Positions 1-64,000 of a stretch of DNA of 64,000 bases are shown here, in pieces. The translations under genes were made by a program, and so were the position numbers. The stretch lies in contig NZ_AP027368.1 in the NCBI RefSeq assembly GCF_030296015.1, positions 62,001 through 126,000 of the forward strand. The letters are read 5' to 3'. Numbering within the stretch: position 1 is the stretch's first letter; every line of letters begins with the position of its first letter. The DNA is from Ferrimonas sp. YFM (GTDB lineage Bacteria; Pseudomonadota; Gammaproteobacteria; Enterobacterales; Shewanellaceae). The notes below the pieces were generated by a model. That model made no database searches and was not told the DNA's origin. It worked only from the letters and a program-made list of their open reading frames with translations.

Positions 1-428
1 GGGCGACCGCCGGTGGCGATCAGGATGTTCGGGGCGGTGTAGAGCTCGCCGTTCACCTCGACGGTGCGCTCATCGACAAACTTACCGAAGCCGTTGACCA
101 GGGTGACGCCGTTGGCGTCCAGGCCACGGTTGTAGCCGCCGTGGATGCGCTCGATGTAGGCCTCGCGGCTCTCCACCAGCTTGCCCCAGTCAAACTTGTT
201 GAGGGTGAGGTCGAAGCCGTAGTCCGGTCCGTACAGGTTGACCGCTTCCGCCACCTGGGCGCCGAACCACATCACCTTCTTCGGCACGCAACCGACGTTC
301 ACGCAGGTTCCACCCAGGTGCTTGGCCTCGATAAGCAGCACCTTGGCGCCGCGCATGGCGGCCCGGTTGGCGGAAGCGATGCCGCCGCTGCCGGCACCGA
401 GAACGATATAGTCAAATTGCTGAGCCAT
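1..428 (-). CDS. gor: Glutathione reductase, N-terminal part (gene runs off the window)
   Basis: NADPH-dependent flavoenzyme of the cytosol that reduces glutathione disulfide. Only the first 142 residues are present; the gene continues beyond position 1. The protein opens with the FAD-binding motif GAGSGG (residues 11-16) and has the redox-active disulfide CVNVGC with Cys42 and Cys47, followed by VPKKVMW. This arrangement is that of glutathione reductase rather than dihydrolipoamide dehydrogenase (family knowledge). The ATG start is preceded by AAAGGA about 8 nt upstream. In many gammaproteobacteria gor lies near prlC; here about 4.7 kb of other genes separates them, which suggests insertion of the 570-5146 block or local rearrangement (inference). 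Confidence 0.95.
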   Translation of the reverse strand, partial: MAQQFDYIVLGAGSGGIASANRAAMRGAKVLLIEAKHLGGTCVNVGCVPKKVMWFGAQVAEAVNLYGPDYGFDLTLNKFDWGKLVESREAYIERIHGGYNRGLDANGVTLVNGFGKFVDERTVEVNGELYTAPNILIATGGR

Positions 429-476
429 GGGAAAAATCCTTTGATGGTGAGCTGTAAATTGGCATAACTAGCCTAA

Positions 477-505
477 GTTGTACTCTGATCTGGGGCCGGT
501 CTCAA
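477..505 (-). promoter_or_regulatory. Candidate sigma-70 promoter of gor
   Basis: On the minus strand TTGAGA (500-505) and TACAAC (477-482) are separated by 17 bp, about 50 nt upstream of the gor ATG. The -35 box matches 5/6 and the -10 box 4/6 of consensus. Seen by eye only. Confidence 0.4.
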
Positions 506-535
506 ACGAAAACAAGGGATTGATTCAATCGGTTT

Positions 536-556
536 AGGCGGAGGCAGCCTCCGCCT
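536..556 (-). terminator. Strong GC hairpin after the GST gene
   Basis: Ten-base arms AGGCGGAGGC and GCCTCCGCCT flank a single base, 14 nt past the stop of the GST gene. There is no U-tract on the minus strand, so it may be a pause or RNA-stability element rather than a classical terminator. Confidence 0.45.
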
Positions 557-569
557 GAGAGAGTGAAGA

Positions 570-1352
570 TCAGCCGCAACAGCCACTGTCGCCACATCGG
601 CTGGCGTCGGTGTCGCAGGCCTGGAGCTGATCACAACACTGCAGTTCGGTGCATTGCTGCTCCAGGGTGTGAGCATCGCAGTCGCACTTGGGGCAGTGCT
701 GGTGGAGGCGCCCCAGCAGGGTACGTTCCGACAGGTAGTAGCCCTCGAAGCTGTCCATGAAGGCGTCGGAGACACTGGGGGCGGTCAGGCCACTGTCCAT
801 CAGCGCCGCCTGCCAGGCCTGGACCCTTGGGAAACCGGCCAGGAAGTCGTAGCCGGTTTTCTCTTTGATGATCCAGGCTCGGTGCAGCACCGGCAGCCAG
901 GCGATGTCCACCATGGAAAGGCTATTGCTGTTGAAGTAGCGGTGAGTGCCCAGCACCTTTTCCGCCTTGGCGAAGGCGCCGGCCAGCTTGGCGGTGCGCT
1001 CCACCAGGGTCTCGGCATCGCCGCTGCTCTGAGCGGAACACTGGACCAGGTACTGTTTGCTGCCCAGGTAGCTCCAGGCGCGGTTGAGCGCCTTCTGTTC
1101 CGGGGTGAGGTTTGGCTGTAGGGGGCCGAACTTGTCCTCCAGGTACTCGGCGATGGCGTCGGACTCGAACAGGGCGTTGCCCTGTTCGGTCAGCAGCAGT
1201 GGTACCTGGCCATTGGGGGAGATCTCCAGGAACCAGTCCGGTTTGTTGGCCAGCTCGATGTATTCCACTTGGTAGGGCAGCCCTTTGGCTTCCAGCAGGG
1301 CGGTGATGCGCTGGACGAAGGGGCAGATGGTAAAACTGATCACTTTCAGCAT
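570..1352 (-). CDS. Glutathione S-transferase family protein with cysteine-rich C-terminal tail
   Basis: 260 residues. Residues 1-80 form a thioredoxin-fold GST N-domain with CPFVQR (Cys10), the pattern of omega/DHAR/stringent-starvation-like GSTs that use cysteine; ISPNGQVPLL (45-54) and ESDAIAEYLE (63-72) are the glutathione-binding cis-Pro and SNAIL-like segments. Residues 90-210 form the helical C-domain. The last 42 residues carry 10 cysteines in CxxC, CxC and CC pairs, like a small metallothionein; ordinary GSTs end before this. Start ATG has AGGAG 7 nt upstream. It lies 74 nt downstream of a SigZ-type sigma factor on the same strand and has a promoter-like motif shared with that gene. 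A role in thiol or metal stress is inferred, not shown. Confidence 0.85.
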   Translation of the reverse strand: MLKVISFTICPFVQRITALLEAKGLPYQVEYIELANKPDWFLEISPNGQVPLLLTEQGNALFESDAIAEYLEDKFGPLQPNLTPEQKALNRAWSYLGSKQYLVQCSAQSSGDAETLVERTAKLAGAFAKAEKVLGTHRYFNSNSLSMVDIAWLPVLHRAWIIKEKTGYDFLAGFPRVQAWQAALMDSGLTAPSVSDAFMDSFEGYYLSERTLLGRLHQHCPKCDCDAHTLEQQCTELQCCDQLQACDTDASRCGDSGCCG

Positions 1353-1388
1353 GGGGTTCTCCTAAGACATTTACTGTGATGCCTTAAG

Positions 1389-1418
1389 AGACGCAGGCGC
1401 TCAGCAAAGGACGCAAAA
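1389..1418 (-). promoter_or_regulatory. Promoter-like motif upstream of the GST gene, shared with sigZ
   Basis: On the minus strand the sequence reads TTTTGCGTC, 16 nt spacer, CGTCT. The same elements at the same spacing lie upstream of the sigma factor gene (2001-2030). CGTC is a common -10 core of ECF promoters (family knowledge), with a suitable distance to the start codon at 1352. Confidence 0.45.
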
Positions 1419-1426
1419 TATTTTGG

Positions 1427-1957
1427 TCAGCAGTCGCAATTGCCCTTGGGGGTGTAGGCCTGCACCCCGCCTGGTCCGGTTTCCAGGGCGCAGCATGCCA
1501 GGATCTTCTGCCTCAGCTTTTCCCTTCCCCGCTGAACCCGGCTCTTGGCACCGGAGAGACTCAGCCCCAGCTGTTCGGCTACCTGCTGCTGGCTCTTGCC
1601 CTCCAGATCCGCCAGGGTCAGGGGCAGGCCATATTTCTCCGGCAGTTCGTTGATCAGCGGCCGCAGGCACTGGGCCAGTTCCTGATGGGCGAGCTGAGCC
1701 GTATCCTGTTGTGGCGCTTCGGGCTCCTGGTCCAGGGGGGCCCAGTCAGGGTGACGGCGATAGTGATCCATGATGGTGTTGTGGGCAATGCGGTAGAGCC
1801 AGGCCCCCAGGCTCTGCTGCTCCCTGAGTTGATGCTGCTTGCTGTGGGCCTTGAGGTAGATCTCCTGCAGGGCATCGTCGACGGCGGCTTCATCCGGGAG
1901 TCGGGCGATGAGGTAGGCGCGAAGCCTGTCTTTGTGGGCCTGCCAGTGATCCAGCAT
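1427..1957 (-). CDS. sigZ: RNA polymerase sigma factor, SigZ-type ECF
   Basis: 176-residue group 4 sigma factor that would direct core RNA polymerase to its own promoters. Region 2 covers residues about 5-75 (AVDDALQEIYLKAH, WLYRIAHNTIMDHYRR) and region 4 about 105-155 (LPLTLADLEGKSQQQVAEQL, GAKSRVQRGREKLR). The C-terminus has CC and a final CDC, a four-cysteine ending that I recall from SigZ members and that could sense metal or redox state (inference). The ATG at 1957 is chosen over an upstream in-frame start at 2065 because it has GGAG 7 nt ahead and the longer form adds a non-sigma-like leader. No anti-sigma gene is adjacent. A terminator-like hairpin upstream separates it from the preceding gene. 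Confidence 0.82.
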   Translation of the reverse strand: MLDHWQAHKDRLRAYLIARLPDEAAVDDALQEIYLKAHSKQHQLREQQSLGAWLYRIAHNTIMDHYRRHPDWAPLDQEPEAPQQDTAQLAHQELAQCLRPLINELPEKYGLPLTLADLEGKSQQQVAEQLGLSLSGAKSRVQRGREKLRQKILACCALETGPGGVQAYTPKGNCDC

Positions 1958-2000
1958 GGGCGTTTCTCCTTCGGGGGTTAGTGTCACTGTAAGAGAGGTA

Positions 2001-2030
2001 AGACGGTGGGGGAAAGAAAAAGACGCAAAA
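2001..2030 (-). promoter_or_regulatory. Promoter-like motif upstream of sigZ
   Basis: Minus strand: TTTTGCGTC, 16 nt, CGTCT, then ACAGT 10 nt further, closely matching the block upstream of the GST gene. Consistent with autoregulation by the sigma factor. The leading T-run is also the U-tract of the terminator just upstream. Confidence 0.45.
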
Positions 2031-2050
2031 AAAGGAGCCGATTGGCTCCC
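2027..2050 (-). terminator. Intrinsic terminator of the hupE–anchor unit
   Basis: Minus strand stem GGAGCC, loop AATC, stem GGCTCC followed by seven T. It lies directly after the stop of the anchor protein gene at 2070. Confidence 0.8.
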
Positions 2051-2069
2051 TTGTTGATGTGTCACCGGA

Positions 2070-2618
2070 TTAACCCTTGATGGTGTAACTGCCCTTGATG
2101 GTCAGGGTTACCTCCACCGGCTTGCCGGAGCGGTTTTTCCAGTACCAGCCGTGGGAGCCGGCGAAGGGGGTGGTCAATGAGCCCTTCATCTTGTCTGAGG
2201 TGGTGATGGCAAAGCTCTCGAAATAGCCGGTGGTGTCGCCCTCAGGTTCACCGTGGAAATCGAAGTAGAGGGGAGTGCCGTTGGTCTGCCACTCGTACTC
2301 CAGGTGGGCGTACTGGTCCATCAGCAGCTTGTATTCCAACCCCTTGCCGGCGGGAATGGAGATGCTGACCTGGTCTTGACGCTCGGGCTTGCTGCCCCGA
2401 TCGAACTGAGGCTGAGCCAAGAGCACCTCCTGCTGGGGGGCTGCCTGGGCCTCGGACAGGACGGTCAGGCCCAGGGCGCTGCCGGCACCCGTGGGGTCGA
2501 TGCCGTACTCGGCGGGCAGGATGCAGGTGGTCAGAACCACCGCTGCCAGGGCGGAGGCTGCGATGCTGGCTTTCACCAGAGTGGCGGCGGAGTGCACCGG
2601 AATCTTTGGTTGAGTCAT
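2070..2618 (-). CDS. Membrane-anchored periplasmic protein found next to HupE-like permeases
   Basis: 182 residues of unknown function. One N-terminal transmembrane segment (about 13-34) ends in LPAEYGIDPTGAG, a stretch I recall from proteins annotated as 'transmembrane anchor protein' beside HupE/UreJ genes. The rest is a periplasmic beta-rich domain with YEWQTNGTPLYFDFHGEP (about 107-124) and SHGWYWKNRSGKPVEV (about 155-170), conserved-looking aromatic motifs. The start ATG is preceded by AGAGGT. It begins 20 nt after the permease gene on the same strand, so both are probably co-transcribed and the protein may act with the permease (inference). Confidence 0.75.
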   Translation of the reverse strand: MTQPKIPVHSAATLVKASIAASALAAVVLTTCILPAEYGIDPTGAGSALGLTVLSEAQAAPQQEVLLAQPQFDRGSKPERQDQVSISIPAGKGLEYKLLMDQYAHLEYEWQTNGTPLYFDFHGEPEGDTTGYFESFAITTSDKMKGSLTTPFAGSHGWYWKNRSGKPVEVTLTIKGSYTIKG

Positions 2619-2638
2619 GGGGTTACCTCTTTATCTGT

Positions 2639-3328
2639 CTAGTTGGTGAAGTAGCCGGTGAGCTGAAAGCCCATCAGCATCAGGCCGCCACTCATCAGCA
2701 GGGTGTTGCTGACGGTGGCAAACTGCAAGTAGCTGGGGTGACGGCGCCAGGCGCTCATCAGGATCAGCACCAGCCCCAGGGCGGCAAACTGTCCCAGCTC
2801 CACCCCCAGGTTGAAGGCGAGGATGTTGGCCACCAGGCCGTCGTCCGGCAGCTGGAACTCCTGGATCTTGGTGGCCAGACCGAAACCATGAAACAGGCCG
2901 AAGAGGATCACCGCCCCCTTGGTGTTGGGCTGGTAGCCCAGCAGTCGCTTGAAGCCGCCCAGGTTGTCGAATCCCTTATAGACGATGGAGAGGCCGATGA
3001 TGGCGTCCACCAGGTAGGGGTTCACCTGGATGTCTGCCAGCACCCCGTACAGCAGGGTGATGCTGTGGCCCAGGGTGAACAGGCTGACGTAGAGCAGCAC
3101 ATCACGGGCGCGGAACAGGAAGAAGATCACTCCCACCAGGAACAGCAGATGATCGTACCCGGTGACCATATGTTTGGCGCCGATGTAGAGGTAGGGGATC
3201 AGGGCGATCCCTTGGCTCTGGGTCAGGAACTGGCGGGTGTCCTCATCCACCCCGTGGGCCCACAGGGAGAAGGAGGCCAGGGTGGCCAGCACCAGTACCA
3301 GGGCTTTTGGCCATAGAGATGGCGTCAT
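2639..3328 (-). CDS. HupE/UreJ-family membrane protein
   Basis: 229-residue polytopic inner-membrane protein. A signal-like first segment ends in LWAHG, giving a mature His at the periplasmic face. Then follows GAKHMVTGYDHLLFLVGV, the family histidine motif, and further helices with LGHSITLL and LFGLFHGFGLA. HupE/UreJ proteins are nickel/cobalt or copper permeases (family knowledge); which metal this one handles cannot be read from sequence. The start at 3328 has GGAG 8 nt upstream; an in-frame start at 3547 would add an unrelated leader and overlap the next gene. It is followed after 20 nt by the anchor protein gene. Confidence 0.82.
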   Translation of the reverse strand: MTPSLWPKALVLVLATLASFSLWAHGVDEDTRQFLTQSQGIALIPYLYIGAKHMVTGYDHLLFLVGVIFFLFRARDVLLYVSLFTLGHSITLLYGVLADIQVNPYLVDAIIGLSIVYKGFDNLGGFKRLLGYQPNTKGAVILFGLFHGFGLATKIQEFQLPDDGLVANILAFNLGVELGQFAALGLVLILMSAWRRHPSYLQFATVSNTLLMSGGLMLMGFQLTGYFTN

Positions 3329-3353
3329 GAAAACGCTCCATTTTTGTATAGTC

Positions 3354-3376
3354 AGACGGGGGTTGAACCCTCGTCT
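3354..3376. promoter_or_regulatory. Inverted repeat upstream of the HupE-like gene
   Basis: Nine-base arms AGACGGGGG and CCCTCGTCT (one mismatch) flank TTGAA, 26 nt before the start codon of the permease gene. It could be an operator for the permease or a transcript hairpin; no U-tract follows it on either strand. Confidence 0.35.
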
Positions 3377-3492
3377 ATTGGATCTCATTGGTATCACTTC
3401 TTGATGTATCGACCTTTGGTTACCGTGCAGGCTTAGGTCGTCACGCAGGAAGCGTACCGAGTAAAAAAGTTGGTGTCGTGGTGTAAAGATCT

Positions 3493-3930
3493 TTAGGAGT
3501 TTGGGGGGGGGATTGGGGGGGCGAAACCAGGGCTTTGGTAGTGACAATCTCCATAGGGGATCACTTCCGTTGGCATGTTTTCCATTGCCGTATAGTGCCC
3601 CTCAACTGGGTGGCCACTGAAGTGAACATGATCCGAGTGTTCATGGGATAAGGATTCGACGGGATCGCTGTCAGGGTGATGCTCTTGGGAGCCGTGACTG
3701 TGAAGAACATCGACCCCATAGGGATGACTGGCATCTGGGTAGTCGAGTGTCAGGAGATGATTGGAGCCCCACAGCTGGCAAGATACCACCACTATCAGCA
3801 GTACAACTATCCAGCTGAATTCAGATGGTTGAGTGTGGCACGTGGGCAATGTGCTTCCTCGATTCCTGGATGGCAATTTTGGCAGCCCATTTAACCAGAC
3901 TCTTTCGTTACTGGCCAATACTGAAATCAA
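3493..3930 (-). CDS. Histidine-rich exported protein, possible metal binder
   Basis: Up to 145 residues; start uncertain because the frame opens at a TTG and has two further internal TTG codons, none with a clear ribosome site. A hydrophobic segment WIVVLLIVVVSC looks like a signal peptide or lipobox-type anchor. The following region is packed with histidines (HSHGSQEHH, SHEHSDHVHF, GHPVEGHY) and acidic residues, as in proteins that accompany Co/Zn/Cd efflux systems. The C-terminus APPIPPP is encoded by runs of nine and seven G (3503-3511, 3515-3521), so its end may vary by slippage. GC content is lower than in most neighbouring genes. It lies upstream of the HupE-like permease on the same strand. 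No family name can be given with certainty. Confidence 0.55.
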   Translation of the reverse strand: MISVLASNERVWLNGLPKLPSRNRGSTLPTCHTQPSEFSWIVVLLIVVVSCQLWGSNHLLTLDYPDASHPYGVDVLHSHGSQEHHPDSDPVESLSHEHSDHVHFSGHPVEGHYTAMENMPTEVIPYGDCHYQSPGFAPPIPPPNS

Positions 3931-3959
3931 AAAGGGAAGCCTGGGCTCCCCTTTGTGTC

Positions 3960-4652
3960 TTAAAATGCGGCGATGAAGTGGATGCCCGCCCAGGTGTGGC
4001 CATCGTCGTTACCTACATCCAGCTCGACATCTTTGTCACCCTTCTGGTGCTCTACAGTCGCACTTAGTGCCCAGGTGTCGTTCAACTGATACCCCAGGGA
4101 AGCACCAAAAGTATGGTGGTTGGCACCATCATGCTCAGGGCTGGCATAACCGTAGTCGAAAGCGGCAATTACGTAAGGGGTGAAGGTGATGGCCTCGTTG
4201 ATGGCGAACTCCCGCTGGACGCCAATCTCCAGGAAGCCACCTTCGGCTTCGGTGCTGTATACGTAGTCTACAAAGGGCTCGAACCACTCCAGGCCGCCGT
4301 AGGCAATTCCGGCGCCCAGTTCGTTGTCTGACTCATCATCTTCGAAGAACTCGAGTCGGGTGTAGCTACCGTAGAAGCTGAAATCACCTACTTCAAAGCC
4401 GTATTCGATACCAAGATTCAGCTCATCGTAGTCGACACTGGAGTCGGCGGCGTAGCCATAGGCGGCGGACAGGGTAATGCCGTTTTCGAACCCAGCGGCA
4501 CCATTGAGCCAGTAGATACCGCCCTTTTCGAGGTTGTCACGACCTTCGGAGATGTACTTGGAGTCGTAGCCAAAGTCCACTTCATAATCTGCTGCAGCAA
4601 CTGAGAAGCTGGCCAGCGCCAACACTATGCTGGTGGTCAGGATGGATTTCAT
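3960..4652 (-). CDS. TorF-family putative outer-membrane porin
   Basis: 230 residues with a Sec signal peptide (1-20, ending SVAAA) and a mature protein of alternating amphipathic strands ending in a terminal Phe, as in outer-membrane beta-barrels. The early motif GYDSKYISEGRDNLEKGG is typical of the TorF/Gcw_chp putative porins. Many acidic residues and few positive ones suggest marine adaptation. Substrate unknown. It is a single gene, leftward, preceded by a GC-poor spacer that must hold its promoter. The lower GC of this gene resembles that of the histidine-rich gene beside it. Confidence 0.72.
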   Translation of the reverse strand: MKSILTTSIVLALASFSVAAADYEVDFGYDSKYISEGRDNLEKGGIYWLNGAAGFENGITLSAAYGYAADSSVDYDELNLGIEYGFEVGDFSFYGSYTRLEFFEDDESDNELGAGIAYGGLEWFEPFVDYVYSTEAEGGFLEIGVQREFAINEAITFTPYVIAAFDYGYASPEHDGANHHTFGASLGYQLNDTWALSATVEHQKGDKDVELDVGNDDGHTWAGIHFIAAF

Positions 4653-5146
4653 TGTATTTACCTATTCGCTGGTACATTGTGATTGCGAGTGAGAATGGAT
4701 TCTATTCTTATTGGTCGTTGTGTTCTGTGAGAGGTCTCCCGAAAACCTTAGTGGGAAGAGGGAATAATCCAGCTCGTGTCACAAATATGGTTTCTACAGA
4801 GGTCAAAATGCAGGGTTTTCCTCTGTAAGCTTTTGTAAAGAAAGGCTTATCTTTCAACATCACCATAAGTAATAACAATTTAAAAATCTTCATACAATTT
4901 GAGGTTGGAAGAGTGTGAACTCAATCGGCAACTCATTCATTTGTCGAGGGCAAAGTTTCGGGTAACACCTTGTTTTTGTGCCGACGACGCCCCATGTTGT
5001 GAGGAGATACCAGGGTGTATTGATCTTTGTTGGTGGGCACTTTTCCCGGAAAGAGGGCTGCCAACTATTGTCTCAAAAAAATGCTCAGCAAAGATCAACA
5101 CGCCTTATCCTTTAATGCGGGAAGCACAGACCAACAAGGAGCCCCC
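4653..5146. other. GC-poor intergenic spacer
   Basis: About 494 bp with markedly lower GC than the rest. Two frames (4708-4893 minus, 4899-5150 plus) are open but lack ribosome sites and protein-like composition. A perfect inverted repeat TACAGAGG (4795-4802) / CCTCTGTA (4820-4827) lies within it. It must contain the divergent promoters of the porin-like gene and prlC. Confidence 0.6.
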
Positions 5147-7186
5147 ATGACCAACCCCTTGATGCACACGGATCAATTGCCTCAGTTCTCAGCCATCAGA
5201 CCGGAACACGTTCAGGAAGCGGTGGAACAGGCCCTGACCGCCTGTCGTGAGAAGGTGGAGCAGGTGGTGGCCGCTGGCGCGCCATACACCTGGGACAGCC
5301 TGGTGGAGCCTCTGGAGGAGGCGGATGATCATCTGGGTAAGATCTGGTCGCCGGTCAGCCACATGAACTCTGTGGTCAGCAACGATGAGTTGCGGGAAGC
5401 TCACGATGCCTGCCTGCCGGCTCTGTCAGAGTACGGCACCTGGGTGGGTCAGCATAAGGGGCTGTACGAAGCCTACAAATCCCTGAAAGAGTCTGAGCAC
5501 TATGAGGCGCTGACCCTGGCGCAGAAGAAGGTGATCGATAACGCGCTGCGTGATTTTGAACTTTCCGGCATTGGCCTGGATGAGGCGAAGCAGAAGCGCT
5601 TTGGCGACATTCGCATGCGTCTGTCCGAACTCTCCAGCCAGTACGCCAATCGGGTGCTGGATGCCACCAATGCCTGGACCAAGCAGGTGACCGATGTGGC
5701 TCAGTTGGCGGGCTTGCCGGAGAGTGCCGTCGCTGCCGCTCGCCAGACCGCCGAACAGCGCGGCCATGAGGGTTACCTGCTGACCCTGGAGTTTCCCTCC
5801 TACATCGCGGTGATGACCTACGCCGATGATGCCGAGCTGCGCCGGGAGGTCTACACCGCCTACTGCACCCGGGCCTCGGATCAGGGTCCCAATGCGGGCG
5901 AGTTTGACAACTCCCCGCTGATGGCGGAGATGCTCTCTCTGAAGCACGAGCTGGCAGAGTTGCTGGCGTTCGACAGTTACGCCGACATGTCTCTGGCCAC
6001 CAAGATGGCGGAGGAGCCCGCCCAGGTGATCAGCTTCCTCAATGAATTGGCGCTTCGTTCCCGCCCCCAGGCTCAGGAGGAGCTCAAGCAGCTGACCGCC
6101 TACGCCAGGGAGCATCATGGTGCCGGGGAGCTGAACGCCTGGGACATCGCCTACTTCTCGGAAAAGCAGAAGCAGCATCTGTACAGCATCTCCGATGAGC
6201 AGCTGCGCCCCTACTTCCCGCAGGAGCAGGTGCTCAGTGGCTTGTTCTCCACCGTCGAGAAGCTGTTCGGTGTGGCCGTATCCGAAGTCGAGGGGGTGGA
6301 TGCCTGGCATGAGGATGTGCGCTACTTCGACATCCATGATGCCCAGGGAGAGCTGCGCGGCAGTTTTTACCTGGACCTGTTTGCCCGTCAGAACAAGCGT
6401 GGTGGCGCCTGGATGGACGACTGCCGCGGTCGTCGACTGCGCAGTGCGGGCCTGCAGAGCCCGGTGGCCTACCTGACCTGTAACTTCAACGGTCCGGTGG
6501 GAGACAAGCCCGCCCTGTTTACTCACGATGAGGTGGTGACCCTGTTCCACGAGTTTGGCCACGGCATTCATCATATGCTGACCAAGGTGGACGCCAGCAG
6601 CGTCGCCGGCATCAATGGGGTGCCCTGGGATGCGGTGGAGCTGCCCAGTCAGTTCCTGGAGAACTGGTGCTGGCAGGAGGAGGCGTTGGCCTTTATCTCC
6701 GGCCACTATGAGAGCGGCGAGCCGCTGCCCCACGAAATGCTGGAGAAGATGATGGCCGCCAAGAACTACCAGAGTGCCATGATGATGGTGCGTCAGCTGG
6801 AGTTCTCCCTGTTCGATTTCCGCCTGCACCTTGAGTACCAGCCTGAGCTGGGTGACCGGATTCAGCAGACCCTGAACGAGGTGCGAGATCAGGTGTCGGT
6901 GATCAAGGCGCCTGAGTTCAACCGCTTCCAGCATGGCTTCAGCCACATCTTCGCCGGGGGCTATGCGGCCGGATACTACAGCTACAAGTGGGCCGAGGTG
7001 CTCTCCGCCGATGCCTTCAGCCGTTTCGAGGAGGAGGGGATCTTCAGCACCCAGGTAGGCGCCGACTTCCTCGACTGCATCCTGGAGCGGGGCGGCAGTG
7101 AGGAGCCCATGGAGCTGTTCAAGCGATTCCGTGGACGGGAACCGGAGATTGACGCCCTGCTGCGTCACAGTGGCATCGCCGCCTAA
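5147..7186 (+). CDS. prlC: Oligopeptidase A
   Basis: 679-residue cytosolic zinc metallopeptidase of family M3 that degrades oligopeptides, including cleaved signal peptides. The zinc site HEFGH is at residues 468-472, followed by GIHHM; the downstream glutamate lies in the ELPSQFLENW segment. Length matches the E. coli enzyme (680). The ATG at 5147 has AAGGA 6 nt upstream and gives the family N-terminus; an upstream in-frame start at 5027 would add 40 unrelated residues. In E. coli prlC is directly followed by rsmJ; here two genes are placed between them. A terminator follows. Confidence 0.96.
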   Translation: MTNPLMHTDQLPQFSAIRPEHVQEAVEQALTACREKVEQVVAAGAPYTWDSLVEPLEEADDHLGKIWSPVSHMNSVVSNDELREAHDACLPALSEYGTWVGQHKGLYEAYKSLKESEHYEALTLAQKKVIDNALRDFELSGIGLDEAKQKRFGDIRMRLSELSSQYANRVLDATNAWTKQVTDVAQLAGLPESAVAAARQTAEQRGHEGYLLTLEFPSYIAVMTYADDAELRREVYTAYCTRASDQGPNAGEFDNSPLMAEMLSLKHELAELLAFDSYADMSLATKMAEEPAQVISFLNELALRSRPQAQEELKQLTAYAREHHGAGELNAWDIAYFSEKQKQHLYSISDEQLRPYFPQEQVLSGLFSTVEKLFGVAVSEVEGVDAWHEDVRYFDIHDAQGELRGSFYLDLFARQNKRGGAWMDDCRGRRLRSAGLQSPVAYLTCNFNGPVGDKPALFTHDEVVTLFHEFGHGIHHMLTKVDASSVAGINGVPWDAVELPSQFLENWCWQEEALAFISGHYESGEPLPHEMLEKMMAAKNYQSAMMMVRQLEFSLFDFRLHLEYQPELGDRIQQTLNEVRDQVSVIKAPEFNRFQHGFSHIFAGGYAAGYYSYKWAEVLSADAFSRFEEEGIFSTQVGADFLDCILERGGSEEPMELFKRFRGREPEIDALLRHSGIAA

Positions 7187-7193
7187 ACACAGA

Positions 7194-7222
7194 AGAGGCC
7201 CAATCGGGCCTCTTTGTTTTTT
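7194..7222 (+). terminator. Intrinsic terminator of prlC
   Basis: Stem GAGGCCC, loop AATC, stem GGGCCTC, then TTTGTTTTTT, 8 nt after the prlC stop. Confidence 0.9.
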
Positions 7223-7260
7223 GGGGACACGCCTGAGCACGACCCAATGGCCGGCATGCC

Positions 7261-7875
7261 CTAGAAGTAGAAGCGGGTCTCCAGCAGCAGGCTGTTGGCG
7301 ATCTCGTTGTGTTCGGCCCTCAGGTTGAGGGCAATTTGAGGGGTAGGGTAGAACACCAGGCCGACGCTGGAGTGGTTCCACTGCTTGTCGAACTCCTTGG
7401 CCACCTGGTGGCGAATCTCCAGGTCCAGCTGGTTGGTGAGCTTGCCCCGAATCTGGAAGGCCACCACCGGGGAGATGGAGTACTCCTTCAGGTCACCCTG
7501 ACTCCAGCTGGCCAGGCTGGTGCCGACGCCCACCAGGAAATCCCAGTGTTCGTCCCCGCCAACCCGATAGTCGAGGCGGGCCTGGAAGCGGTTGAGCGCC
7601 GCCTGCTGGTACTGTGAACCCTCCTCCTGCCAGTTCATCTCCGCATTGATGTCCAGCAACCAGCGCTGATTCAGCTGGGCCAGAGCTCCGGCGGAGAGCT
7701 GCATGCCGCTGTCCTCTGTGGCGTGGATCTTGGCCAGGGCAGCGTGGGCGTAATTGTAGTCCACCGGGGTGAGGTAATCATCAAACCAGTTATCCAGCCA
7801 TTGGCACAGGTCTCCGCACATGGCGAAGCCAGGTGCAGGAAGCAGTGCAATCAAGAGGGGGGTGGCACGGATCAC
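7261..7875 (-). CDS. Probable outer-membrane beta-barrel protein, unknown function
   Basis: 204 residues. An N-terminal signal peptide (1-18, ending GFA) is followed by MCGDLCQWLDNWFDDYLTP, with a close cysteine pair, and then by repeated amphipathic strands (for example LLDINAEMNW, FQARLDYRVG, YSISPVVAFQIRG, QLDLEIRHQVA) ending in the aromatic terminus ETRFYF typical of outer-membrane barrels. I do not recognise the family. Single gene facing prlC, with the shared downstream region holding the prlC terminator. Confidence 0.65.
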   Translation of the reverse strand: MIRATPLLIALLPAPGFAMCGDLCQWLDNWFDDYLTPVDYNYAHAALAKIHATEDSGMQLSAGALAQLNQRWLLDINAEMNWQEEGSQYQQAALNRFQARLDYRVGGDEHWDFLVGVGTSLASWSQGDLKEYSISPVVAFQIRGKLTNQLDLEIRHQVAKEFDKQWNHSSVGLVFYPTPQIALNLRAEHNEIANSLLLETRFYF

Positions 7876-8265
7876 AGTGGACTCCTCTGTTGGTGTGACC
7901 CATTGAGTACCTGATCCAGGCGGAAGATAAAAGGAGAGTTTGATGTCGGGTGAACGTTATTCGATCTTGGTCAAATTTTTACCATAACAATTTAAGTTGT
8001 ACCCGGTTAACGTCGATGTAACCCTTATGGCACAAGCCATCTCGCTTGTTTTTTACCTCTTCAGCTGGCAGGGCGAAAGGTGCAGTTCGAATGATATTTT
8101 GACCTGTGTCAGTTTTTTCCGAGAAAGTTTCGCAACCCCTTGTTTCTAATAGGAATGCTTCTGTAAGTGAGATCTATATCTCGGAAGGGGTATCTGGAAT
8201 CTGGTTATATATCCGCATCGTGCCGGTAGCGTGCCGCGCCCTTGGCAAACAGGAGTAAAAGGACG
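7876..8265. other. Divergent intergenic region with possible operator
   Basis: About 390 bp, AT-richer than its surroundings, between the leftward barrel protein and the rightward TetR gene; it must hold both promoters. Near the TetR gene GAGATCTATATCTC (8169-8182) is a 14-bp dyad with 6 of 7 pairs matching, a possible autoregulatory operator. No gene seen. Confidence 0.45.
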
Positions 8266-8982
8266 ATGAGTAAATCAGATTTATACAAGGTTAGGGAAAC
8301 CCGCATTCTGTTGGCTGCCCTGAATACTGCGAGCAGCAAAGGTGCTCTCGACTTTCGTATGGCCGATGTTGCTCGCGCTGCCGAGTGCTCCGTCGGAACC
8401 CTCTACGGCCACTTCATCAGCAAAGAAGATATGATGGCCGCCCTGGTGCAGGTGGGGCTGACTCGCCGTACCGAGTTCGCCAAGCGTCTCTCCGCCCTGG
8501 AGCTGAGTGGTATGGAGCGCTTCGTCAGCTTGCTGGTGCTGGAGCAACAGCGTCTGGCCCATGACGACATCCTGGCTCAACTGGAACTGCTGGTTTGCTA
8601 CAGCGATCTGTGGCGTCGTGCCGCCGATAAGCGTGTGGCAGCCCTGCGAGATGCGTCCGAAGAGTTTGACCGTCAGCTGGAAGAGGCTCTGGTGGCCGCT
8701 GAGAAGGAGGGTTATCGCCTCAACGAAGAGCAGCGTGCCCGTCTGACCGCCCGTGGCCGTGCCGCGGTGCTGGGCAGCCAACTGCAGACCTCTCGCCAGA
8801 CCCTGATGCCATGTGGCGTCATGGCCGGTGATGGTGAGTTCTTCAATGTGCTGGCGGACATTGTCCGTTGTGGCAATGGTCCGGTTCTGGATGGCAACGA
8901 GTGGCTGGGCAAGTGTCAGAACGCCCTGGAACTGGGTCGTGAAATGATCGAACAACCTGTGCTGGGCCAGGTCGCCGCCTGA
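8266..8982 (+). CDS. TetR/AcrR-family transcriptional regulator
   Basis: 238 residues. The N-terminal helix-turn-helix covers about residues 12-58, with [20 protein letters not shown] and [12 protein letters not shown] matching the family pattern. The C-terminal ligand-binding part is all-helical and long, with no recognisable signature, so the effector is unknown. The ATG at 8266 is preferred over an in-frame TTG at 8242 because AAAAGGA lies just upstream. It sits between prlC and rsmJ, which are usually adjacent, so it is probably an insertion into that pair. A strong terminator follows. Confidence 0.88.
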
Positions 8983-9000
8983 GTCCCCGCATAGTCGAAT

Positions 9001-9027
9001 AAGCGCGCCAGAGGGCGCGCTTTTTTT
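9001..9027 (+). terminator. Intrinsic terminator of the TetR gene
   Basis: Stem GCGCGCC, loop AGAG, stem GGCGCGC, then seven T. Confidence 0.93.
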
Positions 9028-9082
9028 GTGCCTGTCACTGGCCATGGGTATACTTCCGCCATCGATACTCCCCGGACTGAAC

Positions 9083-9838
9083 ATGTACTCCCTTTATCTG
9101 GACTCACAGGGCGATGACGCCCAGCGACTGCCCGACATCGCCCGCCGTTGGCAGCTTGAGCATAGCGAGACTTCCCTTTTCGCCCTGGGCTTTGAGCAGG
9201 GGAAACTCAGCCTGAGACTCAGGGATGAGCCCAAAACCGGTGCCATCAGTGTGGATCTGGTGTCCGGTGCGGCAGCCCACAGGCGCAAGTTTGGTGGCGG
9301 CCGGGGCCAGGCCATTGCCAAGGCGGTGGGTCTTAAGGGCGGTGTCACGCCCTTGGTGGTGGATGGCACCGCCGGCCTGGGGCGGGACAGCTTTGTGCTG
9401 GCCAGTCTCGGTTGCCGGGTGATCATGGTGGAGCGCCATCCCGTGGTGGCGGCCCTGTTGGAAGATGGTCTGCGTCGGGCCTGCGAGGACAGCGAGATTG
9501 GCCCCTGGGTGTCACAGCGCCTGAGTCTGGCGCCCGGCAACAGCATCGACTCCCTGAGCGCCATCGAAGAGCAGGTGGAGGTGGTCTACCTGGACCCCAT
9601 GTACCCACACCGTGCCAAGTCCGCCCTGGTGAAGAAGGAGATGCGGGTGTTTCAGCAACTGGTGGGCAGCGATGAGGATGCGGATGCCCTGCTGGTGCCG
9701 GCACTCGAGTTGGCTCAAAAGCGGGTGGTGGTGAAGCGGCCCGATTACGCCGAACACCTGGACGGCCGCCAGCCCACCATGGCCATCGAGACTAAGAAAA
9801 ACCGCTTCGACGTCTACGTCAAAGCGGCTTTATCTTAA
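9083..9838 (+). CDS. rsmJ: 16S rRNA (guanine(1516)-N(2))-methyltransferase
   Basis: 251 residues; SAM-dependent methyltransferase that modifies G1516 of 16S rRNA in the small subunit. SAM-binding motif I is [19 protein letters not shown] (about 94-112), the acidic end of strand 2 is MVERHP (about 117-122), and the catalytic motif IV is YLDPMYPHR, the RsmJ form of the (D/N)PPY motif. The ATG at 9083 gives the family length; an upstream in-frame start lies inside the preceding terminator region. Start has only a weak ribosome site (CCCGGA). Confidence 0.93.
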
Positions 9839-9845
9839 TCTGCGG

Positions 9846-9995
9846 TTAGCGAGGGCTGGTGGGCAAGCGGTCGTACTTGCGACGTCCGAAAACCTGCCGG
9901 CGGTCGCTGCTCTCCTCGCCATCCCTGGGTTGGGTGCGACGGTCTTGATTCTGGCGCCGGTCCTCCCGGCGCCGGTCAAAGGGGAAGCTGTTCAT
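9846..9995 (-). CDS. Small Arg/Asp-rich protein with DRR repeats
   Basis: 49 residues, missed by length-limited gene calling. The start ATG has a near-perfect ribosome site GGAGGT 4 nt upstream. The protein repeats DRR four times (DRRRE, EDRR, QDRR, SDRR) and ends GRRKYDRLPTSPR; 14 of 49 residues are arginine. No signal peptide or membrane segment. Such a strongly basic, disordered sequence suggests nucleic-acid or ribosome binding, but function is unknown. It lies alone on the minus strand between rsmJ and an acetyltransferase gene. Codon third positions are GC-rich like real genes nearby. Confidence 0.6.
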   Translation of the reverse strand: MNSFPFDRRREDRRQNQDRRTQPRDGEESSDRRQVFGRRKYDRLPTSPR

Positions 9996-10076
9996 GGCAC
10001 CTCCACAGCCTGGGCTCGAGCGCCGTACCTATAGATATAGCTGTTTTTACCCAGCTCACAACCTGGAGAGACCCTA

Positions 10077-10490
10077 TTGGCCTCATTAAGCATCGAAGCC
10101 TTATCGGCCCAGGCGCTGCCTCTGGCTGACCGCTTTTATCGTGAGCAGGGCGAAAAGGACCGTTGTCGCCGTCACGATAGGGTGTGGTTTGCTCGAATCG
10201 ATGGGCGGGCGGTGGCGGTGGCCCGCCTCTCTCCCCAGGGGGGCGCACTGCTGCTCAGAGGGGTGTGGGTAGTGCTGGAGTGTCGCCGCCTGGGCGTCGG
10301 GGCCGCCCTGGTGAGTGAGGTGATCAGTCAGGCCAAAGAGCCAGTGTGGTGTTTCACCCAGCCAGATCTGATGGCCTGGTACCTGTCTCTGGGCTTTCAA
10401 CAGGTCGAATCCCTTCCCGAGACACAGGCCGCTATGTTGGCGGCCTATCGTCGCAGTCGTTCTTCGCTGCAGGCCCTGCGTTATTCCTGA
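10077..10490 (+). CDS. GNAT-family N-acetyltransferase
   Basis: 137 residues, a minimal GNAT domain. [30 protein letters not shown] (about 51-80) holds strand 4 and the acetyl-CoA pyrophosphate loop (R-R-L-G-V-G-A); [11 protein letters not shown] (about 102-112) is the family's final motif. Substrate unknown. It starts at TTG with GGAGAG about 8 nt upstream. Its end overlaps the end of the convergent chemoreceptor gene by 10 bp. Confidence 0.82.
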
Positions 10491-12415
10491 GCCTTGAGAA
10501 TGGCTTCGATGCTGCTGGCCTGGTTGGCCACCGCATCGGCGATGGCCCGGTTGCGCTCCAGCGCCGCCTGGCTTTGATGGTTCAGTGAAGACATCTGGGC
10601 GTCGAACTCCCTGAGTTGCTCCGCCTGCTGGTGGGCGTTGACTGACGACTGTCTGGAGGCGACGGCCGCCTGTTCCGCCTGAGTCCTGGCGCTTTCCAAT
10701 TTTGTTTTCAGCAGCTCGGTCTGACTCACCTGGTGAGTGGCGGCCTCGCGGATCTGGGTCATATGATTCTGCAGGTTGTCCTTGGCACTGTTGAGCTGAT
10801 TAAGGATGGCGAGGATCTCCTGCAGGGAACTCTGGGTGCGGGTGGAGAGATTACGCACTTCGTCGGCCACCACGGCAAAGCCGCGGCCCTGTTCGCCGGC
10901 CCTGGCCGCCTCGATGGCGGCGTTCAGCGCCAGCAGGTTGGTCTGCTCGGCGATGCCGCTGATGGTGTCCAGGATGGCGGTGACATCGGTCACCGAGCTG
11001 CTCAGGTTGGCCAGGGACTGCTGACTGACGTCGATCTCCTCGCTGGTTTGCTGAGACAGCTGGCTCAGGTTTCCGAGCTGGTTCAGGCCCTGGGTCATGG
11101 CCAGATCGGTCTTCTTGGCACCGTCGGCCACGGCGCCGGAGGCGCTGTCCACCTCTTTGGCCAAACGCTCCAGTACCCGGGAAGACTCGCGGGCCTGCTG
11201 AACATCCGCCTGTTGCTCCGAGGCCATGGAAGCGACGGCGGTGATCTCCTGCACCAGAGATTGCAGTCGGCCTGAGACCTCCTCCATCTGCTGTTGAGCC
11301 TGGTTGTCCCGTTGCGCCATCTGGCGCAGAAGCTGATTAAACTGCAGGGCCACCTGATTGGTTTCTGCCGAGCTGGAGGTGGTGTCCATGGCGTCCCGGC
11401 GGCCGCTCTGCACCAGTTTGGTGAAGGCGGCCAGCAGTTTCTCCAGTGGACGCACCACGATGCGGTGCTGTACCCAGGCCATCGCCAGGGCCAGGATCAC
11501 CAGGGCGAGGCTGATGCCGATCATCAGGGAGTTGAGTTGCAGCTTGATCGTTTCCGCCTGGGCCAGGCGAGCCTGCTCCAGGGCTTCCAGGCTGTTCTGC
11601 ATCTGAATCATGTCGTCACTGAGGGCGGTGCGCATGGCTCTGAGACTGGCCAGGGTCGCCTCGGTGTTGGCCAGCTCCTGGCGATAGCGGCGGGCCAGGC
11701 TGACCAGTTCGCCCTGGTACTCTTCCCCAGGGTCTTCGGCATCCTCTTCATCCAGGAGGAAATTGTCTTCCATCTCTTCGCCAGATTCTGCGGTTAACCC
11801 AAGTAGAGGCAGGGTGTCCAATCGGTTGGCCCAGGCCTCCAGATCCTGCAGGGACTGGGGGTTTACCTGATCGCCCCGGGTCAGTTTGTTCAGGGTGGAA
11901 TCGGTGGCCAGGGCATACACCAGTTGCGGCAGCTCCAGAGAGGCACTGAGCAGAGCGTCGGCCGCCTGTGGGTTTTCGCTGCGGCCCTCCTGGGCATACT
12001 GACCCAGATAGCGGGCGTAGGAGAGCAGATTGCGCTCCGCATTGTTCAGAAGGCCTCGTGGGTCGCCTGCCAGCTTGCCGGCGCCGCGGTAATCACTGTC
12101 CAGCCTGGTCCCAAACTGCAGCAGCAGTGCTCTCGGTGCCTGAGTCAGATCATCGGGGAAGCTGTCCAGGTGTGCCAACAATGCCTGGGCACCTTTGCCG
12201 GATTCGGAGAGCATCTGGGCATTGCCCTGGGACAGGTAGAGGTTGACCGGTTCCAGGAGTTGCATTTTGAACGCCTGGTAAAGCTGGGCACTGGCCAGAG
12301 CCTGCTGATCCAGGCGTTCTCGCTGCTGATTGCTGTAGAGCTGGGCCACCAACAGGACTGCGGCGGCCAACAGGAGAAGAGCCGAACTGATCAGAGCATG
12401 AGTCTTTGTTTTCAT
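10481..12415 (-). CDS. Methyl-accepting chemotaxis protein
   Basis: 644-residue inner-membrane chemoreceptor. Transmembrane 1 is about residues 8-27; the periplasmic sensor of about 265 residues has an acidic stretch [12 protein letters not shown] and no recognised fold, probably helical; transmembrane 2 is about 294-314, followed by a HAMP-like linker. The cytoplasmic signalling hairpin carries [20 protein letters not shown] and [18 protein letters not shown], the conserved tip contacting CheA/CheW. No CheR-tethering pentapeptide at the C-terminus (ends ILKAQE). Ligand unknown. Divergent from a diguanylate cyclase, so both may respond to related cues (inference). Confidence 0.94.
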
Positions 12416-12553
12416 TAGTGATTTCTTCTCTGCATGGGCAAGCGCAGTTTACGAAACTTTAATGACAACGGTGTTACATCGGCACTCTTGGGGAAACTCT
12501 CTATACTTACAATAAGTTGGCCATGGATGGTCGCGACCCCACATGGATGAGTC

Positions 12554-14188
12554 ATGTTCAAATCCTCAGTTAGTCTCTGGCAACCCCTGGCGTTGATGGT
12601 GGTGATCCTCAGTGTATTGATGGTGTTCCTTACCCAGGTGTTTGAGTCCCAGATTCGACAGATGCATCAGGCAAGGTTGCAGCAACTGGCACACATCGGT
12701 GCCGGATTGGTGCTTCACAGCGGTTACTCTGAAGAGGCGTTGCAGACAGGCGTGCTGGCTCAGATGTTGGAAGGCAGCCAAGCCCGATTGCAGGTTCTGG
12801 ACGATACCGGCCAGGTAGTGCTGGACTCCAGGGGTGAGAGGGGAGGACGCATACCCGTTACCTTCCCTGAGCTGAAGCAGGCCATGACCAATGGCATCGG
12901 CGCTGCTTTGCGACACGAAGCGTCCCTCGGAGAGGTGTATTTCCTGGCTTTGTCCCTGAACCAGGGAGGTCAGAACCGCCTGATTCGCATCTCTGAACCC
13001 AATTCCGTACTGACCGGGATCCTTATGTCTCTCAGGTTCTGGGTATTGTTGACCTGGATGCTGGGGCTGTTTGTGGTACTGGCTTTCTGGCGTTGGTTGA
13101 GGTTTACCCTTGAAAATGGCCGGCGGGATGCGGCCGCCAGTCAGGAGATCCAGGTGGTTGCACGAACCCGGGATCTGGCGATGTTACAGCGGTTGGGCAG
13201 CCTGATGTCCGCCTGCACGACTGTGCGTGCTGCTTGCAAGGTGATGGAGCCCATCGCCGAGCAGCTGCTGCCCGGAGCCCGGGGCAGCATTGCACTTATT
13301 CGCTCCAGTCGGGGGCTGGAGATGGTGACCAACTGGGGAGGAAACTGGCCCGGTCCCAGTGAGTTTGGCTCAGAGGAGTGCTGGGCACTGCTCAAGGGCA
13401 ACACCCACCTGAGCTGCGACGAGGGAGTTGAGATTCATTGTGAGCATCAGACTCAGCCGGGCAGTCAGCTCTGCATTCCGTTGTTGGCTCAGGGGGAGGC
13501 CCTCGGGGTGCTCAGCCTGATGTTTACCGACGAGGTGCAGATGCTGGCAGGCAGGGCGGTGGCCGAATCCATGGCGGAGCAAGTGGGGTTGGCTCTGGCT
13601 AACATTCGCCTGAGAGACAATCTCAAGGAGCAGGCGATTCGCGATCCCCTCTCCGGCCTGTTCAATCGCCGCCATATGCTGGAGTTTCTCGAGGCGCAAC
13701 TGGCCCTCAGTGAGCGTCGCCAGGAGCCGCTGTCCATGCTGATGATGGACATCGACCACTTTAAGAAGTTTAACGATACCTTCGGCCATGACTCCGGCGA
13801 CTTTGTGATCCAGCGGGTGGCCAAGGAGTTGACCGAACTGGTGCGCAAATCGGATCTGGTGTGTCGTTACGGAGGAGAGGAGTTGGTGGTGATCTGCCCG
13901 GATACCGACGCATCAGGGGCACTGGACCTGGCTAACAAGCTGATCTCTTCGGTGGCGGCATTGGAACTCAGCCACAATGGTCAGGCATTGGGGCGGGTCA
14001 CCCTGTCCGCCGGCGTCAGCTGTACCGAGGGCAATCCGGTCTCCCTGGAGCTGTTGATGAAGATGGCGGATGAGGCGCTCTACAGCGCCAAACAGAAGGG
14101 GCGCAATCGTGTCGAGGTGGCCGAGGGGTTGCTGCCCCAGGTGCTGGCCTCATTGAATTTACCTGCTCAAACCACTGAACCCGGTTGA
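12554..14188 (+). CDS. Membrane-bound diguanylate cyclase with GAF-like and GGDEF domains
   Basis: 544 residues. Two transmembrane segments (about 11-30 and 158-178) enclose a periplasmic domain of about 125 residues. A GAF-like region spans about 205-355, then the GGDEF domain (about 365-530) with DPLSGLFNRRHM, MMDIDHFKKFNDTFGHDSGD and the catalytic YGGEEL (439-444), an accepted active-site variant; cyclic-di-GMP synthesis is expected. The product inhibitory site RxxD is not obvious: residues before the active site read RKSD (R-K-S-D), which fits RxxD five residues upstream of YGGEE, so feedback inhibition is possible. Divergent from the chemoreceptor gene. Confidence 0.93.
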   Translation: MFKSSVSLWQPLALMVVILSVLMVFLTQVFESQIRQMHQARLQQLAHIGAGLVLHSGYSEEALQTGVLAQMLEGSQARLQVLDDTGQVVLDSRGERGGRIPVTFPELKQAMTNGIGAALRHEASLGEVYFLALSLNQGGQNRLIRISEPNSVLTGILMSLRFWVLLTWMLGLFVVLAFWRWLRFTLENGRRDAAASQEIQVVARTRDLAMLQRLGSLMSACTTVRAACKVMEPIAEQLLPGARGSIALIRSSRGLEMVTNWGGNWPGPSEFGSEECWALLKGNTHLSCDEGVEIHCEHQTQPGSQLCIPLLAQGEALGVLSLMFTDEVQMLAGRAVAESMAEQVGLALANIRLRDNLKEQAIRDPLSGLFNRRHMLEFLEAQLALSERRQEPLSMLMMDIDHFKKFNDTFGHDSGDFVIQRVAKELTELVRKSDLVCRYGGEELVVICPDTDASGALDLANKLISSVAALELSHNGQALGRVTLSAGVSCTEGNPVSLELLMKMADEALYSAKQKGRNRVEVAEGLLPQVLASLNLPAQTTEPG

Positions 14189-14249
14189 TATTTGATGCGT
14201 AACTAAGAACAATGTCACCAGTTGTTGTTGAAACCGGAGATCCCTACCC

Positions 14250-14783
14250 ATGCTATCGAAGACCATGATCGACAAGCTCAATGAGCAGATTAACCTGGAG
14301 TTTTTCTCCTCCAACCTCTACCTGCAGATGAGTGCCTGGTGTGAGGACAAGGGGTTCGAAGGGGCCGCCGAGTTCCTGAGGGATCACGCCGACGAGGAGA
14401 TGCAGCACATGCGTCGCCTGTTCACCTACGTCAGCGAAGCCGGCGGCCTGCCGATGATCGGTCAGATTGAAGCGCCAGACCACAACTTCGAATCTCTGGC
14501 GGACATCTTCGCCAAGACCTATGAGCACGAGCAGCTGGTGACCCGCAGCATCAACGATCTGGCCCACACCGCCTTCTCCACCCAGGACTACTCCACCTTC
14601 AACTTCCTGCAGTGGTATGTGGCCGAGCAGCACGAAGAGGAGAAGTTGTTCAAGTCTGTTCTGGACAAGCTGACCCTGGTGGGCGACAGCGGACAGGGCC
14701 TGTACATGATCGACAAGGAGCTGGCGCAGCTGGCCCAGCAAGAGGGCGGCAGCATCATGCACGACGCCGAAGGCGGCGCCTAA
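14250..14783 (+). CDS. ftnA: Non-haem ferritin
   Basis: 177-residue iron-storage protein forming a 24-mer shell in the cytosol. Ferroxidase ligands are visible: Glu17 in [15 protein letters not shown], Glu50 and His53 in HADEEMQHM, Glu94 in KTYEHEQ, and Gln/Glu in [11 protein letters not shown]. Length and pattern match E. coli FtnA and not bacterioferritin (no haem Met). Ribosome site GGAGA upstream. Single gene downstream of the diguanylate cyclase, separated by 61 bp. Confidence 0.95.
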
Positions 14784-14857
14784 GCACGCGCTCTGTTCAC
14801 AGACTTTTTCTTCAGACTGTGGTGCAATGGCCATGAGCTAAACCCCACGGAGCCACC

Positions 14858-16171
14858 ATGCCACAGTCTCTTCCCGCCCGGACGCTGATCCTGTTCGGGC
14901 TGGTTAACCTTCCCCTCTCCATGCTGATGTCGCCCACGGCGGCGATTCTGCCCAATTTCTATATCGAGCACACGGCGGTAACCCTGGGGATGATGGCCAC
15001 AGTCACCCTGGTATCTCGCTTGTTCGATGGTTTTACCGATCCCATTATTGGGGTGCTGTCGGATCGGCTGGGTTCCCGCAAGCCCCTGATGCTGGTAGGC
15101 GCCCTGGTGTGTGCCCTGGCGGTGTGGCAGCTGTTCAGACCGGCCCCGGAGGCGGGCCTGGGTTACCTGCTGGGGTGGTATCTGTTGCTGGCGTTGGGCT
15201 GGACCCTGGTGGAGATTCCTCATTCGGCCATGGCGGCGGAACTCAACAGGGATTATCAGCAGCGCAATCGCATCTCCATGTGGCGGCAGATCCTCGGCTT
15301 TGCCGGAGGGGTGCTGTTTATGGCGTCCCCTATGCTGCTGGGTCAGGGCAAGTCTTTCACCCCTGAGGTGATGGCGGCGTTGGCCGCCTTCGTCGCCCTG
15401 ACTCTGCCCCTGACCCTGGTGTGGATGTGCTGGCGGGTGCCTGAGCCCAAGGTCCATGGCCAGCATCGAATTCGCCCAGGTGACATGCTGCAGGTGCTCA
15501 GGACTCTGCCCTGGCTGCGTCACTTCCTGTTGACTCAGGTGCTGTTTGGCCTGGCCACCGGCGCCGTCTCCTCCCTGTTTGTCATCTACGCCAGTCAGTA
15601 TCTTGAGCTGGGGGATTCCATCGCCCGGATCGCCGTGCCCATGACCCTGGCCATGGTCCTGTCCATGCCCCTGTGGTTGCAGCTGCTCAAGCGGGTGGAC
15701 AAACACAGGCTGTGGGCGGTGTCGGCGCCGGGGATGATGGCGTTGTTGCTGGTGATCATCAACATCGAGCCTGGCCCATCGGCCCTGATGCCCATGACGA
15801 TCACCATGACCCTGTTTGGGTCGATGATGGGGCTGTCTGCCCTGGTGCTGCCCTCCATGTTGGGGGATCTGGTGGATGCGGATCTGGTGCACAATGGCCG
15901 GGACAGGGCGGGGATCCTCTTTGCCTTTCAGGCCCTGGTGGTCAAGCTTAATCAGGGAGTGGGCGGCGCCATCGGCCTGAGCATTCCCGTCTGGTTTGGC
16001 TTCAGCGCCGAGGGCGCCCTGACCGACTCGGCGGTGACCGGCCTCAAGCTGGCCTTTGCCGGCTGGCCCTGCCTGTTGCTGGCCCCCATGGTGGTGCTGG
16101 CCTGGCGCTATCCGCTGGATCGCAAGACCCATTCAGAATTGGGCGCTACAATGACGGCCTCAAACAGTTAG
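14858..16171 (+). CDS. MFS transporter, MelB/GPH-like sugar–cation symporter family
   Basis: 437-residue inner-membrane protein with about twelve hydrophobic segments. GFTDPIIGVLSDRLGSRKPLML (about 54-75) is the hallmark loop 2-3 motif of the MFS_2 (glycoside-pentoside-hexuronide) family, with the conserved aspartates for cation coupling. LGWTLVEIPHSAMAAEL (about 113-129) is the matching helix 4-5 segment. Substrate not known; many marine homologues are simply called MFS transporters. Its stop codon is followed after 8 nt by the Sel1 gene, suggesting co-transcription. Ribosome site GGAG upstream. Confidence 0.88.
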   Translation: MPQSLPARTLILFGLVNLPLSMLMSPTAAILPNFYIEHTAVTLGMMATVTLVSRLFDGFTDPIIGVLSDRLGSRKPLMLVGALVCALAVWQLFRPAPEAGLGYLLGWYLLLALGWTLVEIPHSAMAAELNRDYQQRNRISMWRQILGFAGGVLFMASPMLLGQGKSFTPEVMAALAAFVALTLPLTLVWMCWRVPEPKVHGQHRIRPGDMLQVLRTLPWLRHFLLTQVLFGLATGAVSSLFVIYASQYLELGDSIARIAVPMTLAMVLSMPLWLQLLKRVDKHRLWAVSAPGMMALLLVIINIEPGPSALMPMTITMTLFGSMMGLSALVLPSMLGDLVDADLVHNGRDRAGILFAFQALVVKLNQGVGGAIGLSIPVWFGFSAEGALTDSAVTGLKLAFAGWPCLLLAPMVVLAWRYPLDRKTHSELGATMTASNS

Positions 16172-16179
16172 GAGACACC

Positions 16180-17613
16180 GTGGCCATTAACGATCTTGAG
16201 CTGGTTCGCCGGCTGGAACCCGCCCTGCTGGACGATTATCGGCTGGCACGAAACTATTGCCTGGATGTGCCAACCCACGCCCTGGTGCATCTGCGGTCCG
16301 TGGCCTACAAGCTGGTGGAGGCCCTGGCTGCGAGTGCGGAGATCAAGTTCAAGAGCAAAAACCTCTATGACCGGGTCGAAGTGCTCAATCGCGCCAGAGC
16401 CATCGATGTGCGCCTGGCGCGCAAACTGCACAAGCTGCGTGAGGGGGGCAATAAGGGGGCCCATCCTGAGAAGTACCGACTTTCTCAGGAGCAGCTGGTG
16501 GAGCTGGCGAAACGGTCGGTGGAGTTGACCGCCGCGGTGTTGGCAGAGTCCTACACCACCTTGAAGGCGGCGCCTTGCCCTGAGTGGACCTTTGAACCTC
16601 TGGATCAGGTGGCGGGGCGCGAGCTCTGTTACCGGGCGGTGATGGAGGAGGATGCCGAAGCCCAGTATCTGGTGGGCGTGTCCCTTAAGGCCAAGGGGCT
16701 GATGCAGCGGGAGCGGGAGCTCTCCTTTGCCATGGCCAATGACAGCGCCGACATCAACACCGAAGCTTCTCAGCGTCGCCTTGCCCAGGCGGGATACTGG
16801 TTTGAGCGGGCCAGCGACAATCACCCCGGGGCCCGTTTCGAATATGGGGTGGCCCTGATCCACGGTTACGGTGGCCAGGAGGAGCCGGCCCTGGGGGAGA
16901 CCCTGGTGCAGCAGGCGGCGGAGTCTGGCCTGGCGGAAGCCCAGGCGCTGCTTGGCTATTTCTACCTCTCCTCCAGTACCGCCTTCGATCAGGACCTGTC
17001 CAAGGCGGAGCACTACCTTCTGCTGGCGGCGGAGCAGGACCAGGCCGAGGCGATGGCCAACCTTGGGGTGCTCTATCACCACCATCTGCCCGATGCCGAA
17101 AAAGCGCTGAGCTATACCCGGCAGGCGGCCCAGGCGGGCTACCCGGTGGCTCAATACCATCTGGCGCTGATGCTGGAGCAGCAGCAGGAACTGGAGGACG
17201 CCATGGGCTGGCTGCAGCAGGCGGCGGAGCAGAACTACCCGGATGCCATGGCGGCCCTGGCCAGGCACCTGCTCGATGGTGAAAGGCTGGCGCCGGATCC
17301 CAAGCGCGCCAGCGCCCTGTATCGTAAGGCGATTCGTTACGCCGCCCTGCCCGAGGCGATGTTTGAACTCAGCCTGGCCATCTTCGACAACGAAGTGCCG
17401 GACGCGGATCCTGTGGAGGGGGCGGCCCTGCTGCAGGCGGCTTATCACTATGCGTCCACGCCTGAGCTCAAAGGGGCGATTGAACAGCTGACGCCGCCCC
17501 TGGTGGCAGCCCTGGACGCGGCAGCGGGGGAGGGTGAACAGCAGCAGAGACTGAAGCTGGCCCGCAGCCGTTTCGATGCCGAGGGGCTGCCTCTGCCCTT
17601 TGAAAGCCGTTAA
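16180..17613 (+). CDS. Sel1-repeat protein with DUF4145-like N-terminal domain
   Basis: 477 residues, no signal peptide, hence cytosolic. The N-terminal part (about 20-115) with LVHLRSVAYKLVEAL and LHKLREGGNKGAHP resembles DUF4145/HEPN-like helical domains that often occur in restriction and defence proteins. From about 155 onward are Sel1-like repeats (AEAQALLGYFYLSS, AEAMANLGVLY, PVAQYHLALML, PDAMAALARHLLDG), about seven helical pairs forming a protein-binding solenoid. GTG start with GGAG 5 nt upstream. Probable partner of another protein; no enzymatic motif seen. Confidence 0.8.
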   Translation: MAINDLELVRRLEPALLDDYRLARNYCLDVPTHALVHLRSVAYKLVEALAASAEIKFKSKNLYDRVEVLNRARAIDVRLARKLHKLREGGNKGAHPEKYRLSQEQLVELAKRSVELTAAVLAESYTTLKAAPCPEWTFEPLDQVAGRELCYRAVMEEDAEAQYLVGVSLKAKGLMQRERELSFAMANDSADINTEASQRRLAQAGYWFERASDNHPGARFEYGVALIHGYGGQEEPALGETLVQQAAESGLAEAQALLGYFYLSSSTAFDQDLSKAEHYLLLAAEQDQAEAMANLGVLYHHHLPDAEKALSYTRQAAQAGYPVAQYHLALMLEQQQELEDAMGWLQQAAEQNYPDAMAALARHLLDGERLAPDPKRASALYRKAIRYAALPEAMFELSLAIFDNEVPDADPVEGAALLQAAYHYASTPELKGAIEQLTPPLVAALDAAAGEGEQQQRLKLARSRFDAEGLPLPFESR

Positions 17614-17845
17614 CAAAGCGTAACTTATCCAGCCTTGTCCCCAGCCAGGTCATCCAGTAGCGTGGTGGCTGGGCCTGTTTGCCGGCGAACTTTTCTGTTC
17701 GCCCGGCCCCTAATCAAGAGATACCCGGGGGCACTCATTGGGAGTGCCCTGCCTAAGATGTTGTGAATCCGTTAATTTTTTTGCTCTGCTGGCCCGTGGC
17801 TGGCATGATGCATCTCTACTTTTTTCTGTCACAAGGAGCGGTTCG

Positions 17846-19174
17846 GTGAAACAGTTACTCACGCCGGCTTTGGCGCTCTCCCTGGCGATGGCCCCTGTGG
17901 TAACACAGGCGGCGGATCCGTCTGAGGTGAAGAGCTTTACCCTGGATAACGGCATGAAGGTGCTGGTGTTGGAAGACGACGCCATTCCCAATGCCAACAT
18001 GTACCTGTTCTGGAAAGTGGGGTCCCGCAATGAGGTGCCCGGCATCACCGGCCTCTCCCACTTCTTCGAGCACATGATGTTCAACGGCTCCAAGAACTAC
18101 GGTCCCAAGATGTTTGACCGCACCATGGAAGCCGCTGGTGGCGCCAACAACGCCTACACCACAGAGAACGTCACCGTGTATACCGACTGGTTCCCGGCGG
18201 AAGCCCTGGAGACCATCTTCAAGCTGGAGTCGGACCGCATCGCCCACCTGAACATCGACCCCAAGATGGTGGAGAGTGAGCGTAATGTAGTGGCCTCCGA
18301 GCGCACCACAGGTTTGGAGAACTCCAACTGGCGCGCCCTGCAGGAGGAGGTGAAGGCCACCGCCTTCCGCGCCCACCCCTACAGCTGGAGCGTCATCGGC
18401 CACGAGTCCGACATCTACGCCTGGACCCTGGATGACCTGAAGCAGTACCACAAGACTTACTACGCCCCCAACAATGCGGTGGTGGTGATCGCCGGGGCGG
18501 TGGATTACGACCAGGTGAAACAGATGTCCGAACACTACTTCGGTGCCATCCCTGCCCAGACCCCACCTGCGGAAGTGCGCACCGTGGAGCCTGAGCAGAA
18601 GGGGGAGCGTCGGGTCTATGTGCGCAAGGAGTCAGTCACCAGCCCCAACCTGATGTTTGCCTACCATGTGCCTCAAACCTCCCATGAAGACAGCTATGCC
18701 CTGGACGTGCTGATGTCCCTGCTGATCGACGGCAACAGCTCCCGCCTGAACAAGGCGCTGGTGGATGAGCAGCAGATTGCCCTGGGCGTGGACGGTTATG
18801 TGCCGCAAAGCTTCGACCCCAACCTGCTCTACCTGTTTGCCGTGGCCAAGCCCGGTGTGGAAGCCGCTACCCTGGAGCAGTCGTTGATCACCGAGATCAA
18901 CAAGGTCGCCCAGGAGGGGGTGACCCAGGAGGAGCTGGACAAGGTCAAGAACAGTAAGCTGATGGGCTTCTACGACACTTTGGAAACCATCAACGGTCGT
19001 GCCAATACCCTGGGCACCTATGAGCTGTTCCAGGGTGACTGGAAGAAGATGTACACCGCCCCCGAGGCCTACGCCAAGATCACCCGCGAAGATGTGCAGC
19101 GAGTGGCCCAGACCTACCTGAAGAAGTCCAACCGCACCGTGGGCGTGCTGGCGGCCGAGGAGGATAAAGACTGA
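17846..19174 (+). CDS. M16 zinc peptidase, catalytic partner
   Basis: 442 residues, exported (signal peptide 1-22, ending TQA). The inverted zinc motif HFFEH is at residues 72-76, with the third ligand Glu in the ENVTVYTDWF..LE segment about 75 residues later, as in active pitrilysin-family enzymes. The GTG at 17846 with AAGGAG 9 nt upstream starts the signal peptide; an upstream in-frame start at 17738 is not supported. The last base of its stop is the first base of the next gene's ATG, so the two are translationally coupled and should form the usual active/inactive heterodimer in the periplasm. Confidence 0.92.
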   Translation: MKQLLTPALALSLAMAPVVTQAADPSEVKSFTLDNGMKVLVLEDDAIPNANMYLFWKVGSRNEVPGITGLSHFFEHMMFNGSKNYGPKMFDRTMEAAGGANNAYTTENVTVYTDWFPAEALETIFKLESDRIAHLNIDPKMVESERNVVASERTTGLENSNWRALQEEVKATAFRAHPYSWSVIGHESDIYAWTLDDLKQYHKTYYAPNNAVVVIAGAVDYDQVKQMSEHYFGAIPAQTPPAEVRTVEPEQKGERRVYVRKESVTSPNLMFAYHVPQTSHEDSYALDVLMSLLIDGNSSRLNKALVDEQQIALGVDGYVPQSFDPNLLYLFAVAKPGVEAATLEQSLITEINKVAQEGVTQEELDKVKNSKLMGFYDTLETINGRANTLGTYELFQGDWKKMYTAPEAYAKITREDVQRVAQTYLKKSNRTVGVLAAEEDKD

Positions 19175-20637
19175 TGAAAGCCCTGACTCAATCCCTGCTC
19201 GCCGTGTCCCTGGCGGCCCTGATGGCCACCGGCTGCAGTCAGACCACCCCAAAGGCGGAGGTCAAACCCGTGGAAACCGTGAACGCCCCCACTTTTAAGG
19301 TGGCAGAAACCAAGCCCTTCACCCTGCCCGCCTATGAGACGGTGACCCTGAAGAACGGCCTGACTCTACAGCTGATGGAGAAGCGCAATGTGCCGCTGAT
19401 CACCGCCGACGTCACCATTCGTGCCGGCGCGGTCAACGACAGCGTTCCTGGCCTGGCCACCATGACCGCCGATGGCCTGCTGCTGGGTACCGAGCGTCGC
19501 ACCAAGCAGCAACTGGAAGCCCTGGTGGACAGCCTGGGTGCCGAGCTGGGTGCCTATGCCGGCAAAGAGGGCACCTCGGTGTCCATGCGCTTTATGAGTA
19601 AAGACGCCGAAGTGATGTTGCCGCTGCTGGCGGAGCTGCTGCGCAAGCCCAGCTTCCCCGCGGAAGAGGTGGACAAGGCCAAGGCCCGTTACGCCGCTCA
19701 GCTGAAGCAGCGCAAGGAGAGCCCGCGTCAGGTGGTGGGTGCCTACTTCGACAGCCTGCTCTATGGTGAGCACCCCTACTCCAATGCCGCCGCCGGTGAG
19801 GCCGCGGCCATTGAGGGGATGGACAACTATGACCTGAAGATCTTCCACGGCAGCTGGTACCAGCCCCAGAACATGGCGATCACCCTGGTGGGGGATTTCG
19901 ATGCGGCTCAGATGAAGCAGCGCCTGGAGGGGCTGTTCGACGACTGGCGCGGCGCCGATACTCCGACCATGCCGAAACTGGCAAAAGCACTGCCGGAGCC
20001 TTCCAAGGCCCAGGTGTTGCTGGTGGACAAGCCGGACGCCATCGAGACCACCTTCGTCATCGGTGGTCCGGGCATCTCCCGTGACGATCCCGACTATGTG
20101 TCCCTTCAGGTGATCAACACCATTCTCGGCGGCCGCTTTACCTCCTGGCTCAATGATGAGCTGCGGGTGAACGCCGGCCTGACCTATGGCGCCCGCTCCC
20201 GCTTTACCACCTACTCCGAAAGCGGCAGTTTCGTGATCAGCACCTTTACCGCCACCAAGAACACCCAGGCGGCGGTGGATCTGGCGCTGAAGACCTACGC
20301 CCGTCTTTGGGAGCAGGGGCTGGATCAGGCGACCCTGGATTCCGCCAAGGCCTATGTGAAGGGCCAGTTTCCGCCCAAGTATGAGACCTCGGGTCAGCTG
20401 GCGTCCCTGCTGGGTCAGATGTACCTCTATGGCTTCGGCCCCGAGTTCATCGACGGTTTCCAGCAGCAGGTGGACAGCCTGAATCTGGAGAAGGCCCAGG
20501 CCCTGGTGGCTAAGGCGTTCCCCAAGGAGAACCTGCAGTTTGTGATGATCGGTAAGGCGGACGACATCCGCGGCGTGGCCGGTCAGTACGGCCAGGTGAA
20601 AGAGGTGAGCATTCAGGGTGAAGGTTTCCGCTTCTGA
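19174..20637 (+). CDS. M16 peptidase-like lipoprotein, non-catalytic partner
   Basis: 487 residues. Lipoprotein signal peptide with lipobox MATGC (Cys21). The M16 fold is clear (VTIRAGAVNDSVPGLATMTADGLL in place of the zinc-motif region; GRFTSWLNDELRVNAGLTYGARS in the C-terminal half), but the HxxEH zinc site is absent, so it should not be catalytic. The C-terminal R/Y-containing segment is retained, as in regulatory partners of M16B heterodimers (family knowledge). Overlaps the catalytic gene by one base. A terminator follows. Confidence 0.9.
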   Translation: MKALTQSLLAVSLAALMATGCSQTTPKAEVKPVETVNAPTFKVAETKPFTLPAYETVTLKNGLTLQLMEKRNVPLITADVTIRAGAVNDSVPGLATMTADGLLLGTERRTKQQLEALVDSLGAELGAYAGKEGTSVSMRFMSKDAEVMLPLLAELLRKPSFPAEEVDKAKARYAAQLKQRKESPRQVVGAYFDSLLYGEHPYSNAAAGEAAAIEGMDNYDLKIFHGSWYQPQNMAITLVGDFDAAQMKQRLEGLFDDWRGADTPTMPKLAKALPEPSKAQVLLVDKPDAIETTFVIGGPGISRDDPDYVSLQVINTILGGRFTSWLNDELRVNAGLTYGARSRFTTYSESGSFVISTFTATKNTQAAVDLALKTYARLWEQGLDQATLDSAKAYVKGQFPPKYETSGQLASLLGQMYLYGFGPEFIDGFQQQVDSLNLEKAQALVAKAFPKENLQFVMIGKADDIRGVAGQYGQVKEVSIQGEGFRF

Positions 20638-20659
20638 CATTGACTCCCTACCACAATGA

Positions 20660-20684
20660 GGGGCCCTGGCGGGCCCCTTTTTTT
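20660..20684 (+). terminator. Intrinsic terminator of the M16 pair
   Basis: Stem GGGGCCC, loop TGGC, stem GGGCCCC, then seven T. Confidence 0.93.
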
Positions 20685-20781
20685 GATCTTTTTCGCCCTG
20701 TTTAGCCAGACTAAATCAAAACAATCTCTGGTGATTTTTCGTACATTGTAGCGTTGTCTAATGTAGCAGGGATGAATAAAC

Positions 20782-21768
20782 ATGAACCCGAGATACCTTT
20801 TAGTGCTGCCACTGCTTTATGGCTGTGGCGGCAGCGACTCCACACCGGCGCCACAAGATCCCGAGCCGCCTCAGGCAAGCCTGAGTGTGGCGGTGTCCGA
20901 TGCCCCTATGGACGGCGCCGAGGCCGTGGTGATGGCGTTTCATCGCATGGTGCTGACCCCGGTGGGCGGCGGACAGGCGCACAATATCGATCTGTCTCAG
21001 CACAGAGTGAATATGCTCGATTACCAGCAGGACAGGGCGCACTGGCTGTTTGAAGATCACCCGGTGCCGGCGGGGCGTTACCATCTGAGGCTGGAGATGG
21101 AGCCAGGCAGTGGCGATCAGGGGTCCTATGTGGATGATCACCAGGGGCGCCATGCGCTGCGCATGGAGCAGAGGCACATCGATCTGGGGGAGATGGAGCT
21201 GGGCTCCGGTCAGCATCAAGGCTTCACCCTGGAGATGGATCTGCGCCAGGGGCTCTATTATGACCCGGAGCAGGGCTATGGCTATGGTCATAATGGCTGG
21301 CGCTGGGTGGACAACCAGACCATGGGGCACCTGATGGGCAGCGTGGACGAGGCCTGGATTCAGGCTTGTGAAGCGGATAACGCCGATAAGGCTGCCGACG
21401 GAGGGGTGTTCTATCACACCGCCTATCTCTATCCGGCTGAAACCGGTTTTGAGGCGATGGACGACATGGCTCTCGAGGCGGAAGCAGCAAAGGTGCTGCC
21501 TATTGCCACCGCCTATGTCCATCAACTGCCAGACGGCAGCTGGGGATTTGGGATGGGTTTCCTGCCCGAGGGCGAGTACCAGGTGGGTTACAGTTGCCTG
21601 GGTCACCTGGACCAGCCGGAGACCAATGAGGACGCCGAGTCTGGCTTCGCTTTTTATGGTGATGGCGGATCAGTGATCATCGATGCCGGCGAGTATGGCG
21701 GGCAGCGCAATGGCCACCGATGTGGCGGTCAAGGGGGCGGAGGCCCGGGCCATGGCGGACGCGGTTAA
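20782..21768 (+). CDS. DUF4382-type lipoprotein with Gly/His-rich tail
   Basis: 328 residues. Short lipoprotein signal with LLYGC (Cys15), then a proline-rich linker. SLSVAVSDAPMDGAEAVVMAFHRMVLTP (about 34-61) is the DUF4382 start pattern of an immunoglobulin-like domain. The middle is rich in His, Asp and Gly (GYGYGHNGWRW), and the C-terminal end GGQGGGGPGHGGRG is low complexity with HRC just before it. Function unknown; surface or periplasmic placement by lipid anchor is expected. Followed by a terminator. Ribosome site AGGGAT upstream. Confidence 0.72.
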   Translation: MNPRYLLVLPLLYGCGGSDSTPAPQDPEPPQASLSVAVSDAPMDGAEAVVMAFHRMVLTPVGGGQAHNIDLSQHRVNMLDYQQDRAHWLFEDHPVPAGRYHLRLEMEPGSGDQGSYVDDHQGRHALRMEQRHIDLGEMELGSGQHQGFTLEMDLRQGLYYDPEQGYGYGHNGWRWVDNQTMGHLMGSVDEAWIQACEADNADKAADGGVFYHTAYLYPAETGFEAMDDMALEAEAAKVLPIATAYVHQLPDGSWGFGMGFLPEGEYQVGYSCLGHLDQPETNEDAESGFAFYGDGGSVIIDAGEYGGQRNGHRCGGQGGGGPGHGGRG

Positions 21769-21812
21769 CGCCTCACAACCATTCGTTGGAATTGAACTGC
21801 TTTAACAGACAA

Positions 21813-21840
21813 ACGGAGCCTGGTGGCTCCGTTCTTTTTA
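21813..21840 (+). terminator. Intrinsic terminator after the DUF4382 gene
   Basis: Stem ACGGAGCC, loop TGGT, stem GGCTCCGT, then TCTTTTTA. It may also serve the convergent P1 peptidase gene, whose stop is at 21846. Confidence 0.88.
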
Positions 21841-21845
21841 TTTGC

Positions 21846-22877
21846 TCAGTGGCCTGGCTGAATATCTCGGCTGGCGGGCAGGCCTCCGGCGGCGGTGGCG
21901 GCTTTCACCGCACGGTGAATCGCCTCTTCGACCACCTCGGCGGCGATCACCCCGACCGCATTGATGTCTTTGACCTGAATCTCTCCGGTGCCGGCGGCGA
22001 ACAGGGTGTCGCCGTCGTACATGGAGTGCACCGGACGAATCGCCCTGGCGTAGCCGTCATGGCCCATCTGCGCCAGCTTCAGGGCTTGGGACTTGGTGAG
22101 GGTGGCGTTGGTGACGATGGCGCCAATGGTGGTGTTGCGCCCGGCAAACCCCTGGGCGTTGGCCCCGGCGAGAATCAGCTCTGTGCCGGAGACAAAGCCA
22201 TCGCCGGCCTCGTTACGGGTGGCGGCCAGCAGGGTCTCTCCCTCAATCACGTCTCCCCAGGCGTTGACCGCCACCACGGCGCCGACAATCAGGCCGTTGT
22301 CCAGGGTGACACTGTAGCTGCCGATGCCACTCTTGGTGGCCCTTGGCATGCCGGCGATCTTGCCGACGCTAGCACCGGTACCGGCCCCCACGCTGCCCTC
22401 ATCGAACCCCATGCGGTGGGCGGCCTTGGCCGCCTGATAGCCCATGCCAGCATCGGGGCGAGCCTTGGCATCCCCCAGGGCCAGGTCGAACAGCACCGCG
22501 CCGGTGACGATGGGCACATAAGCCACGCCGGTGTCGAAGCCGATCTGCTGCTCCTCCAGGTAGCGGGCCACGCCGCTCATGCTGTCCAGGCCGAAGGCGC
22601 TGCCGCCGGAAAGGACGATGGCGTGCACCTTGTCCACCAGATTTTCCGGGCGCAGCAGGTCGGTTTCCCGGGTGCCGGGGGCGGCACCGCGAACGTCTAC
22701 TCCGGCGGTGGCCCCCTTGTCGAAGCGCAGGACGGTGACCCCGGTCAGCCCCTTGGTGTCCGATGCCTGGCCTATGGCCAGCCCCTTGATGCCGAAGATG
22801 GCGTCGGTCTGGTAATCGCCTGCCATGGCGGAGCCTCCCAGCAGCGCCCACAGCGCCGCAATTGCCCAAAGTCTCAT
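21846..22877 (-). CDS. Exported P1-family (S58) peptidase/amidohydrolase
   Basis: 343 residues with a Sec signal peptide (1-19, ending AMA). The family core is clear: HAIVLSGGSAFGLDSMSGVA (about 85-104), VGAGTGASVGK, and RNTTIGAIVTNATL, where cleavage between Asn and Thr would create the N-terminal nucleophile of the small subunit, as in NylC and DmpA (family knowledge). This places it with 6-aminohexanoate-oligomer hydrolase and D-aminopeptidase relatives; the natural substrate is unknown. Most family members lack a signal peptide, so the periplasmic location is somewhat unusual. Confidence 0.85.
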   Translation of the reverse strand: MRLWAIAALWALLGGSAMAGDYQTDAIFGIKGLAIGQASDTKGLTGVTVLRFDKGATAGVDVRGAAPGTRETDLLRPENLVDKVHAIVLSGGSAFGLDSMSGVARYLEEQQIGFDTGVAYVPIVTGAVLFDLALGDAKARPDAGMGYQAAKAAHRMGFDEGSVGAGTGASVGKIAGMPRATKSGIGSYSVTLDNGLIVGAVVAVNAWGDVIEGETLLAATRNEAGDGFVSGTELILAGANAQGFAGRNTTIGAIVTNATLTKSQALKLAQMGHDGYARAIRPVHSMYDGDTLFAAGTGEIQVKDINAVGVIAAEVVEEAIHRAVKAATAAGGLPASRDIQPGH

Positions 22878-22980
22878 GATGGTCTCTCAGTGGTGTGGTC
22901 GCACGACTATCTCTTGTAGATCAACCGGGTAACCCAAAACAGTATGGATGCAGCTTAGCAGAGGCACAGGGGAAAAAGAA

Positions 22981-23000
22981 AAGGCGCCCGCAGGCGCCTT
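22981..23000 (-). terminator. Intrinsic terminator of the EF-G-like gene
   Basis: Stem AAGGCGCC and GGCGCCTT around a four-base loop; on the minus strand it is followed by TTTCTTTTTCC, 19 nt after the stop at 23019. Confidence 0.82.
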
Positions 23001-23018
23001 ATGGGTTAGTGAGCCGGA

Positions 23019-25043
23019 TCAATGGGTCAGCGACTGCTGCACATTGGGTGGGGCGATCTCGTAGCGGCTGAAGGTCATGGAGTACTGGCCTTCACCTCCG
23101 GTCATCGCCTTGAGTCGGGTGGCGTAATCGTCCAGCGCTGCCAGGGGCGCCTCGACGTTGATGTCCACCTGGGCGTTGTCCAGGGCTTCGGTGCCGCACA
23201 CCATGGCTCTCAGGGCACTGAGGTCGCCGGTGATGTCACCCATCTTCTCCTGGGGCACCTGCACATGCATGTCCACCAGAGGCTCGAGGATAACCGGTCC
23301 CGCCTTGGAGACCGCTTCCAGGAAGGCCTTCTTACCCGCCGAGATAAAGGCGATCTCTTTGGAGTCCACCGAGTGGTGCTTGCCGTCCAGTACCACCACC
23401 TTGATGTCCTGCATGGGGTAGCCGGCCAGATAGCCCTGGCTCATCGCCTCGCGCACTCCCTTCTCCACCGCCGGGATGAACTGGCCTGGAATGGCACCGC
23501 CCACCACCTGACTTTCGAAGTGGAAGCCCGCGCCACGCTCCATGGGTTCGACACGCAGGGACACCTCACCGAACTGGCCGGCGCCGCCGGTCTGCTTTTT
23601 GTGCCTGTGCATCCCTTCTGCACCTGTGGTGATGGTTTCCCGGTAGGCCACCGAGGGCTTGGCGGTATCCATGTCCACGTTGAACACCTCATTGGCCTTC
23701 TCCAGGGCGATCTGCACGTGGAGGTCACCCAGGCCCTGAAGCACGGTTTCGTTCTGACTCTCCTGATGTTCGACGTGCAGGCTGGGGTCTTCGGCCACCA
23801 GCTTGTGCAGCACCTCGGCGAGCTTCTGTTCATCGCCGCGCTTCTTGGGTTTTACCGCCAGGCCGAAGATGGGCTGAGGCATGTCCAGTTTGGGCATGTG
23901 GTAGAGATCTTCGTCGTGACTGTCGTGGAGAATGGCGTCGACCTCCAGTCCGTCGACCTTGGCCAGGGCCAGGATGTCGCCGGGAACCGCTTCCTCCACT
24001 TCGATCTGCTTGGCGCCCTGCAGTTTCAGCAGGTGGTTGACCTTGAAGGGCTTGCGGCCATCGCCGATGAGCAGGCGCATGCCGGGCGTCAGGGTACCCT
24101 GATGCAGGCGGATGACGCCCATGCGGCCGACGAAGGGATCGATCCCCACCCGGAATACATGAGCCAGCACATGATCCTTGGCATCCTGGGTGATGGTGAC
24201 CGGTTGTTCCTCGTCACCCCAGCCTTTGAGGAAGGCCGGCGGGGTGGCTTCCCGTGGGTTGGGCATCACTTCACACAGCACCTTGAGCAGGGCGGAGAGG
24301 CCGATGTCCTTCTCTGCGCTGGTGAAGCAGATGGGCACCAGATGGCCTTGGCGAAGGGCGGTTTCCAGGGGCTCGTGAAGCTGATCGGGGTTGACCGATT
24401 CACCCTGCTCCAGGTAGAGCTCCATCAGGGCTTCATCCTCCTCCAGAACGGTGTCCACCAGTTCGTCGTGAACCGAGGCGGCATCGCTGAAGAGGGTGGG
24501 GGTGTCCTGTGGGTCAAAATAGCAGTCCACAACGCCATTGCCGTCGGCGTTGGGGAGGTTGATGGGCAGGCAGCCATGACCAAAGCGGGTCTGGATCTGG
24601 TCTACCAGGGATTCAAGCTTGTCCAGATGATCATCGATGTGGTTGATCACTATGATTATCGCCTTGCCCTGATGACGGGCGGCTTCGAAGGCGCGTTGAG
24701 TCACGGCTTCGATGCCTCGTTCGGCGTGAATCACCAGCATGATCGACTCGACCGCGGGCAGCGGCAACAGCGCTCGGCCAAAGAAGTCGGCCAGTCCGGG
24801 GGTGTCGATAAGGTGGATGTGGTGTTTCTGATAATCCAGGGAGAGGAAGGAGGGTTCCAGGCTGTGGTGATGGGCTTGTTCCTGGGCAGTGAAATCGGCG
24901 TGATTTGTGCCCTTGTCGACCCTGCCACGGTCATTGATGGCATGAGCTCGGAACAAGAGGGCCTCAATCAACGAGGATTTACCACTTCCGGTATGGCCCA
25001 TCAGGGCCAGGTTCCTTATCTGCGCGGTGCGATACTCAGGCAT
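23019..25043 (-). CDS. EF-G-like translational GTPase paralogue
   Basis: 674 residues with the five-domain layout of elongation factor G. G1 is GHTGSGKSS (about 15-23); the canonical switch I RGITI is replaced by HHHSLEPS; G3 is DTPGLADF, so the catalytic histidine of DTPGHVDF is leucine; G4 is NHID instead of NKxD. Domain IV includes AYRETIT and HKKQTGGAGQFGEV. These changes mark a divergent paralogue, not the housekeeping factor normally found with rpsL/rpsG/tuf (not in this window). It may act on stalled or stressed ribosomes; GTP hydrolysis may be slow (inference). The ATG at 25043 gives the family start MPEYRTAQIRN and has GGAGGC upstream; a longer in-frame start at 25127 is rejected. 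Confidence 0.85.
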   Translation of the reverse strand: MPEYRTAQIRNLALMGHTGSGKSSLIEALLFRAHAINDRGRVDKGTNHADFTAQEQAHHHSLEPSFLSLDYQKHHIHLIDTPGLADFFGRALLPLPAVESIMLVIHAERGIEAVTQRAFEAARHQGKAIIIVINHIDDHLDKLESLVDQIQTRFGHGCLPINLPNADGNGVVDCYFDPQDTPTLFSDAASVHDELVDTVLEEDEALMELYLEQGESVNPDQLHEPLETALRQGHLVPICFTSAEKDIGLSALLKVLCEVMPNPREATPPAFLKGWGDEEQPVTITQDAKDHVLAHVFRVGIDPFVGRMGVIRLHQGTLTPGMRLLIGDGRKPFKVNHLLKLQGAKQIEVEEAVPGDILALAKVDGLEVDAILHDSHDEDLYHMPKLDMPQPIFGLAVKPKKRGDEQKLAEVLHKLVAEDPSLHVEHQESQNETVLQGLGDLHVQIALEKANEVFNVDMDTAKPSVAYRETITTGAEGMHRHKKQTGGAGQFGEVSLRVEPMERGAGFHFESQVVGGAIPGQFIPAVEKGVREAMSQGYLAGYPMQDIKVVVLDGKHHSVDSKEIAFISAGKKAFLEAVSKAGPVILEPLVDMHVQVPQEKMGDITGDLSALRAMVCGTEALDNAQVDINVEAPLAALDDYATRLKAMTGGEGQYSMTFSRYEIAPPNVQQSLTH

Positions 25044-25208
25044 AGTCGCCTCCTTTATCTTTGTTGAATCCGGCAGTCCCTTCCGAGTATAGGTAGCAAA
25101 TAGGTGGTAATTATTGACCAAGGTCACGCTTTTTGCGGTCGATAATTGTTCGGAATAACCCGCCTGAGTTTCATATTCACCAAGGATTAACCTGTTGCAA
25201 TATTGTGA

Positions 25209-26144
25209 CTAAGAGGAGGATCCTTCTGGAAATTCCCGTGGAATCTCCCTCTCCCACACCGGGGTGTCACCTCCCAGGCGGCCTTTTATAACCTCCAGAA
25301 ATTGTTTGGTTTTTGCTGGTATTCCTTGCCGGTTCGGCAGCAAGGCGTAGACCCAGTGCCGTGGCAGAGGCCAGGCGCCCAACAGAGGAATCAGGGTGCC
25401 TGATCTCAGGTGAGGGGCGGCGATGAAGGTGGGCAACTGGCCGATGCCCGTCCCGGCCAGAAGTGCATCCAGCAGGGCTTCGGAGTTGTTGACCCGGTAG
25501 TTGCCCCTGGGCTCGACCTTTTCCTGCCCCAGCTGCCAATGGCGCCCACCACGGAAGTAGCTGTACTCCAGGCAGTTGTGCCGTTCGAGTTCCGCCGGCT
25601 TTTGGGGCGTGCCATGACGGGTCAGATAGGCCGCAGAGGCGCAGAGCACCGAATCACAGGGGGCGATGGGCACCGCCACCTGGGGTGAGTCGGGCAGATG
25701 GCCAATGCGAATCGCCAGATCCACGCCTTCAGCCACCAGGTCCACCATGCGGTCGTCCAGGTTCAGATCCACTTTTACCTGGGGGTGGTCGGCGAGAAAG
25801 CCGGGGATCAGCGGGGCGACATAGCGGCGGCCAAACACCATGGGCAGGCTCAACCTCAGGGTGCCTTGGGGGTGTTGCCTGCCTTGCTGCAAGTGCAACT
25901 GGCCCCGCTGCACCAGTTCCCAGGCCTGATGAGCCTCCTCATAGAAGGTGTGCCCCTCATCGGTGAGTCCCAGGCTGCGGGTGGTGCGCTGCAGCAATTG
26001 GCATTGCAGACTCTGCTCCATCGCCTGAATTCGCTTGCTGACCGCCGAGGGGGTCATTCCCAGCCGTTGTGCTGCGGCACTGAAGCTTCCGGTCTCGACG
26101 ACCGCCACCAGCACCGGGATGGAGGCGAAGGGTTCTCTGCTCAC
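25209..26144 (-). CDS. LysR-family transcriptional regulator
   Basis: 311 residues. The N-terminal winged helix (about 7-66) reads FVAVVETGSFSAAAQRLGMT-type sequence with SAVSKRIQAMEQ; the C-terminal effector domain spans about 90-295. It resembles the AaeR/DsdC-like group of short LysR proteins acting on divergent neighbours; the effector is unknown. GTG start with AAGGAA 6 nt upstream. Divergent from yjjG with 100 bp between them, where an operator is likely, though no clear T-N11-A dyad was picked out. Confidence 0.9.
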   Translation of the reverse strand: MSREPFASIPVLVAVVETGSFSAAAQRLGMTPSAVSKRIQAMEQSLQCQLLQRTTRSLGLTDEGHTFYEEAHQAWELVQRGQLHLQQGRQHPQGTLRLSLPMVFGRRYVAPLIPGFLADHPQVKVDLNLDDRMVDLVAEGVDLAIRIGHLPDSPQVAVPIAPCDSVLCASAAYLTRHGTPQKPAELERHNCLEYSYFRGGRHWQLGQEKVEPRGNYRVNNSEALLDALLAGTGIGQLPTFIAAPHLRSGTLIPLLGAWPLPRHWVYALLPNRQGIPAKTKQFLEVIKGRLGGDTPVWEREIPREFPEGSSS

Positions 26145-26244
26145 ATCTGTTCCTTATGGGATTTTCTGTTTTTCCTAAACCGCTATTATATAGCCAGGTC
26201 AGCTTGTGTAGAGTGGCTGACAGTACCCACAGCGGAGCACCGAT

Positions 26245-26919
26245 TTGAATTACGACTGGATCCTGTTTGACGCCGACGACACCCTGTTCCATTTCGACGA
26301 CTTTGCCGGGCTGTCCCGGCTGTTTGCCGACAAGGGCCTGCCCTTTGCGAGGGAGGAGTACCTGGCTTACCAGCAGCGCAATCGTCCTCTTTGGGTGGCC
26401 TACCAAAATGGCGAAATCGGCGCCCGGGAGGTGCAACAGGTCCGCTTCGAGCCCTGGCAATCACAACTGGCCATGAGCGCCGCCGAGATCAATGCCGCCT
26501 TCCTCGGGGCCATGGCGGAGGTGTGCCGCCCCCTGCCTGGGGCGAGAGAGCTGTTGATGGCCCTGGAGAGCCGGGTCAAGCTGGGGATCATCACCAATGG
26601 TTTTACCGACCTGCAGCAGGTCAGATTGGAACGAAACGGGCTGGATGGGCTGTTCTCCCTGGTGGTGATCTCAGAGGAGGTGGGGGTGGCCAAACCCGAC
26701 GCCAGAATTTTCGACCATGCCAAAGCTCGAATGGCTCACCCACCGTCGGACAGGGTGCTGATGGTGGGGGACAACCCCCATTCCGACATTCTCGGCGGCA
26801 ATCGCGCCGGCTTCCACACCTGCTGGCTGAATCACCACGATGACGATTGCCCTGAGGGGATCACCCCTCACTACCAGGTGCGCCACCTGAGGGAGTTGCA
26901 GGCACTGTTGCTGGCCTGA
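26245..26919 (+). CDS. yjjG: HAD-family pyrimidine 5'-nucleotidase (YjjG)
   Basis: 224-residue cytosolic phosphatase that removes phosphate from UMP, dUMP, TMP and damaged pyrimidine nucleotides (role of the E. coli protein). HAD motif I is FDADDTLF (8-15), motif II is IITNG (about 116-120), motif III Lys is in GVAKPDARIF, and motif IV is MVGDNPHSDILGG. Length and cap segment match YjjG (225 in E. coli). Start is TTG with AGCGGAG 8 nt upstream. Confidence 0.9.
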   Translation: MNYDWILFDADDTLFHFDDFAGLSRLFADKGLPFAREEYLAYQQRNRPLWVAYQNGEIGAREVQQVRFEPWQSQLAMSAAEINAAFLGAMAEVCRPLPGARELLMALESRVKLGIITNGFTDLQQVRLERNGLDGLFSLVVISEEVGVAKPDARIFDHAKARMAHPPSDRVLMVGDNPHSDILGGNRAGFHTCWLNHHDDDCPEGITPHYQVRHLRELQALLLA

Positions 26920-26924
26920 TGACA

Positions 26925-26950
26925 ACAACGCCCGCAGATGCGGGCGTTGT
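26925..26950. terminator. Long hairpin between convergent genes
   Basis: Eleven-base arms ACAACGCCCGC and GCGGGCGTTGT around AGAT, between the stops of yjjG and the large lipoprotein gene. No long U-tract on either side; probably a shared bidirectional terminator. Confidence 0.6.
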
Positions 26951-26965
26951 GATGTGCGCTGATGA

Positions 26966-29098
26966 CTAGTTCAAGCCATCCAGGGTGCCCTGCTCCAATG
27001 AGCGTTGATAGGCCTCTTCGAACTGAGACAGGTCAATAGGGGCCAACACCGCCATCCGAGGGGGAATGCTGAGATAGGAGATGTCTTCGTAGGCCTCATT
27101 GGAGTAGTCGCGGTAAACCATTTCCTGTTCAATCACCACCTGGCGCCCATCCTCCAGTTTGCGAACTGAGGTCCACTGTCCCTGACGCAGCTGAGTCCCC
27201 CCGCCCTCATTGGTGGAGTTAACCAATCCGTAGCTGTATTCGCCAAGCTCCTCCAACTTTTGCCATCCCTCTGACCAGTCAGATGCGGTGAAGTACCACT
27301 TTCTGGTGTGGTCGTAGTTTTCATCCTGGTCACGGGATCTGATGGTGTGGGCGCGACCGCTCGCTTCCAGCAGGTAGCCTCTGACGGATTCTATGTGGGC
27401 CTGAGTATGACCACCCCAGTATTGAGACCAATCGTAGGAGAACGATCCGATCACCATCGGCAACTCCTGAATCAGACTCTGTTCCAAACCAGCCTGCTCG
27501 GGCGCATATTGGGCCATCCAGCTTAAGTTACTCTGGCGATGCCCCTCCTTAGACGCGATGTGCATAACACTGTAGAGGCCTGAATTCTCCGCTACCGGCG
27601 TGTAGATCATCTCCCAGCCGGAGTCCAGGTTAAGCTTCAGTGAGCCGTTCTCAAACCGCCACTGGCCTATGGCTTTGCCCTGGCTGTCCAGAAGCTGGTT
27701 GTTGGCTGAAAGATCCACAACACGGGGGACCACCTGCTCGACCAGTCCACTGGGATCGGAGCTGAGCATGGTCACCTGGTCTGGCATCGACAGCGCCCAG
27801 GTACCGCTGGGGGCCGAAGTCCATAAGCTGGGCTGCTCAGGCAGGGGTTGCCAGATCATAAAGGTCTGTTCACTGACTACGTAGCTGGGCAACTCACCTT
27901 CCCAGCCCGCCGCGTCCTTTTCCCGCTCCAGGGTAACCCGATAGCTGCGCTGGACCACCACCTCGTCGCTGCCTGTCAGCCGGGAGATCTTCAATGGTTC
28001 TTGAGTGGTGATGGAGGCCAGGTAGTAGTTGTTCTGGTCCTTGGGCAGAGCGTCGGCGACCTCCTGGCCCCAGCGCTCGACCACTTGTTCATAGTCGAGT
28101 TGATGGAAGATCTTCTCGGCTTCCAAGTCTACTGAGATCGTCAGTGCACCTTGGTCATCAAGCTGCCAGCGACCGGTCACATCCTCTTGAATGACGCGAG
28201 TGGAGCCGGCGTTGTAGTTGAGTATTGCCTTGCCATCTTCAGACAGCTGAGCGACGTAGCCCAGATTGGCCACCCAGCCTTCGGCCGGAGTGAAGGAGAA
28301 CACAGAGGTGCCCACCAGAGCGTCGTTGGTAAACTTTGCTTGAACACCGTCGTCATTCAGCAGGGTCAGTCGTGCCGCGTCCCGGGCTTTTTTGAACTCC
28401 GGGTCGATATTGCCCGCGTTGCCCATCCAACCCAGGTTCACCAGACTTTGTTCTATCTGCGAGCGGAGTGCTTGGGGAGCGGCGCTGAACAGGGACAGGG
28501 TGGTGCCCTCTGCCGGCGTATAGTCAGGGTTATCCGCCAGGGTCCTGATGGTGGCGGCCAACTCCCAGACTCGTTCACTGGACAGCGTGGCTTCCGCGGA
28601 AGTCAGTGATGCGTCACTGTTCAGACTTGTGGTGCTGTTCTTTGCCCACAACAGGGTGGCTGTGCCCAGGTGACTCAGTTGAGTGCGTACGGATTCGCCG
28701 GTGCTTAGCACCAGATCCTCTCCCGCCTGATTCTTGATGGCGCCGAATGATCCCAGAATCGACGCCAGCTCAATGTGAGACTGATGACCCAGCCCCTTGG
28801 CCGTAAGCTGAATCATATCGCTGTCCAGGAGAGCGCCAGCGTCATACTCCATGGCCAGGCTGAAATGACCACTGTCGTCGGCATTGGTGGTAAAGCTGTC
28901 ATCGCCTATGGTGGCGGTCACCAGGGCGTTGGCCAAGGGGGTCCCTTGGGTTGCCCCCTCAATGGTGAAGGTCTCTTTGACAGTGGCTGGTGGCTCAGGA
29001 GTGGGGGGAGTGGGCTCGCTGCCACCTCCGCCTCCTCCGCCACATGCGGTGAGACCTAACAGGGAAACGGCGAACAGGCTGGACGTCTTGAAGCGCAT
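26966..29098 (-). CDS. Large lipoprotein of unknown function
   Basis: 710 residues. Lipoprotein signal peptide with LTAC (Cys18), followed by a run of seven glycines and a Pro/Thr/Glu linker (about 19-38). Then a carboxypeptidase-regulatory-like or bacterial Ig-like domain (TIEGATQGTPLANALVTATI, about 45-65). The rest contains several segments of the type WRFENGSLKLNLDSGWEMIY and GRWQLDDQGALTISVD, a repeated pattern of beta-hairpins with W-x-L/F-x-x-G that may be domain repeats. I do not recognise the family. ATG at 29098 with AAGGAG 7 nt upstream; a longer in-frame start at 29194 lacks support. Single leftward gene. Confidence 0.75.
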   Translation of the reverse strand: MRFKTSSLFAVSLLGLTACGGGGGGGSEPTPPTPEPPATVKETFTIEGATQGTPLANALVTATIGDDSFTTNADDSGHFSLAMEYDAGALLDSDMIQLTAKGLGHQSHIELASILGSFGAIKNQAGEDLVLSTGESVRTQLSHLGTATLLWAKNSTTSLNSDASLTSAEATLSSERVWELAATIRTLADNPDYTPAEGTTLSLFSAAPQALRSQIEQSLVNLGWMGNAGNIDPEFKKARDAARLTLLNDDGVQAKFTNDALVGTSVFSFTPAEGWVANLGYVAQLSEDGKAILNYNAGSTRVIQEDVTGRWQLDDQGALTISVDLEAEKIFHQLDYEQVVERWGQEVADALPKDQNNYYLASITTQEPLKISRLTGSDEVVVQRSYRVTLEREKDAAGWEGELPSYVVSEQTFMIWQPLPEQPSLWTSAPSGTWALSMPDQVTMLSSDPSGLVEQVVPRVVDLSANNQLLDSQGKAIGQWRFENGSLKLNLDSGWEMIYTPVAENSGLYSVMHIASKEGHRQSNLSWMAQYAPEQAGLEQSLIQELPMVIGSFSYDWSQYWGGHTQAHIESVRGYLLEASGRAHTIRSRDQDENYDHTRKWYFTASDWSEGWQKLEELGEYSYGLVNSTNEGGGTQLRQGQWTSVRKLEDGRQVVIEQEMVYRDYSNEAYEDISYLSIPPRMAVLAPIDLSQFEEAYQRSLEQGTLDGLN

Positions 29099-29297
29099 CC
29101 TTTTGCTCCTTGCTGAAGATTGTCCGTAATCTTCCGGTGCTCTTGAGGCTGACCTTAACCTTCCGGCACTGCTGTGAGTGCACGCCGGAGACAACGGGGT
29201 GACAGACGATGGGTCAGATTATGGTCGGTCAAACTATCAGCAAGACACTATGGCGTCAACGGTACCGCTTTGAAATTGCTAGGGAATGATCTTTAGA

Positions 29298-29762
29298 TCA
29301 CAGTGCGCCTTCAAACCCCTGCTGACGCCAGGCTTCGTAGCTGACGATGGCCACGGCGTTGGAGAGGTTGAGGCTGCGACTGGTGCCCTGCATGGGGATG
29401 CGGATCCGCTGGGATTCGGGAATGGCGCTGCGCACCGCTTCCGGCAGGCCGCGGGTCTCCGGCCCAAACAGCAGCACATCGCCGGATTGATACTGGGGCT
29501 CGATGTGGGGGCGGCTGCCTTTGGTGGTCAGGGCAAAGATGCGCCTGCCGGCCATCGTCTCCAGGAAGCTGGGGTAGTCCCTGTGGCGGGTGACCCGGGT
29601 GAGATCCCCATAATCCAGGCCAGCCCGGCGCAGTTTCTTCTCCTCCAGGTCGAACCCCAGGGGTTCAATCAGGTGCAGATGGCAGCCGTTATTGGCACAG
29701 AGGCGGATGATGTTGCCGGTATTGGGGGCAATTTCCGGCTCATACAGGGCGATCTCAAACAT
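29298..29762 (-). CDS. trmL: tRNA (cytidine(34)-2'-O)-methyltransferase
   Basis: 154-residue SPOUT methyltransferase that 2'-O-methylates the wobble base of the two leucine tRNAs with CAA and UAA anticodons. [20 protein letters not shown] is the family N-terminus; the knotted SAM site includes [11 protein letters not shown] (about 98-108) and [19 protein letters not shown] (about 120-138). Length matches E. coli TrmL (157). The ATG at 29762 is chosen because upstream in-frame sequence is not part of the family. It lies 61 bp downstream of cpxA on the same strand. Confidence 0.94.
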
Positions 29763-29823
29763 GGTGTTCACTGGCTGATGGTCAGGGCGGGCCAGTATGA
29801 CAGCGGGCCCCAGGGCCCGCAAG

Positions 29824-31248
29824 TCACTCGAGAGGCAGGGTCAGGGTGACACAGAGACCGCCGAGTGGGCCTATCTCCGCCCTAATCAGCCCCTGGTGGG
29901 CGGTGACCGCACCCTGGACTATGGCCAGGCCCAGTCCCCAGCCGCCGCTTTGACGATCCCTGGCCTTGGAGACCCGATGGAAGGGCTTGAAGATGTCACC
30001 GAGCTGATCCTCGGGCACGCCTGGGCCATCGTCTTCGATCCTCAGGCAGACATTCTCCCCCCAGCGCCAGGCGCTCAGCCTGACCTGCTGATTGCCATAG
30101 CGGATGGCGTTGCGCAGCAGGTTTTCTACCGCCCTCTGCAGCAGGGTGTCATTGCCGTTGAGGGCCAGGCCCTCGGGCAAGTCCACCTCAAGGTGTTTGC
30201 CGGCCTGTTCCGCTTCGAAGGTGGCACCGTCCACCACCCGTTCCAGGGTTTTCTCCAGATTCAGCAATTTCTTGGTGTCGGTGACCTGGCTGTTGAGCCG
30301 GGAGAGCTGCAGCAGTTCCTGGATCATCCCCTCCATCTGAGACGCCTGTTGTTCCAGCCGGGTCAGCTCATTGCTTTCCTGGCCCTTGCGCTTGGCCAGG
30401 GCCAGGGCCAGCTGGATCCGGGTCAGCGGGGTGCGCAGCTCATGGGAGATGTCGGAAATAAGCCGCTGCTGTTCGCGCACCAGGGTACTCACCGAGTGCG
30501 CCATGGTGTCAAAGCTGCGTGCCAGTTGGCCAACCTCATCCCGCCGGGAGAGGATTTTCGGCTCCACCCGGGCGTCCAGGTCCCCTTGCCCCAGTTGCAG
30601 GGCAGTCAGTCGCAAGGCGTTCAGGGGCCTGCCGAAGTGCCAGGCCACCAGGCCAAAGATCACCCCGGAGACCAGGGCCACCATCAGCACGAACACGAAG
30701 GGGTTCTCCTGCAGATAGAGGATCCAGTTGCGCGGATTAGAAGCTTTCATCTCCACCAGCAACAGGGTGGGTTGTCCGGCCAAAGTTAGCGGCTCCGGGC
30801 CAAAAATCACCGAGCGGACACTGTAGAAGGCCATGGGGGAGAGGGTGTCATTCTCCAGCAGGAAGCGGCGCGCCGCCCTCGGCAGGCGTTTGGCTTCGTG
30901 GCCCAGCGGGCGGCCATCCAGGGTCAGCAGATGGAAGCGGAATCGTTCGTCGCGCAGGGGGCCGGCTCCCGGGCCGGGCGGCCGGCGCTCTCGCCCCTCT
31001 TTGGGGTGAATGCGGTGGCGCATCATGTCGGCGAAGCGGTTCAGGTCCCGAATGGGCAGGGCTTCAATTCGGCGGGCCGATTTGAGTAGAAACTCCTGTT
31101 GCCAGGGTTTCAGGGGCTGCAGCTCCTGAGGCTGCAGAATCTTGGGCAGCAGGATCACCGAGCCGACGATCAGGCTGGTGGTGATCCAGAATGCCAGTAG
31201 CAGCTTAAGAAAGAGTCGGTTGGGAAGGGCGACCTCTATTCGAGCCAT
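29824..31248 (-). CDS. cpxA: Envelope-stress sensor histidine kinase CpxA
   Basis: 474-residue inner-membrane kinase/phosphatase that senses misfolded envelope proteins and phosphorylates CpxR. Transmembrane 1 about 13-35, periplasmic domain with an Arg/Pro-rich stretch ([12 protein letters not shown]), transmembrane 2 about 183-205, HAMP about 205-258, H-box [20 protein letters not shown] with the phosphorylated His near 267, N-box LLRNAIRYG, and G boxes DDGPGVP and GWGLGLAIV. Overlaps the end of cpxR by 13 bp, so the two are coupled. Divergent cpxP and fieF downstream of a CpxR box match the E. coli arrangement. Confidence 0.94.
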
Positions 31249-31910
31249 ATGTAGCCTTTACCCCTGACGGTCTTGATGCGGGGGCGGCCATCCTGGCGCT
31301 CGGGCAGCTTGCGCCTCAAATTGGACAGGTGCATGTCCAGGCTGCGATCGAAGGGCATCAGCTTCTTGCCCAGCACACTGACACTGAGCTCCTCTTTGGC
31401 CACCACTTCACCTGTGTGGTTGAGCAGGGCCTGAAGCAGGGAGAACTCGGTGGAGGTCAGGGGAAGCAGCTCCTCCCGGTACCACACCTCTTGGCGGCCA
31501 GGGCTGACCACCAGATCGTTGTCGGTGATGTGGTCCGACGGGTCCCACTCCTGGGTCCGGCGCAAAATGGCACGGATGCGGGCCACCAGCTCACGATCGT
31601 TGAAGGGCTTGGGCAGGTAGTCATCGGCGCCGATCTCCAGTCCCACCACCCGGTCGATGTCGTCGCCGCGGGCGGTCAGCATCAGCACCGGCATGCGGCT
31701 GTGTTTTCTCAGCTCCTTCAGGATCTCGAAACCGTTCATCTCTGGCAGCATGACGTCCAGCAACAGCAGATCAAAGTTGCCGCTCATCGCCAGTTCCAGT
31801 CCCTCGCGACCGTTTTGGCAGCAGGTGGGTTGATACCCCTCCATCTGCAGCAGTTCGGTCAGCAGTTCACACAGATCCAGATCGTCTTCGACTAGAAGAA
31901 TCTTGCCCAT
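31236..31910 (-). CDS. cpxR: Envelope-stress response regulator CpxR
   Basis: 224 residues, OmpR/PhoB class. Receiver domain 1-115 with acidic pocket ED (8-9), phosphorylated Asp52 in LLDVMLP, Thr in LTARGDD and Lys in PKPFNDRE. DNA-binding winged helix about 130-224 ([44 protein letters not shown]). Preceded by a CpxR box at 31977-31991, suggesting autoregulation. First gene of cpxRA. Confidence 0.95.
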   Translation of the reverse strand: MGKILLVEDDLDLCELLTELLQMEGYQPTCCQNGREGLELAMSGNFDLLLLDVMLPEMNGFEILKELRKHSRMPVLMLTARGDDIDRVVGLEIGADDYLPKPFNDRELVARIRAILRRTQEWDPSDHITDNDLVVSPGRQEVWYREELLPLTSTEFSLLQALLNHTGEVVAKEELSVSVLGKKLMPFDRSLDMHLSNLRRKLPERQDGRPRIKTVRGKGYIWLE

Positions 31911-31976
31911 TTTTGCCCTCCAAAAAACCCTTGAAGCCGTAAGCCTACCGCGGCCTGAGAGTCCATTTGACTCTAC

Positions 31977-31991
31977 TTTACACAGTTTTAC
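31977..31991 (-). promoter_or_regulatory. CpxR box between cpxR and cpxP
   Basis: On the minus strand GTAAA-ACTGT-GTAAA, an exact match to the published GTAAA-N5-GTAAA consensus. It lies 67 bp from the cpxR start and 89 bp from the cpxP start and can serve both. Confidence 0.9.
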
Positions 31992-32079
31992 TCACGACTG
32001 CAGTTGCCTGACTTCGGGAGGCATAGACTGAAAACGTACCAAGACGACCAGACACCCAGATGAACAGAAGGACAGACTT

Positions 32080-32565
32080 ATGAAATTGACCAAGACATTG
32101 ACCCTGGCCGCCGTAGCGGGTCTGGTGCTCTCCATGGCCGCCGTCTCCACCGCCTCCGCCAAAAACCATGGCCAGGGCTACCATCAGGAGGTGGGCGGTG
32201 AGTTCCACCAAGGTCGTGGTGGTGGCAAGCACATGAAGCGGATGCTGCGGGGCCTGGACCTGACCGATGAGCAGAAGCAACAGGTGAAGGATATCCTCGC
32301 CAAAGCCAAGGCGGACCGCCCAGAGCGCGATCCCCAGTCCATGAAGGCGCAGATGGAGCGTCATCATCAACTGATGTTGGCCGCGGAGTTTGATGAGCAG
32401 GCGGCCCGGGAGGCGATCGCCGTACGCCAGGCCAAGATGGCAGAGATGCAGCTCAAGCAGATGAAGGTGCAGCATGAGATCATGCAACTGCTCACCGCGG
32501 AGCAGAAGCAGAAACTGGAGGAGCGCCGCGCAGAGCGTATGAAGCGTTTCGAAGACCGTTTCTAA
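32080..32565 (+). CDS. cpxP: Spy/CpxP-family periplasmic protein
   Basis: 161 residues: signal peptide 1-27 (ending STASA), a His/Gly-rich segment (HGQGYHQEVGGEFHQGRGGGKH) and a helical hairpin with LDLTDEQKQQ (about 64-73) and LLTAEQKQKLEERR (about 138-151), the two LTxxQ motifs of the family. CpxP inhibits CpxA and binds misfolded proteins (family knowledge). Placement divergent from cpxRA and behind a CpxR box supports cpxP rather than spy. The His-rich N-terminus could also bind metal. Terminator follows. Confidence 0.88.
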   Translation: MKLTKTLTLAAVAGLVLSMAAVSTASAKNHGQGYHQEVGGEFHQGRGGGKHMKRMLRGLDLTDEQKQQVKDILAKAKADRPERDPQSMKAQMERHHQLMLAAEFDEQAAREAIAVRQAKMAEMQLKQMKVQHEIMQLLTAEQKQKLEERRAERMKRFEDRF

Positions 32566-32588
32566 TTCTCATTGTGTATCAACAAAAA

Positions 32589-32612
32589 GGGTGGCATTTG
32601 CCACCCTTTTTT
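32589..32612 (+). terminator. Intrinsic terminator of cpxP
   Basis: Stem GGGTGG, loop CATTTG, stem CCACCC, then TTTTTT; flanking A and T runs extend the stem. Confidence 0.9.
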
Positions 32613-32676
32613 CATTGGGGTCGCCGCCGCAACTGGTACACTTGGCTCAGTTCACCCCTAGTTTTATGGACAGACC

Positions 32677-33594
32677 ATGCCCCAACCTGTCAGTGACAAT
32701 TACAAGTTTTGGATCACCTGGGCCAGTCGTGCTTCTGTGGCCACCGCCACCGTGCTGATTGTGGCCAAGCTGATCGCCTGGTTCTACTCAGGCTCCGCCA
32801 GCATGCTGGCCTCTTTGACCGACTCCCTGATGGATGCGGCGGCCTCCCTGATCAACCTGATGGCGTTACGACTGGCGATTCAGCCCGCCGATGACAAGCA
32901 CAGGTTTGGTCATGGCAAGGCGGAACCCCTGGCCACCCTGGCACAGGCGGGCTTTATTCTGGGCTCCAGTTTCCTGCTGGTGTTCCACGGGGTGGACCGC
33001 ATCCTCAAACCGGCGGCCCTGACCCATGGCAGTGTGGGCATCGGCGTGTCGGTGTTTGCCATCGTCATGACCCTGGCCCTGCTGGCGGTGCAGCGTCACG
33101 CGGTGAAGGTGACCGGCTCGACCGCCATCGCCGCCGACGCCCTGCACTACCGCTCCGATCTGCTGCTCAACTTGGCGGTCCTGGTGGCCCTGGTGCTGGC
33201 AGGGCAGGGGATGTTGTGGGCGGATGGGGTGTTCTCTGTATTGATCGCCCTCTACATCGGCTATGGCGCGGTGACCCTGGGGTACGAAGCGGTTCAGCTG
33301 TTGCTGGACAGTGAAGCTGAGCCGGAGGTGCGTCAGAAGGTTGAGGACCTGGCCCGTGAGGATCAGCGGGTACTGGGGCTGCATGACATGCGCACCCGTC
33401 GCTCAGGCCACATGCTGTTTGTCCAGCTGCACATCGAACTGGACAGTGACCTTTCCCTGCGGGAGGCCCATGACATCGCCGAATCGGTGGAGGATCGCAT
33501 TCGCGCTCACTTCCCCGACAGCGATGTCATCGTCCATCAGGACCCCCAGGAGGTGGTGCCTGGGTTCCAGCCCGAGCCGGAACCCAAAGGCTAG
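32677..33594 (+). CDS. fieF: Cation-efflux pump FieF (CDF family)
   Basis: 305-residue inner-membrane metal/proton antiporter. Six transmembrane helices; the zinc/iron site is DxxxD in TDSLMDAAAS (helix II) and HxxxD in DALHYRSDLL (helix V), as in E. coli FieF. The C-terminal cytosolic domain (about 210-295) holds metal-binding histidines in GLHDMRTRRSGH and QLHIELD. Exports Fe(II)/Zn(II) (family knowledge). Lies after cpxP as in E. coli. Its stop codon interlocks with the stop of the convergent ntrC in the palindrome CTAG. Confidence 0.94.
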   Translation: MPQPVSDNYKFWITWASRASVATATVLIVAKLIAWFYSGSASMLASLTDSLMDAAASLINLMALRLAIQPADDKHRFGHGKAEPLATLAQAGFILGSSFLLVFHGVDRILKPAALTHGSVGIGVSVFAIVMTLALLAVQRHAVKVTGSTAIAADALHYRSDLLLNLAVLVALVLAGQGMLWADGVFSVLIALYIGYGAVTLGYEAVQLLLDSEAEPEVRQKVEDLAREDQRVLGLHDMRTRRSGHMLFVQLHIELDSDLSLREAHDIAESVEDRIRAHFPDSDVIVHQDPQEVVPGFQPEPEPKG

Positions 33595-34985
33595 AGCCCC
33601 AGCTCCTTCAGTTTGCGGGTGAGGGTGTTGCGTCCCCACCCCAGCAGCTTGGCCGCCTCCTGCTTGTGGCCACCGCTGTGGGCCAGGGCGGTCTCCAGCA
33701 TCACCTTCTCGAATTGAGGCAGGGCGGTGGTCAGCAGCTCTCGCTGGCCGGAAGCCAGGGCGTCCCGGGCCCAGTTGGCCAGGCCACTCTGCCAGTCAGC
33801 CCCCACAGGCATGGGCGCCGCCTCGCCCCCGGGATGAAGTTCCGGGGGCAGGTCCGCCGGCAATACCTCCTGACCCGATGCCATCACCGTCAACCAGCGG
33901 CAGCTGTTCTCCAGCTGGCGCACGTTGCCGGGCCAGGGCAGTGCCACCATGCGCTCTACGGTGTCCGGGTGTAGGCGTTTGGGCTCCACCCCCAGCTCGG
34001 AGGCGGCCCGGGCCAGGAAGTGGCGGCACAGGGCCGGAATGTCTTCCCGTCGGTCCTTGAGGGCCGGCAGGTGGACGCGGATGACGTTGAGGCGGTGGAA
34101 CAGATCCTCGCGGAACTCGCCGGCAGTGACCCGGCTCTCCAGATCCTGGTGGGTGGCGGCGATGATGCGCACATCCACCTTCACCGGTTGATGACCGCCG
34201 ACCCGGTAGAACTGTCCGTCCGCCAGTACCCGCAACAGCCGGGTCTGCACATCCAGCGGCATGTCGCCGATCTCATCCAGGAACAGGGTGCCGCCATCGG
34301 CCTGTTCGAACCGTCCCTGACGCACCCCGGCGGCGCCGGTGAAGGCTCCCTTCTCATGGCCAAAGAGCTCAGACTCGATGAGATCCTTGGGGATGGCGGC
34401 CATATTCAGGGCGATGAAGGGACGGCTGGCCCTGGGGCTGTGTTTGTGCAGGGCATGGGCCACCAGCTCCTTACCCGTACCGGACTGGCCGTTGATCAGC
34501 ACGCTGATGGTGGAGCGGGACAAACGACCGATGGCGCGAAACACCTCCTGCATCGCCGGTGCTTCGCCGATGATCTCTGGCACCGGGACCGTCTCTTCGG
34601 CCACCGTGGGTTTGCGGCTGGCGGCCTGCTCCAGGGCACGCTGTACCAGGGTGACCGCCTCATCGATGTCGAAGGGCTTGGGCAGGTATTCGAAGGCACC
34701 GGCCTGGTAGGCGCCCACGGCACTGTCCAGATCCGAGTGGGCGGTCATGATGATCACCGGCAGATCCGGGTATTGCCGCTGAACCTTTTCCAGCAGAGTC
34801 AGGCCGTCGGTGCCTGGCATCCGGATGTCGCTGATGATGGCACTGGGCTGGGATTCCCCCAACGCTTCCCACAGGGAGTCGGCGCTGGCGAAGCTGGCGC
34901 AGCTGATCCCTTCGGCCAGCATCGCCTGTTCGACCACCCAGCGGATGGAGCTGTCGTCATCCAGAATCCACAGTTGCTCGGTCAT
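33591..34985 (-). CDS. glnG: Nitrogen regulator NtrC
   Basis: 464-residue sigma-54 activator. Receiver 1-120 with phosphorylated Asp53 in [11 protein letters not shown]+ domain about 140-370 with Walker A GQSGTGKE, the GAFTGA sigma-54-contact loop and Walker [12 protein letters not shown]; Fis-type helix-turn-helix at the C-terminus ([35 protein letters not shown]). Its start overlaps the end of ntrB by 4 bp. Activates glnA and other nitrogen genes when phosphorylated. Confidence 0.97.
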
Positions 34986-36037
34986 TTCTCCTCCTTGGCA
35001 GTAATCAGCGGCAGGACCAGGGTAAAGGCGGTGTGACCTGGCCAGCTCTCAAGATCGATGCGTCCCTGGTGTTGGGCCACGGCATTCTGGGCGATGGAGA
35101 GGCCCAGCCCCGAGCCCTCGGTGCGACCGGTCACCATGGGGTAGAACAGGGTGTCCTTCAGCTTCTCATCGATACCCGGTCCGTCGTCGATGATGCTCAC
35201 CGCCACCGCCATGCGGTGGCGTTTACCGGCGATGGTGATCTGGCTGCAGGTCCGGGTCTTCAGGGTGATGGTGCCCCGGCCCTCCAGGGCCTGGGCGGCA
35301 TTGCGGACGATGTTGAATACCGCCTGCTGCAGCAGGTCTCTGTCCATGTCGAAATCCGGGATAGACGGGTCGTAATCCCGGACAAACTTAAGTTGGTCGG
35401 AAAACTCCAGGGCACAGAGGCGGGCCACCTGTTCCAGGATGCGGTGGATGTTGCCCTGCTCTCTCTGCCCCGGTTTCTGCGGGCCAAGTAGCTTATCCAC
35501 CAGGCCGCGAAGCCGGTCTGCCTGCTCGATGATGATGCCGGTGAACTCCTTGAGCCTGGTCTCGGTGAGCTGTCGTTCCAGCAACTGGGCGGCGCCCCTC
35601 AGACCGCCGAGGGGGTTCTTGATCTCATGGGCCAGTCCCCGTACCAGCAACTGGGCAGCGTGGTGCTGGGCGTATTGGTGCAGCTCCTGGCTGATGCGCT
35701 GCTGCTGGTCAATGACCCGGATCTCCAGCAGCCCCTTGCCCGGGGAGAGGGGGGTCAGGAACAGATCCACCGTATGGTGGTGCCCCTCCAGGGTCGCCAG
35801 GCTCATGGCATAGAAGGCTGCGGCTTGATTGTCCGCCAGGTTCTCCTTGAGTTGGGCGGCTTTCACCCCCAGGTGAGAAACGCATTCGCTCAGGGTCAGT
35901 TCACCGAGTCGGCGCTGGCTGAGACCGAACAGCTGCTCGCTGGCCTGGTTGGCGTATTCGACGCCCAGGGTGCGGTTCACCACCAGCAGGGCGGCGTTGA
36001 GGTGATTGAGCAGGTTCGCTTCCTGTATGTCGGCCAT
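34982..36037 (-). CDS. glnL: Nitrogen sensor kinase/phosphatase NtrB
   Basis: 351-residue soluble histidine kinase. N-terminal PAS domain (about 8-115), H-box RGLAHEIKNPLGGLRGAAQ with the phosphorylated His near 135, N-box NIVRNAAQALEG, and G boxes DDGPGID and GSGLGLSIA. Controlled by the PII protein (family knowledge; no glnB in the window). ATG with AAGGAG about 10 nt upstream. A perfect NtrC site lies 43 bp upstream of the start. Confidence 0.96.
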   Translation of the reverse strand: MADIQEANLLNHLNAALLVVNRTLGVEYANQASEQLFGLSQRRLGELTLSECVSHLGVKAAQLKENLADNQAAAFYAMSLATLEGHHHTVDLFLTPLSPGKGLLEIRVIDQQQRISQELHQYAQHHAAQLLVRGLAHEIKNPLGGLRGAAQLLERQLTETRLKEFTGIIIEQADRLRGLVDKLLGPQKPGQREQGNIHRILEQVARLCALEFSDQLKFVRDYDPSIPDFDMDRDLLQQAVFNIVRNAAQALEGRGTITLKTRTCSQITIAGKRHRMAVAVSIIDDGPGIDEKLKDTLFYPMVTGRTEGSGLGLSIAQNAVAQHQGRIDLESWPGHTAFTLVLPLITAKEEK

Positions 36038-36079
36038 CTTGGGTGAAACTCCTTGGGCATCCTTAGGCTAAGATACCAT

Positions 36080-36096
36080 TGCACCAATATGGTGCA
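36080..36096. promoter_or_regulatory. NtrC-binding site upstream of ntrB
   Basis: Perfect 17-bp dyad TGCACC-AATAT-GGTGCA, the NtrC consensus, 43 bp upstream of the ntrB start. In enterics a site here represses or tunes ntrBC transcription. Confidence 0.88.
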
Positions 36097-36209
36097 AGTC
36101 TTGGGGTGGTGTCTGCCCTAAATTGGGGAGCTTGGACACTTAGGGCCCCAGGATGCTTGGTTTTGCACTAATGGTCAGAGGTGCTGCAAGAGCCCTGCCA
36201 ATTCTCCAT

Positions 36210-36752
36210 TCAGGGGACAGGTGTCTGAACAGGCGGTTGCTGATGACGGGGTTTGCCAAACAGCCTGGATTGGCGGTGCAGATGCACGGTGACCGGCGGG
36301 CTTTGCGCCAGCAGCGCCCCCTGTTGGTCCACTATGATGGCCTGCAGTTGGTGGCTGCCCCGATCCAGGTTGGCCAGGGTGAGGCGAGAGCCTGTCACCT
36401 GGTGTGCCTGACCGTCGATCAGCAGTTGCAGGCTGTGGTCCGGTGCGGGTTTGGGCTCGGTGGCCAGTCTGATGGTCAGCTTGCCTTCATTGCTTCGCAC
36501 TGTGGCGTCCTGCTGTGGGCTGAGGATGGCCAGACTGTAGCCTGGGACCACCGCTTCGGCCTGGGGCTGGGCCTGGCGTTGAGGGGAGAGAGTGCGCCAG
36601 GAGACCTGGCTGCCTGGGGTGATGGTGACCGGTTGGGCCTGGCCATGGGGAGGAAGGTCGCTGTAATGGGCCACCCCGTTGTCATCCACCCAGCGGTAGA
36701 TGGCGGCCTGGGCGGAGGCGCACAGCAGCAGTAGCAGCAAGAGGGTTCGCAT
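36210..36752 (-). CDS. DUF4124 domain protein, exported
   Basis: 180 residues. Signal peptide 1-16, then the DUF4124 signature IYRWVDDNGVAHYSDLPP (about 18-35), followed by a Pro/Gln-rich linker and a beta domain (LAILSPQQDATVRSNEGKL, about 74-92; LDRGSHQLQAIIVD) that looks like an immunoglobulin-type fold. Function unknown; homologues commonly sit beside glnA in Shewanella-like genomes (recalled). Ribosome site AGGAGGAG. Its end lies 113 bp from ntrB's NtrC site. Confidence 0.85.
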   Translation of the reverse strand: MRTLLLLLLLCASAQAAIYRWVDDNGVAHYSDLPPHGQAQPVTITPGSQVSWRTLSPQRQAQPQAEAVVPGYSLAILSPQQDATVRSNEGKLTIRLATEPKPAPDHSLQLLIDGQAHQVTGSRLTLANLDRGSHQLQAIIVDQQGALLAQSPPVTVHLHRQSRLFGKPRHQQPPVQTPVP

Positions 36753-36794
36753 CCTTTCTCCTCCTCAAGGTTCTGCTTTTCAGTGTAGCAGCCA

Positions 36795-36823
36795 CAAAAA
36801 AGCCCACCTGAACAGGTGGGCTT
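36795..36823 (-). terminator. Intrinsic terminator of glnA
   Basis: Stem AAGCCCACCTG / CAGGTGGGCTT around two bases; on the minus strand it ends in TTTTTT, about 17 nt past the glnA stop. Confidence 0.93.
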
Positions 36824-36839
36824 TCTCAGACAACCGGGT

Positions 36840-38249
36840 TTAGCAGCTGTAGTACATCTCGAACTCAACAGGGTGAGTGGTCATGTCCAGACGCTCAACT
36901 TCGGCGCGCTTCAGCTCCAGGTAGGAGTCGATGTAGTCATCGGAGAATACGCCACCGGCAGTCAGGAACTCGCGGTCTGCGTCCAGGCATTCCAGAGCCT
37001 GGGCGAAGGAAGCGGCGACGGTTGGGATCTCTGCGGCTTCCTCGGCAGGCAGGTCGTACAGATCCTTGTCCATGGCTTCGCCGGGGTGGATCTTGTTCTT
37101 GATGCCGTCCAGGCCAGCCATCAGCATGGCCGCAAAGGCCAGGTAAGGGTTGGCGGTTGGATCGGGGAAGCGCACCTCGATACGACGGCCTTTCGGGCTG
37201 GGTACCACAGGGATGCGGATGGAAGCGGAACGGTTACGGGCGGAGTAGGCCAGCATTACCGGGGCTTCGAAGCCGGGAACCAGACGCTTGTAGGAGTTGG
37301 TGGAGGCGTTGGCAAAGGCGTTGATGGCACGGGCGTGCTTGATGATGCCGCCGATGTAGTACAGGGCTGTCTCAGACAGGCCGCCGTACTTGTCGCCAGC
37401 GAACAGGTTCACGCCGTCCTTCAGCAGAGACTGGTGGCAGTGCATGCCGGAACCGTTGTCGCCAACCACAGGCTTGGGCATGAAGGTGGCGGACTTGCCG
37501 TAGGCGTGGGCCACGTTGTGTACCACGTACTTGTAGATCTGAATTTCGTCAGCCTTTTCAACGATGGTGTTGAACTTGGTGGCGATCTCGTTCTGACCGG
37601 CAGTGGCCACTTCGTGGTGGTGGGCTTCAACAGTCAGGCCCATCTCTTCCATCACCAGACACATGGCGGAGCGCAGGTCCTGGGAGGAGTCCACAGGGGC
37701 CACTGGGAAGTAGCCGCCCTTGACGCCGGGACGGTGACCCATGTTGCCGCCTTCGTAATCCTTGGCGGAGTTCCAGCTGGCCTCTTCGGCATCGATGCGG
37801 TACATGGAGCCGGCCATGTCGGTGTGGAACTTCACGTCGTCAAACAGGAAGAACTCAGGCTCAGGACCGAAGAACACTTCGTCGGCGAAGCCGGCGGAGC
37901 GCATGTAGCCTTCGGCACGCTTTGCGATGGAGCGTGGGTCACGATCGTAGCCCTGCATGGTAGTGGGCTCGATGATGTCACAGCGGATGTTCAGGGTCGC
38001 TTCTTCAGTGAAGGGGTCCAGAATGGCGGTGGCAGGGTCAGGCATCAGCACCATGTCGGACTCGTTGATCCCCTTCCAGCCGGCGATGGAGGAGCCGTCG
38101 AACATCTTGCCCTCTTCGAAGAAATCTTCGTCCACCTGGTGGGTGGGCAGGGAGACGTGTTGCTCTTTACCCTTGGTATCGGTGAAGCGCAGATCGACAA
38201 ACTTCACATCATTTTCTTTAATCAGTTCCAATACGTGTTCGACAGACAT
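36840..38249 (-). CDS. glnA: Glutamine synthetase type I
   Basis: 469 residues, the same length as E. coli GlnA; ATP-dependent amidation of glutamate as a dodecamer. Visible motifs: [17 protein letters not shown] (about 50-66), the ATP-binding [32 protein letters not shown], and the adenylylation loop [12 protein letters not shown] with the modified tyrosine. Start ATG at 38249 with GGAGGT 9 nt upstream; the TTG at 38264 overlaps that ribosome site and is rejected. Transcribed from a sigma-54 promoter with upstream NtrC sites. Confidence 0.98.
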
Positions 38250-38299
38250 CCGATTTACCTCCAAATGGCGATTGCGCCCCTAAGTTTCTGTCACCTCTT

Positions 38300-38317
38300 A
38301 TGCCAGAGGTGTGCCAA
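38300..38317 (-). promoter_or_regulatory. Sigma-54 promoter of glnA
   Basis: Minus strand TTGGCAC-ACCTC-TGGCA with the invariant GG and GC 10 bp apart. Predicted start of transcription near 38290, giving a 41-nt leader. Confidence 0.88.
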
Positions 38318-38379
38318 AAAATTAAGTGGCTGATTATGAAGAGTTTGTTACAGATGAGGGGGATGGAAGGACGCGTTGT

Positions 38380-38396
38380 TGCACCGATATGGTGCA
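38380..38396. promoter_or_regulatory. NtrC site upstream of glnA (proximal)
   Basis: Perfect dyad TGCACC-GATAT-GGTGCA, about 97 bp upstream of the predicted glnA transcription start. Confidence 0.92.
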
Positions 38397-38412
38397 TGTT
38401 GTGGTCATTTTT

Positions 38413-38425
38413 GGTGCATTGCACC
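38413..38425. promoter_or_regulatory. Second NtrC-like dyad upstream of glnA (distal)
   Basis: Perfect 13-bp palindrome GGTGCA-T-TGCACC centred 31 bp from the first site, about three helical turns and close to the spacing of the E. coli glnA enhancer sites. The half-sites are in the inverse order to consensus, so affinity may differ. Confidence 0.6.
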
Positions 38426-38549
38426 CGGGATAAGGCAGCGGCGTCCATGGCTTGCGTCCGTTGGTGAAAAAAAGCACTGTCCTGATGCGTGATGACAGAG
38501 TAGAATGGCCGCCTTTTTGATGCAACCTAATATGGAGCCAGGCAGAACA

Positions 38550-40370
38550 GTGCTGGATAAATTAAGAAATATTGCGATCATTGCGCACGTCGACCACGGT
38601 AAAACCACCTTGGTAGACAAGCTGCTGCAGCAGTCCGGAACCCTGGAGAGCCGCACCGAGCTGGATGAGCGGGTGATGGACTCCAACGATCTGGAAAAAG
38701 AACGCGGTATCACCATTCTGGCTAAGAACACTGCCATCAAGTGGAACGACTACCGCATCAACATCGTGGACACTCCCGGACACGCCGATTTCGGTGGTGA
38801 GGTAGAGCGGGTAATGTCCATGGTGGACAGCGTACTGCTGCTGGTGGACGCTCAAGAGGGCCCCATGCCCCAGACTCGCTTCGTAACCCAGAAGGCGTTT
38901 GCCCAGGGTCTGAAGCCTATCGTGGTCATCAACAAGATCGACAAACCAGGTGCCCGTCCCGACTGGGTGATGGACCAGGTATTCGACCTGTTTGACAACC
39001 TGGGTGCCACCGATGAGCAGCTGGACTTCCAAGTGGTGTACGCCTCCGCTCTGAACGGCTGGGCCTCCCATGACGCCGAAGAGACCGGTACCGACATGAC
39101 TCCTCTGTTCGAAACCATTGTCGAGCAGGTGGAAGCGCCCCAGGGCGACGTGGACGGTTCCTTCCAGATGCAGATCTCTCAGCTGGACTACAACTCCTAC
39201 GTTGGCGTAATCGGCGTTGGCCGTGTGAGCCGCGGTAAGGTGAAGGTGGGTCAGCAGGTGACCATCAACTGCGCCAACGGCACCATCCGTAACGGTAAGG
39301 TTGGCCAGGTTCTGGGTTACCTGGGTCTGGAGCGTCACGAAGTTGAAGAAGCTCAGGCGGGCGACATCATCGCCATCTCCGGCCTGGGTGAGCTGAAGAT
39401 CTCCGACACCGTGTGCTGCCCCAACGAAGTGGAGGCTCTGCCTGCCCTGTCTGTGGATGAGCCCACTGTGACCATGACCTTCCAGGTGAACACCTCCCCG
39501 TTCTCCGGCCAGGAAGGTAAGTACGTGACCTCCCGTAACATTCTGGAGCGTCTGCAGAAAGAGCTGGTGCACAACGTTGCCCTGCGCGTGGAAGAGACTG
39601 ATGATCCGGACAAGTTCCGTGTTTCCGGCCGTGGTGAACTGCACCTGGGTGTTCTGATCGAGAACATGCGCCGTGAAGGTTACGAGCTGGCGGTATCCCG
39701 CCCCGAGGTGATTCTGCGTACCGTTGACGGTGTGCTGGAAGAACCCTACGAGACCGTGACCGTGGACGTGGAAGAGGAGAACCAGGGCAGCATCATGGAG
39801 AAGCTGGGTCTGCGTAAGGCTGAGCTGACCGACATGGCTCCTGACGGCAAGGGTCGTATCCGCATGGACTTCATCATGCCTTCTCGCGGCCTCATCGGCT
39901 TCCAGACCGAGTTCATGACTCTGACCTCTGGTACCGGCCTGATCTACCACACCTTCTTCAAGTACGGCCCTCACAAGGGTGGCGACATCGGTCAGCGCAT
40001 CAACGGCGTACTGATCGCCAATGCCACAGGTAAGGCCCTGACCAACGCCCTGTTCAACCTGCAGGAGCGCGGTCGCCTGATGATCGGTCACGGTGTTGAG
40101 GTGTACGAAGGCATGGTGGTGGGTATCCACAGCCGTGACAACGACCTGACCGTGAACGTGCTCAAGGGCAAGCAGCTGACCAACGTCCGTGCCTCCGGCA
40201 CCGACGATGCTCAGGTTCTGACTCCGCCCATCAAGATGACCCTGGAGCAGGCTCTGGAGTTCATCGATGACGACGAGCTGGTGGAAGTGACCCCGGAGAG
40301 CATCCGCATCCGTAAGAAGCTGCTGACCGAGTCTGATCGTAAGCGTGCTTCCCGCGAAGCGAAGAAGTAA
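38550..40370 (+). CDS. typA: Ribosome-dependent GTPase BipA/TypA
   Basis: 606 residues; translational GTPase with roles in 50S assembly and stress or cold growth. G1 AHVDHGKT, G3 [15 protein letters not shown]4 [12 protein letters not shown]; domains III and V resemble EF-G, and the unique C-terminal domain carries [16 protein letters not shown]. Starts at GTG 38550 (V-L-D-K-L-R), which aligns with the family start M-x-x-L-R; the in-frame ATG at 38532 with no family match is possible. Divergent from glnA, the usual order. Confidence 0.96.
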
Positions 40371-40389
40371 TTCCTCTCAAGGGATCAAA

Positions 40390-40417
40390 AAGGGCCGCAT
40401 TTGCGGCCCTTTTTTTA
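40390..40417. terminator. Terminator between typA and the polyferredoxin gene
   Basis: Stem AGGGCCGCA / TGCGGCCCT then seven T on the plus strand and AAAAA on the other side, so it can work for both convergent genes. Confidence 0.92.
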
Positions 40418-40437
40418 TGGTGTGCGTTTGCCTGGAA

Positions 40438-41673
40438 TTACTCCGCCTCGGGCAGCAGGGTCAGGGTTTCCAGCTGGGGGAGGATGGACTGGCGAATCTG
40501 CTCCGGAGTGCTGCTCTGCCAGTAGCCGCTCAGGTAGCTGAGCAGGGGCACCACGGCGACAAACATCAGCAGCATGAACAGGATCACCGAGGGCTTCAGG
40601 GGCAGGTATCGCCCCGGCAGTGACAGGGTCAGGGCGCCCTTCTGTGGGCAGGCCTGGGCACAGCGATGGCAGGCGTGGCACTCATCCACGTTGACCGTAT
40701 CCAGACGGTGTACCGGGATTTGAGAGGGGCAGGCCTGGTGGCACTTGCTGCAATCCTTGCCTTCGCTCTCCCTCAGGCAGGTGGCGCGGTCACGGCGGAT
40801 CTTGAAGGGGCTCAGCAGGGAGAGGGCCCCCATCAGGGCGCCATAGGGGCAGAAGTAGCGGCAGAAGGCGTTGCGCTTGACCACCGACAGCAGCAGCAAC
40901 ATCGCCAGCAGCACCATCATCACCACATTGGGGTGGGTGAACTGCTTCCACATGGAGAGGTCCGCCATCAGGTGCTTGTCGCTGTCCAGGTAGGAGGCCA
41001 GCTCGATTGAGGGGATCTCCAGCACCAGGGTCAGCAGCCAGATCAGCACGCCGTATTTGGTCATACGCAGGCCGCTGTCCAGCCAGTTGGGGATGCGGAT
41101 ACCACTTTTCACCGCCTTATGACCGCGGCGATAGATCAGCTCGGAGATAAAGCCGACGGCGCAGATCCAGCTGCAGAAGGCGCGCTTGGTCACCAGGGCC
41201 GAGGCCATCAGTGCCAGGAACATCACCAGGGCGGCGGGATGCTGGTGGTCCAGCACCCCCTGCTCAACCCAGGCCCGCAGGGAGATGCCGGCGGTGACCG
41301 GCAGGTAGATGTCCACCACACTGGGCCGGGTCAGCCAGACGCTGCCCGCCTCCATCTGCATGGCGTACAGGCCGTACTGGATGGCGATCACCACCATGGC
41401 TACGGCGAAGGCGTTCTGGGTCATCTGCCGCAATCGGTCGAAGTGATCCAGGGTGCGCGAGGGCCGCCGGTTGGGCATCAGCTGGCGGCCGGCGCCCAGA
41501 GTCATCAGGAAGCACAATGCCGCCAACAGCAGCAGGGCATCCCTGGCCAGTAGCAGTCCCAGTCCCGCGGTCAGCACAGTGGTGACCAACCCGAGCGAGC
41601 GGCTCAGGGTAATGAGAATGCCCAGGGCCACGGTGCAGCCGGTGAGCAAAAGCAGGGACTCGAGAAAGGACAT
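40438..41673 (-). CDS. NapH/NosR-like membrane polyferredoxin
   Basis: 411-residue inner-membrane protein with about eight hydrophobic segments. Two CxxxC(P) motifs at membrane edges (CSWICAVGF and CRYFCPYG) and two 4Fe-4S ferredoxin clusters in the C-terminal half (CSKCHQACP and CHACHRCAQACP). This layout is that of NapH and of the NosR/RdxA-type proteins that pass electrons from quinol to periplasmic reductases. No reductase gene adjoins it, so the partner is unknown. A final transmembrane segment and acidic tail follow the clusters. Confidence 0.85.
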   Translation of the reverse strand: MSFLESLLLLTGCTVALGILITLSRSLGLVTTVLTAGLGLLLARDALLLLAALCFLMTLGAGRQLMPNRRPSRTLDHFDRLRQMTQNAFAVAMVVIAIQYGLYAMQMEAGSVWLTRPSVVDIYLPVTAGISLRAWVEQGVLDHQHPAALVMFLALMASALVTKRAFCSWICAVGFISELIYRRGHKAVKSGIRIPNWLDSGLRMTKYGVLIWLLTLVLEIPSIELASYLDSDKHLMADLSMWKQFTHPNVVMMVLLAMLLLLSVVKRNAFCRYFCPYGALMGALSLLSPFKIRRDRATCLRESEGKDCSKCHQACPSQIPVHRLDTVNVDECHACHRCAQACPQKGALTLSLPGRYLPLKPSVILFMLLMFVAVVPLLSYLSGYWQSSTPEQIRQSILPQLETLTLLPEAE

Positions 41674-41787
41674 GGGCCATCCATATGGATTCAGATGGCC
41701 ATAAGTATCTCAGCCCTTGCCCGCTAAAGCAGGGGCTGATGTGTGGATTTTAGACCCATTTAACAGTTTGGCATGGAAACCAAATCT

Positions 41788-42420
41788 TTATTGTCCCAGG
41801 GTCTGAATGAACTCGTCAGATTCAGCAATAGCACGATTCATCTCAGTTATGAGGGACTGAATCTCCTGCTTGAGGTCGCCGAATTCATTGCCGATGGCAA
41901 TGACGGCGCGGGCGTTGAGGTTGTGCTTCAGATAGAGCTCGTTGTCTTTCAGTCGGGCCAGTACCGGCTCCATCTTGGCTTCGGCCCGGCGCATGCTGCT
42001 GAGCATCTTGTCGTATTGCCTCTGGGTGGAGCGCAGCTGCTTTTCACTGTTGCGGCGCAGAGAGGAGGACTGATACTGCTCCAGCTCATCCTGCCACTCG
42101 TCGAACATGGCTCCGGCCACATGGTCGATGGCATCGATGCGCTCAGACACCTCGTTGGCGGCACTCTCTGACGCTTCGTACTCGCCACGCACCTGGTCGT
42201 ACACAGATTCCAGGTCGCCGCCCTCGAAATCCACCAGAGTCTTCAGCTGTTCCAGGGCAGAGCTGAACTGCTCCTGAGCCTCTTTCTGACTCTCCTGAGC
42301 ACTCTCTACCCGGTCGGTGAGGATCTCACGCTTGTGGTAGCCCACCTGCTCAGCGGCAGCGTAGTAGGCGGATTGGCAGCCACTGAGCATCAGGGCCAGG
42401 GCAAGGATAAGAAAACGCAT
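41788..42420 (-). CDS. DUF2959 lipoprotein
   Basis: 210 residues. Lipoprotein signal with LSGC (Cys15), then the DUF2959 start AYYAAAEQVGYHKREILTDRVE. The remainder is predicted coiled coil (about 40-150), rich in Glu, Gln and Arg, as in the family. Function unknown. Followed closely upstream by a small membrane protein gene on the same strand (9 bp gap), suggesting co-transcription. Confidence 0.88.
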   Translation of the reverse strand: MRFLILALALMLSGCQSAYYAAAEQVGYHKREILTDRVESAQESQKEAQEQFSSALEQLKTLVDFEGGDLESVYDQVRGEYEASESAANEVSERIDAIDHVAGAMFDEWQDELEQYQSSSLRRNSEKQLRSTQRQYDKMLSSMRRAEAKMEPVLARLKDNELYLKHNLNARAVIAIGNEFGDLKQEIQSLITEMNRAIAESDEFIQTLGQ

Positions 42421-42429
42421 GAGGGCTCC

Positions 42430-42648
42430 TTAACTGCGGTAGCGGGCGGCGTCGATGATGCACCACAGGTGCAGCACGGCGGCGATCACCGCGGGGATGA
42501 CCAAAAAGTAGAAGAAGTAGCCGGAGCTGACAAAAACGAAAAACAGCAGTGCCGGCAGTATCCGTCCCTGCACCAGCTGACCCAGGCCGGGAATGAAGAA
42601 ACTGCAGATGGCGGCGATGACATTGCCGGCGGAACCCTGTTGGGACAT
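42430..42648 (-). CDS. Small membrane protein, TM2-like
   Basis: 72 residues. Two hydrophobic segments (about 7-22 and 32-60) with FIPGLGQLVQGR at the first, the glycine-rich turn seen in TM2 and related small membrane proteins, and a final CIIDAARYRS. Function unknown. Ribosome site AGGAGG 5-6 nt upstream of the ATG. Ends 9 bp before the DUF2959 gene. Confidence 0.75.
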   Translation of the reverse strand: MSQQGSAGNVIAAICSFFIPGLGQLVQGRILPALLFFVFVSSGYFFYFLVIPAVIAAVLHLWCIIDAARYRS

Positions 42649-42749
42649 ACAAACCTCCTTGCTTCCCTCGTCCTGTGGGAGGGTGCTGATAACTCAGTAG
42701 TTTAGACAGTTATGTTAACACCCAAGCAACCTGGAGCAAGGCGAGTGTG

Positions 42750-43619
42750 TTAGCGATTGCGTCCCAGGAGGTTGAACAGGGCGCCGCCCAGGATCAGTCC
42801 GCCGCCCATCAGGGTCCATTGGGTGGGGATCTCGGCAAACACCAGCCAGCCCAGGGCGATGGAGAACAGGATCTGCACATAGGAGTAGGCCACTACCCGG
42901 TTGGCCACTTCACCCTGCAGCGCCTTGGTCAGGCCCACCTGGCCGACCTGAGTAAAGACCCCGACCAGCAGCAGCAGGCCCAGGGTCTCCCAGTCTGGGA
43001 TCACCAGGTTGTCACCGAGCAGCACCAGCGACAGGGGCAGGGCCAGCATGGGGAAGTAGAGGATGATCACCGAGCTGTCCTCGGTTTTGCTCAGCTTCTT
43101 CACCAGGATGTAGGCCACGGCGCTGCCGCAGGCGCCCATCAGGCCGGCGCCTATGCTCAGCAGGGGCAGGGCGTTGTCCGTTGCCGACCATACAGGCACC
43201 ATCATGGCGCTCAGTCCCGCCAGGGAGAGGGCGATGCAGATCAGGGTAAAGCGATGGATTCGCTCCCCGAGGAAATGGAAGGCCAGCAGGGCGGTGAACA
43301 CCGGGTGCAGATACTGCAGCAGGGTCGCCTCCGCCAGGGGCAGGGTGGTGACGGCGTAGTAGACGCAGATCAGTGCCAGGGCGCCGGTGGCGCCTCGGGC
43401 CAGCAGCAGCGGTTTGTTGTTGCCCAAAGGCGCCAGCCCCTTGCGACGGATATCCAGGTAGCTGAGCAGCACCGAGACCAGGGCCCGGGCGGCGACTATC
43501 TCCAGTACGGGAATGCCCCGGGCACTGGCCAGCTTGACGCAGGCGGACATCAGGGCGAACCCCAGGGCCGACATCAAGGCATAGTAAACGCTGAGGTTCT
43601 GATTGGGTGCGCTGGGCAT
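42750..43619 (-). CDS. EamA/DMT-superfamily transporter
   Basis: 289-residue inner-membrane protein with ten hydrophobic helices in two EamA repeats (about 9-140 and 155-285). FTALLAFHFLGERIHRFTLICIAL in the first half and YSYVQILFSIALGWLVFAEIP in the second are the duplicated helix 4-5 motifs. Substrate unknown; metabolite export is common in this family. The ATG at 43619 has CGGAGAG 5 nt upstream; an in-frame start 18 bp earlier is weaker. Divergent from yihY. Confidence 0.85.
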   Translation of the reverse strand: MPSAPNQNLSVYYALMSALGFALMSACVKLASARGIPVLEIVAARALVSVLLSYLDIRRKGLAPLGNNKPLLLARGATGALALICVYYAVTTLPLAEATLLQYLHPVFTALLAFHFLGERIHRFTLICIALSLAGLSAMMVPVWSATDNALPLLSIGAGLMGACGSAVAYILVKKLSKTEDSSVIILYFPMLALPLSLVLLGDNLVIPDWETLGLLLLVGVFTQVGQVGLTKALQGEVANRVVAYSYVQILFSIALGWLVFAEIPTQWTLMGGGLILGGALFNLLGRNR

Positions 43620-43745
43620 GGGGCTCTCCGGGGGCAAGAGAGGCGCACTATAGGGGGTGGATACCCCCGGGTCAACTGACGGAACTCTGTACAGGTCGGT
43701 TCCCGGTGTTATGATCCATTTATAGAGAAAAAACTTAGGCTTACT

Positions 43746-44621
43746 ATGAACATCATCACCCGGGCGCGGCTGCAGTGGCAGAGCTTCCCCTGGCGGCGGA
43801 TTCCCGCCTATTTTCGCTTTCTGTTCCGGCGCAGCATGGAGAATCGCCTGCAGGTGACTTCGGGCTACCTGGCCTACATGACCCTGCTCTCCCTGGTGCC
43901 CCTGATGGCGGTGGTGCTGTCCATCTTTTCCGCGTTTCCCGGTTTCGTCGGGGTGAAGGAGCAGGTGGAGCAGTTTGTCTACACCAACTTCGTGCCCACG
44001 GCCAGTGGCGTGGTGCAGCAGTATCTGACCGAGTTCGTTGCCAACGCCTCCAGGATGACCGCCGTGGGGGTGGTGTTCCTGGCGGTGGTGGCCCTGGCGC
44101 TGATCTCCGCCATCGACAAGGCGCTGAACCAGATCTGGCGCATCCAGCAGCGACGCCGCTGGGTGTACTCCTTCTCCATGTACTGGATGATCCTGACTCT
44201 GGGGCCCATTCTGATGGGGGCCAGCATCGCCATGACCTCCTACCTGGTGTCACTCAAGTTGCTTTCCGATGTGGGATTGTCCGGGATGGTGCCCTTCTTC
44301 ATGGCCAAACTGCCCTTCCTGCTGTCGGTGCTGGCCTTTGTGTTGATCTACTCTCTGGTGCCCAATGCCCAGGTGCGCTTTCACCATGCCCTGACCGGCG
44401 CCGTGGTGGCGGCTCTGCTGTTTGAGGCGGGCAAGCGGGGTTTTGCCTGGTACATCACTACCTTCCCCTCCTATGAGGCGATCTATGGTGCCCTGGCCGT
44501 CATTCCCATTCTCTTCGTCTGGGTCTATCTTTCCTGGATGATCCTCCTGCTGGGAGCCGAGGTCACCGCCTCCCTGCCCGAGTTCTTTGCCGTGACCGAA
44601 CCACAAAAGGACGTGAAATGA
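43746..44621 (+). CDS. yihY: YihY/BrkB-family inner-membrane protein
   Basis: 291 residues with about six transmembrane helices. [22 protein letters not shown]-type sequence near residues 37-58 and [21 protein letters not shown] (about 122-142) are the family's conserved segments. Function not settled; once wrongly called RNase BN. Its end overlaps the next gene's start by 4 bp. In E. coli yihY is also followed by dtd. Confidence 0.92.
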
Positions 44622-45148
44622 TGAAACATTGGATGGCGATCGTGATGTTGATGCTGGTGACAGGGTGCGCGGCCACAGGCCAGTCCCAGGACCGCATCGA
44701 CCTGAGCGGCAAGAACAATGAGCAGGCGACCGATGCCCTGCTGGCGGCGCTTGAGACGGAGTCCTATCAGGTGAAGCGGGCCGCGGCGGACAGGTTGCTG
44801 GTGGAGTATGACGGCAGCCACTTTATGCTGCAGCCAAGGATGCTGCCGGACAGCCTGGATCGGGTGGTGATCACCAAGTACTACCTGTTGCACCCGGATC
44901 TGGCTCAGACCCCTGAGCTGCTGCTGGTGATCGGCAAGCTGAACCAGCAGCTGGACTTCGCCAAGTTCATTGTCCGTCAGGAGGGCCGAGCCATCGAGGT
45001 ACGCGGTTCTGCCACTTTCGTGGATGAGATCAGCCTGCTGGAACTGACCCGGTTCATGGCCTGGACCAACCAGGGACTGGCGCTGGTGCGTCAGCAGTTC
45101 CCTCAGGCCCAGCCCATGGCCAAAGAGGTGAAACTGGGCGACCTCTAG
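44618..45148 (+). CDS. Lipoprotein, possibly YbjN-like
   Basis: 176 residues. Lipoprotein signal with VTGC (Cys17). The mature part (about 30-170) has an alternating alpha/beta pattern; [22 protein letters not shown] and [21 protein letters not shown] resemble the YbjN/type III chaperone-like fold. Unknown function. Overlaps yihY by 4 bp (ATGA), so translationally coupled, and is followed by dtd after 77 bp. Confidence 0.72.
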
Positions 45149-45225
45149 GACCAAGTGGCCGCTTGTCCCTTGAGTTGGCAGGCACACTTCGCCACACTGA
45201 TGCGCTGAATCAGAAGAGGTAACAG

Positions 45226-45663
45226 ATGATCGCATTAGTGCAGCGGGTGTCCACCGCCAAGGTGGAAGTTGAGGGGCGCATCACCGGCGAGATCGACCGG
45301 GGATTGCTGGTCCTCCTGGGGGTAGAGCAACAGGACGACGGCGAGCGGATGCGCAAGCTGGCGGACAAGGTGATGAAGTACCGCATCTTCAGTGACGATG
45401 AGGGCAAGATGAACCTGAATGTCCGCCAGGCGGAAGGCAAGCTGCTGGTGGTGAGTCAGTTCACCCTGGCGGCGGATACCGGCAAGGGACTGCGCCCCAG
45501 CTTCTCCGGCGCCGGCAAGCCGGATCAGGCCAAGGCCCTGTACGAAGAGTTTGTCGCCTACTGCCGCAGCACAGGGATGGAGGTGGAGACCGGCGAGTTT
45601 GCCGCCGACATGCAGGTGTCGCTGACCAACGATGGGCCGGTGACCTTCCACTTGCAGGTTTAG
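45226..45663 (+). CDS. dtd: D-aminoacyl-tRNA deacylase
   Basis: 145 residues; homodimeric enzyme that hydrolyses D-amino acids (and glycine on tRNA-Ala) from mischarged tRNA. Family signatures [17 protein letters not shown] (about 77-93) and the cross-subunit NDGPVTF (Gly-cisPro near 137-138). Starts [17 protein letters not shown], matching the family exactly, with AAGAGGT upstream. Terminator follows. Confidence 0.96.
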
Positions 45664-45691
45664 TGCCGCGTCGACAAGCTGCAACAACGAA

Positions 45692-45716
45692 AAACGCCGC
45701 GGACTCCGCGGCGTTT
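45692..45716. terminator. Bidirectional terminator between dtd and cheV
   Basis: Stem AAACGCCGCGG / CCGCGGCGTTT around ACT, flanked by T-rich sequence on the plus strand and by CGTTG on the other; lies between convergent stops at 45663 and 45736. Confidence 0.85.
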
Positions 45717-45735
45717 CTGTGTGTGCTGACCAGAC

Positions 45736-46608
45736 TCAGTCGTGGTTGGCGCCCCGGGCGATGGCCGACAACAGGGCTTCCGGATCGAACTTGCACAGGC
45801 CTTCGTTGGCACCGCTGTTCTCGGTGTAGCGGCGGCAGACATCGCTGTTGAGGGAGGTGTGCAGGATGATGTAGGTCTCCTTGAGGCACTCCTCGCCGCG
45901 CACCGTGGTGGCCAGTTGGTAGCCGTCCAGCTCCGGCATCTCGATGTCGGAGACCAGGATCTGAATGGGTTGGCCGACATTGGCCTGATGCTGCAGAGTT
46001 TCCAGGGCGGCGCGGCCATTGGGGGCACTGTGATAGTCGATGCCATGTTGCTCCAGCACCATGGCCAGCTGACGGCGGGCGAAGCGGGAATCGTCGCAGA
46101 TCAGGATGCGTTGGCCACGGATCTCTGCCAGAGTCTCCGGGGTCAGGATAAAGTCGTCCACCTGCTTGTTGGCGTTGAGCCCGACGGTTTCGTTGAGGAT
46201 GCGCTCCAGATCCAGCACCTGCACCAGGTCATGCTCACGGCGAATCACGCCTGAGCTGTAGCTGGAATCCCCCAGCTTGGTGGGCATGGCGGCCACATCG
46301 TCGCTGTTGCAGTAGTGGATGGTGTCGATGCCGGTGACCAGCAATCCGAAGAATTTGCCCTGAACCTCACAGACCACCACCTGCTTGCAGTCATCGGGCC
46401 TCATGCCGATGGCACTGGCCAGGTCGATCACCGTCAGGGTGTGGCCGCGCAGAGGCATGGTGCCCACCACACAGGGATGGCTTCCCGGAATCTGGTTGAA
46501 CTGGCGGGTAGTAACAATCTCCCTGACTTTCAGGGTCGTGATGGCAAAGGCGCGTTTAGGGCCCAGGGTGAATACCAGAAACTCCTGGCGATTGTTCTCT
46601 TTAGTCAT
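45736..46608 (-). CDS. cheV: Chemotaxis coupling protein CheV
   Basis: 290 residues: an N-terminal CheW-like domain (about 8-150) with VREIVTTRQFNQIPGSHPCV and MPLRGHTLTVIDLA, and a C-terminal receiver (about 165-285) with acidic pocket ICDDSR and phosphorylated Asp in VSDIEMPELDG. Couples chemoreceptors to CheA and adapts by phosphorylation. No other che genes adjoin. The ATG at 46608 is preferred; an in-frame start at 46686 adds a non-family leader. It stands between dtd and madA, which are neighbours in E. coli. Confidence 0.94.
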   Translation of the reverse strand: MTKENNRQEFLVFTLGPKRAFAITTLKVREIVTTRQFNQIPGSHPCVVGTMPLRGHTLTVIDLASAIGMRPDDCKQVVVCEVQGKFFGLLVTGIDTIHYCNSDDVAAMPTKLGDSSYSSGVIRREHDLVQVLDLERILNETVGLNANKQVDDFILTPETLAEIRGQRILICDDSRFARRQLAMVLEQHGIDYHSAPNGRAALETLQHQANVGQPIQILVSDIEMPELDGYQLATTVRGEECLKETYIILHTSLNSDVCRRYTENSGANEGLCKFDPEALLSAIARGANHD

Positions 46609-46768
46609 CCCACAAATTCCAACAGACGGCAGATTATTAGTTATATCGACCACCGCGGCACAGGCTTGAATCCGCGGTTCGCCCAAGATGCCTTGGTCGG
46701 GTCAGGGTGTCCAGTTTAACTGTGATATTCTCACCGCTTATTTGCTCTGAAACAGGTTATGGCCATCG

Positions 46769-47620
46769 ATGAAGCTGCTTGCCCCAACACCAGATCAATT
46801 GTCCCAGGCATTCGAGTTGAGATATCGCCTGCTCCGGGCCCCCTCGGGACAGCCCAAGGGCAGTGAGCGGGATGAGCTGGAGGCTGAGGCGATACATCGG
46901 GTTCTGGTGGATGAGCAGGGCAGGGTGGTGGCGACCGGGCGTTTGCATCGGCTCAGTCCGTTGCGTGGTCAGATACGCTTTATGGCGGTGGAGCCTGGGG
47001 CTCAGGGACAGGGATTGGGTGCCAAACTGCTGGCTGCCCTAGAGCAGGCCGCACAAGAGACCGGGCTGGAGGCCATTGAGCTGCAATCCAGAGAAGACCA
47101 GGTCGGCTTCTATCAGGCCAGAGGCTACCGGGATCTGGGGCCGGGGCACACCCTGTTTGACAGCATAGGTCACCGCCGCATGGCCAGGCTTTTGCCTGGG
47201 GCCGTGACCCGGCTGACCCAGACCTGGCATCAGACCATCCCGGTCTCCGAGTTTATGCAAGTGGAGGGGGTGAGCTTCGACGGCCAGAGATTCGAGACCC
47301 GGGCCAGCTTCGAGCGGGGCTGTAATCTTCATGGCACCCTGTTCGCCGGTGCCGGTTACACCCAGGCCACCCTGACAGGCTGGGGACGGGTCTGGCTGGA
47401 GTTGCAGCTCAAGGGTGTTGAGGGGGAGATTGTCCTGGCCCGAGCCGAGGTCAAATACAGCAAGCCGGTACGTGACATCCCCCATGCCTGGGTCCGGGCC
47501 GAGGAGCTGGACTTGTCGCGGCTGGCCCTGGGGCGCAATGCCAAGGTGCCCCTGACTATTGAGCTGGCGGATGGGCTGACCCTGGAGGCACTGTTTGCGG
47601 TGTTGCCGCCCAAGGGGTGA
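46769..47620 (+). CDS. madA: Two-domain GNAT–hotdog protein, malonyl-ACP decarboxylase MadA (YiiD)
   Basis: 283 residues. N-terminal GNAT domain (about 5-145) with QPKGSERDELEAEAIHRVLVD and MAVEPGAQGQGLGAKLLAALE (acetyl-CoA loop), and C-terminal hotdog domain (about 150-280) with HGTLFAGAGYTQATLTGWGRVWL and AEVKYSKPV. This exact pair is the E. coli YiiD arrangement, whose hotdog domain decarboxylates malonyl-ACP to prime fatty-acid synthesis without FabH (published for E. coli, recalled). ATG start; no strong ribosome site. Divergent from cheV. Confidence 0.9.
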   Translation: MKLLAPTPDQLSQAFELRYRLLRAPSGQPKGSERDELEAEAIHRVLVDEQGRVVATGRLHRLSPLRGQIRFMAVEPGAQGQGLGAKLLAALEQAAQETGLEAIELQSREDQVGFYQARGYRDLGPGHTLFDSIGHRRMARLLPGAVTRLTQTWHQTIPVSEFMQVEGVSFDGQRFETRASFERGCNLHGTLFAGAGYTQATLTGWGRVWLELQLKGVEGEIVLARAEVKYSKPVRDIPHAWVRAEELDLSRLALGRNAKVPLTIELADGLTLEALFAVLPPKG

Positions 47621-47651
47621 GGGCGTCGTTTTTTCCTGCCCTATAAACAGC

Positions 47652-47674
47652 AAAGCCCCGCAGTGCGGGGCTTT
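47652..47674. terminator. Bidirectional terminator between madA and the DUF3014 gene
   Basis: Stem AAAGCCCCGC / GCGGGGCTTT around AGT, between convergent stops at 47620 and 47692. Confidence 0.85.
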
Positions 47675-47691
47675 ATTGATCCTGGGGCAAC

Positions 47692-48567
47692 TCAGTCGTT
47701 CATGGCGGCCTTGAAGCGGCGCAGGGTGGACTTGAGTTTTCCGGCGTTGTCCGGACCCATGCGCAGCATCAGCTTCTCGGCGTCGCTCATCTCCTCCAGC
47801 TGTTCGTCCTGGAAGGTGTAGTTCACCGAGTGGCTCTCCAGGGCCAGGGCGGTGTCCATCTCAGGGGCGGCCAGCATCAGGTTGATGGCGTCCATCATCC
47901 GGTCACGGAAGCCGTCGCTGTAGCCCAGTTCGGCGTAGGCCTGCTCAAACAGCGGTTCCATCAACAGGTAGCTGTCGCGCAGTGCCTGCTCATCCAGACG
48001 GTAGAGGAAGCTGGTGTAGGCATCGAAACGGTGGAAGCCGTCGGGATCCAGGTAGAGCTGGCCGTTGACGTCCACCGCCTTGAACTCTTCAGTGAGCTTC
48101 TTAAACGGCCCCTGGGTGCGCAGTACGTTGCCCTCGGCCAGGTTGTCCACCAGGCTGACGAAGCGGCGTACCAGGCTGTCGGAGACCAGGAACTGGCCCA
48201 GCTGCATGCCATCGGCCAGTTTATTCAGCTCACCCTTGGCGAAATCATCGGACTCTCCCAGGCTGGGCAGGACGATTTCAGGTTCGGGCTCAGGCTGGGG
48301 TTCGGGCTCCACAACGGGCTCGGGCTCGACCACGGGTTCCGGCTCAGGCTCGGGCTCGACCACGGGCTCGGTCGGCAGCGGCTCGGCAGGCACCTCCACC
48401 GCAGGCTCGATCACCGGCTCAATGGGATCGGCGGTGACCTGAGGTGCTTCCGGCTCGCCGGCCAGGTACACCCAGGCGCCGACGCTGAGCAGGATCACCA
48501 GCGCCACCGCCCCCATCATGAGGGTGTTGCTGCTGGAACTGGAGGTATCGCGTTCGTTGGAATTCAT
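47692..48567 (-). CDS. DUF3014 domain protein
   Basis: 291 residues. One transmembrane helix (about 18-36), a Pro/Glu/Val repeat region (about 45-98, units of EPEP and VVEPEP) that should span the periplasm as a stiff rod, and the DUF3014 domain (about 100-290) with LSVSD-type segment QFLVSDSLVRRFVSLVDNLA, LDPDGFHRFDAYTSF and AYAELGYSDGFRDRMMDAI. Function unknown. The repeat DNA is slippage-prone. Single gene upstream of a MITE-like element. Confidence 0.86.
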   Translation of the reverse strand: MNSNERDTSSSSSNTLMMGAVALVILLSVGAWVYLAGEPEAPQVTADPIEPVIEPAVEVPAEPLPTEPVVEPEPEPEPVVEPEPVVEPEPQPEPEPEIVLPSLGESDDFAKGELNKLADGMQLGQFLVSDSLVRRFVSLVDNLAEGNVLRTQGPFKKLTEEFKAVDVNGQLYLDPDGFHRFDAYTSFLYRLDEQALRDSYLLMEPLFEQAYAELGYSDGFRDRMMDAINLMLAAPEMDTALALESHSVNYTFQDEQLEEMSDAEKLMLRMGPDNAGKLKSTLRRFKAAMND

Positions 48568-48628
48568 CTGGTCTCTCTACTCCTGTGCCGACCCGGACTT
48601 CCATTGTGCAAAATTAGCCCGGGCTGTC

Positions 48629-48876
48629 TAGGGTCTGTTGAACTTTGGTGGTGTTTAGTTGGCCGAGAATAATGACATTCAATCAAGGAGTTCGATTGCA
48701 GGCATAGTGGTTCTACGTCCAGATCGAACGACGCTGAGTGAGGGTCATTAGTCCGGCCCCGCAGGGCGCCAACTCATCGCTTGTTTCTGGCCAGCGCGAC
48801 GTTCACTCTCAGCGCTTGGGCTATGAGTCTCTTCGACGTTGGCGCAAATGACTTTGCCAAGGGTCAACAGGCCCTA
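48629..48876. mobile_element. MITE-like element inserted at the end of recG
   Basis: About 248 bp without coding capacity, bounded by imperfect 18-20 bp inverted repeats (48629-48648 and 48857-48876; about 16 of 20 match), each outer end reading TA-GGG-C/T-CTGTTGA. The TA at both ends fits a TA target duplication as made by IS630/Tc1-mariner elements. Inside are no transposase remnants. The right-hand TA is part of the recG stop codon. The 300-bp gap between the DUF3014 start and recG contains nothing else. Confidence 0.7.
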
Positions 48877-50961
48877 GGCTTGGCTGTAAATCTCCCGCCC
48901 TTTTAACCACCTATCTATAAGCGGCTGCACACTTTGGGGGTGTTTCCGCATCAGGTGTTCCGCCAATCGCTTCACCTGGGGGATGAGGGCGCCATCCCGA
49001 ACCAGGTCGGCAATCTTAAGATCCGCCAAGCCGGTCTGCTTGGTGCCCAGCACCTCGCCGGGGCCGCGAATCTCCAGATCCCGCTGAGCGATGACGAAGC
49101 CGTCATTGCTTTCCCGAAGCACGCCGATGCGGGCCTGGGCAGTTTTGGACAGGGGCGGATGGTAGAGCAGCACACAGTGGCTGGCGGTGCTGCCCCGGCC
49201 GACCCGGCCTCTGAGCTGGTGCAACTGGGCCAGGCCCAGTCGCTCCGGGTTTTCAATGATCATCAGGCTGGCGTTGGGCACATCCACCCCGACCTCGATT
49301 ACCGTGGTGGCCACCAGCAGATCCAGGTCACCGGACTTGAACCTATCCATCACCTGCTGTTTCTCTGCCGATTTCATCCGGCCATGTACCAATCCGACCT
49401 GTAAATCAGACAGTTGTTCCCCTAGCTCAACGGCAGTGTCCTCGGCGGCCTGGCACTGCAGCACCTCGGATTCGTCGATTAGGGTGCAGACCCAGTAGGC
49501 CTGTCTGCCCTGCTCCTTGCAGGCCTGACGCACCCGCTCCACCACTTCGTGGCGGCGGTTGTCGCCGATGGCCACCGTGGTGACCGGCGTCCGCCCCGGG
49601 GGCAGTTCGTCGATGACCGAGGTGTCCAGGTCTGCATAGGCGGTCATCGCCAGAGTCCGGGGGATGGGGGTGGCGGTCATGATCAGTTGATGGGGATAGT
49701 TGCCCTCTTTGAGGCCCTTCTCCCTCAGCTCCAGCCGCTGATGCACCCCGAACCTGTGCTGTTCATCGATGATGATCAGCGCCAGGTGGTCGAAGCTGAC
49801 CTGATCCTGGAAGATGGCATGGGTGCCGACAATCATCTTGGCGGTGCCGTCGGCCACGTGGGCCAGGGTCTGCTCCCGGGCCTTACCCTTGAGCTTACCG
49901 GCCAGCCAGGCGACCGGATACCCCAGGGGTTCCAACCAGTTGGCAAAGGCCAGGGCATGCTGCTCGGCCAGCAGTTCGGTGGGGGCCATCAGGGCGACCT
50001 GACGCCCCTGACTCAGGGCGGTGAGCGCCGCCAGGGCTGCCACCAGGGTCTTGCCTGAGCCTACGTCTCCCTGAACCAGGCGCATCATCGGCTGACTGGC
50101 GGCCAGGTCGGTGCGGATCTCGGCCACCACCCGCTTCTGGGCACCGGTGGGCTCGAAGGGGAGCCGGGCCAGGAAGTCGTTCTCCAGGGCGGTGTCCATG
50201 GTCAGGGGCAGGGCACTGTGTTCGTCGGCGCTCTGGCGCAGCTGCAGCATGGAGAGGTTCTGTGCCAGCAGTTCCTCCATGGCCAGTCGCTGCTGCGTCG
50301 GGTGCTGTCCTTCCGCCAGCAGCTCCACATCCGCATCTGCCGGAGGGCGGTGCACGTACTCCAGGGCCTGCTCCATACTCATCTGCTGATCGTAGAGCCC
50401 GTCGGGCAACAGCTCGGGGACCCTGGCACTGCGCAGCTTGTCCACCGCCTGCTCGGCCAGTTTGCGCAGGCTCAGCTGCTTCAGGCCTTCGGTGGTGGGG
50501 TAGATGGGGGTGAGACGCTCCTCCAGCTCCAGGCCATTGCTCTCGCCGGGCAGGCTGTATTCGGGGTGGATGATCTCCAGCCCGTGGAGGCCGCGGCGGA
50601 TCTCTCCGAAGGCGCGGATACGCTTGCCGTTTTGCAGGGTGTTTTTCTGGGCCATGGCAAAGTTGAAGAACCTCAGGGTGAGGCTGCCACTGGCGTCCAT
50701 CATCTTAACGGTCATCATCCGTTTGCGGCCGTAGGTGACCTTGCTGGAGAGGATCTCTCCTTCAACTGTGCCGTGGATGCCGGGCATCAGTTCGGCGATG
50801 GCCCACAGCCGGGTGCGGTCTTCGTAGCGCAGGGGCAAATGGAACAGCAGGTCCTGAACCGATTCGATGCCAATTTTGGCCAATTTCTCTGCTACTTTGC
50901 TGCCGACACCCTTGAGGGAGGTGATGGGCAGAGCCGCCAGATCCGTCACTCTGTTATCCAC
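48874..50961 (-). CDS. recG: ATP-dependent DNA helicase RecG
   Basis: 695 residues; remodels stalled replication forks and branched DNA. N-terminal wedge domain (LKGVGSKVAEKLAKIG, LLFHLPLRYEDRT), helicase motif I GDVGSGKTLVA, motif II DEQHRFG, motif III TATPIPRTLAM, motif VI QLRGRVGRG. The C-terminus RWLKGREIYSQA aligns with the end of E. coli RecG, so the protein is full length. Its TAG stop is made of a TA and the first G of the MITE-like element. Starts at GTG 50961 (or GTG 50949); no clear ribosome site. Confidence 0.96.
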   Translation of the reverse strand: MDNRVTDLAALPITSLKGVGSKVAEKLAKIGIESVQDLLFHLPLRYEDRTRLWAIAELMPGIHGTVEGEILSSKVTYGRKRMMTVKMMDASGSLTLRFFNFAMAQKNTLQNGKRIRAFGEIRRGLHGLEIIHPEYSLPGESNGLELEERLTPIYPTTEGLKQLSLRKLAEQAVDKLRSARVPELLPDGLYDQQMSMEQALEYVHRPPADADVELLAEGQHPTQQRLAMEELLAQNLSMLQLRQSADEHSALPLTMDTALENDFLARLPFEPTGAQKRVVAEIRTDLAASQPMMRLVQGDVGSGKTLVAALAALTALSQGRQVALMAPTELLAEQHALAFANWLEPLGYPVAWLAGKLKGKAREQTLAHVADGTAKMIVGTHAIFQDQVSFDHLALIIIDEQHRFGVHQRLELREKGLKEGNYPHQLIMTATPIPRTLAMTAYADLDTSVIDELPPGRTPVTTVAIGDNRRHEVVERVRQACKEQGRQAYWVCTLIDESEVLQCQAAEDTAVELGEQLSDLQVGLVHGRMKSAEKQQVMDRFKSGDLDLLVATTVIEVGVDVPNASLMIIENPERLGLAQLHQLRGRVGRGSTASHCVLLYHPPLSKTAQARIGVLRESNDGFVIAQRDLEIRGPGEVLGTKQTGLADLKIADLVRDGALIPQVKRLAEHLMRKHPQSVQPLIDRWLKGREIYSQA

Positions 50962-51022
50962 AACTACTGTAAATATGATCAGATAATAGCAGTCCTGCCT
51001 ACGGGAATCAGCCCCTTATGGT

Positions 51023-51045
51023 TCGGGGGCCCTTGGGGCCCCCGA
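51023..51045. terminator. Strong GC hairpin upstream of recG
   Basis: Stem TCGGGGGCCC / GGGGCCCCCGA just past the stop of the acyl-CoA synthetase gene (51061). The T-rich side (GTTTTT) is on the plus strand where no gene ends, so its use as terminator of the leftward gene relies on the hairpin alone. Confidence 0.6.
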
Positions 51046-51060
51046 GTTTTTCGGTACTGA

Positions 51061-52734
51061 TTAGCTGGCCTTGGCGGCCTTGGAGAGCTGGTCTTCCCAC
51101 ACCACCATATCGTCACGCATATGGCCGATCATCGGGCCGTAGCGCTTCTCCAGTACGTGGCGTTTGATCTTCAGGGTGGGGGTGAGGACGTCGTTTTCCA
51201 CTGTCCAGGGCTCGTCCACCACCAATATGCCGCCCAGGGTAGAGTGGCTCTCCATGGTGCCGCTGACCTGACGACAGATGCTGCGCAGGGCGATCTCCAC
51301 CTCGGTGCGGGTTTCCGCGCGGGCCGCTTCCGACAGCTGCACCAAGGCAACTGGGTAGGGCTGGCCCGAGCCGATGACGCAGAGCAGTTCGATGCGGCTC
51401 TCCTGAGCCAGCTTACGCTCCAGAGGCACAGGGGCAACAAACTTGCCTTTGGCGGTCTTGAAGTTGTCCTTCACCCGGCCGGTGATGGTGACGTAGCCGT
51501 CTTCATCCACCTCCGCCTGGTCGCCGGTGCGGAAATAGCCGTCGTCATCGAAGGCTTCGGCGGTGGCTTCCGGCTGCTTGTAGTACTCCCGGAACAGGCC
51601 CGGGCTCTTGAACAGCAGCTCGTTGTCGTCGCCGATCTTCACTTCACAGTCGATGCCTGGGGCGCCGACACTGCCGATCTTGTCGGCCTTATAGGGGAAG
51701 TTGAGGGTGGCGTAGGCGCCGTTTTCCGTCATGCCCCAGGCTTCGGTGATGTCCATGCCGATGCGGCGATACCAGTGCAGCAGGGAGGGGGAGACCGGGG
51801 CCGAGCCGCAGCCCAGGATGCGGGCGTTGTTCAGCCCCAACTGCTTGCGGATCTTGCGGGCAATGAAGGCGTTGAGGATGGGGATGTTCAACAGCAGGTT
51901 GAGCTTGCTCTCTCCCACCTTGGCGATGATGTTCTTCTGGAACAGGGTCCATAGCCTGGGCACCGACAGGAAGAAGTCTGGGTTGGCCACCTGCACATCC
52001 TCCACGAAGGTGTCCAGACTTTCAGCGAAGTAGACGGTGCCGCCGCCGGCGATGGAGCTGCCGAAGATGTAGGCCCGCTCGGTGATGTGCGCCAGGGGCA
52101 GGTAGGAGATCACCCTGTCCTTGGGGGTGCCGCCCAGGTGTTTGGTGAGGCGGTCTGCGGCCCAACTGAAGGCGCCAAAGGTCATCACTGCACCCTTGGG
52201 GTTGCCGGTGGAACCTGAGGTGTAGATGACGGTCATCACCTCGTCGGCGTCCGGGTAGTGGGTCTCCACCGGGTCGGCCATCTCCAGCAGTTGCTGCCAG
52301 TGGTACTGGGTGGTGATGCCGTCGTAGCCCATGCCCATGCGGATGATGTGGGCGGGGATGGCGGGTTCCTGCTCAGGGCCATCGTCCAGCTTGCCCACCA
52401 GGATGCCCTTGGCTTCAGAGTGATCGAGCACGTAGCTGATGGTGTCCACGTTGGCGGTGGGATAGATGGGCACACTGATGAAGCCGCCCACCATCAGCGC
52501 CAGGTCGGTGATGAACCACTCGGCGCAGTTCTTCGAGAGGATGGCGATCTTATCCCCTTTTTCAAACCCCAGTTTGTGCAGGGCGCCGGCCAGGCGGTGG
52601 GCCATCTGGTGGACCTGGCACCAGGAGTAATCGTGCAGTGTCCGCTGTTTGGGTTGGCGCAGATAGATCTTGTCGCCCTGTACCCTGGCCCATTCATCCA
52701 GCAGCTCTACCGGAGTCTTGAAACTTTCAGCCAT
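51061..52734 (-). CDS. Long-chain acyl-CoA synthetase-like AMP-binding protein
   Basis: 557 residues; ANL superfamily ligase that adenylates a carboxylate and transfers it to CoA. Motifs: P-loop VIYTSGSTGNPKG (about 168-180), LPLAHITER, AWGMTEN (about 328-334), YFRTGDQAEVDEDGYVTITGR (about 407-427) and a C-terminal TLKIKRHVLEKRY with the catalytic Lys. Sequence pattern is that of eukaryote-like long-chain FadD-type ligases (AMP-dependent synthetase COG1022). It lies between trmH and recG, which are adjacent in E. coli. Confidence 0.9.
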   Translation of the reverse strand: MAESFKTPVELLDEWARVQGDKIYLRQPKQRTLHDYSWCQVHQMAHRLAGALHKLGFEKGDKIAILSKNCAEWFITDLALMVGGFISVPIYPTANVDTISYVLDHSEAKGILVGKLDDGPEQEPAIPAHIIRMGMGYDGITTQYHWQQLLEMADPVETHYPDADEVMTVIYTSGSTGNPKGAVMTFGAFSWAADRLTKHLGGTPKDRVISYLPLAHITERAYIFGSSIAGGGTVYFAESLDTFVEDVQVANPDFFLSVPRLWTLFQKNIIAKVGESKLNLLLNIPILNAFIARKIRKQLGLNNARILGCGSAPVSPSLLHWYRRIGMDITEAWGMTENGAYATLNFPYKADKIGSVGAPGIDCEVKIGDDNELLFKSPGLFREYYKQPEATAEAFDDDGYFRTGDQAEVDEDGYVTITGRVKDNFKTAKGKFVAPVPLERKLAQESRIELLCVIGSGQPYPVALVQLSEAARAETRTEVEIALRSICRQVSGTMESHSTLGGILVVDEPWTVENDVLTPTLKIKRHVLEKRYGPMIGHMRDDMVVWEDQLSKAAKAS

Positions 52735-53170
52735 CAGATGTCCCTCTTCTGTATTTTTTGTGCCACGCGCCTGGTGGGGATTATGGATTCCGCTCTCCTG
52801 GCGGAATACGAAAAACCGGTCTAACCACTTGAAAATAGCAGGAAACGGTCATTTTTAAAGCGCCTTTTGTGCGATCTCTGTGCCTTTGTGGGCAGAGGCG
52901 ACCTGTAAAGGTGTCGCGATAGTCGGGATTTGTGTGATCTCCGTCGACAAAGGGGCGAATAAACAGAGAGTTCGTTTGGTGGTGAACCAGTAGCCCGCGG
53001 GTAACCCTGTTTTTTGCCGTTTACCTGCACCAGTGAGATGAAGTTGCTGCCGGCGGCCTTGGCCGGGCAAAAAATGAGCAGGGGACGGGGGGAGACGGTG
53101 GGAGGAGCGAGGGTTGAAGCAGGGTGGGCCGAAGGGCGCTCAGTGCGCCCCCGGCTCCGGCATGGGTGAA
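52735..53170. other. Intergenic region upstream of the acyl-CoA synthetase gene
   Basis: 436 bp without a supported gene. Holds an imperfect direct repeat TTTGTGCGATCTCTGT (52866-52881) and TTTGTGTGATCTCCGT (52929-52944), 63 bp apart, 14 of 16 matching, possibly operator sites. A frame at 52821-53225 is open but lacks protein-like features. Confidence 0.5.
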
Positions 53171-53878
53171 TCAGTCGTCCAGGTGTTCCCAGGAATCCTT
53201 GGTCATCTGGATCTTCTGCCACCACTCGTCGGGGGCGTCGATCTGGCCCTCGTCATCGACACGGGGATAGGGGATCCCTTTCTGACGGCAGATCTTGGCG
53301 AAGATGGGGTGGCCGCCTTCAAACAGCAGGCGCTGGCACTCACTGTCGTCCAGGGTGCGCTTGTCATACATGCCCGCTTCCTGGCGCTGGCGCTGGGCCT
53401 CATAAAGCATCAGGGCGGTGGCCACGGAGACGTTCAAAGATTGCACCATGCCCACCATGGGGATGATCACATCCTGATCCGCCAGGGCCAGGGCTTCCTG
53501 GGTGATGCCGGTCTTCTCCTGCCCCATCAGAATGGCGGTGGGCTTGGTGTAGTCGATCTCGCGGAAATCCACGGCGGTATCGGACAGGTTGGTGGCGATG
53601 ATCTGCATCCCCTGCTCGCGCAGTGCCTGGATGGCGTCGGTGATCGATTCGTGGGACTTCAGGCCTACCCAGTTCTGACTGCCGGTGGCGGTGCCGCCGG
53701 AGAGCTTGGTTTTCTGATCAGTCCAGATGGCGTGCACCTGGTGAACCCCGACGGCATCGGCCGTGCGCACCATGGCCGCCAGGTTGTGCGGCTTGTGGAC
53801 CTCCTCCATGCAGATGGTCAGGTCCGGCTGGCGCTTGTCCAGCATGGCGTTGATTCGAGCTAAGCGTTCGGGGCTCAT
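53171..53878 (-). CDS. trmH: tRNA (guanosine(18)-2'-O)-methyltransferase
   Basis: 235-residue SPOUT methyltransferase that modifies G18 in the tRNA D-loop. EEVHKPHNLAAMVRTADAVG (about 25-44) is motif 1, ILMGQEKTGITQEAL (about 114-128) motif 2 and VIIPMVGMVQSLNVSVATAL (about 134-153) motif 3. Length matches E. coli TrmH (229). AGGAA upstream of ATG. Downstream of ridA and spoT on the same strand. Confidence 0.95.
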   Translation of the reverse strand: MSPERLARINAMLDKRQPDLTICMEEVHKPHNLAAMVRTADAVGVHQVHAIWTDQKTKLSGGTATGSQNWVGLKSHESITDAIQALREQGMQIIATNLSDTAVDFREIDYTKPTAILMGQEKTGITQEALALADQDVIIPMVGMVQSLNVSVATALMLYEAQRQRQEAGMYDKRTLDDSECQRLLFEGGHPIFAKICRQKGIPYPRVDDEGQIDAPDEWWQKIQMTKDSWEHLDD

Positions 53879-53954
53879 GGGGATTCCTTAAGGTTAGAAA
53901 CGAAGCCGGGGGCGCCCATGCGCCCCCGAAAGTATAGGTCTGTGTGGATCTGGT

Positions 53955-54338
53955 TTAGAGCACCATCACCGCATCCATCTCCACCAGGGAGCCTTTGGGC
54001 AGCTCCTTGACGCCGATGGCGGCACGGGCGGGGTAGGGCTGTTGAATGTACTGGCCCATCACCTCGTTGACCTTGGCGAAGTTGGCCAGGTCCAGCATGT
54101 AGATGTTCAGCTTCACCAGCTTCTGCAGGTCACCGCCGGCGGCTTCGCAGACCGCCTTCAGGTTGTCGAACACCTGGACCACCTGAGAATCGAAGTCGTC
54201 GCCCACCATCTCCATGGTTTCTGGGACCAGAGGGATCTGGCCGGAGATGTAGACGGTGTCCCCGGCGCGGATGGCCTGGGAGTAGGTGCCGATGGCGGCA
54301 GGTGCTTTGTCGGTGGCAATAACGAGCTTGTCGGTCAT
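53955..54338 (-). CDS. ridA: Reactive imine/enamine deaminase RidA
   Basis: 127-residue trimeric enzyme that hydrolyses reactive 2-aminoacrylate-type intermediates. Signature [44 protein letters not shown] and the catalytic Arg in [23 protein letters not shown]. Start ATG 54338 has GGGGACAC upstream; the longer frame at 54377 is rejected. It starts 19 bp after the spoT stop. E. coli has no ridA at this spot, but many marine relatives do. Confidence 0.95.
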
Positions 54339-54357
54339 GGTGTCCCCACAGAGTTTG

Positions 54358-56457
54358 TCAGTTACGGCTGCGTGCAACCTTCAGTACTTCAGGCTGAACC
54401 CGCAGTTTACGCATCACATTGGCCAGGTGTACCCGGTTCTTCACCGTGAGCGTCAGGGTGATGGTGTAGACCCGCCCCTCCTTCTCCTCGGTGTTGAGAT
54501 TATGAATATTTGCGTCGCAGGCCGCAATGATGGAGGTGAGCTTGGCCAGGATCCCCTGATGGTTGATGATGTCCATCCTCAGGCCGGTGAGGTACTCCTC
54601 CCGGTTGTCCTGATCCCACTCCACGTTGAGGAACTTTTCCGACTCCACTTCCCGGGCGCGACGGATGTTGCTGCAGGTGTCTCTGTGTACCACCAGCCCT
54701 TTGCCGGGGCTGACGTGGGCCACGATGTCGTCGCCGGGAATGGGTCGACAGCACTTGGCGAAGGAGAGCAGTACGCCCTCGGCGCCTCGAATCGGCAGCT
54801 TGTCGCGGCCCTCGGTGGACTCCAGCTCGCCCTTGAGCTTCTGGGCGACCACCAGGCTCATGGCGTTGCCCAGGCCGATGTCAGCCAGCAGACCATTGAA
54901 CTCGTCGTGGCGGTATTCCGCCACCACCTGGTCGATGCGCTCGGCGGAGATGTCCTCCAGGGTGAGGTCGCCCAGGGCGTGATTGAGCAGACGTTTGCCC
55001 AGTGCGGTGGCGTCTCTGTCCTGCAGATTCTTCAGTACGTGACGAATCTTGGCCCTGGCCTTGGCGGTCACCACGAAGTTCAGCCAGGCGGCGTTGGGAC
55101 GGGCGCCCGGTGCGGTGATGATCTCCACGGTTTGGCCAGATTTCAGTGGCTGGCTCAGAGGGTAGGCGTGACGATTGACCTTGGCGCCGACGGCGCCATT
55201 GCCCACATCGGTGTGCACCGCATAGGCAAAGTCCACCGGCGTGGCGCCCAGGGGCAGCTCCAGAATCTTGCCGGTGGGGGTGAAAACGTAGATCTCATCG
55301 GGGAAGAGATCGGTCTTAACGTTTTCGATGAATTCGAAGGAGTTGCCGGCACTTTGCTGCAGTTCCAGCAGACTTTGCATCCATTTGCGCGCCCGAACCT
55401 GGGCGGTGGTGGCGTTGGCTTCGGCGTCGCCCTTGTAGAGCCAGTGGGCGGCGACACCCTTGTCGGCCATCTGATCCATGTCTTCGGTGCGGATCTGCAC
55501 CTCAACCGGCACCCCGTGGGGGCCATAGAGGGAGGTGTGCAGGCTCTGGTAGCCGTTGGCCTTGGGGATGGCGATGTAATCCTTGAAGCGATCCAGCCGC
55601 GGTTTGTACAGGGTGTGCATGGCGCCGAGCACCCGGTAACAGGTGTCGATGTCTTTGACGATCACCCTAAAGGCGTAGATGTCCATCACCTCTTGGAACT
55701 GGAGCTCTTTATTCGCCATCTTGTTGTAGATGGAGTAAAGGTTTTTCTCCCGCCCATAGACCTCACCCTCGATGGTCACCTCATCCAGCCGACCAAGGAT
55801 CGCCTCGCGGATGGAGTTCATGATCGCCTTGCGGTTGCCGCTGGCGGCCTGCAGGGTGTCGCGCAGTACCCGATGGCGCATGGGGTAGAGGGCGGAGAAG
55901 CCCAGGTCTTCCAGCTCGTTCTTGATGTTGTGGATACCAAGACGGTTGGCGATGGGGGCGTAGATCTCCAGGGTTTCCCTGGCGATACGACGGCGCTTAT
56001 CCGGGCGCAGAGAGCCCAGGGTACGCATATTGTGGGTGCGATCGGCGAGCTTTATCAGGATGACCCGGATGTCCTGCACCATGGCCAGGACCATCTTGCG
56101 GAAGTTCTCCGCCTGGGCTTCCTTCTTGTCGCGGAACTTAAGCTTATCGAGCTTGGAGACGCCCTCCACCAGCTCAGCCACCGAGGGGCCAAACTGTTCG
56201 GCCAGATCCTCTTTGGTGAGCTCGGTGTCCTCGATGACGTCATGCATCAGGGCAGCGGCCAGGGTCTCGTAGTCGAGACGCATCTCCGCCAGGATGCGGG
56301 TGACCGCAACCGGGTGGGTAATGTAGGGCTCGCCGCTGGATCGGGTTTGCCCATCATGGGCATCTCTGGCGGTGATATACGCTCGAGTGAGATTCTCGAC
56401 CTGCTCAGGATCCAGATAGCTGGATACCAGTTCCCTCAGGCTTTCAAACAGATACAA
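54358..56457 (-). CDS. spoT: Bifunctional (p)ppGpp synthetase/hydrolase SpoT
   Basis: 699 residues. N-terminal HD hydrolase (about 20-180) with [13 protein letters not shown] and [11 protein letters not shown], synthetase (about 220-350) with [23 protein letters not shown] and [18 protein letters not shown] (about 385-445, [22 protein letters not shown]), and a C-terminal ACT domain. Retains the HD residues, so hydrolase active, unlike RelA. Follows rpoZ by about 20 bp as in E. coli. Confidence 0.97.
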
Positions 56458-56478
56458 CGACGACCCCCGGTGCTGGAA

Positions 56479-56757
56479 TTACAGAGTGCGTCCTTCAGCG
56501 ATGGCAGCTACCGCAGCCAGCTCGGCCGCTTCCTGCTCGCGCTGAGCTTGCAGCTCTTGCTCATCCAGAGTCTTGGCATCGATCAGACCCGCTTCGATTT
56601 CGCGCAGGGCGATCACAGTGGGCTTATCGTTCTGCTCCTCGACCAGCGGTTCCTTGCCGTTTACAGACAGCTGACGCGCACGGCGAGAGGCGACCAGGAT
56701 CAGGTCAAAACGGTTGCCAATCTTATCTACGGCGTCTTCAACAGTTACGCGTGCCAT
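56479..56757 (-). CDS. rpoZ: RNA polymerase omega subunit
   Basis: 92 residues (91 in E. coli). [20 protein letters not shown] and [27 protein letters not shown] match omega throughout, with DAKTL at about 64-68. Stabilises RNA polymerase and helps form the ppGpp-binding site, which fits its coupling to spoT. Ribosome site AGGAGT 5-9 nt upstream. Confidence 0.97.
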
Positions 56758-56816
56758 GAAAAGGAACTCCTGTGTTTGAGCTTAAAAAAATGACGCAAAA
56801 GTGTACATGAAGTTGA

Positions 56817-57440
56817 CTAGCCTGCCAACAGATCATCTAGCATATCACCGTGGACAGTTTTTTGCCCAGCCAGATGCAGTCGGTTGGCCAAAACAATGGC
56901 AGAGAGATCCGCCAGTGCTGTGTCGAAATCTTCGTTGACGATCAGGTAGTCGTACTCATCATAGTGACTCATCTCATCCACCGCATCCGCCATGCGGGCG
57001 GCGATGGTGTCGGCGCTGTCCTGGCCGCGGCTGTTGAGCCGGCGCTCCAGCTCCTGCCGCGAGGGGGGCAGAATGAAGATGCCGATCGCCTCGGGCATCA
57101 GAGCCTTCACCTGACGGGCGCCCTGCCAGTCGATGTCCAGAAAGACGTCGATCCCTTTATCCAGGGTCTGCTCGATGGTGACGCGGGAAGTGCCGTAATA
57201 GTTGCCGAATACTTCTGCCCACTCGAAAAACGCGCCCTGATCGATCAGCGCCTTGAACGCTTCCTTATCGACGAAGTGGTAGTGCACGCCGTCGCTTTCG
57301 CCGGGACGGGGGGCTCGGGTGGTGTGAGAGACCGACACCTGCATGTCCGCAGGCTTGTCCTTGAGCAGGGCGCCGATGAGAGACGACTTACCTGCACCAC
57401 TGGGGGCCGATACAATGAATAGGTTTCCACGACGGGTCAT
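56817..57440 (-). CDS. gmk: Guanylate kinase
   Basis: 207 residues; phosphorylates GMP to GDP. Walker [10 protein letters not shown] (11-19), GMP-binding [12 protein letters not shown] and VHYHFVD, and [13 protein letters not shown] (about 96-108). Matches E. coli Gmk in length (207). First gene of gmk–rpoZ–spoT. Confidence 0.97.
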
Positions 57441-57715
57441 GGCTTATTCCACCCTGAAAAAAAGTTAAAACCGGGCCGCCGCCTCTGCAAAGCAGGGTCG
57501 GGGGAAACCGGTGTCTAAGTTCTAGTGACAGTGGCGGCAAGAAGCAAGGGCCGGCCACCTGATTCTGAGGCGGCGTAAATTACCATGAATGGGTGGATAA
57601 ATCACCCGTTTGGGGCAGGAAAACGGGAGCACATCCATGGCTGTGGCCAATTCCTCTTGATTGGGGCCGGTGCTGGTGTGACTCTAGCTCAATCTATGGA
57701 GCCGGCCACTTTGTG

Positions 57716-59425
57716 ATGAAGCTGAAACAACAGATCGCCCAGAAGTTGATGATCGACCTGCGCTATTTTGGCGATTCGTCCGCCTCGCGCACCCCAATGA
57801 CCCGGTTGCCGAAAGCGGTGGCCGACTGGATCGCCCGTCATGGCCTGGGTGGGGTGATCCTGTTTTCCGAAAACCTGCAGCATCCGCAGCAGATTCGCGC
57901 CCTGACCTCGCAGCTGCAACAGGCGGCGGCGCGCTCTCCCCTTGGCAACCCTTTGCTGATCTCCGTGGACCAGGAGGGGGGACGGGTGTGTCGCACCCCC
58001 AAGGCGCACACCACCGCCTTTGCCGGCAACATGGCCCTGGGGGCGGCGTCATCCGTTTACCCTGAGCTGGCCAACGAGGTGGCCGTCGCCATGGGCCGGG
58101 AGTTGTCGGCCCTGGGGATCAATGTCAATCACGCGCCCTGCATCGACGTGAACAACAACCCGCACAACCCGGTGATCAACGTGCGTGCCTATGGAGATGA
58201 CCCTCATCTGGTGGCCCGACTGGGGCTGGCTCAGGCCCAGGGTCTGGCCGCAGGGGGCGTTCTGGCCACCCTCAAGCACTTCCCAGGCCATGGGGATACC
58301 CACAGTGACAGCCACACCGGCCTGCCCCGAGTGGATCACGACCGAGCCCACCTGGACAGGGTGGAGCTGGCTCCCTACCGCACCATCCTCAGGCAGGTTC
58401 AGCCCGCCATGGTGATGACCGCCCACATTCAGTTTCCTGCCCTGGATGACACCACCCTGACCGGCTTGGACGGTCGGCAGCACCTGGTGCCGGCCACCCT
58501 CTCCCGCAAGATCATCACCGGCCTGCTGCGCCAGGAGATGGGATACCGCGGGGTGGTGATCACCGATGCCCTGGATATGGCGGGCATCAGCGGCTGGTTG
58601 CCACTGACCCAGGCGGTGATCCACACCTTTGCCGCCGGAGTGGACATTGCCCTGATGCCGGTGCGCATTCGCTGTGAGGCGGATTTGACCAAGCTCGATA
58701 CCCTGATTGACGCTGTGGCCGGGGCGATGGACAGCGGCCAGCTGGACCCGGATGAGTGGCAGCGCTCCCTGGCGCGGATCGCCGACCTGAAGCGGCAGCT
58801 GACCTTGGGCGCTCTGCCCTCCCCAGAGGTGCTCGGCTGTGATGCCCACCGCGCCCTGGAGCGCAAGCTGGCGACCGCGGCTGTTACCCAGCTGTGCCCC
58901 AACACCCTGCCCAGGCCGGCCGCTGAACATCGCCACTGGTTGTTGATGATGCCCGATCTGGACAAGGCCCAGGCCCTGGCCGCCGCCCTGAGGGAGCTTA
59001 AGCCCGAACTTGAGATTAGCTGCGTCAGCCTGCTTCAGCCGGACGCGGAACTTCACAGGGCGATGGAGCGGGCGGAGTTGGTGGTCAGTGGCTTTATCTC
59101 GCCCCGCCAGAGCGCCGCCGAGTTGGGGGGCATGGAGGATGTGTCGGCGCTGAGTGAACAGGCACTGATTCAGGCCCACCAGCCTGAGCGGCTGGTGCGT
59201 TTGCTGACGCAGGCCAGAACCTGGGGCCAGTCGGTGGTCCACCTGAGCCTGCGAGCCCCCTACGAGTTTTCACAGGTCAGCCCCTGGTGCCACTGGGGCC
59301 TGGCCAGTTTTGCCTATCACCTGGACCGCCCCGGACGGGGGACGAGTTACGATTCACTGGCCGCGGTGCTGATGGGCCAGGCCCAGGCATCCGGTCTTAT
59401 GCCCCTGAAGGAGGGAGAGGAATGA
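57716..59425 (+). CDS. GH3 beta-N-acetylhexosaminidase
   Basis: 569 residues, cytosolic by lack of a signal peptide. GH3 domain (about 10-340): SVDQEGGRVCR, KHFPGHGDTHSDSHTGLPRV with the His/Asp pair of NagZ-type enzymes, and the nucleophile Asp in VVITDALDMAGI. About 230 C-terminal residues beyond the NagZ length form a second domain (HRHWLLMMPDLDKAQALAAAL), as in the 600-residue GH3 hexosaminidases of vibrios. Likely acts on chitin or peptidoglycan-derived GlcNAc conjugates. The ATG overlaps a GTG three bases before; ribosome site GGAG is 14 nt upstream, rather far. Overlaps nagA by 4 bp. Confidence 0.9.
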   Translation: MKLKQQIAQKLMIDLRYFGDSSASRTPMTRLPKAVADWIARHGLGGVILFSENLQHPQQIRALTSQLQQAAARSPLGNPLLISVDQEGGRVCRTPKAHTTAFAGNMALGAASSVYPELANEVAVAMGRELSALGINVNHAPCIDVNNNPHNPVINVRAYGDDPHLVARLGLAQAQGLAAGGVLATLKHFPGHGDTHSDSHTGLPRVDHDRAHLDRVELAPYRTILRQVQPAMVMTAHIQFPALDDTTLTGLDGRQHLVPATLSRKIITGLLRQEMGYRGVVITDALDMAGISGWLPLTQAVIHTFAAGVDIALMPVRIRCEADLTKLDTLIDAVAGAMDSGQLDPDEWQRSLARIADLKRQLTLGALPSPEVLGCDAHRALERKLATAAVTQLCPNTLPRPAAEHRHWLLMMPDLDKAQALAAALRELKPELEISCVSLLQPDAELHRAMERAELVVSGFISPRQSAAELGGMEDVSALSEQALIQAHQPERLVRLLTQARTWGQSVVHLSLRAPYEFSQVSPWCHWGLASFAYHLDRPGRGTSYDSLAAVLMGQAQASGLMPLKEGEE

Positions 59426-60558
59426 GCAAACGCTATCTGGTCAGCCAGATGTTCGACGGCCAGCAGATGTTTAAGAACGTGGTACTCACTGTAGAGAATG
59501 GCCGTGTGGCCGGCATCGACAAGGAGCGCAACCGCTGGGATGAGAAGCTGACCGGCATCCTGGCGCCGGGCTTTGTGGATCTTCAGGTCAATGGCGGCGG
59601 CGGCGTGCTGATCAACGACGCCGCCGACGCGGATCAGGTGCTGGAGGTGCTGAAGGCTCATGCCCGGTTTGGTACCTCGGCGATGCTGCCGACGGTGATC
59701 ACCGATGACCTGGCCAGCATGACCCGGGCCGCAGACGCGGTGGCCAGGGCTAGGCAGAGTTCCCCCTACGGCATCCTGGGGATTCACTTCGAAGGGCCGC
59801 ATCTGGCCCCGTCCAAAGGGGGCGTGCACAACACCGAGCATATGCGTCCCATCGGTGAGGCGGAGTGGCAGCTTTATGCACGGGACGACCTGGGGGTGAA
59901 GATGATCACCCTGGCGCCGGATGTGGTGTCAGAAGCGGAGATCCGTACCCTGGTGTCACTGGGGATGATCGTCTTCCTGGGTCACTCCAACGCCAGCGCC
60001 GACGAGGTGGACGCTGCCCTGGCCGCCGGCGCCGTCGGCTTTACCCATCTGTTCAATGCCATGTCGCCCCTGGCGTCCAGGGCGCCGGGCATGGTGGGCA
60101 GTGCTCTGCTGGATGAATACAGCATGGCGGGGATCATCCTCGATGGCCATCATATGGACTACCGCGCGGCCCGTCTGGCGCTGAAGTGCAAAGGGCAGGA
60201 CAACCTGATGCTGGTGACCGATGCCATGCCGCCGGTGGGCAGCGATCAGCAGAGTTTTGAGCTGGTGGGGCGTCAGGTCACCCGTCACCATTGCCGGCTG
60301 GAGGGGCCGGATGGCCAGTTGGCGGGCTCGGTGCTGGATATGAACCAGGCGGTGCTTAATGCCATCGATGGCCTGGGAGTGGCTCCGGGCCAGGCACTGC
60401 GCATGGCGTCGGCCAATCCCGCCCGCGCCCTGGGGATGGAGGAGGTACTGGGACACCTTAAGCCCGGCGCACTGGCCAACATGGCGCTGTTGGGGCCAGG
60501 GATGAAGGTGAGCCGCACGTGGGTGGCCGGTGAGACCCTGTGGCAGGAGAAAGTGTGA
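59422..60558 (+). CDS. nagA: N-acetylglucosamine-6-phosphate deacetylase
   Basis: 378 residues; converts GlcNAc-6-P to GlcN-6-P. Metal and catalytic motifs: GFVDLQVNGGGG (about 51-62), GIHFEGPHLAP, GHSNASADEV, THLFNAMSPLASR and LVTDAMPPVG with the catalytic Asp. Start ATG overlaps the GH3 stop (ATGA) and has GGAGAGG just upstream. The pair links cleavage of GlcNAc-containing substrate to its entry into metabolism. Upstream in-frame extension into the GH3 gene is rejected. Confidence 0.96.
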   Translation: MSKRYLVSQMFDGQQMFKNVVLTVENGRVAGIDKERNRWDEKLTGILAPGFVDLQVNGGGGVLINDAADADQVLEVLKAHARFGTSAMLPTVITDDLASMTRAADAVARARQSSPYGILGIHFEGPHLAPSKGGVHNTEHMRPIGEAEWQLYARDDLGVKMITLAPDVVSEAEIRTLVSLGMIVFLGHSNASADEVDAALAAGAVGFTHLFNAMSPLASRAPGMVGSALLDEYSMAGIILDGHHMDYRAARLALKCKGQDNLMLVTDAMPPVGSDQQSFELVGRQVTRHHCRLEGPDGQLAGSVLDMNQAVLNAIDGLGVAPGQALRMASANPARALGMEEVLGHLKPGALANMALLGPGMKVSRTWVAGETLWQEKV

Positions 60559-60599
60559 TCCTGCCCCATCCTGAGCGCCAGAAAAAATCATGAAGCGAC

Positions 60600-60650
60600 A
60601 TTCAAAACGATAAAGCCGATTAGGCCGATAGCCACACTCCGTTATACGAG
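60600..60650 (+). promoter_or_regulatory. Promoter region of tandem small RNA copy 1
   Basis: ATTCAAA, AAAG-CGATTAG and TTATAC (60642-60647) are shared with the second copy at exactly 219 bp distance; 25 of 32 positions match between 60600 and 60631 and copy 2. TTATAC is a fair -10; no clear -35, so an activator is likely. Confidence 0.45.
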
Positions 60651-60653
60651 AAG

Positions 60654-60764
60654 GGGAGGACTGGGTAGTCTGTAACCAATGGCCCACAGCACCAAGGCCC
60701 AGAGTACCGAGTTTCATCATCATCTCATATCGTTTTTTTGAGGGCCTGTTGGCCCTCTTTTTTT
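60654..60764 (+). ncRNA. Putative small RNA, tandem copy 1
   Basis: About 110-nt transcript predicted from the -10 TTATAC to an intrinsic terminator. The core GGCCCACAGCACCAAGG (60681-60697) is identical in both copies; so is the terminator stem GAGGGCC/GGCCCTC (60740-60757) with seven T, while the loop differs. No protein frame is shared. Located directly downstream of nagA. I do not recognise the RNA family (not GlmY/GlmZ, Spot 42, RyhB or GcvB by eye). Confidence 0.6.
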
Positions 60765-60818
60765 GCCCGATTCTCGCCCTGACAACACCGACAGAAGCAC
60801 GGGAAAAACCGGAGCGGG

Positions 60819-60866
60819 ATTCAAAGCGGCAAAGTCGATTAGTGCAATAGTAAGAGTGCGTTATAC
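60819..60866 (+). promoter_or_regulatory. Promoter region of tandem small RNA copy 2
   Basis: Second copy of the ATTCAAA / AAAG-CGATTAG / TTATAC (60861-60866) block, offset 219 bp from the first. Confidence 0.45.
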
Positions 60867-60872
60867 GACCAA

Positions 60873-60984
60873 GAAGGGGCCGAGTAAGCTGTAATCAATG
60901 GCCCACAGCACCAAGGACCAGAGTCTCCAGTTTCACGACCTTATCTTATCGATTTCCTTGAGGGCCTGATGGCCCTCTTTTTTT
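60873..60984 (+). ncRNA. Putative small RNA, tandem copy 2
   Basis: Same organisation as copy 1: core 60900-60916, terminator stem GAGGGCC/GGCCCTC (60960-60977), seven T ending at 60984. Between the two cores sequence has drifted, so the duplication is not recent. The terminator runs into the stop of the convergent NirD-like gene. Confidence 0.6.
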
Positions 60985-61321
60985 ACTCCAGTGCCAGCTG
61001 CACCCGATTGTTCTTCACCCTCACCGGAAAGGTGGCCAGGGAGATCTCCTGCTGCTCCAGGTTGCGACCGCTGTGCAGACAGTAGCGCCGCCGCTGGCCG
61101 GCGGCCTCCAGGGCCAGGGTACGGGACTCTTCGTCGACCCGGGCACGAAAGACCGAGTTGGCTTTGCCCAGGGGATCGTGATTGTCCAGGGCAAACAGCT
61201 GGCCTGAACGCAACAGAAACAGCGCCAACTGCTGATCCTGCACCAGGGCGCACACTCCCTCACCCGGATTGAGTTCCGACAGGGCACAGATATCCTGCCA
61301 GTCTGTGCAATAACGGCTCAT
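60983..61321 (-). CDS. NirD-like Rieske-fold protein
   Basis: 112 residues. Resembles the small subunit of assimilatory NADH nitrite reductase: FALDNHDPLGKANSVFRARV and YCLHSGRNLEQQEISLATFPVRV. The Rieske iron-sulfur ligands are not complete (as in NirD). No nirB neighbour is in the window, so the partner is elsewhere or the protein has another role. ATG 61321 has GGGAGG 7 nt upstream; a GTG 6 bp earlier is too close to that site. Confidence 0.8.
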   Translation of the reverse strand: MSRYCTDWQDICALSELNPGEGVCALVQDQQLALFLLRSGQLFALDNHDPLGKANSVFRARVDEESRTLALEAAGQRRRYCLHSGRNLEQQEISLATFPVRVKNNRVQLALE

Positions 61322-61570
61322 AAGCACCTCCCTCGTTTCCCGTCACAATAGCGGGTCGTCATGACCCTGCCATGACACAGCAAGAAGGGGGCCGGGTCAT
61401 TGAAACATCAAAGCCTAATTAAGTATTTGTTTGATAATCAGAGTCTTATGTAGATAAATCTGAGATTTTGGTCTGAGCAGAATCGAGATGACCAGCTGCT
61501 ATACTGCGCGGCATTGGCGCACAGTGCCCTGTTTTGGCGCGGCCATCCTATTGAAAAGGTGAAGATTGCG

Positions 61571-61774
61571 ATGACTCAGCCCACTCCCCCAACCCTGCTC
61601 TGCTGTTGCCTGAGATTGACTCAGCAGGATGTGGACGAGGTGATCCTGGCCGGTGCGACCAGCGCCGATGAGGTGGCCAATGCCTGTGGCGCCGGCACCG
61701 GCTGCGGTTCCTGCCGACCGGAAATTACCCAGCGATGCCGCACTCTCGCCACCAATACCTCCGGTGATTCATAA
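61571..61774 (+). CDS. Bfd-like [2Fe-2S] protein
   Basis: 67 residues with the four-cysteine pattern of the bacterioferritin-associated ferredoxin domain: CxC near 11-13 and CGAGTGCGSC near 39-48, giving C-x(1)-C ... C-x(2)-C. Bfd reduces iron in ferritins for release. Upstream lies a TGATAAT half-site of Fur type (about 61431-61437) without a clear partner. Dps follows on the same strand. A link to nitrite or iron metabolism is inferred. Confidence 0.85.
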   Translation: MTQPTPPTLLCCCLRLTQQDVDEVILAGATSADEVANACGAGTGCGSCRPEITQRCRTLATNTSGDS

Positions 61775-61882
61775 AACAGATTGCGTCAATGGCTATTGTT
61801 CGCTTTATTCGTTAATGGTGCAGGGTTAATCTGAACTCAATCGCCACACAGCGTGGCCCAAAATTGAGATAAGGGGATAGCC

Positions 61883-62365
61883 ATGAACAACACCAACCTG
61901 ATTGGGCTGAACAGCCAGGGTGCCGAGCAACTGGCCGGTCAACTGAACGACCTGCTGGCCAACTACCAGATTCTTTACATGAACGTCCGCGGTTTCCATT
62001 GGAACATCAAAGGGGCCGATTTCTTTGAGTTGCACACCAAGTTTGAGGAGATCTACAACGTCCTGCTGGAGAAGGTGGACGAGATCGCCGAACGGGTCCT
62101 GACCCTGGGGCATCAGCCTCTGCACGCGTTTTCCGATTACCTGCAACACAGCGAGATCCGCGAAGCGGTGCAGGTGAGCAGCGGCAGTGAAGGCATCGAC
62201 CTGCTGCTCGACGGCTACAAGGTGTTGATCGCCAAGCAGCGTGCCATCCTGGAGTCCGCCGGCGAATTGGGGGATGAAGGGACTGCCTCGCTGATGAGCG
62301 ACTACCTGTCCCAGCAGGAGAAGGAGAGTTGGATGCTGGCAGCCTACCGCGGACGCAGTGCCTGA
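61883..62365 (+). CDS. dps: Dps-family ferritin-like DNA-protection protein
   Basis: 160 residues; dodecameric mini-ferritin that oxidises Fe(II) with hydrogen peroxide. Ferroxidase residues across the dimer interface: His39 in FHWNIKG, His51 and Glu55 in LHTKFEE, Asp66 and Glu70 in VDEIAERV. No basic DNA-binding N-terminal tail is present, so DNA binding is doubtful. ATG start with GGGGATAG upstream. Second iron-storage gene in the window besides ftnA. Confidence 0.93.
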   Translation: MNNTNLIGLNSQGAEQLAGQLNDLLANYQILYMNVRGFHWNIKGADFFELHTKFEEIYNVLLEKVDEIAERVLTLGHQPLHAFSDYLQHSEIREAVQVSSGSEGIDLLLDGYKVLIAKQRAILESAGELGDEGTASLMSDYLSQQEKESWMLAAYRGRSA

Positions 62366-62371
62366 TACAGC

Positions 62372-62398
62372 AAGCCCAGCCGATTGGCTGGGCTTTTT
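62372..62398 (+). terminator. Intrinsic terminator of dps
   Basis: Stem AAGCCCAGCC, loop GATT, stem GGCTGGGCTT, then TTT. Between convergent stops at 62365 and 62411, so also usable by the deaminase gene. Confidence 0.85.
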
Positions 62399-62410
62399 AC
62401 TGCCTGAAGA

Positions 62411-63448
<1,038 letters not shown>

Positions 63449-63524
63449 TTATGCCCATCTAGTCTAACTCAATTCCCGTATATGAGTTAGAAGTTATCTG
63501 GGGACCGGGCGCAGGGAGGCAAAA

Positions 63525-64000
63525 ATGAACTGGCTGAAACTCTTAATGGTTTCTTTGTGGCTGTGGGCCTGGCAGGCGGGAGCCGGCTGCCAGAGCCCCA
63601 GCTTCGAGTTTGATCGGCGCATTCCCAGTGGGGAGCGGGCCAAGCTTGACCGCTGGCTGGGAGAGGCGGCAGAGGCGGTGGCGGATCTGGCCGGCCAGCA
63701 TCCGGTTCCCTGTGCCCGCATCCGGGTGTATGACGGAGGCCGTGGCAAGGGGGCGGTGCCCTGGGCCCAGATAGACCGGGGGGAGCGCGAGGGGATCCGT
63801 TTCTACGTGGATTACCGTCTTCCCCTCAATTCCTTGCGGGGCGACTGGACCGCCATGCACGAGTTCAGCCATCTGCTGATCCCCTTTCCCGGCAATGACC
63901 AACCCTGGTTCAGTGAAGGGTTGGCCAGCTATCTGCAGTATCTGCTGATGGCCAGGGCGGGCATTCTGTCCGCCGATGAAGCGATCAAGCGACTGGATCG
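63525..64000 (+). CDS. Exported gluzincin-like metallopeptidase, 5' part
   Basis: 158 residues visible; continues past the window. Signal peptide 1-21 (ending AGAG) and a Cys at 22. HEFSH (112-116) with Glu131 in WFSEGLASYL gives the HExxH...E zinc site of gluzincin/Peptidase_MA-type proteins. Substrate unknown. GGGAGG 5 nt upstream of the ATG. Confidence 0.8.
   Translation, partial: MNWLKLLMVSLWLWAWQAGAGCQSPSFEFDRRIPSGERAKLDRWLGEAAEAVADLAGQHPVPCARIRVYDGGRGKGAVPWAQIDRGEREGIRFYVDYRLPLNSLRGDWTAMHEFSHLLIPFPGNDQPWFSEGLASYLQYLLMARAGILSADEAIKRLD

Follow-up and report, generated by a model that had tools for sequence, protein, structure and literature searches.

What do two copies of a short repeated unit directly behind nagA encode, and on what could their products act? 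The units, a and b, lie in a window of 64,000 nucleotides (the whole stretch of DNA analysed, C1:62001-126000 of the window genome, G000), flanked by nagA (59422-60558) and, on the other side, by a Rieske-type gene in convergent orientation (60983-61327), in a neighbourhood that also holds a BFD gene and a dps-type ferritin-like gene (61883-62365, plus strand; Pfam Ferritin). A preliminary description had read them as tandem small RNA genes that share a 17-base seed, and had suggested amino-sugar control from their position.

Two tandem units with a common layout

The duplication itself was correctly placed by that description: the repeat spans 60594-60736 and 60813-60955, a spacing of 219 bp, with 74% identity over 143 ungapped bases, and a BLAST search with unit a recovers unit b (E 2.6e-30, 77% identity). 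The repeat search also paired the 32-nt terminators of the two units at 91% identity. Each unit reads, on the plus strand, ATTCAAA...CGATTA-N5-ATAG...CGTTATAC, followed by a stretch that has diverged, then CAATGGCCCACAGCACCAAGG, the tail and finally the terminator.

The promoter block of unit a occupies 60600-60647 and comprises ATTCAAA, CGATTA (60617-60622), ATAG (60628-60631) and a -10-like TTATAC (60642-60647), as seen in alignments A2 and A3. It precedes a predicted RNA of about 110 nt (60653-60764), whose start is deduced from the -10-like box and whose end is the T run, and which contains the 17-base core (60681-60697), the tail TTTCATCATCATC (60712-60724) that we propose as seed, and an intrinsic terminator (60740-60764). 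Unit b has its promoter block at 60819-60866 (CGATTA 60836-60841, ATAG 60847-60850, TTATAC 60861-60866), a predicted RNA at 60872-60984, an exact copy of the core (60900-60916), a diverged tail TTTCACGACCTTATC (60931-60945), for which no start-codon target was found, and a terminator at 60960-60984. The terminator scan, which called 3 terminator-like sites against a shuffle mean of 1.3, placed two of the three at the ends of units a and b, and both have the same stem (GAGGGCC/GGCCCTC, then seven T). Promoter block, core and terminator are thus islands common to the two units, as had been described, but the core is not the more widely shared part: further afield in the genus it is the promoter block that recurs, together with the tail TTTCATCATCATC, of which only unit a has an intact copy.

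The units are predicted small RNA genes of a Ferrimonas family

BLAST with the 411-bp region gave matches in 7 of 60 genomes, the window genome included. Both units are present in three genomes, the window genome, F. futtsuensis DSM 18154 (G009; 91% identity) and F. sediminicola IMCC35001 (G012; 74%), and in each the pair lies directly after nagA. The predicted RNA of unit a is conserved in both relatives, and the terminator stem is identical in all six aligned units. A model of the whole RNA (R1) matched at E<=1 in 107 of 152 family genomes; strong matches were confined to these three genomes and to the tails of the dps genes of G008 (2.9e-7) and G005 (4.2e-5). The match in G002 (0.0035) is likewise its dps tail, and the remaining matches (best E 1.3e-4) were treated as noise, those in G029 and G012:C55 being terminator stems. 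A 37-bp BLAST match in G046 was dropped, as the surrounding sequence holds no such unit. The terminator stem occurs in three more copies (L008-L010), and no tail accompanies it in the loci examined.

The preliminary description had recognized no known small RNA in the units, and a comparison with Rfam 15, at gathering and at relaxed thresholds, bears this out; of the chance matches, ncS16 scored highest, with 17.8 bits where the cut-off is 48 bits. Features of Hfq-type small RNAs are present by prediction: an own promoter block, an unpaired tail, a U-rich stretch and a Rho-independent terminator. A covariation test found no pair of the predicted fold that had changed on both sides.

Could the units instead be short coding genes? 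In unit a, ATGGCCCACAGCACCAAG opens a frame of 20 codons (MAHSTKAQSTEFHHHLISFF; 60680-60741, ending FHHHLISFF), which might encode a leader peptide or belong to a dual-function RNA, and in each of the six units a frame begins at this position. Its stop is not conserved, however, with the frames of G009 unit a and of unit b in both G000 and G009 running on; by eye there is no Shine-Dalgarno site at the usual distance; and no downstream gene is available to be attenuated, the next gene being convergent at 60983. We regard a coding function as extremely unlikely, and a leader peptide or attenuator was rejected outright for want of a downstream gene. With promoter block and terminator kept in three species, the end of the short frame not conserved, and related arrays in four further species, the prediction of tandem small RNA genes stands: the window units are best explained, on this comparative evidence, as stand-alone small RNA genes of a Ferrimonas family.

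The promoter block resembles those of ahpC and dps

No sigma70 consensus promoter was called at the units (0 versus 0.6 in shuffles), which means that a good -35 box is lacking and makes a weak -35 aided by an activator likely. We looked at the block with two models, R2, trained on the six window-type promoters alone (G000, G009 and G012), and R3, trained on 12 Ferrimonas promoters of this type, among them sites of G003 and G004 entered by eye. The alignment A3 leaves aside both G009 promoters, units 1, 2 and 5 of G007, units 1 and 4 of G003 and unit 1 of G004, as near-duplicates, unclear first units or sites not yet seen. The window blocks score 37.5 bits (unit a) and 31.4 bits (unit b) with R3, both being in its training set.

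At E<=0.01, R3 matched in 125 of 152 family genomes, namely 9 of 14 Ferrimonas genomes (with no match in the other 5) and 116 of 138 others. The 116 hold 119 matches, two in each of three genomes and one in the rest. We inspected 54 of these 119, from 51 genomes, and found ahpC at 51 of the 54, one for each of the 51 genomes; the three loci lacking ahpC are the other matches of the three two-match genomes. In 48 of 51 cases the motif shares the strand of the AhpC match and lies 89-156 bp ahead of its start; at L270-L272 the R3 match, with AACAG for GATAG, is likewise on that strand, 134 bp ahead of the AhpC start. The one protein tested, that of L244, is AhpC by NCBIfam (339.7 bits, cut-off 272). 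R2 alone finds 14 of 14 ahpC loci supplied to it (E 1.6e-5 to 0.006 in 52 kb), these loci having been preselected by R3.

Within Ferrimonas, R3 has 19 matches at E<=0.01, every one of them a small RNA unit or the dps promoter of G005 or G008. R2 finds these two dps promoters as well, at corresponding positions (E 0.007 and 0.011 per genome). The block stands about 80 bp upstream of dps in both genomes, and immediately after dps come two copies of TTTCATCATCATC and the same GAGGGCC terminator. The window's own dps, the counterpart of these genes, has no R3 match. In G002, dps (L051, G002:C8) carries tail and terminator in its 3' UTR, yet that genome has no R3 match. Taken together, the R2 and R3 matches at ahpC and dps mean that the window promoter is, judged by its motif, of the ahpC/dps type.

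Further tandem arrays came to light by promoter and tail. The array of G007 was reached by R2 and a tail search, and those of G003 and G004 by a tail search; R3 adds three array sites of G013 that were absent from its training (E 5e-6 to 8e-5). By the tail rule the arrays count 3 (G003), 2 (G004), 6 (G007) and 5 (G013) units, G003 having a fourth with a changed tail, and each of the four arrays has a LON-substrate-domain gene on one side and a DUF2061 gene on the other. Only part of the G007 array is matched by R2, which leaves those of G003, G004 and G013 unmatched at E<=1, so the latter three are linked to the window by R3 and the tail. In units of these arrays (L134, L160, L162 and L204) the place of TTATAC in the window promoters is taken by TTGGCC, TTGGTA or TTGGCG, which make a poor -10.

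The association with dps raises the question of whether the units are simply decayed duplicates of a dps transcript, functionless, with promoter and 3' end left after the coding part was lost. The same promoter and tail do flank dps in G005 and G008, as such an origin would have it. Yet three species keep both ends and the core, and it is the 5' part of the RNA that diverges; similar free-standing arrays occur at another locus in four species; we consider functionless remnants very unlikely. The idea of amino-sugar control finds no support: elsewhere in Ferrimonas the related promoter and tail occur around dps or between the LON-domain and DUF2061 genes, the promoter is like the one before ahpC, and it is to cytochrome gene starts that the tail shows complementarity.

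An OxyR-type promoter is the favoured reading

Two S. oneidensis studies place ahpCF and dps under OxyR control and describe the oxidized form of OxyR as the activator (PMC6416212, PMC8787470); OxyR sites are given as ATAG-N7-CTAT repeats (PMC8787470). The CGAT-N7-ATAG of the window block fits the middle of such a site, and of the four elements it alone is clear in the window promoters, the outer ones fitting poorly. An OxyR family model matched in 14 of 14 Ferrimonas genomes, never above its cut-off, and is not specific, as it also matched 10 of 14 control genomes. The match in F. futtsuensis was examined further: this OxyR-like protein has S. oneidensis OxyR as its best match (PDB 7L4S, E 2.8e-135) and two cysteines nine residues apart, and its gene adjoins a peroxiredoxin C gene. 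The best match to the model in the window genome is at C1:854381, well away from the window at C1:62001-126000, so the units are not beside oxyR.

It could be that tail and targets are as proposed here and that the promoter answers another regulator of ahpC and dps, responding for example to iron or stationary phase, with a signal other than peroxide. The weak outer OxyR elements would suit this, as would the restriction of strong Ferrimonas R3 matches to the small RNA units and two dps promoters, and the -10 region that varies between loci. Against it, the two genes that share the promoter, ahpC and dps, are both OxyR-controlled in Shewanella, and the spacing of CGAT-N7-ATAG is that of OxyR elements. 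We consider another regulator unlikely, though deserving of attention. Our preferred explanation of the window units is that they are OxyR-type small RNAs, predicted to work like OxyS with no match to the OxyS family.

The tail is complementary to the starts of cytochrome genes

The exact 13-mer TTTCATCATCATC is present in 107 copies in 14 Ferrimonas genomes (7.6 each) versus 183 in 138 relatives (1.3 each; one-sided Mann-Whitney p 9e-9, kinship ignored). By script rules and a hand-made list of loci with terminators, 43 of the 107 sites fall on the terminator side (small-RNA-like or 3' UTR), 48 are antisense to a start codon, where the complement reads GATGATGATGAAA, and 16 are neither, L172 and L176 being put there because the match lies inside a longer frame. 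The 48 start-codon sites belong to frames with an export-signal-like start, as judged by a crude residue count that also passed L158, an iron-sulfur protein lacking a clear signal. Thirty of the 48 proteins contain CXXCH, the c-type haem motif, counted in the stretch available, mostly the first 100-230 residues; the 48 form 20 groups, with CXXCH in 10 of the 20.

Family searches covered 20 of the 48 proteins with Pfam and 10 of these 20 with NCBIfam. Among the cytochromes were OmcA/MtrC decahaem, DmsE-family decahaem, NrfA, cytochrome c3, small cytochromes c and dihaem peroxidase; the others were an iron-sulfur CCG-domain protein, porin-type and other outer-membrane proteins, one curlin-repeat and one cupin protein, and two with cadherin/Ig-like domains. 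One of the 20 had no family, the family hits of L150 were all below curated cut-offs, and the best NCBIfam names were below cut-offs as well, most protein stretches being partial. Since the tail complement contains ATG and AAA, some bias to secreted starts of the MK type is expected even in the absence of regulation. The haem bias does not appear to be explained by this content, CXXCH occurring in 0 of 81 open stretches of the window, a crude check of the background.

The window genome has nine tail sites: unit a, three small-RNA-like sites of a single array (L135), one 3' UTR, three starts and one other. The starts belong to an OmcA-like gene, an MtrC-like gene and a lipoprotein gene, with which tail a has predicted pairing energies of -25.4, -25.3 and -22.7 kcal/mol; of 500 shuffled tails, 0, 0 and 2, respectively, paired as well. 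Unit b pairs weakly (-13.6 to -15.8). Its own tail complement has nine other places at 2-3 mismatches, as many as the reversed control (9), and the two 2-mismatch places both lie inside long open frames. The seed-like tail of unit b is lost in the window genome and G009, with a near version kept in G012, which suggests that this unit either acts on other targets or is perhaps in decay. Elsewhere, the 13-mer and a terminator stand after a gene ending like a c-type cytochrome (L139, G000:C1:4356335, and L140) and after another gene in G009 (L142); these tails may possibly belong to 3' UTR-derived RNAs.

The preliminary description had placed a common seed in the 17-base core, and a related alternative is that the core, or the RNA fold, is the working part and the tail only a spacer next to Hfq or the terminator. 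The core is indeed identical in units a and b (and in both G009 units) while tail b has diverged, and an ACCAAG-like island occurs in some units of other arrays. Its reach is narrow, however. The core is changed in G012, and a degenerate core pattern, present in F. futtsuensis and F. sediminicola, was found nowhere else in the genome collection (the window's own record perhaps lying outside it). A scan of the window with the core complement gave two places at 3 mismatches and none closer, and no target was found. The tail, by contrast, is met again next to other terminators and antisense to start codons, and the fold lacks covariation. We judge it improbable that core or fold is the working part, and do not retain the core as common seed.

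The same tail follows a second type of promoter

The sigmaE promoter consensus is, in general terms, of the form GAACTT-N15..18-TCT. We sought this pattern in seven loci preselected for the tail and found it in six (G000, G002, G005, G008, G009 and G012), 22 times, and not in L134 of G007; a CAT-rich tail follows 21 of the 22 sites and a T run all 22. At L135 (G000:C1:3306700-3310700), two of the three window-genome sites have the exact pattern and the third GAACTA. L135, L120, L126, L133, L145 and L148 hold short units, many in tandem, with GAACTT-N16-ACTCT promoters, the tail TTTCATCATCATCTCC or variants and strong terminators; in five of these six loci (all save L145) Rfam gave sub-threshold matches only, such as suhB and anti-hemB.

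The occurrence of the tail with two promoter types, although seen outside the window, supports reading it as a seed. It also invites a wider proposal, which we hold tentatively and would not yet bet on: one seed, UUUCAUCAUCAUC, may be carried by many tandem Ferrimonas RNA genes under OxyR-type (peroxide) and sigmaE-type (envelope stress) alarms, with matching starts (such as GGAG-AUGAUGAUGAAA) kept in genes for extracellular electron transfer and other respiratory cytochromes. Metal respiration would then be under a genus-wide RNA brake, and seed and targets would evolve together.

A proposed brake on cytochrome synthesis under peroxide

From the units, their conservation, the likeness to ahpC promoters and the complementarity of the tail, all read from sequence, we arrive at a reading that we think moderately probable: the units are OxyR-controlled, OxyS-like small RNAs, and unit a blocks translation of multihaem cytochrome and other envelope mRNAs under peroxide. 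Peroxide would lead OxyR, presumably bound at the promoter blocks, to switch on transcription of the units, just as it acts in relatives on dps and genes of the ahpC type. Unit a RNA would then, probably with Hfq as partner, pair through its single-stranded tail UUUCAUCAUCAUC with the start region GAUGAUGAUGAAA and repress translation of multihaem c-type cytochromes and other envelope proteins, and any role of unit b we can only infer. The outcome would be less haem iron and fewer leaky electron carriers under oxidative stress.

The large load of haem and iron in the envelope of metal-respiring bacteria is a hazard in peroxide, and for S. oneidensis a trade-off between cytochrome production and the genes under OxyR control has been raised as speculation (PMC8787470). 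If correct, our proposal would link peroxide sensing directly to extracellular electron transfer and would show an OxyS-like function carried by an unrelated sequence. Literature searches, with most subscription journals outside their reach, found no paper on Ferrimonas small RNAs and no such family among the papers listed on OxyR, OxyS and small RNAs or on OxyR, dps and UTR-derived small RNAs.

Comparison with known small RNAs

OxyS of E. coli is a stand-alone RNA of about 110 nt, OxyR-controlled, with an intrinsic terminator and divergent from oxyR. The window units resemble it in predicted length (about 110 nt), in standing alone, in their apparently OxyR-type promoter and in their intrinsic terminator; they differ in being tandem, in not lying beside oxyR and in a tail complementary to cytochrome starts, and the OxyS covariance model is absent among Rfam matches up to E 10 at 60560-61000. 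RNAs of the MicA/RybB type are sigmaE-dependent, and MicA has a AUCAUCAUC stretch. Similar to these are the other tandem RNAs of Ferrimonas, which have promoters of the form GAACTT-N16-ACTCT and a comparable tail, whereas the window units, as read from their sequence, lack a GAACTT-N16-TCT promoter and gave no MicA match in the Rfam scans. Small RNAs derived from 3' UTRs find a likeness in G002, G005 and G008, where tail and terminator come directly after dps; the window units differ from these in that each carries a promoter block of its own and lacks a long coding part.

RyhB, finally, is Fur-controlled. The window promoter differs in being of the ahpC/dps type, no Fur box was seen in it by eye, and the RyhB covariance model had no match in the Rfam scans of the units. 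The likeness lies in the proposed targets: a study comparing fur and ryhB mutants reports that S. oneidensis RyhB lowers c-type cytochromes, including mtrC, mtrA and nrfA, and predicts that it pairs near the start of scyA and cctA (PMC5826389). For RNA control of such proteins, RyhB is a precedent in Shewanella.
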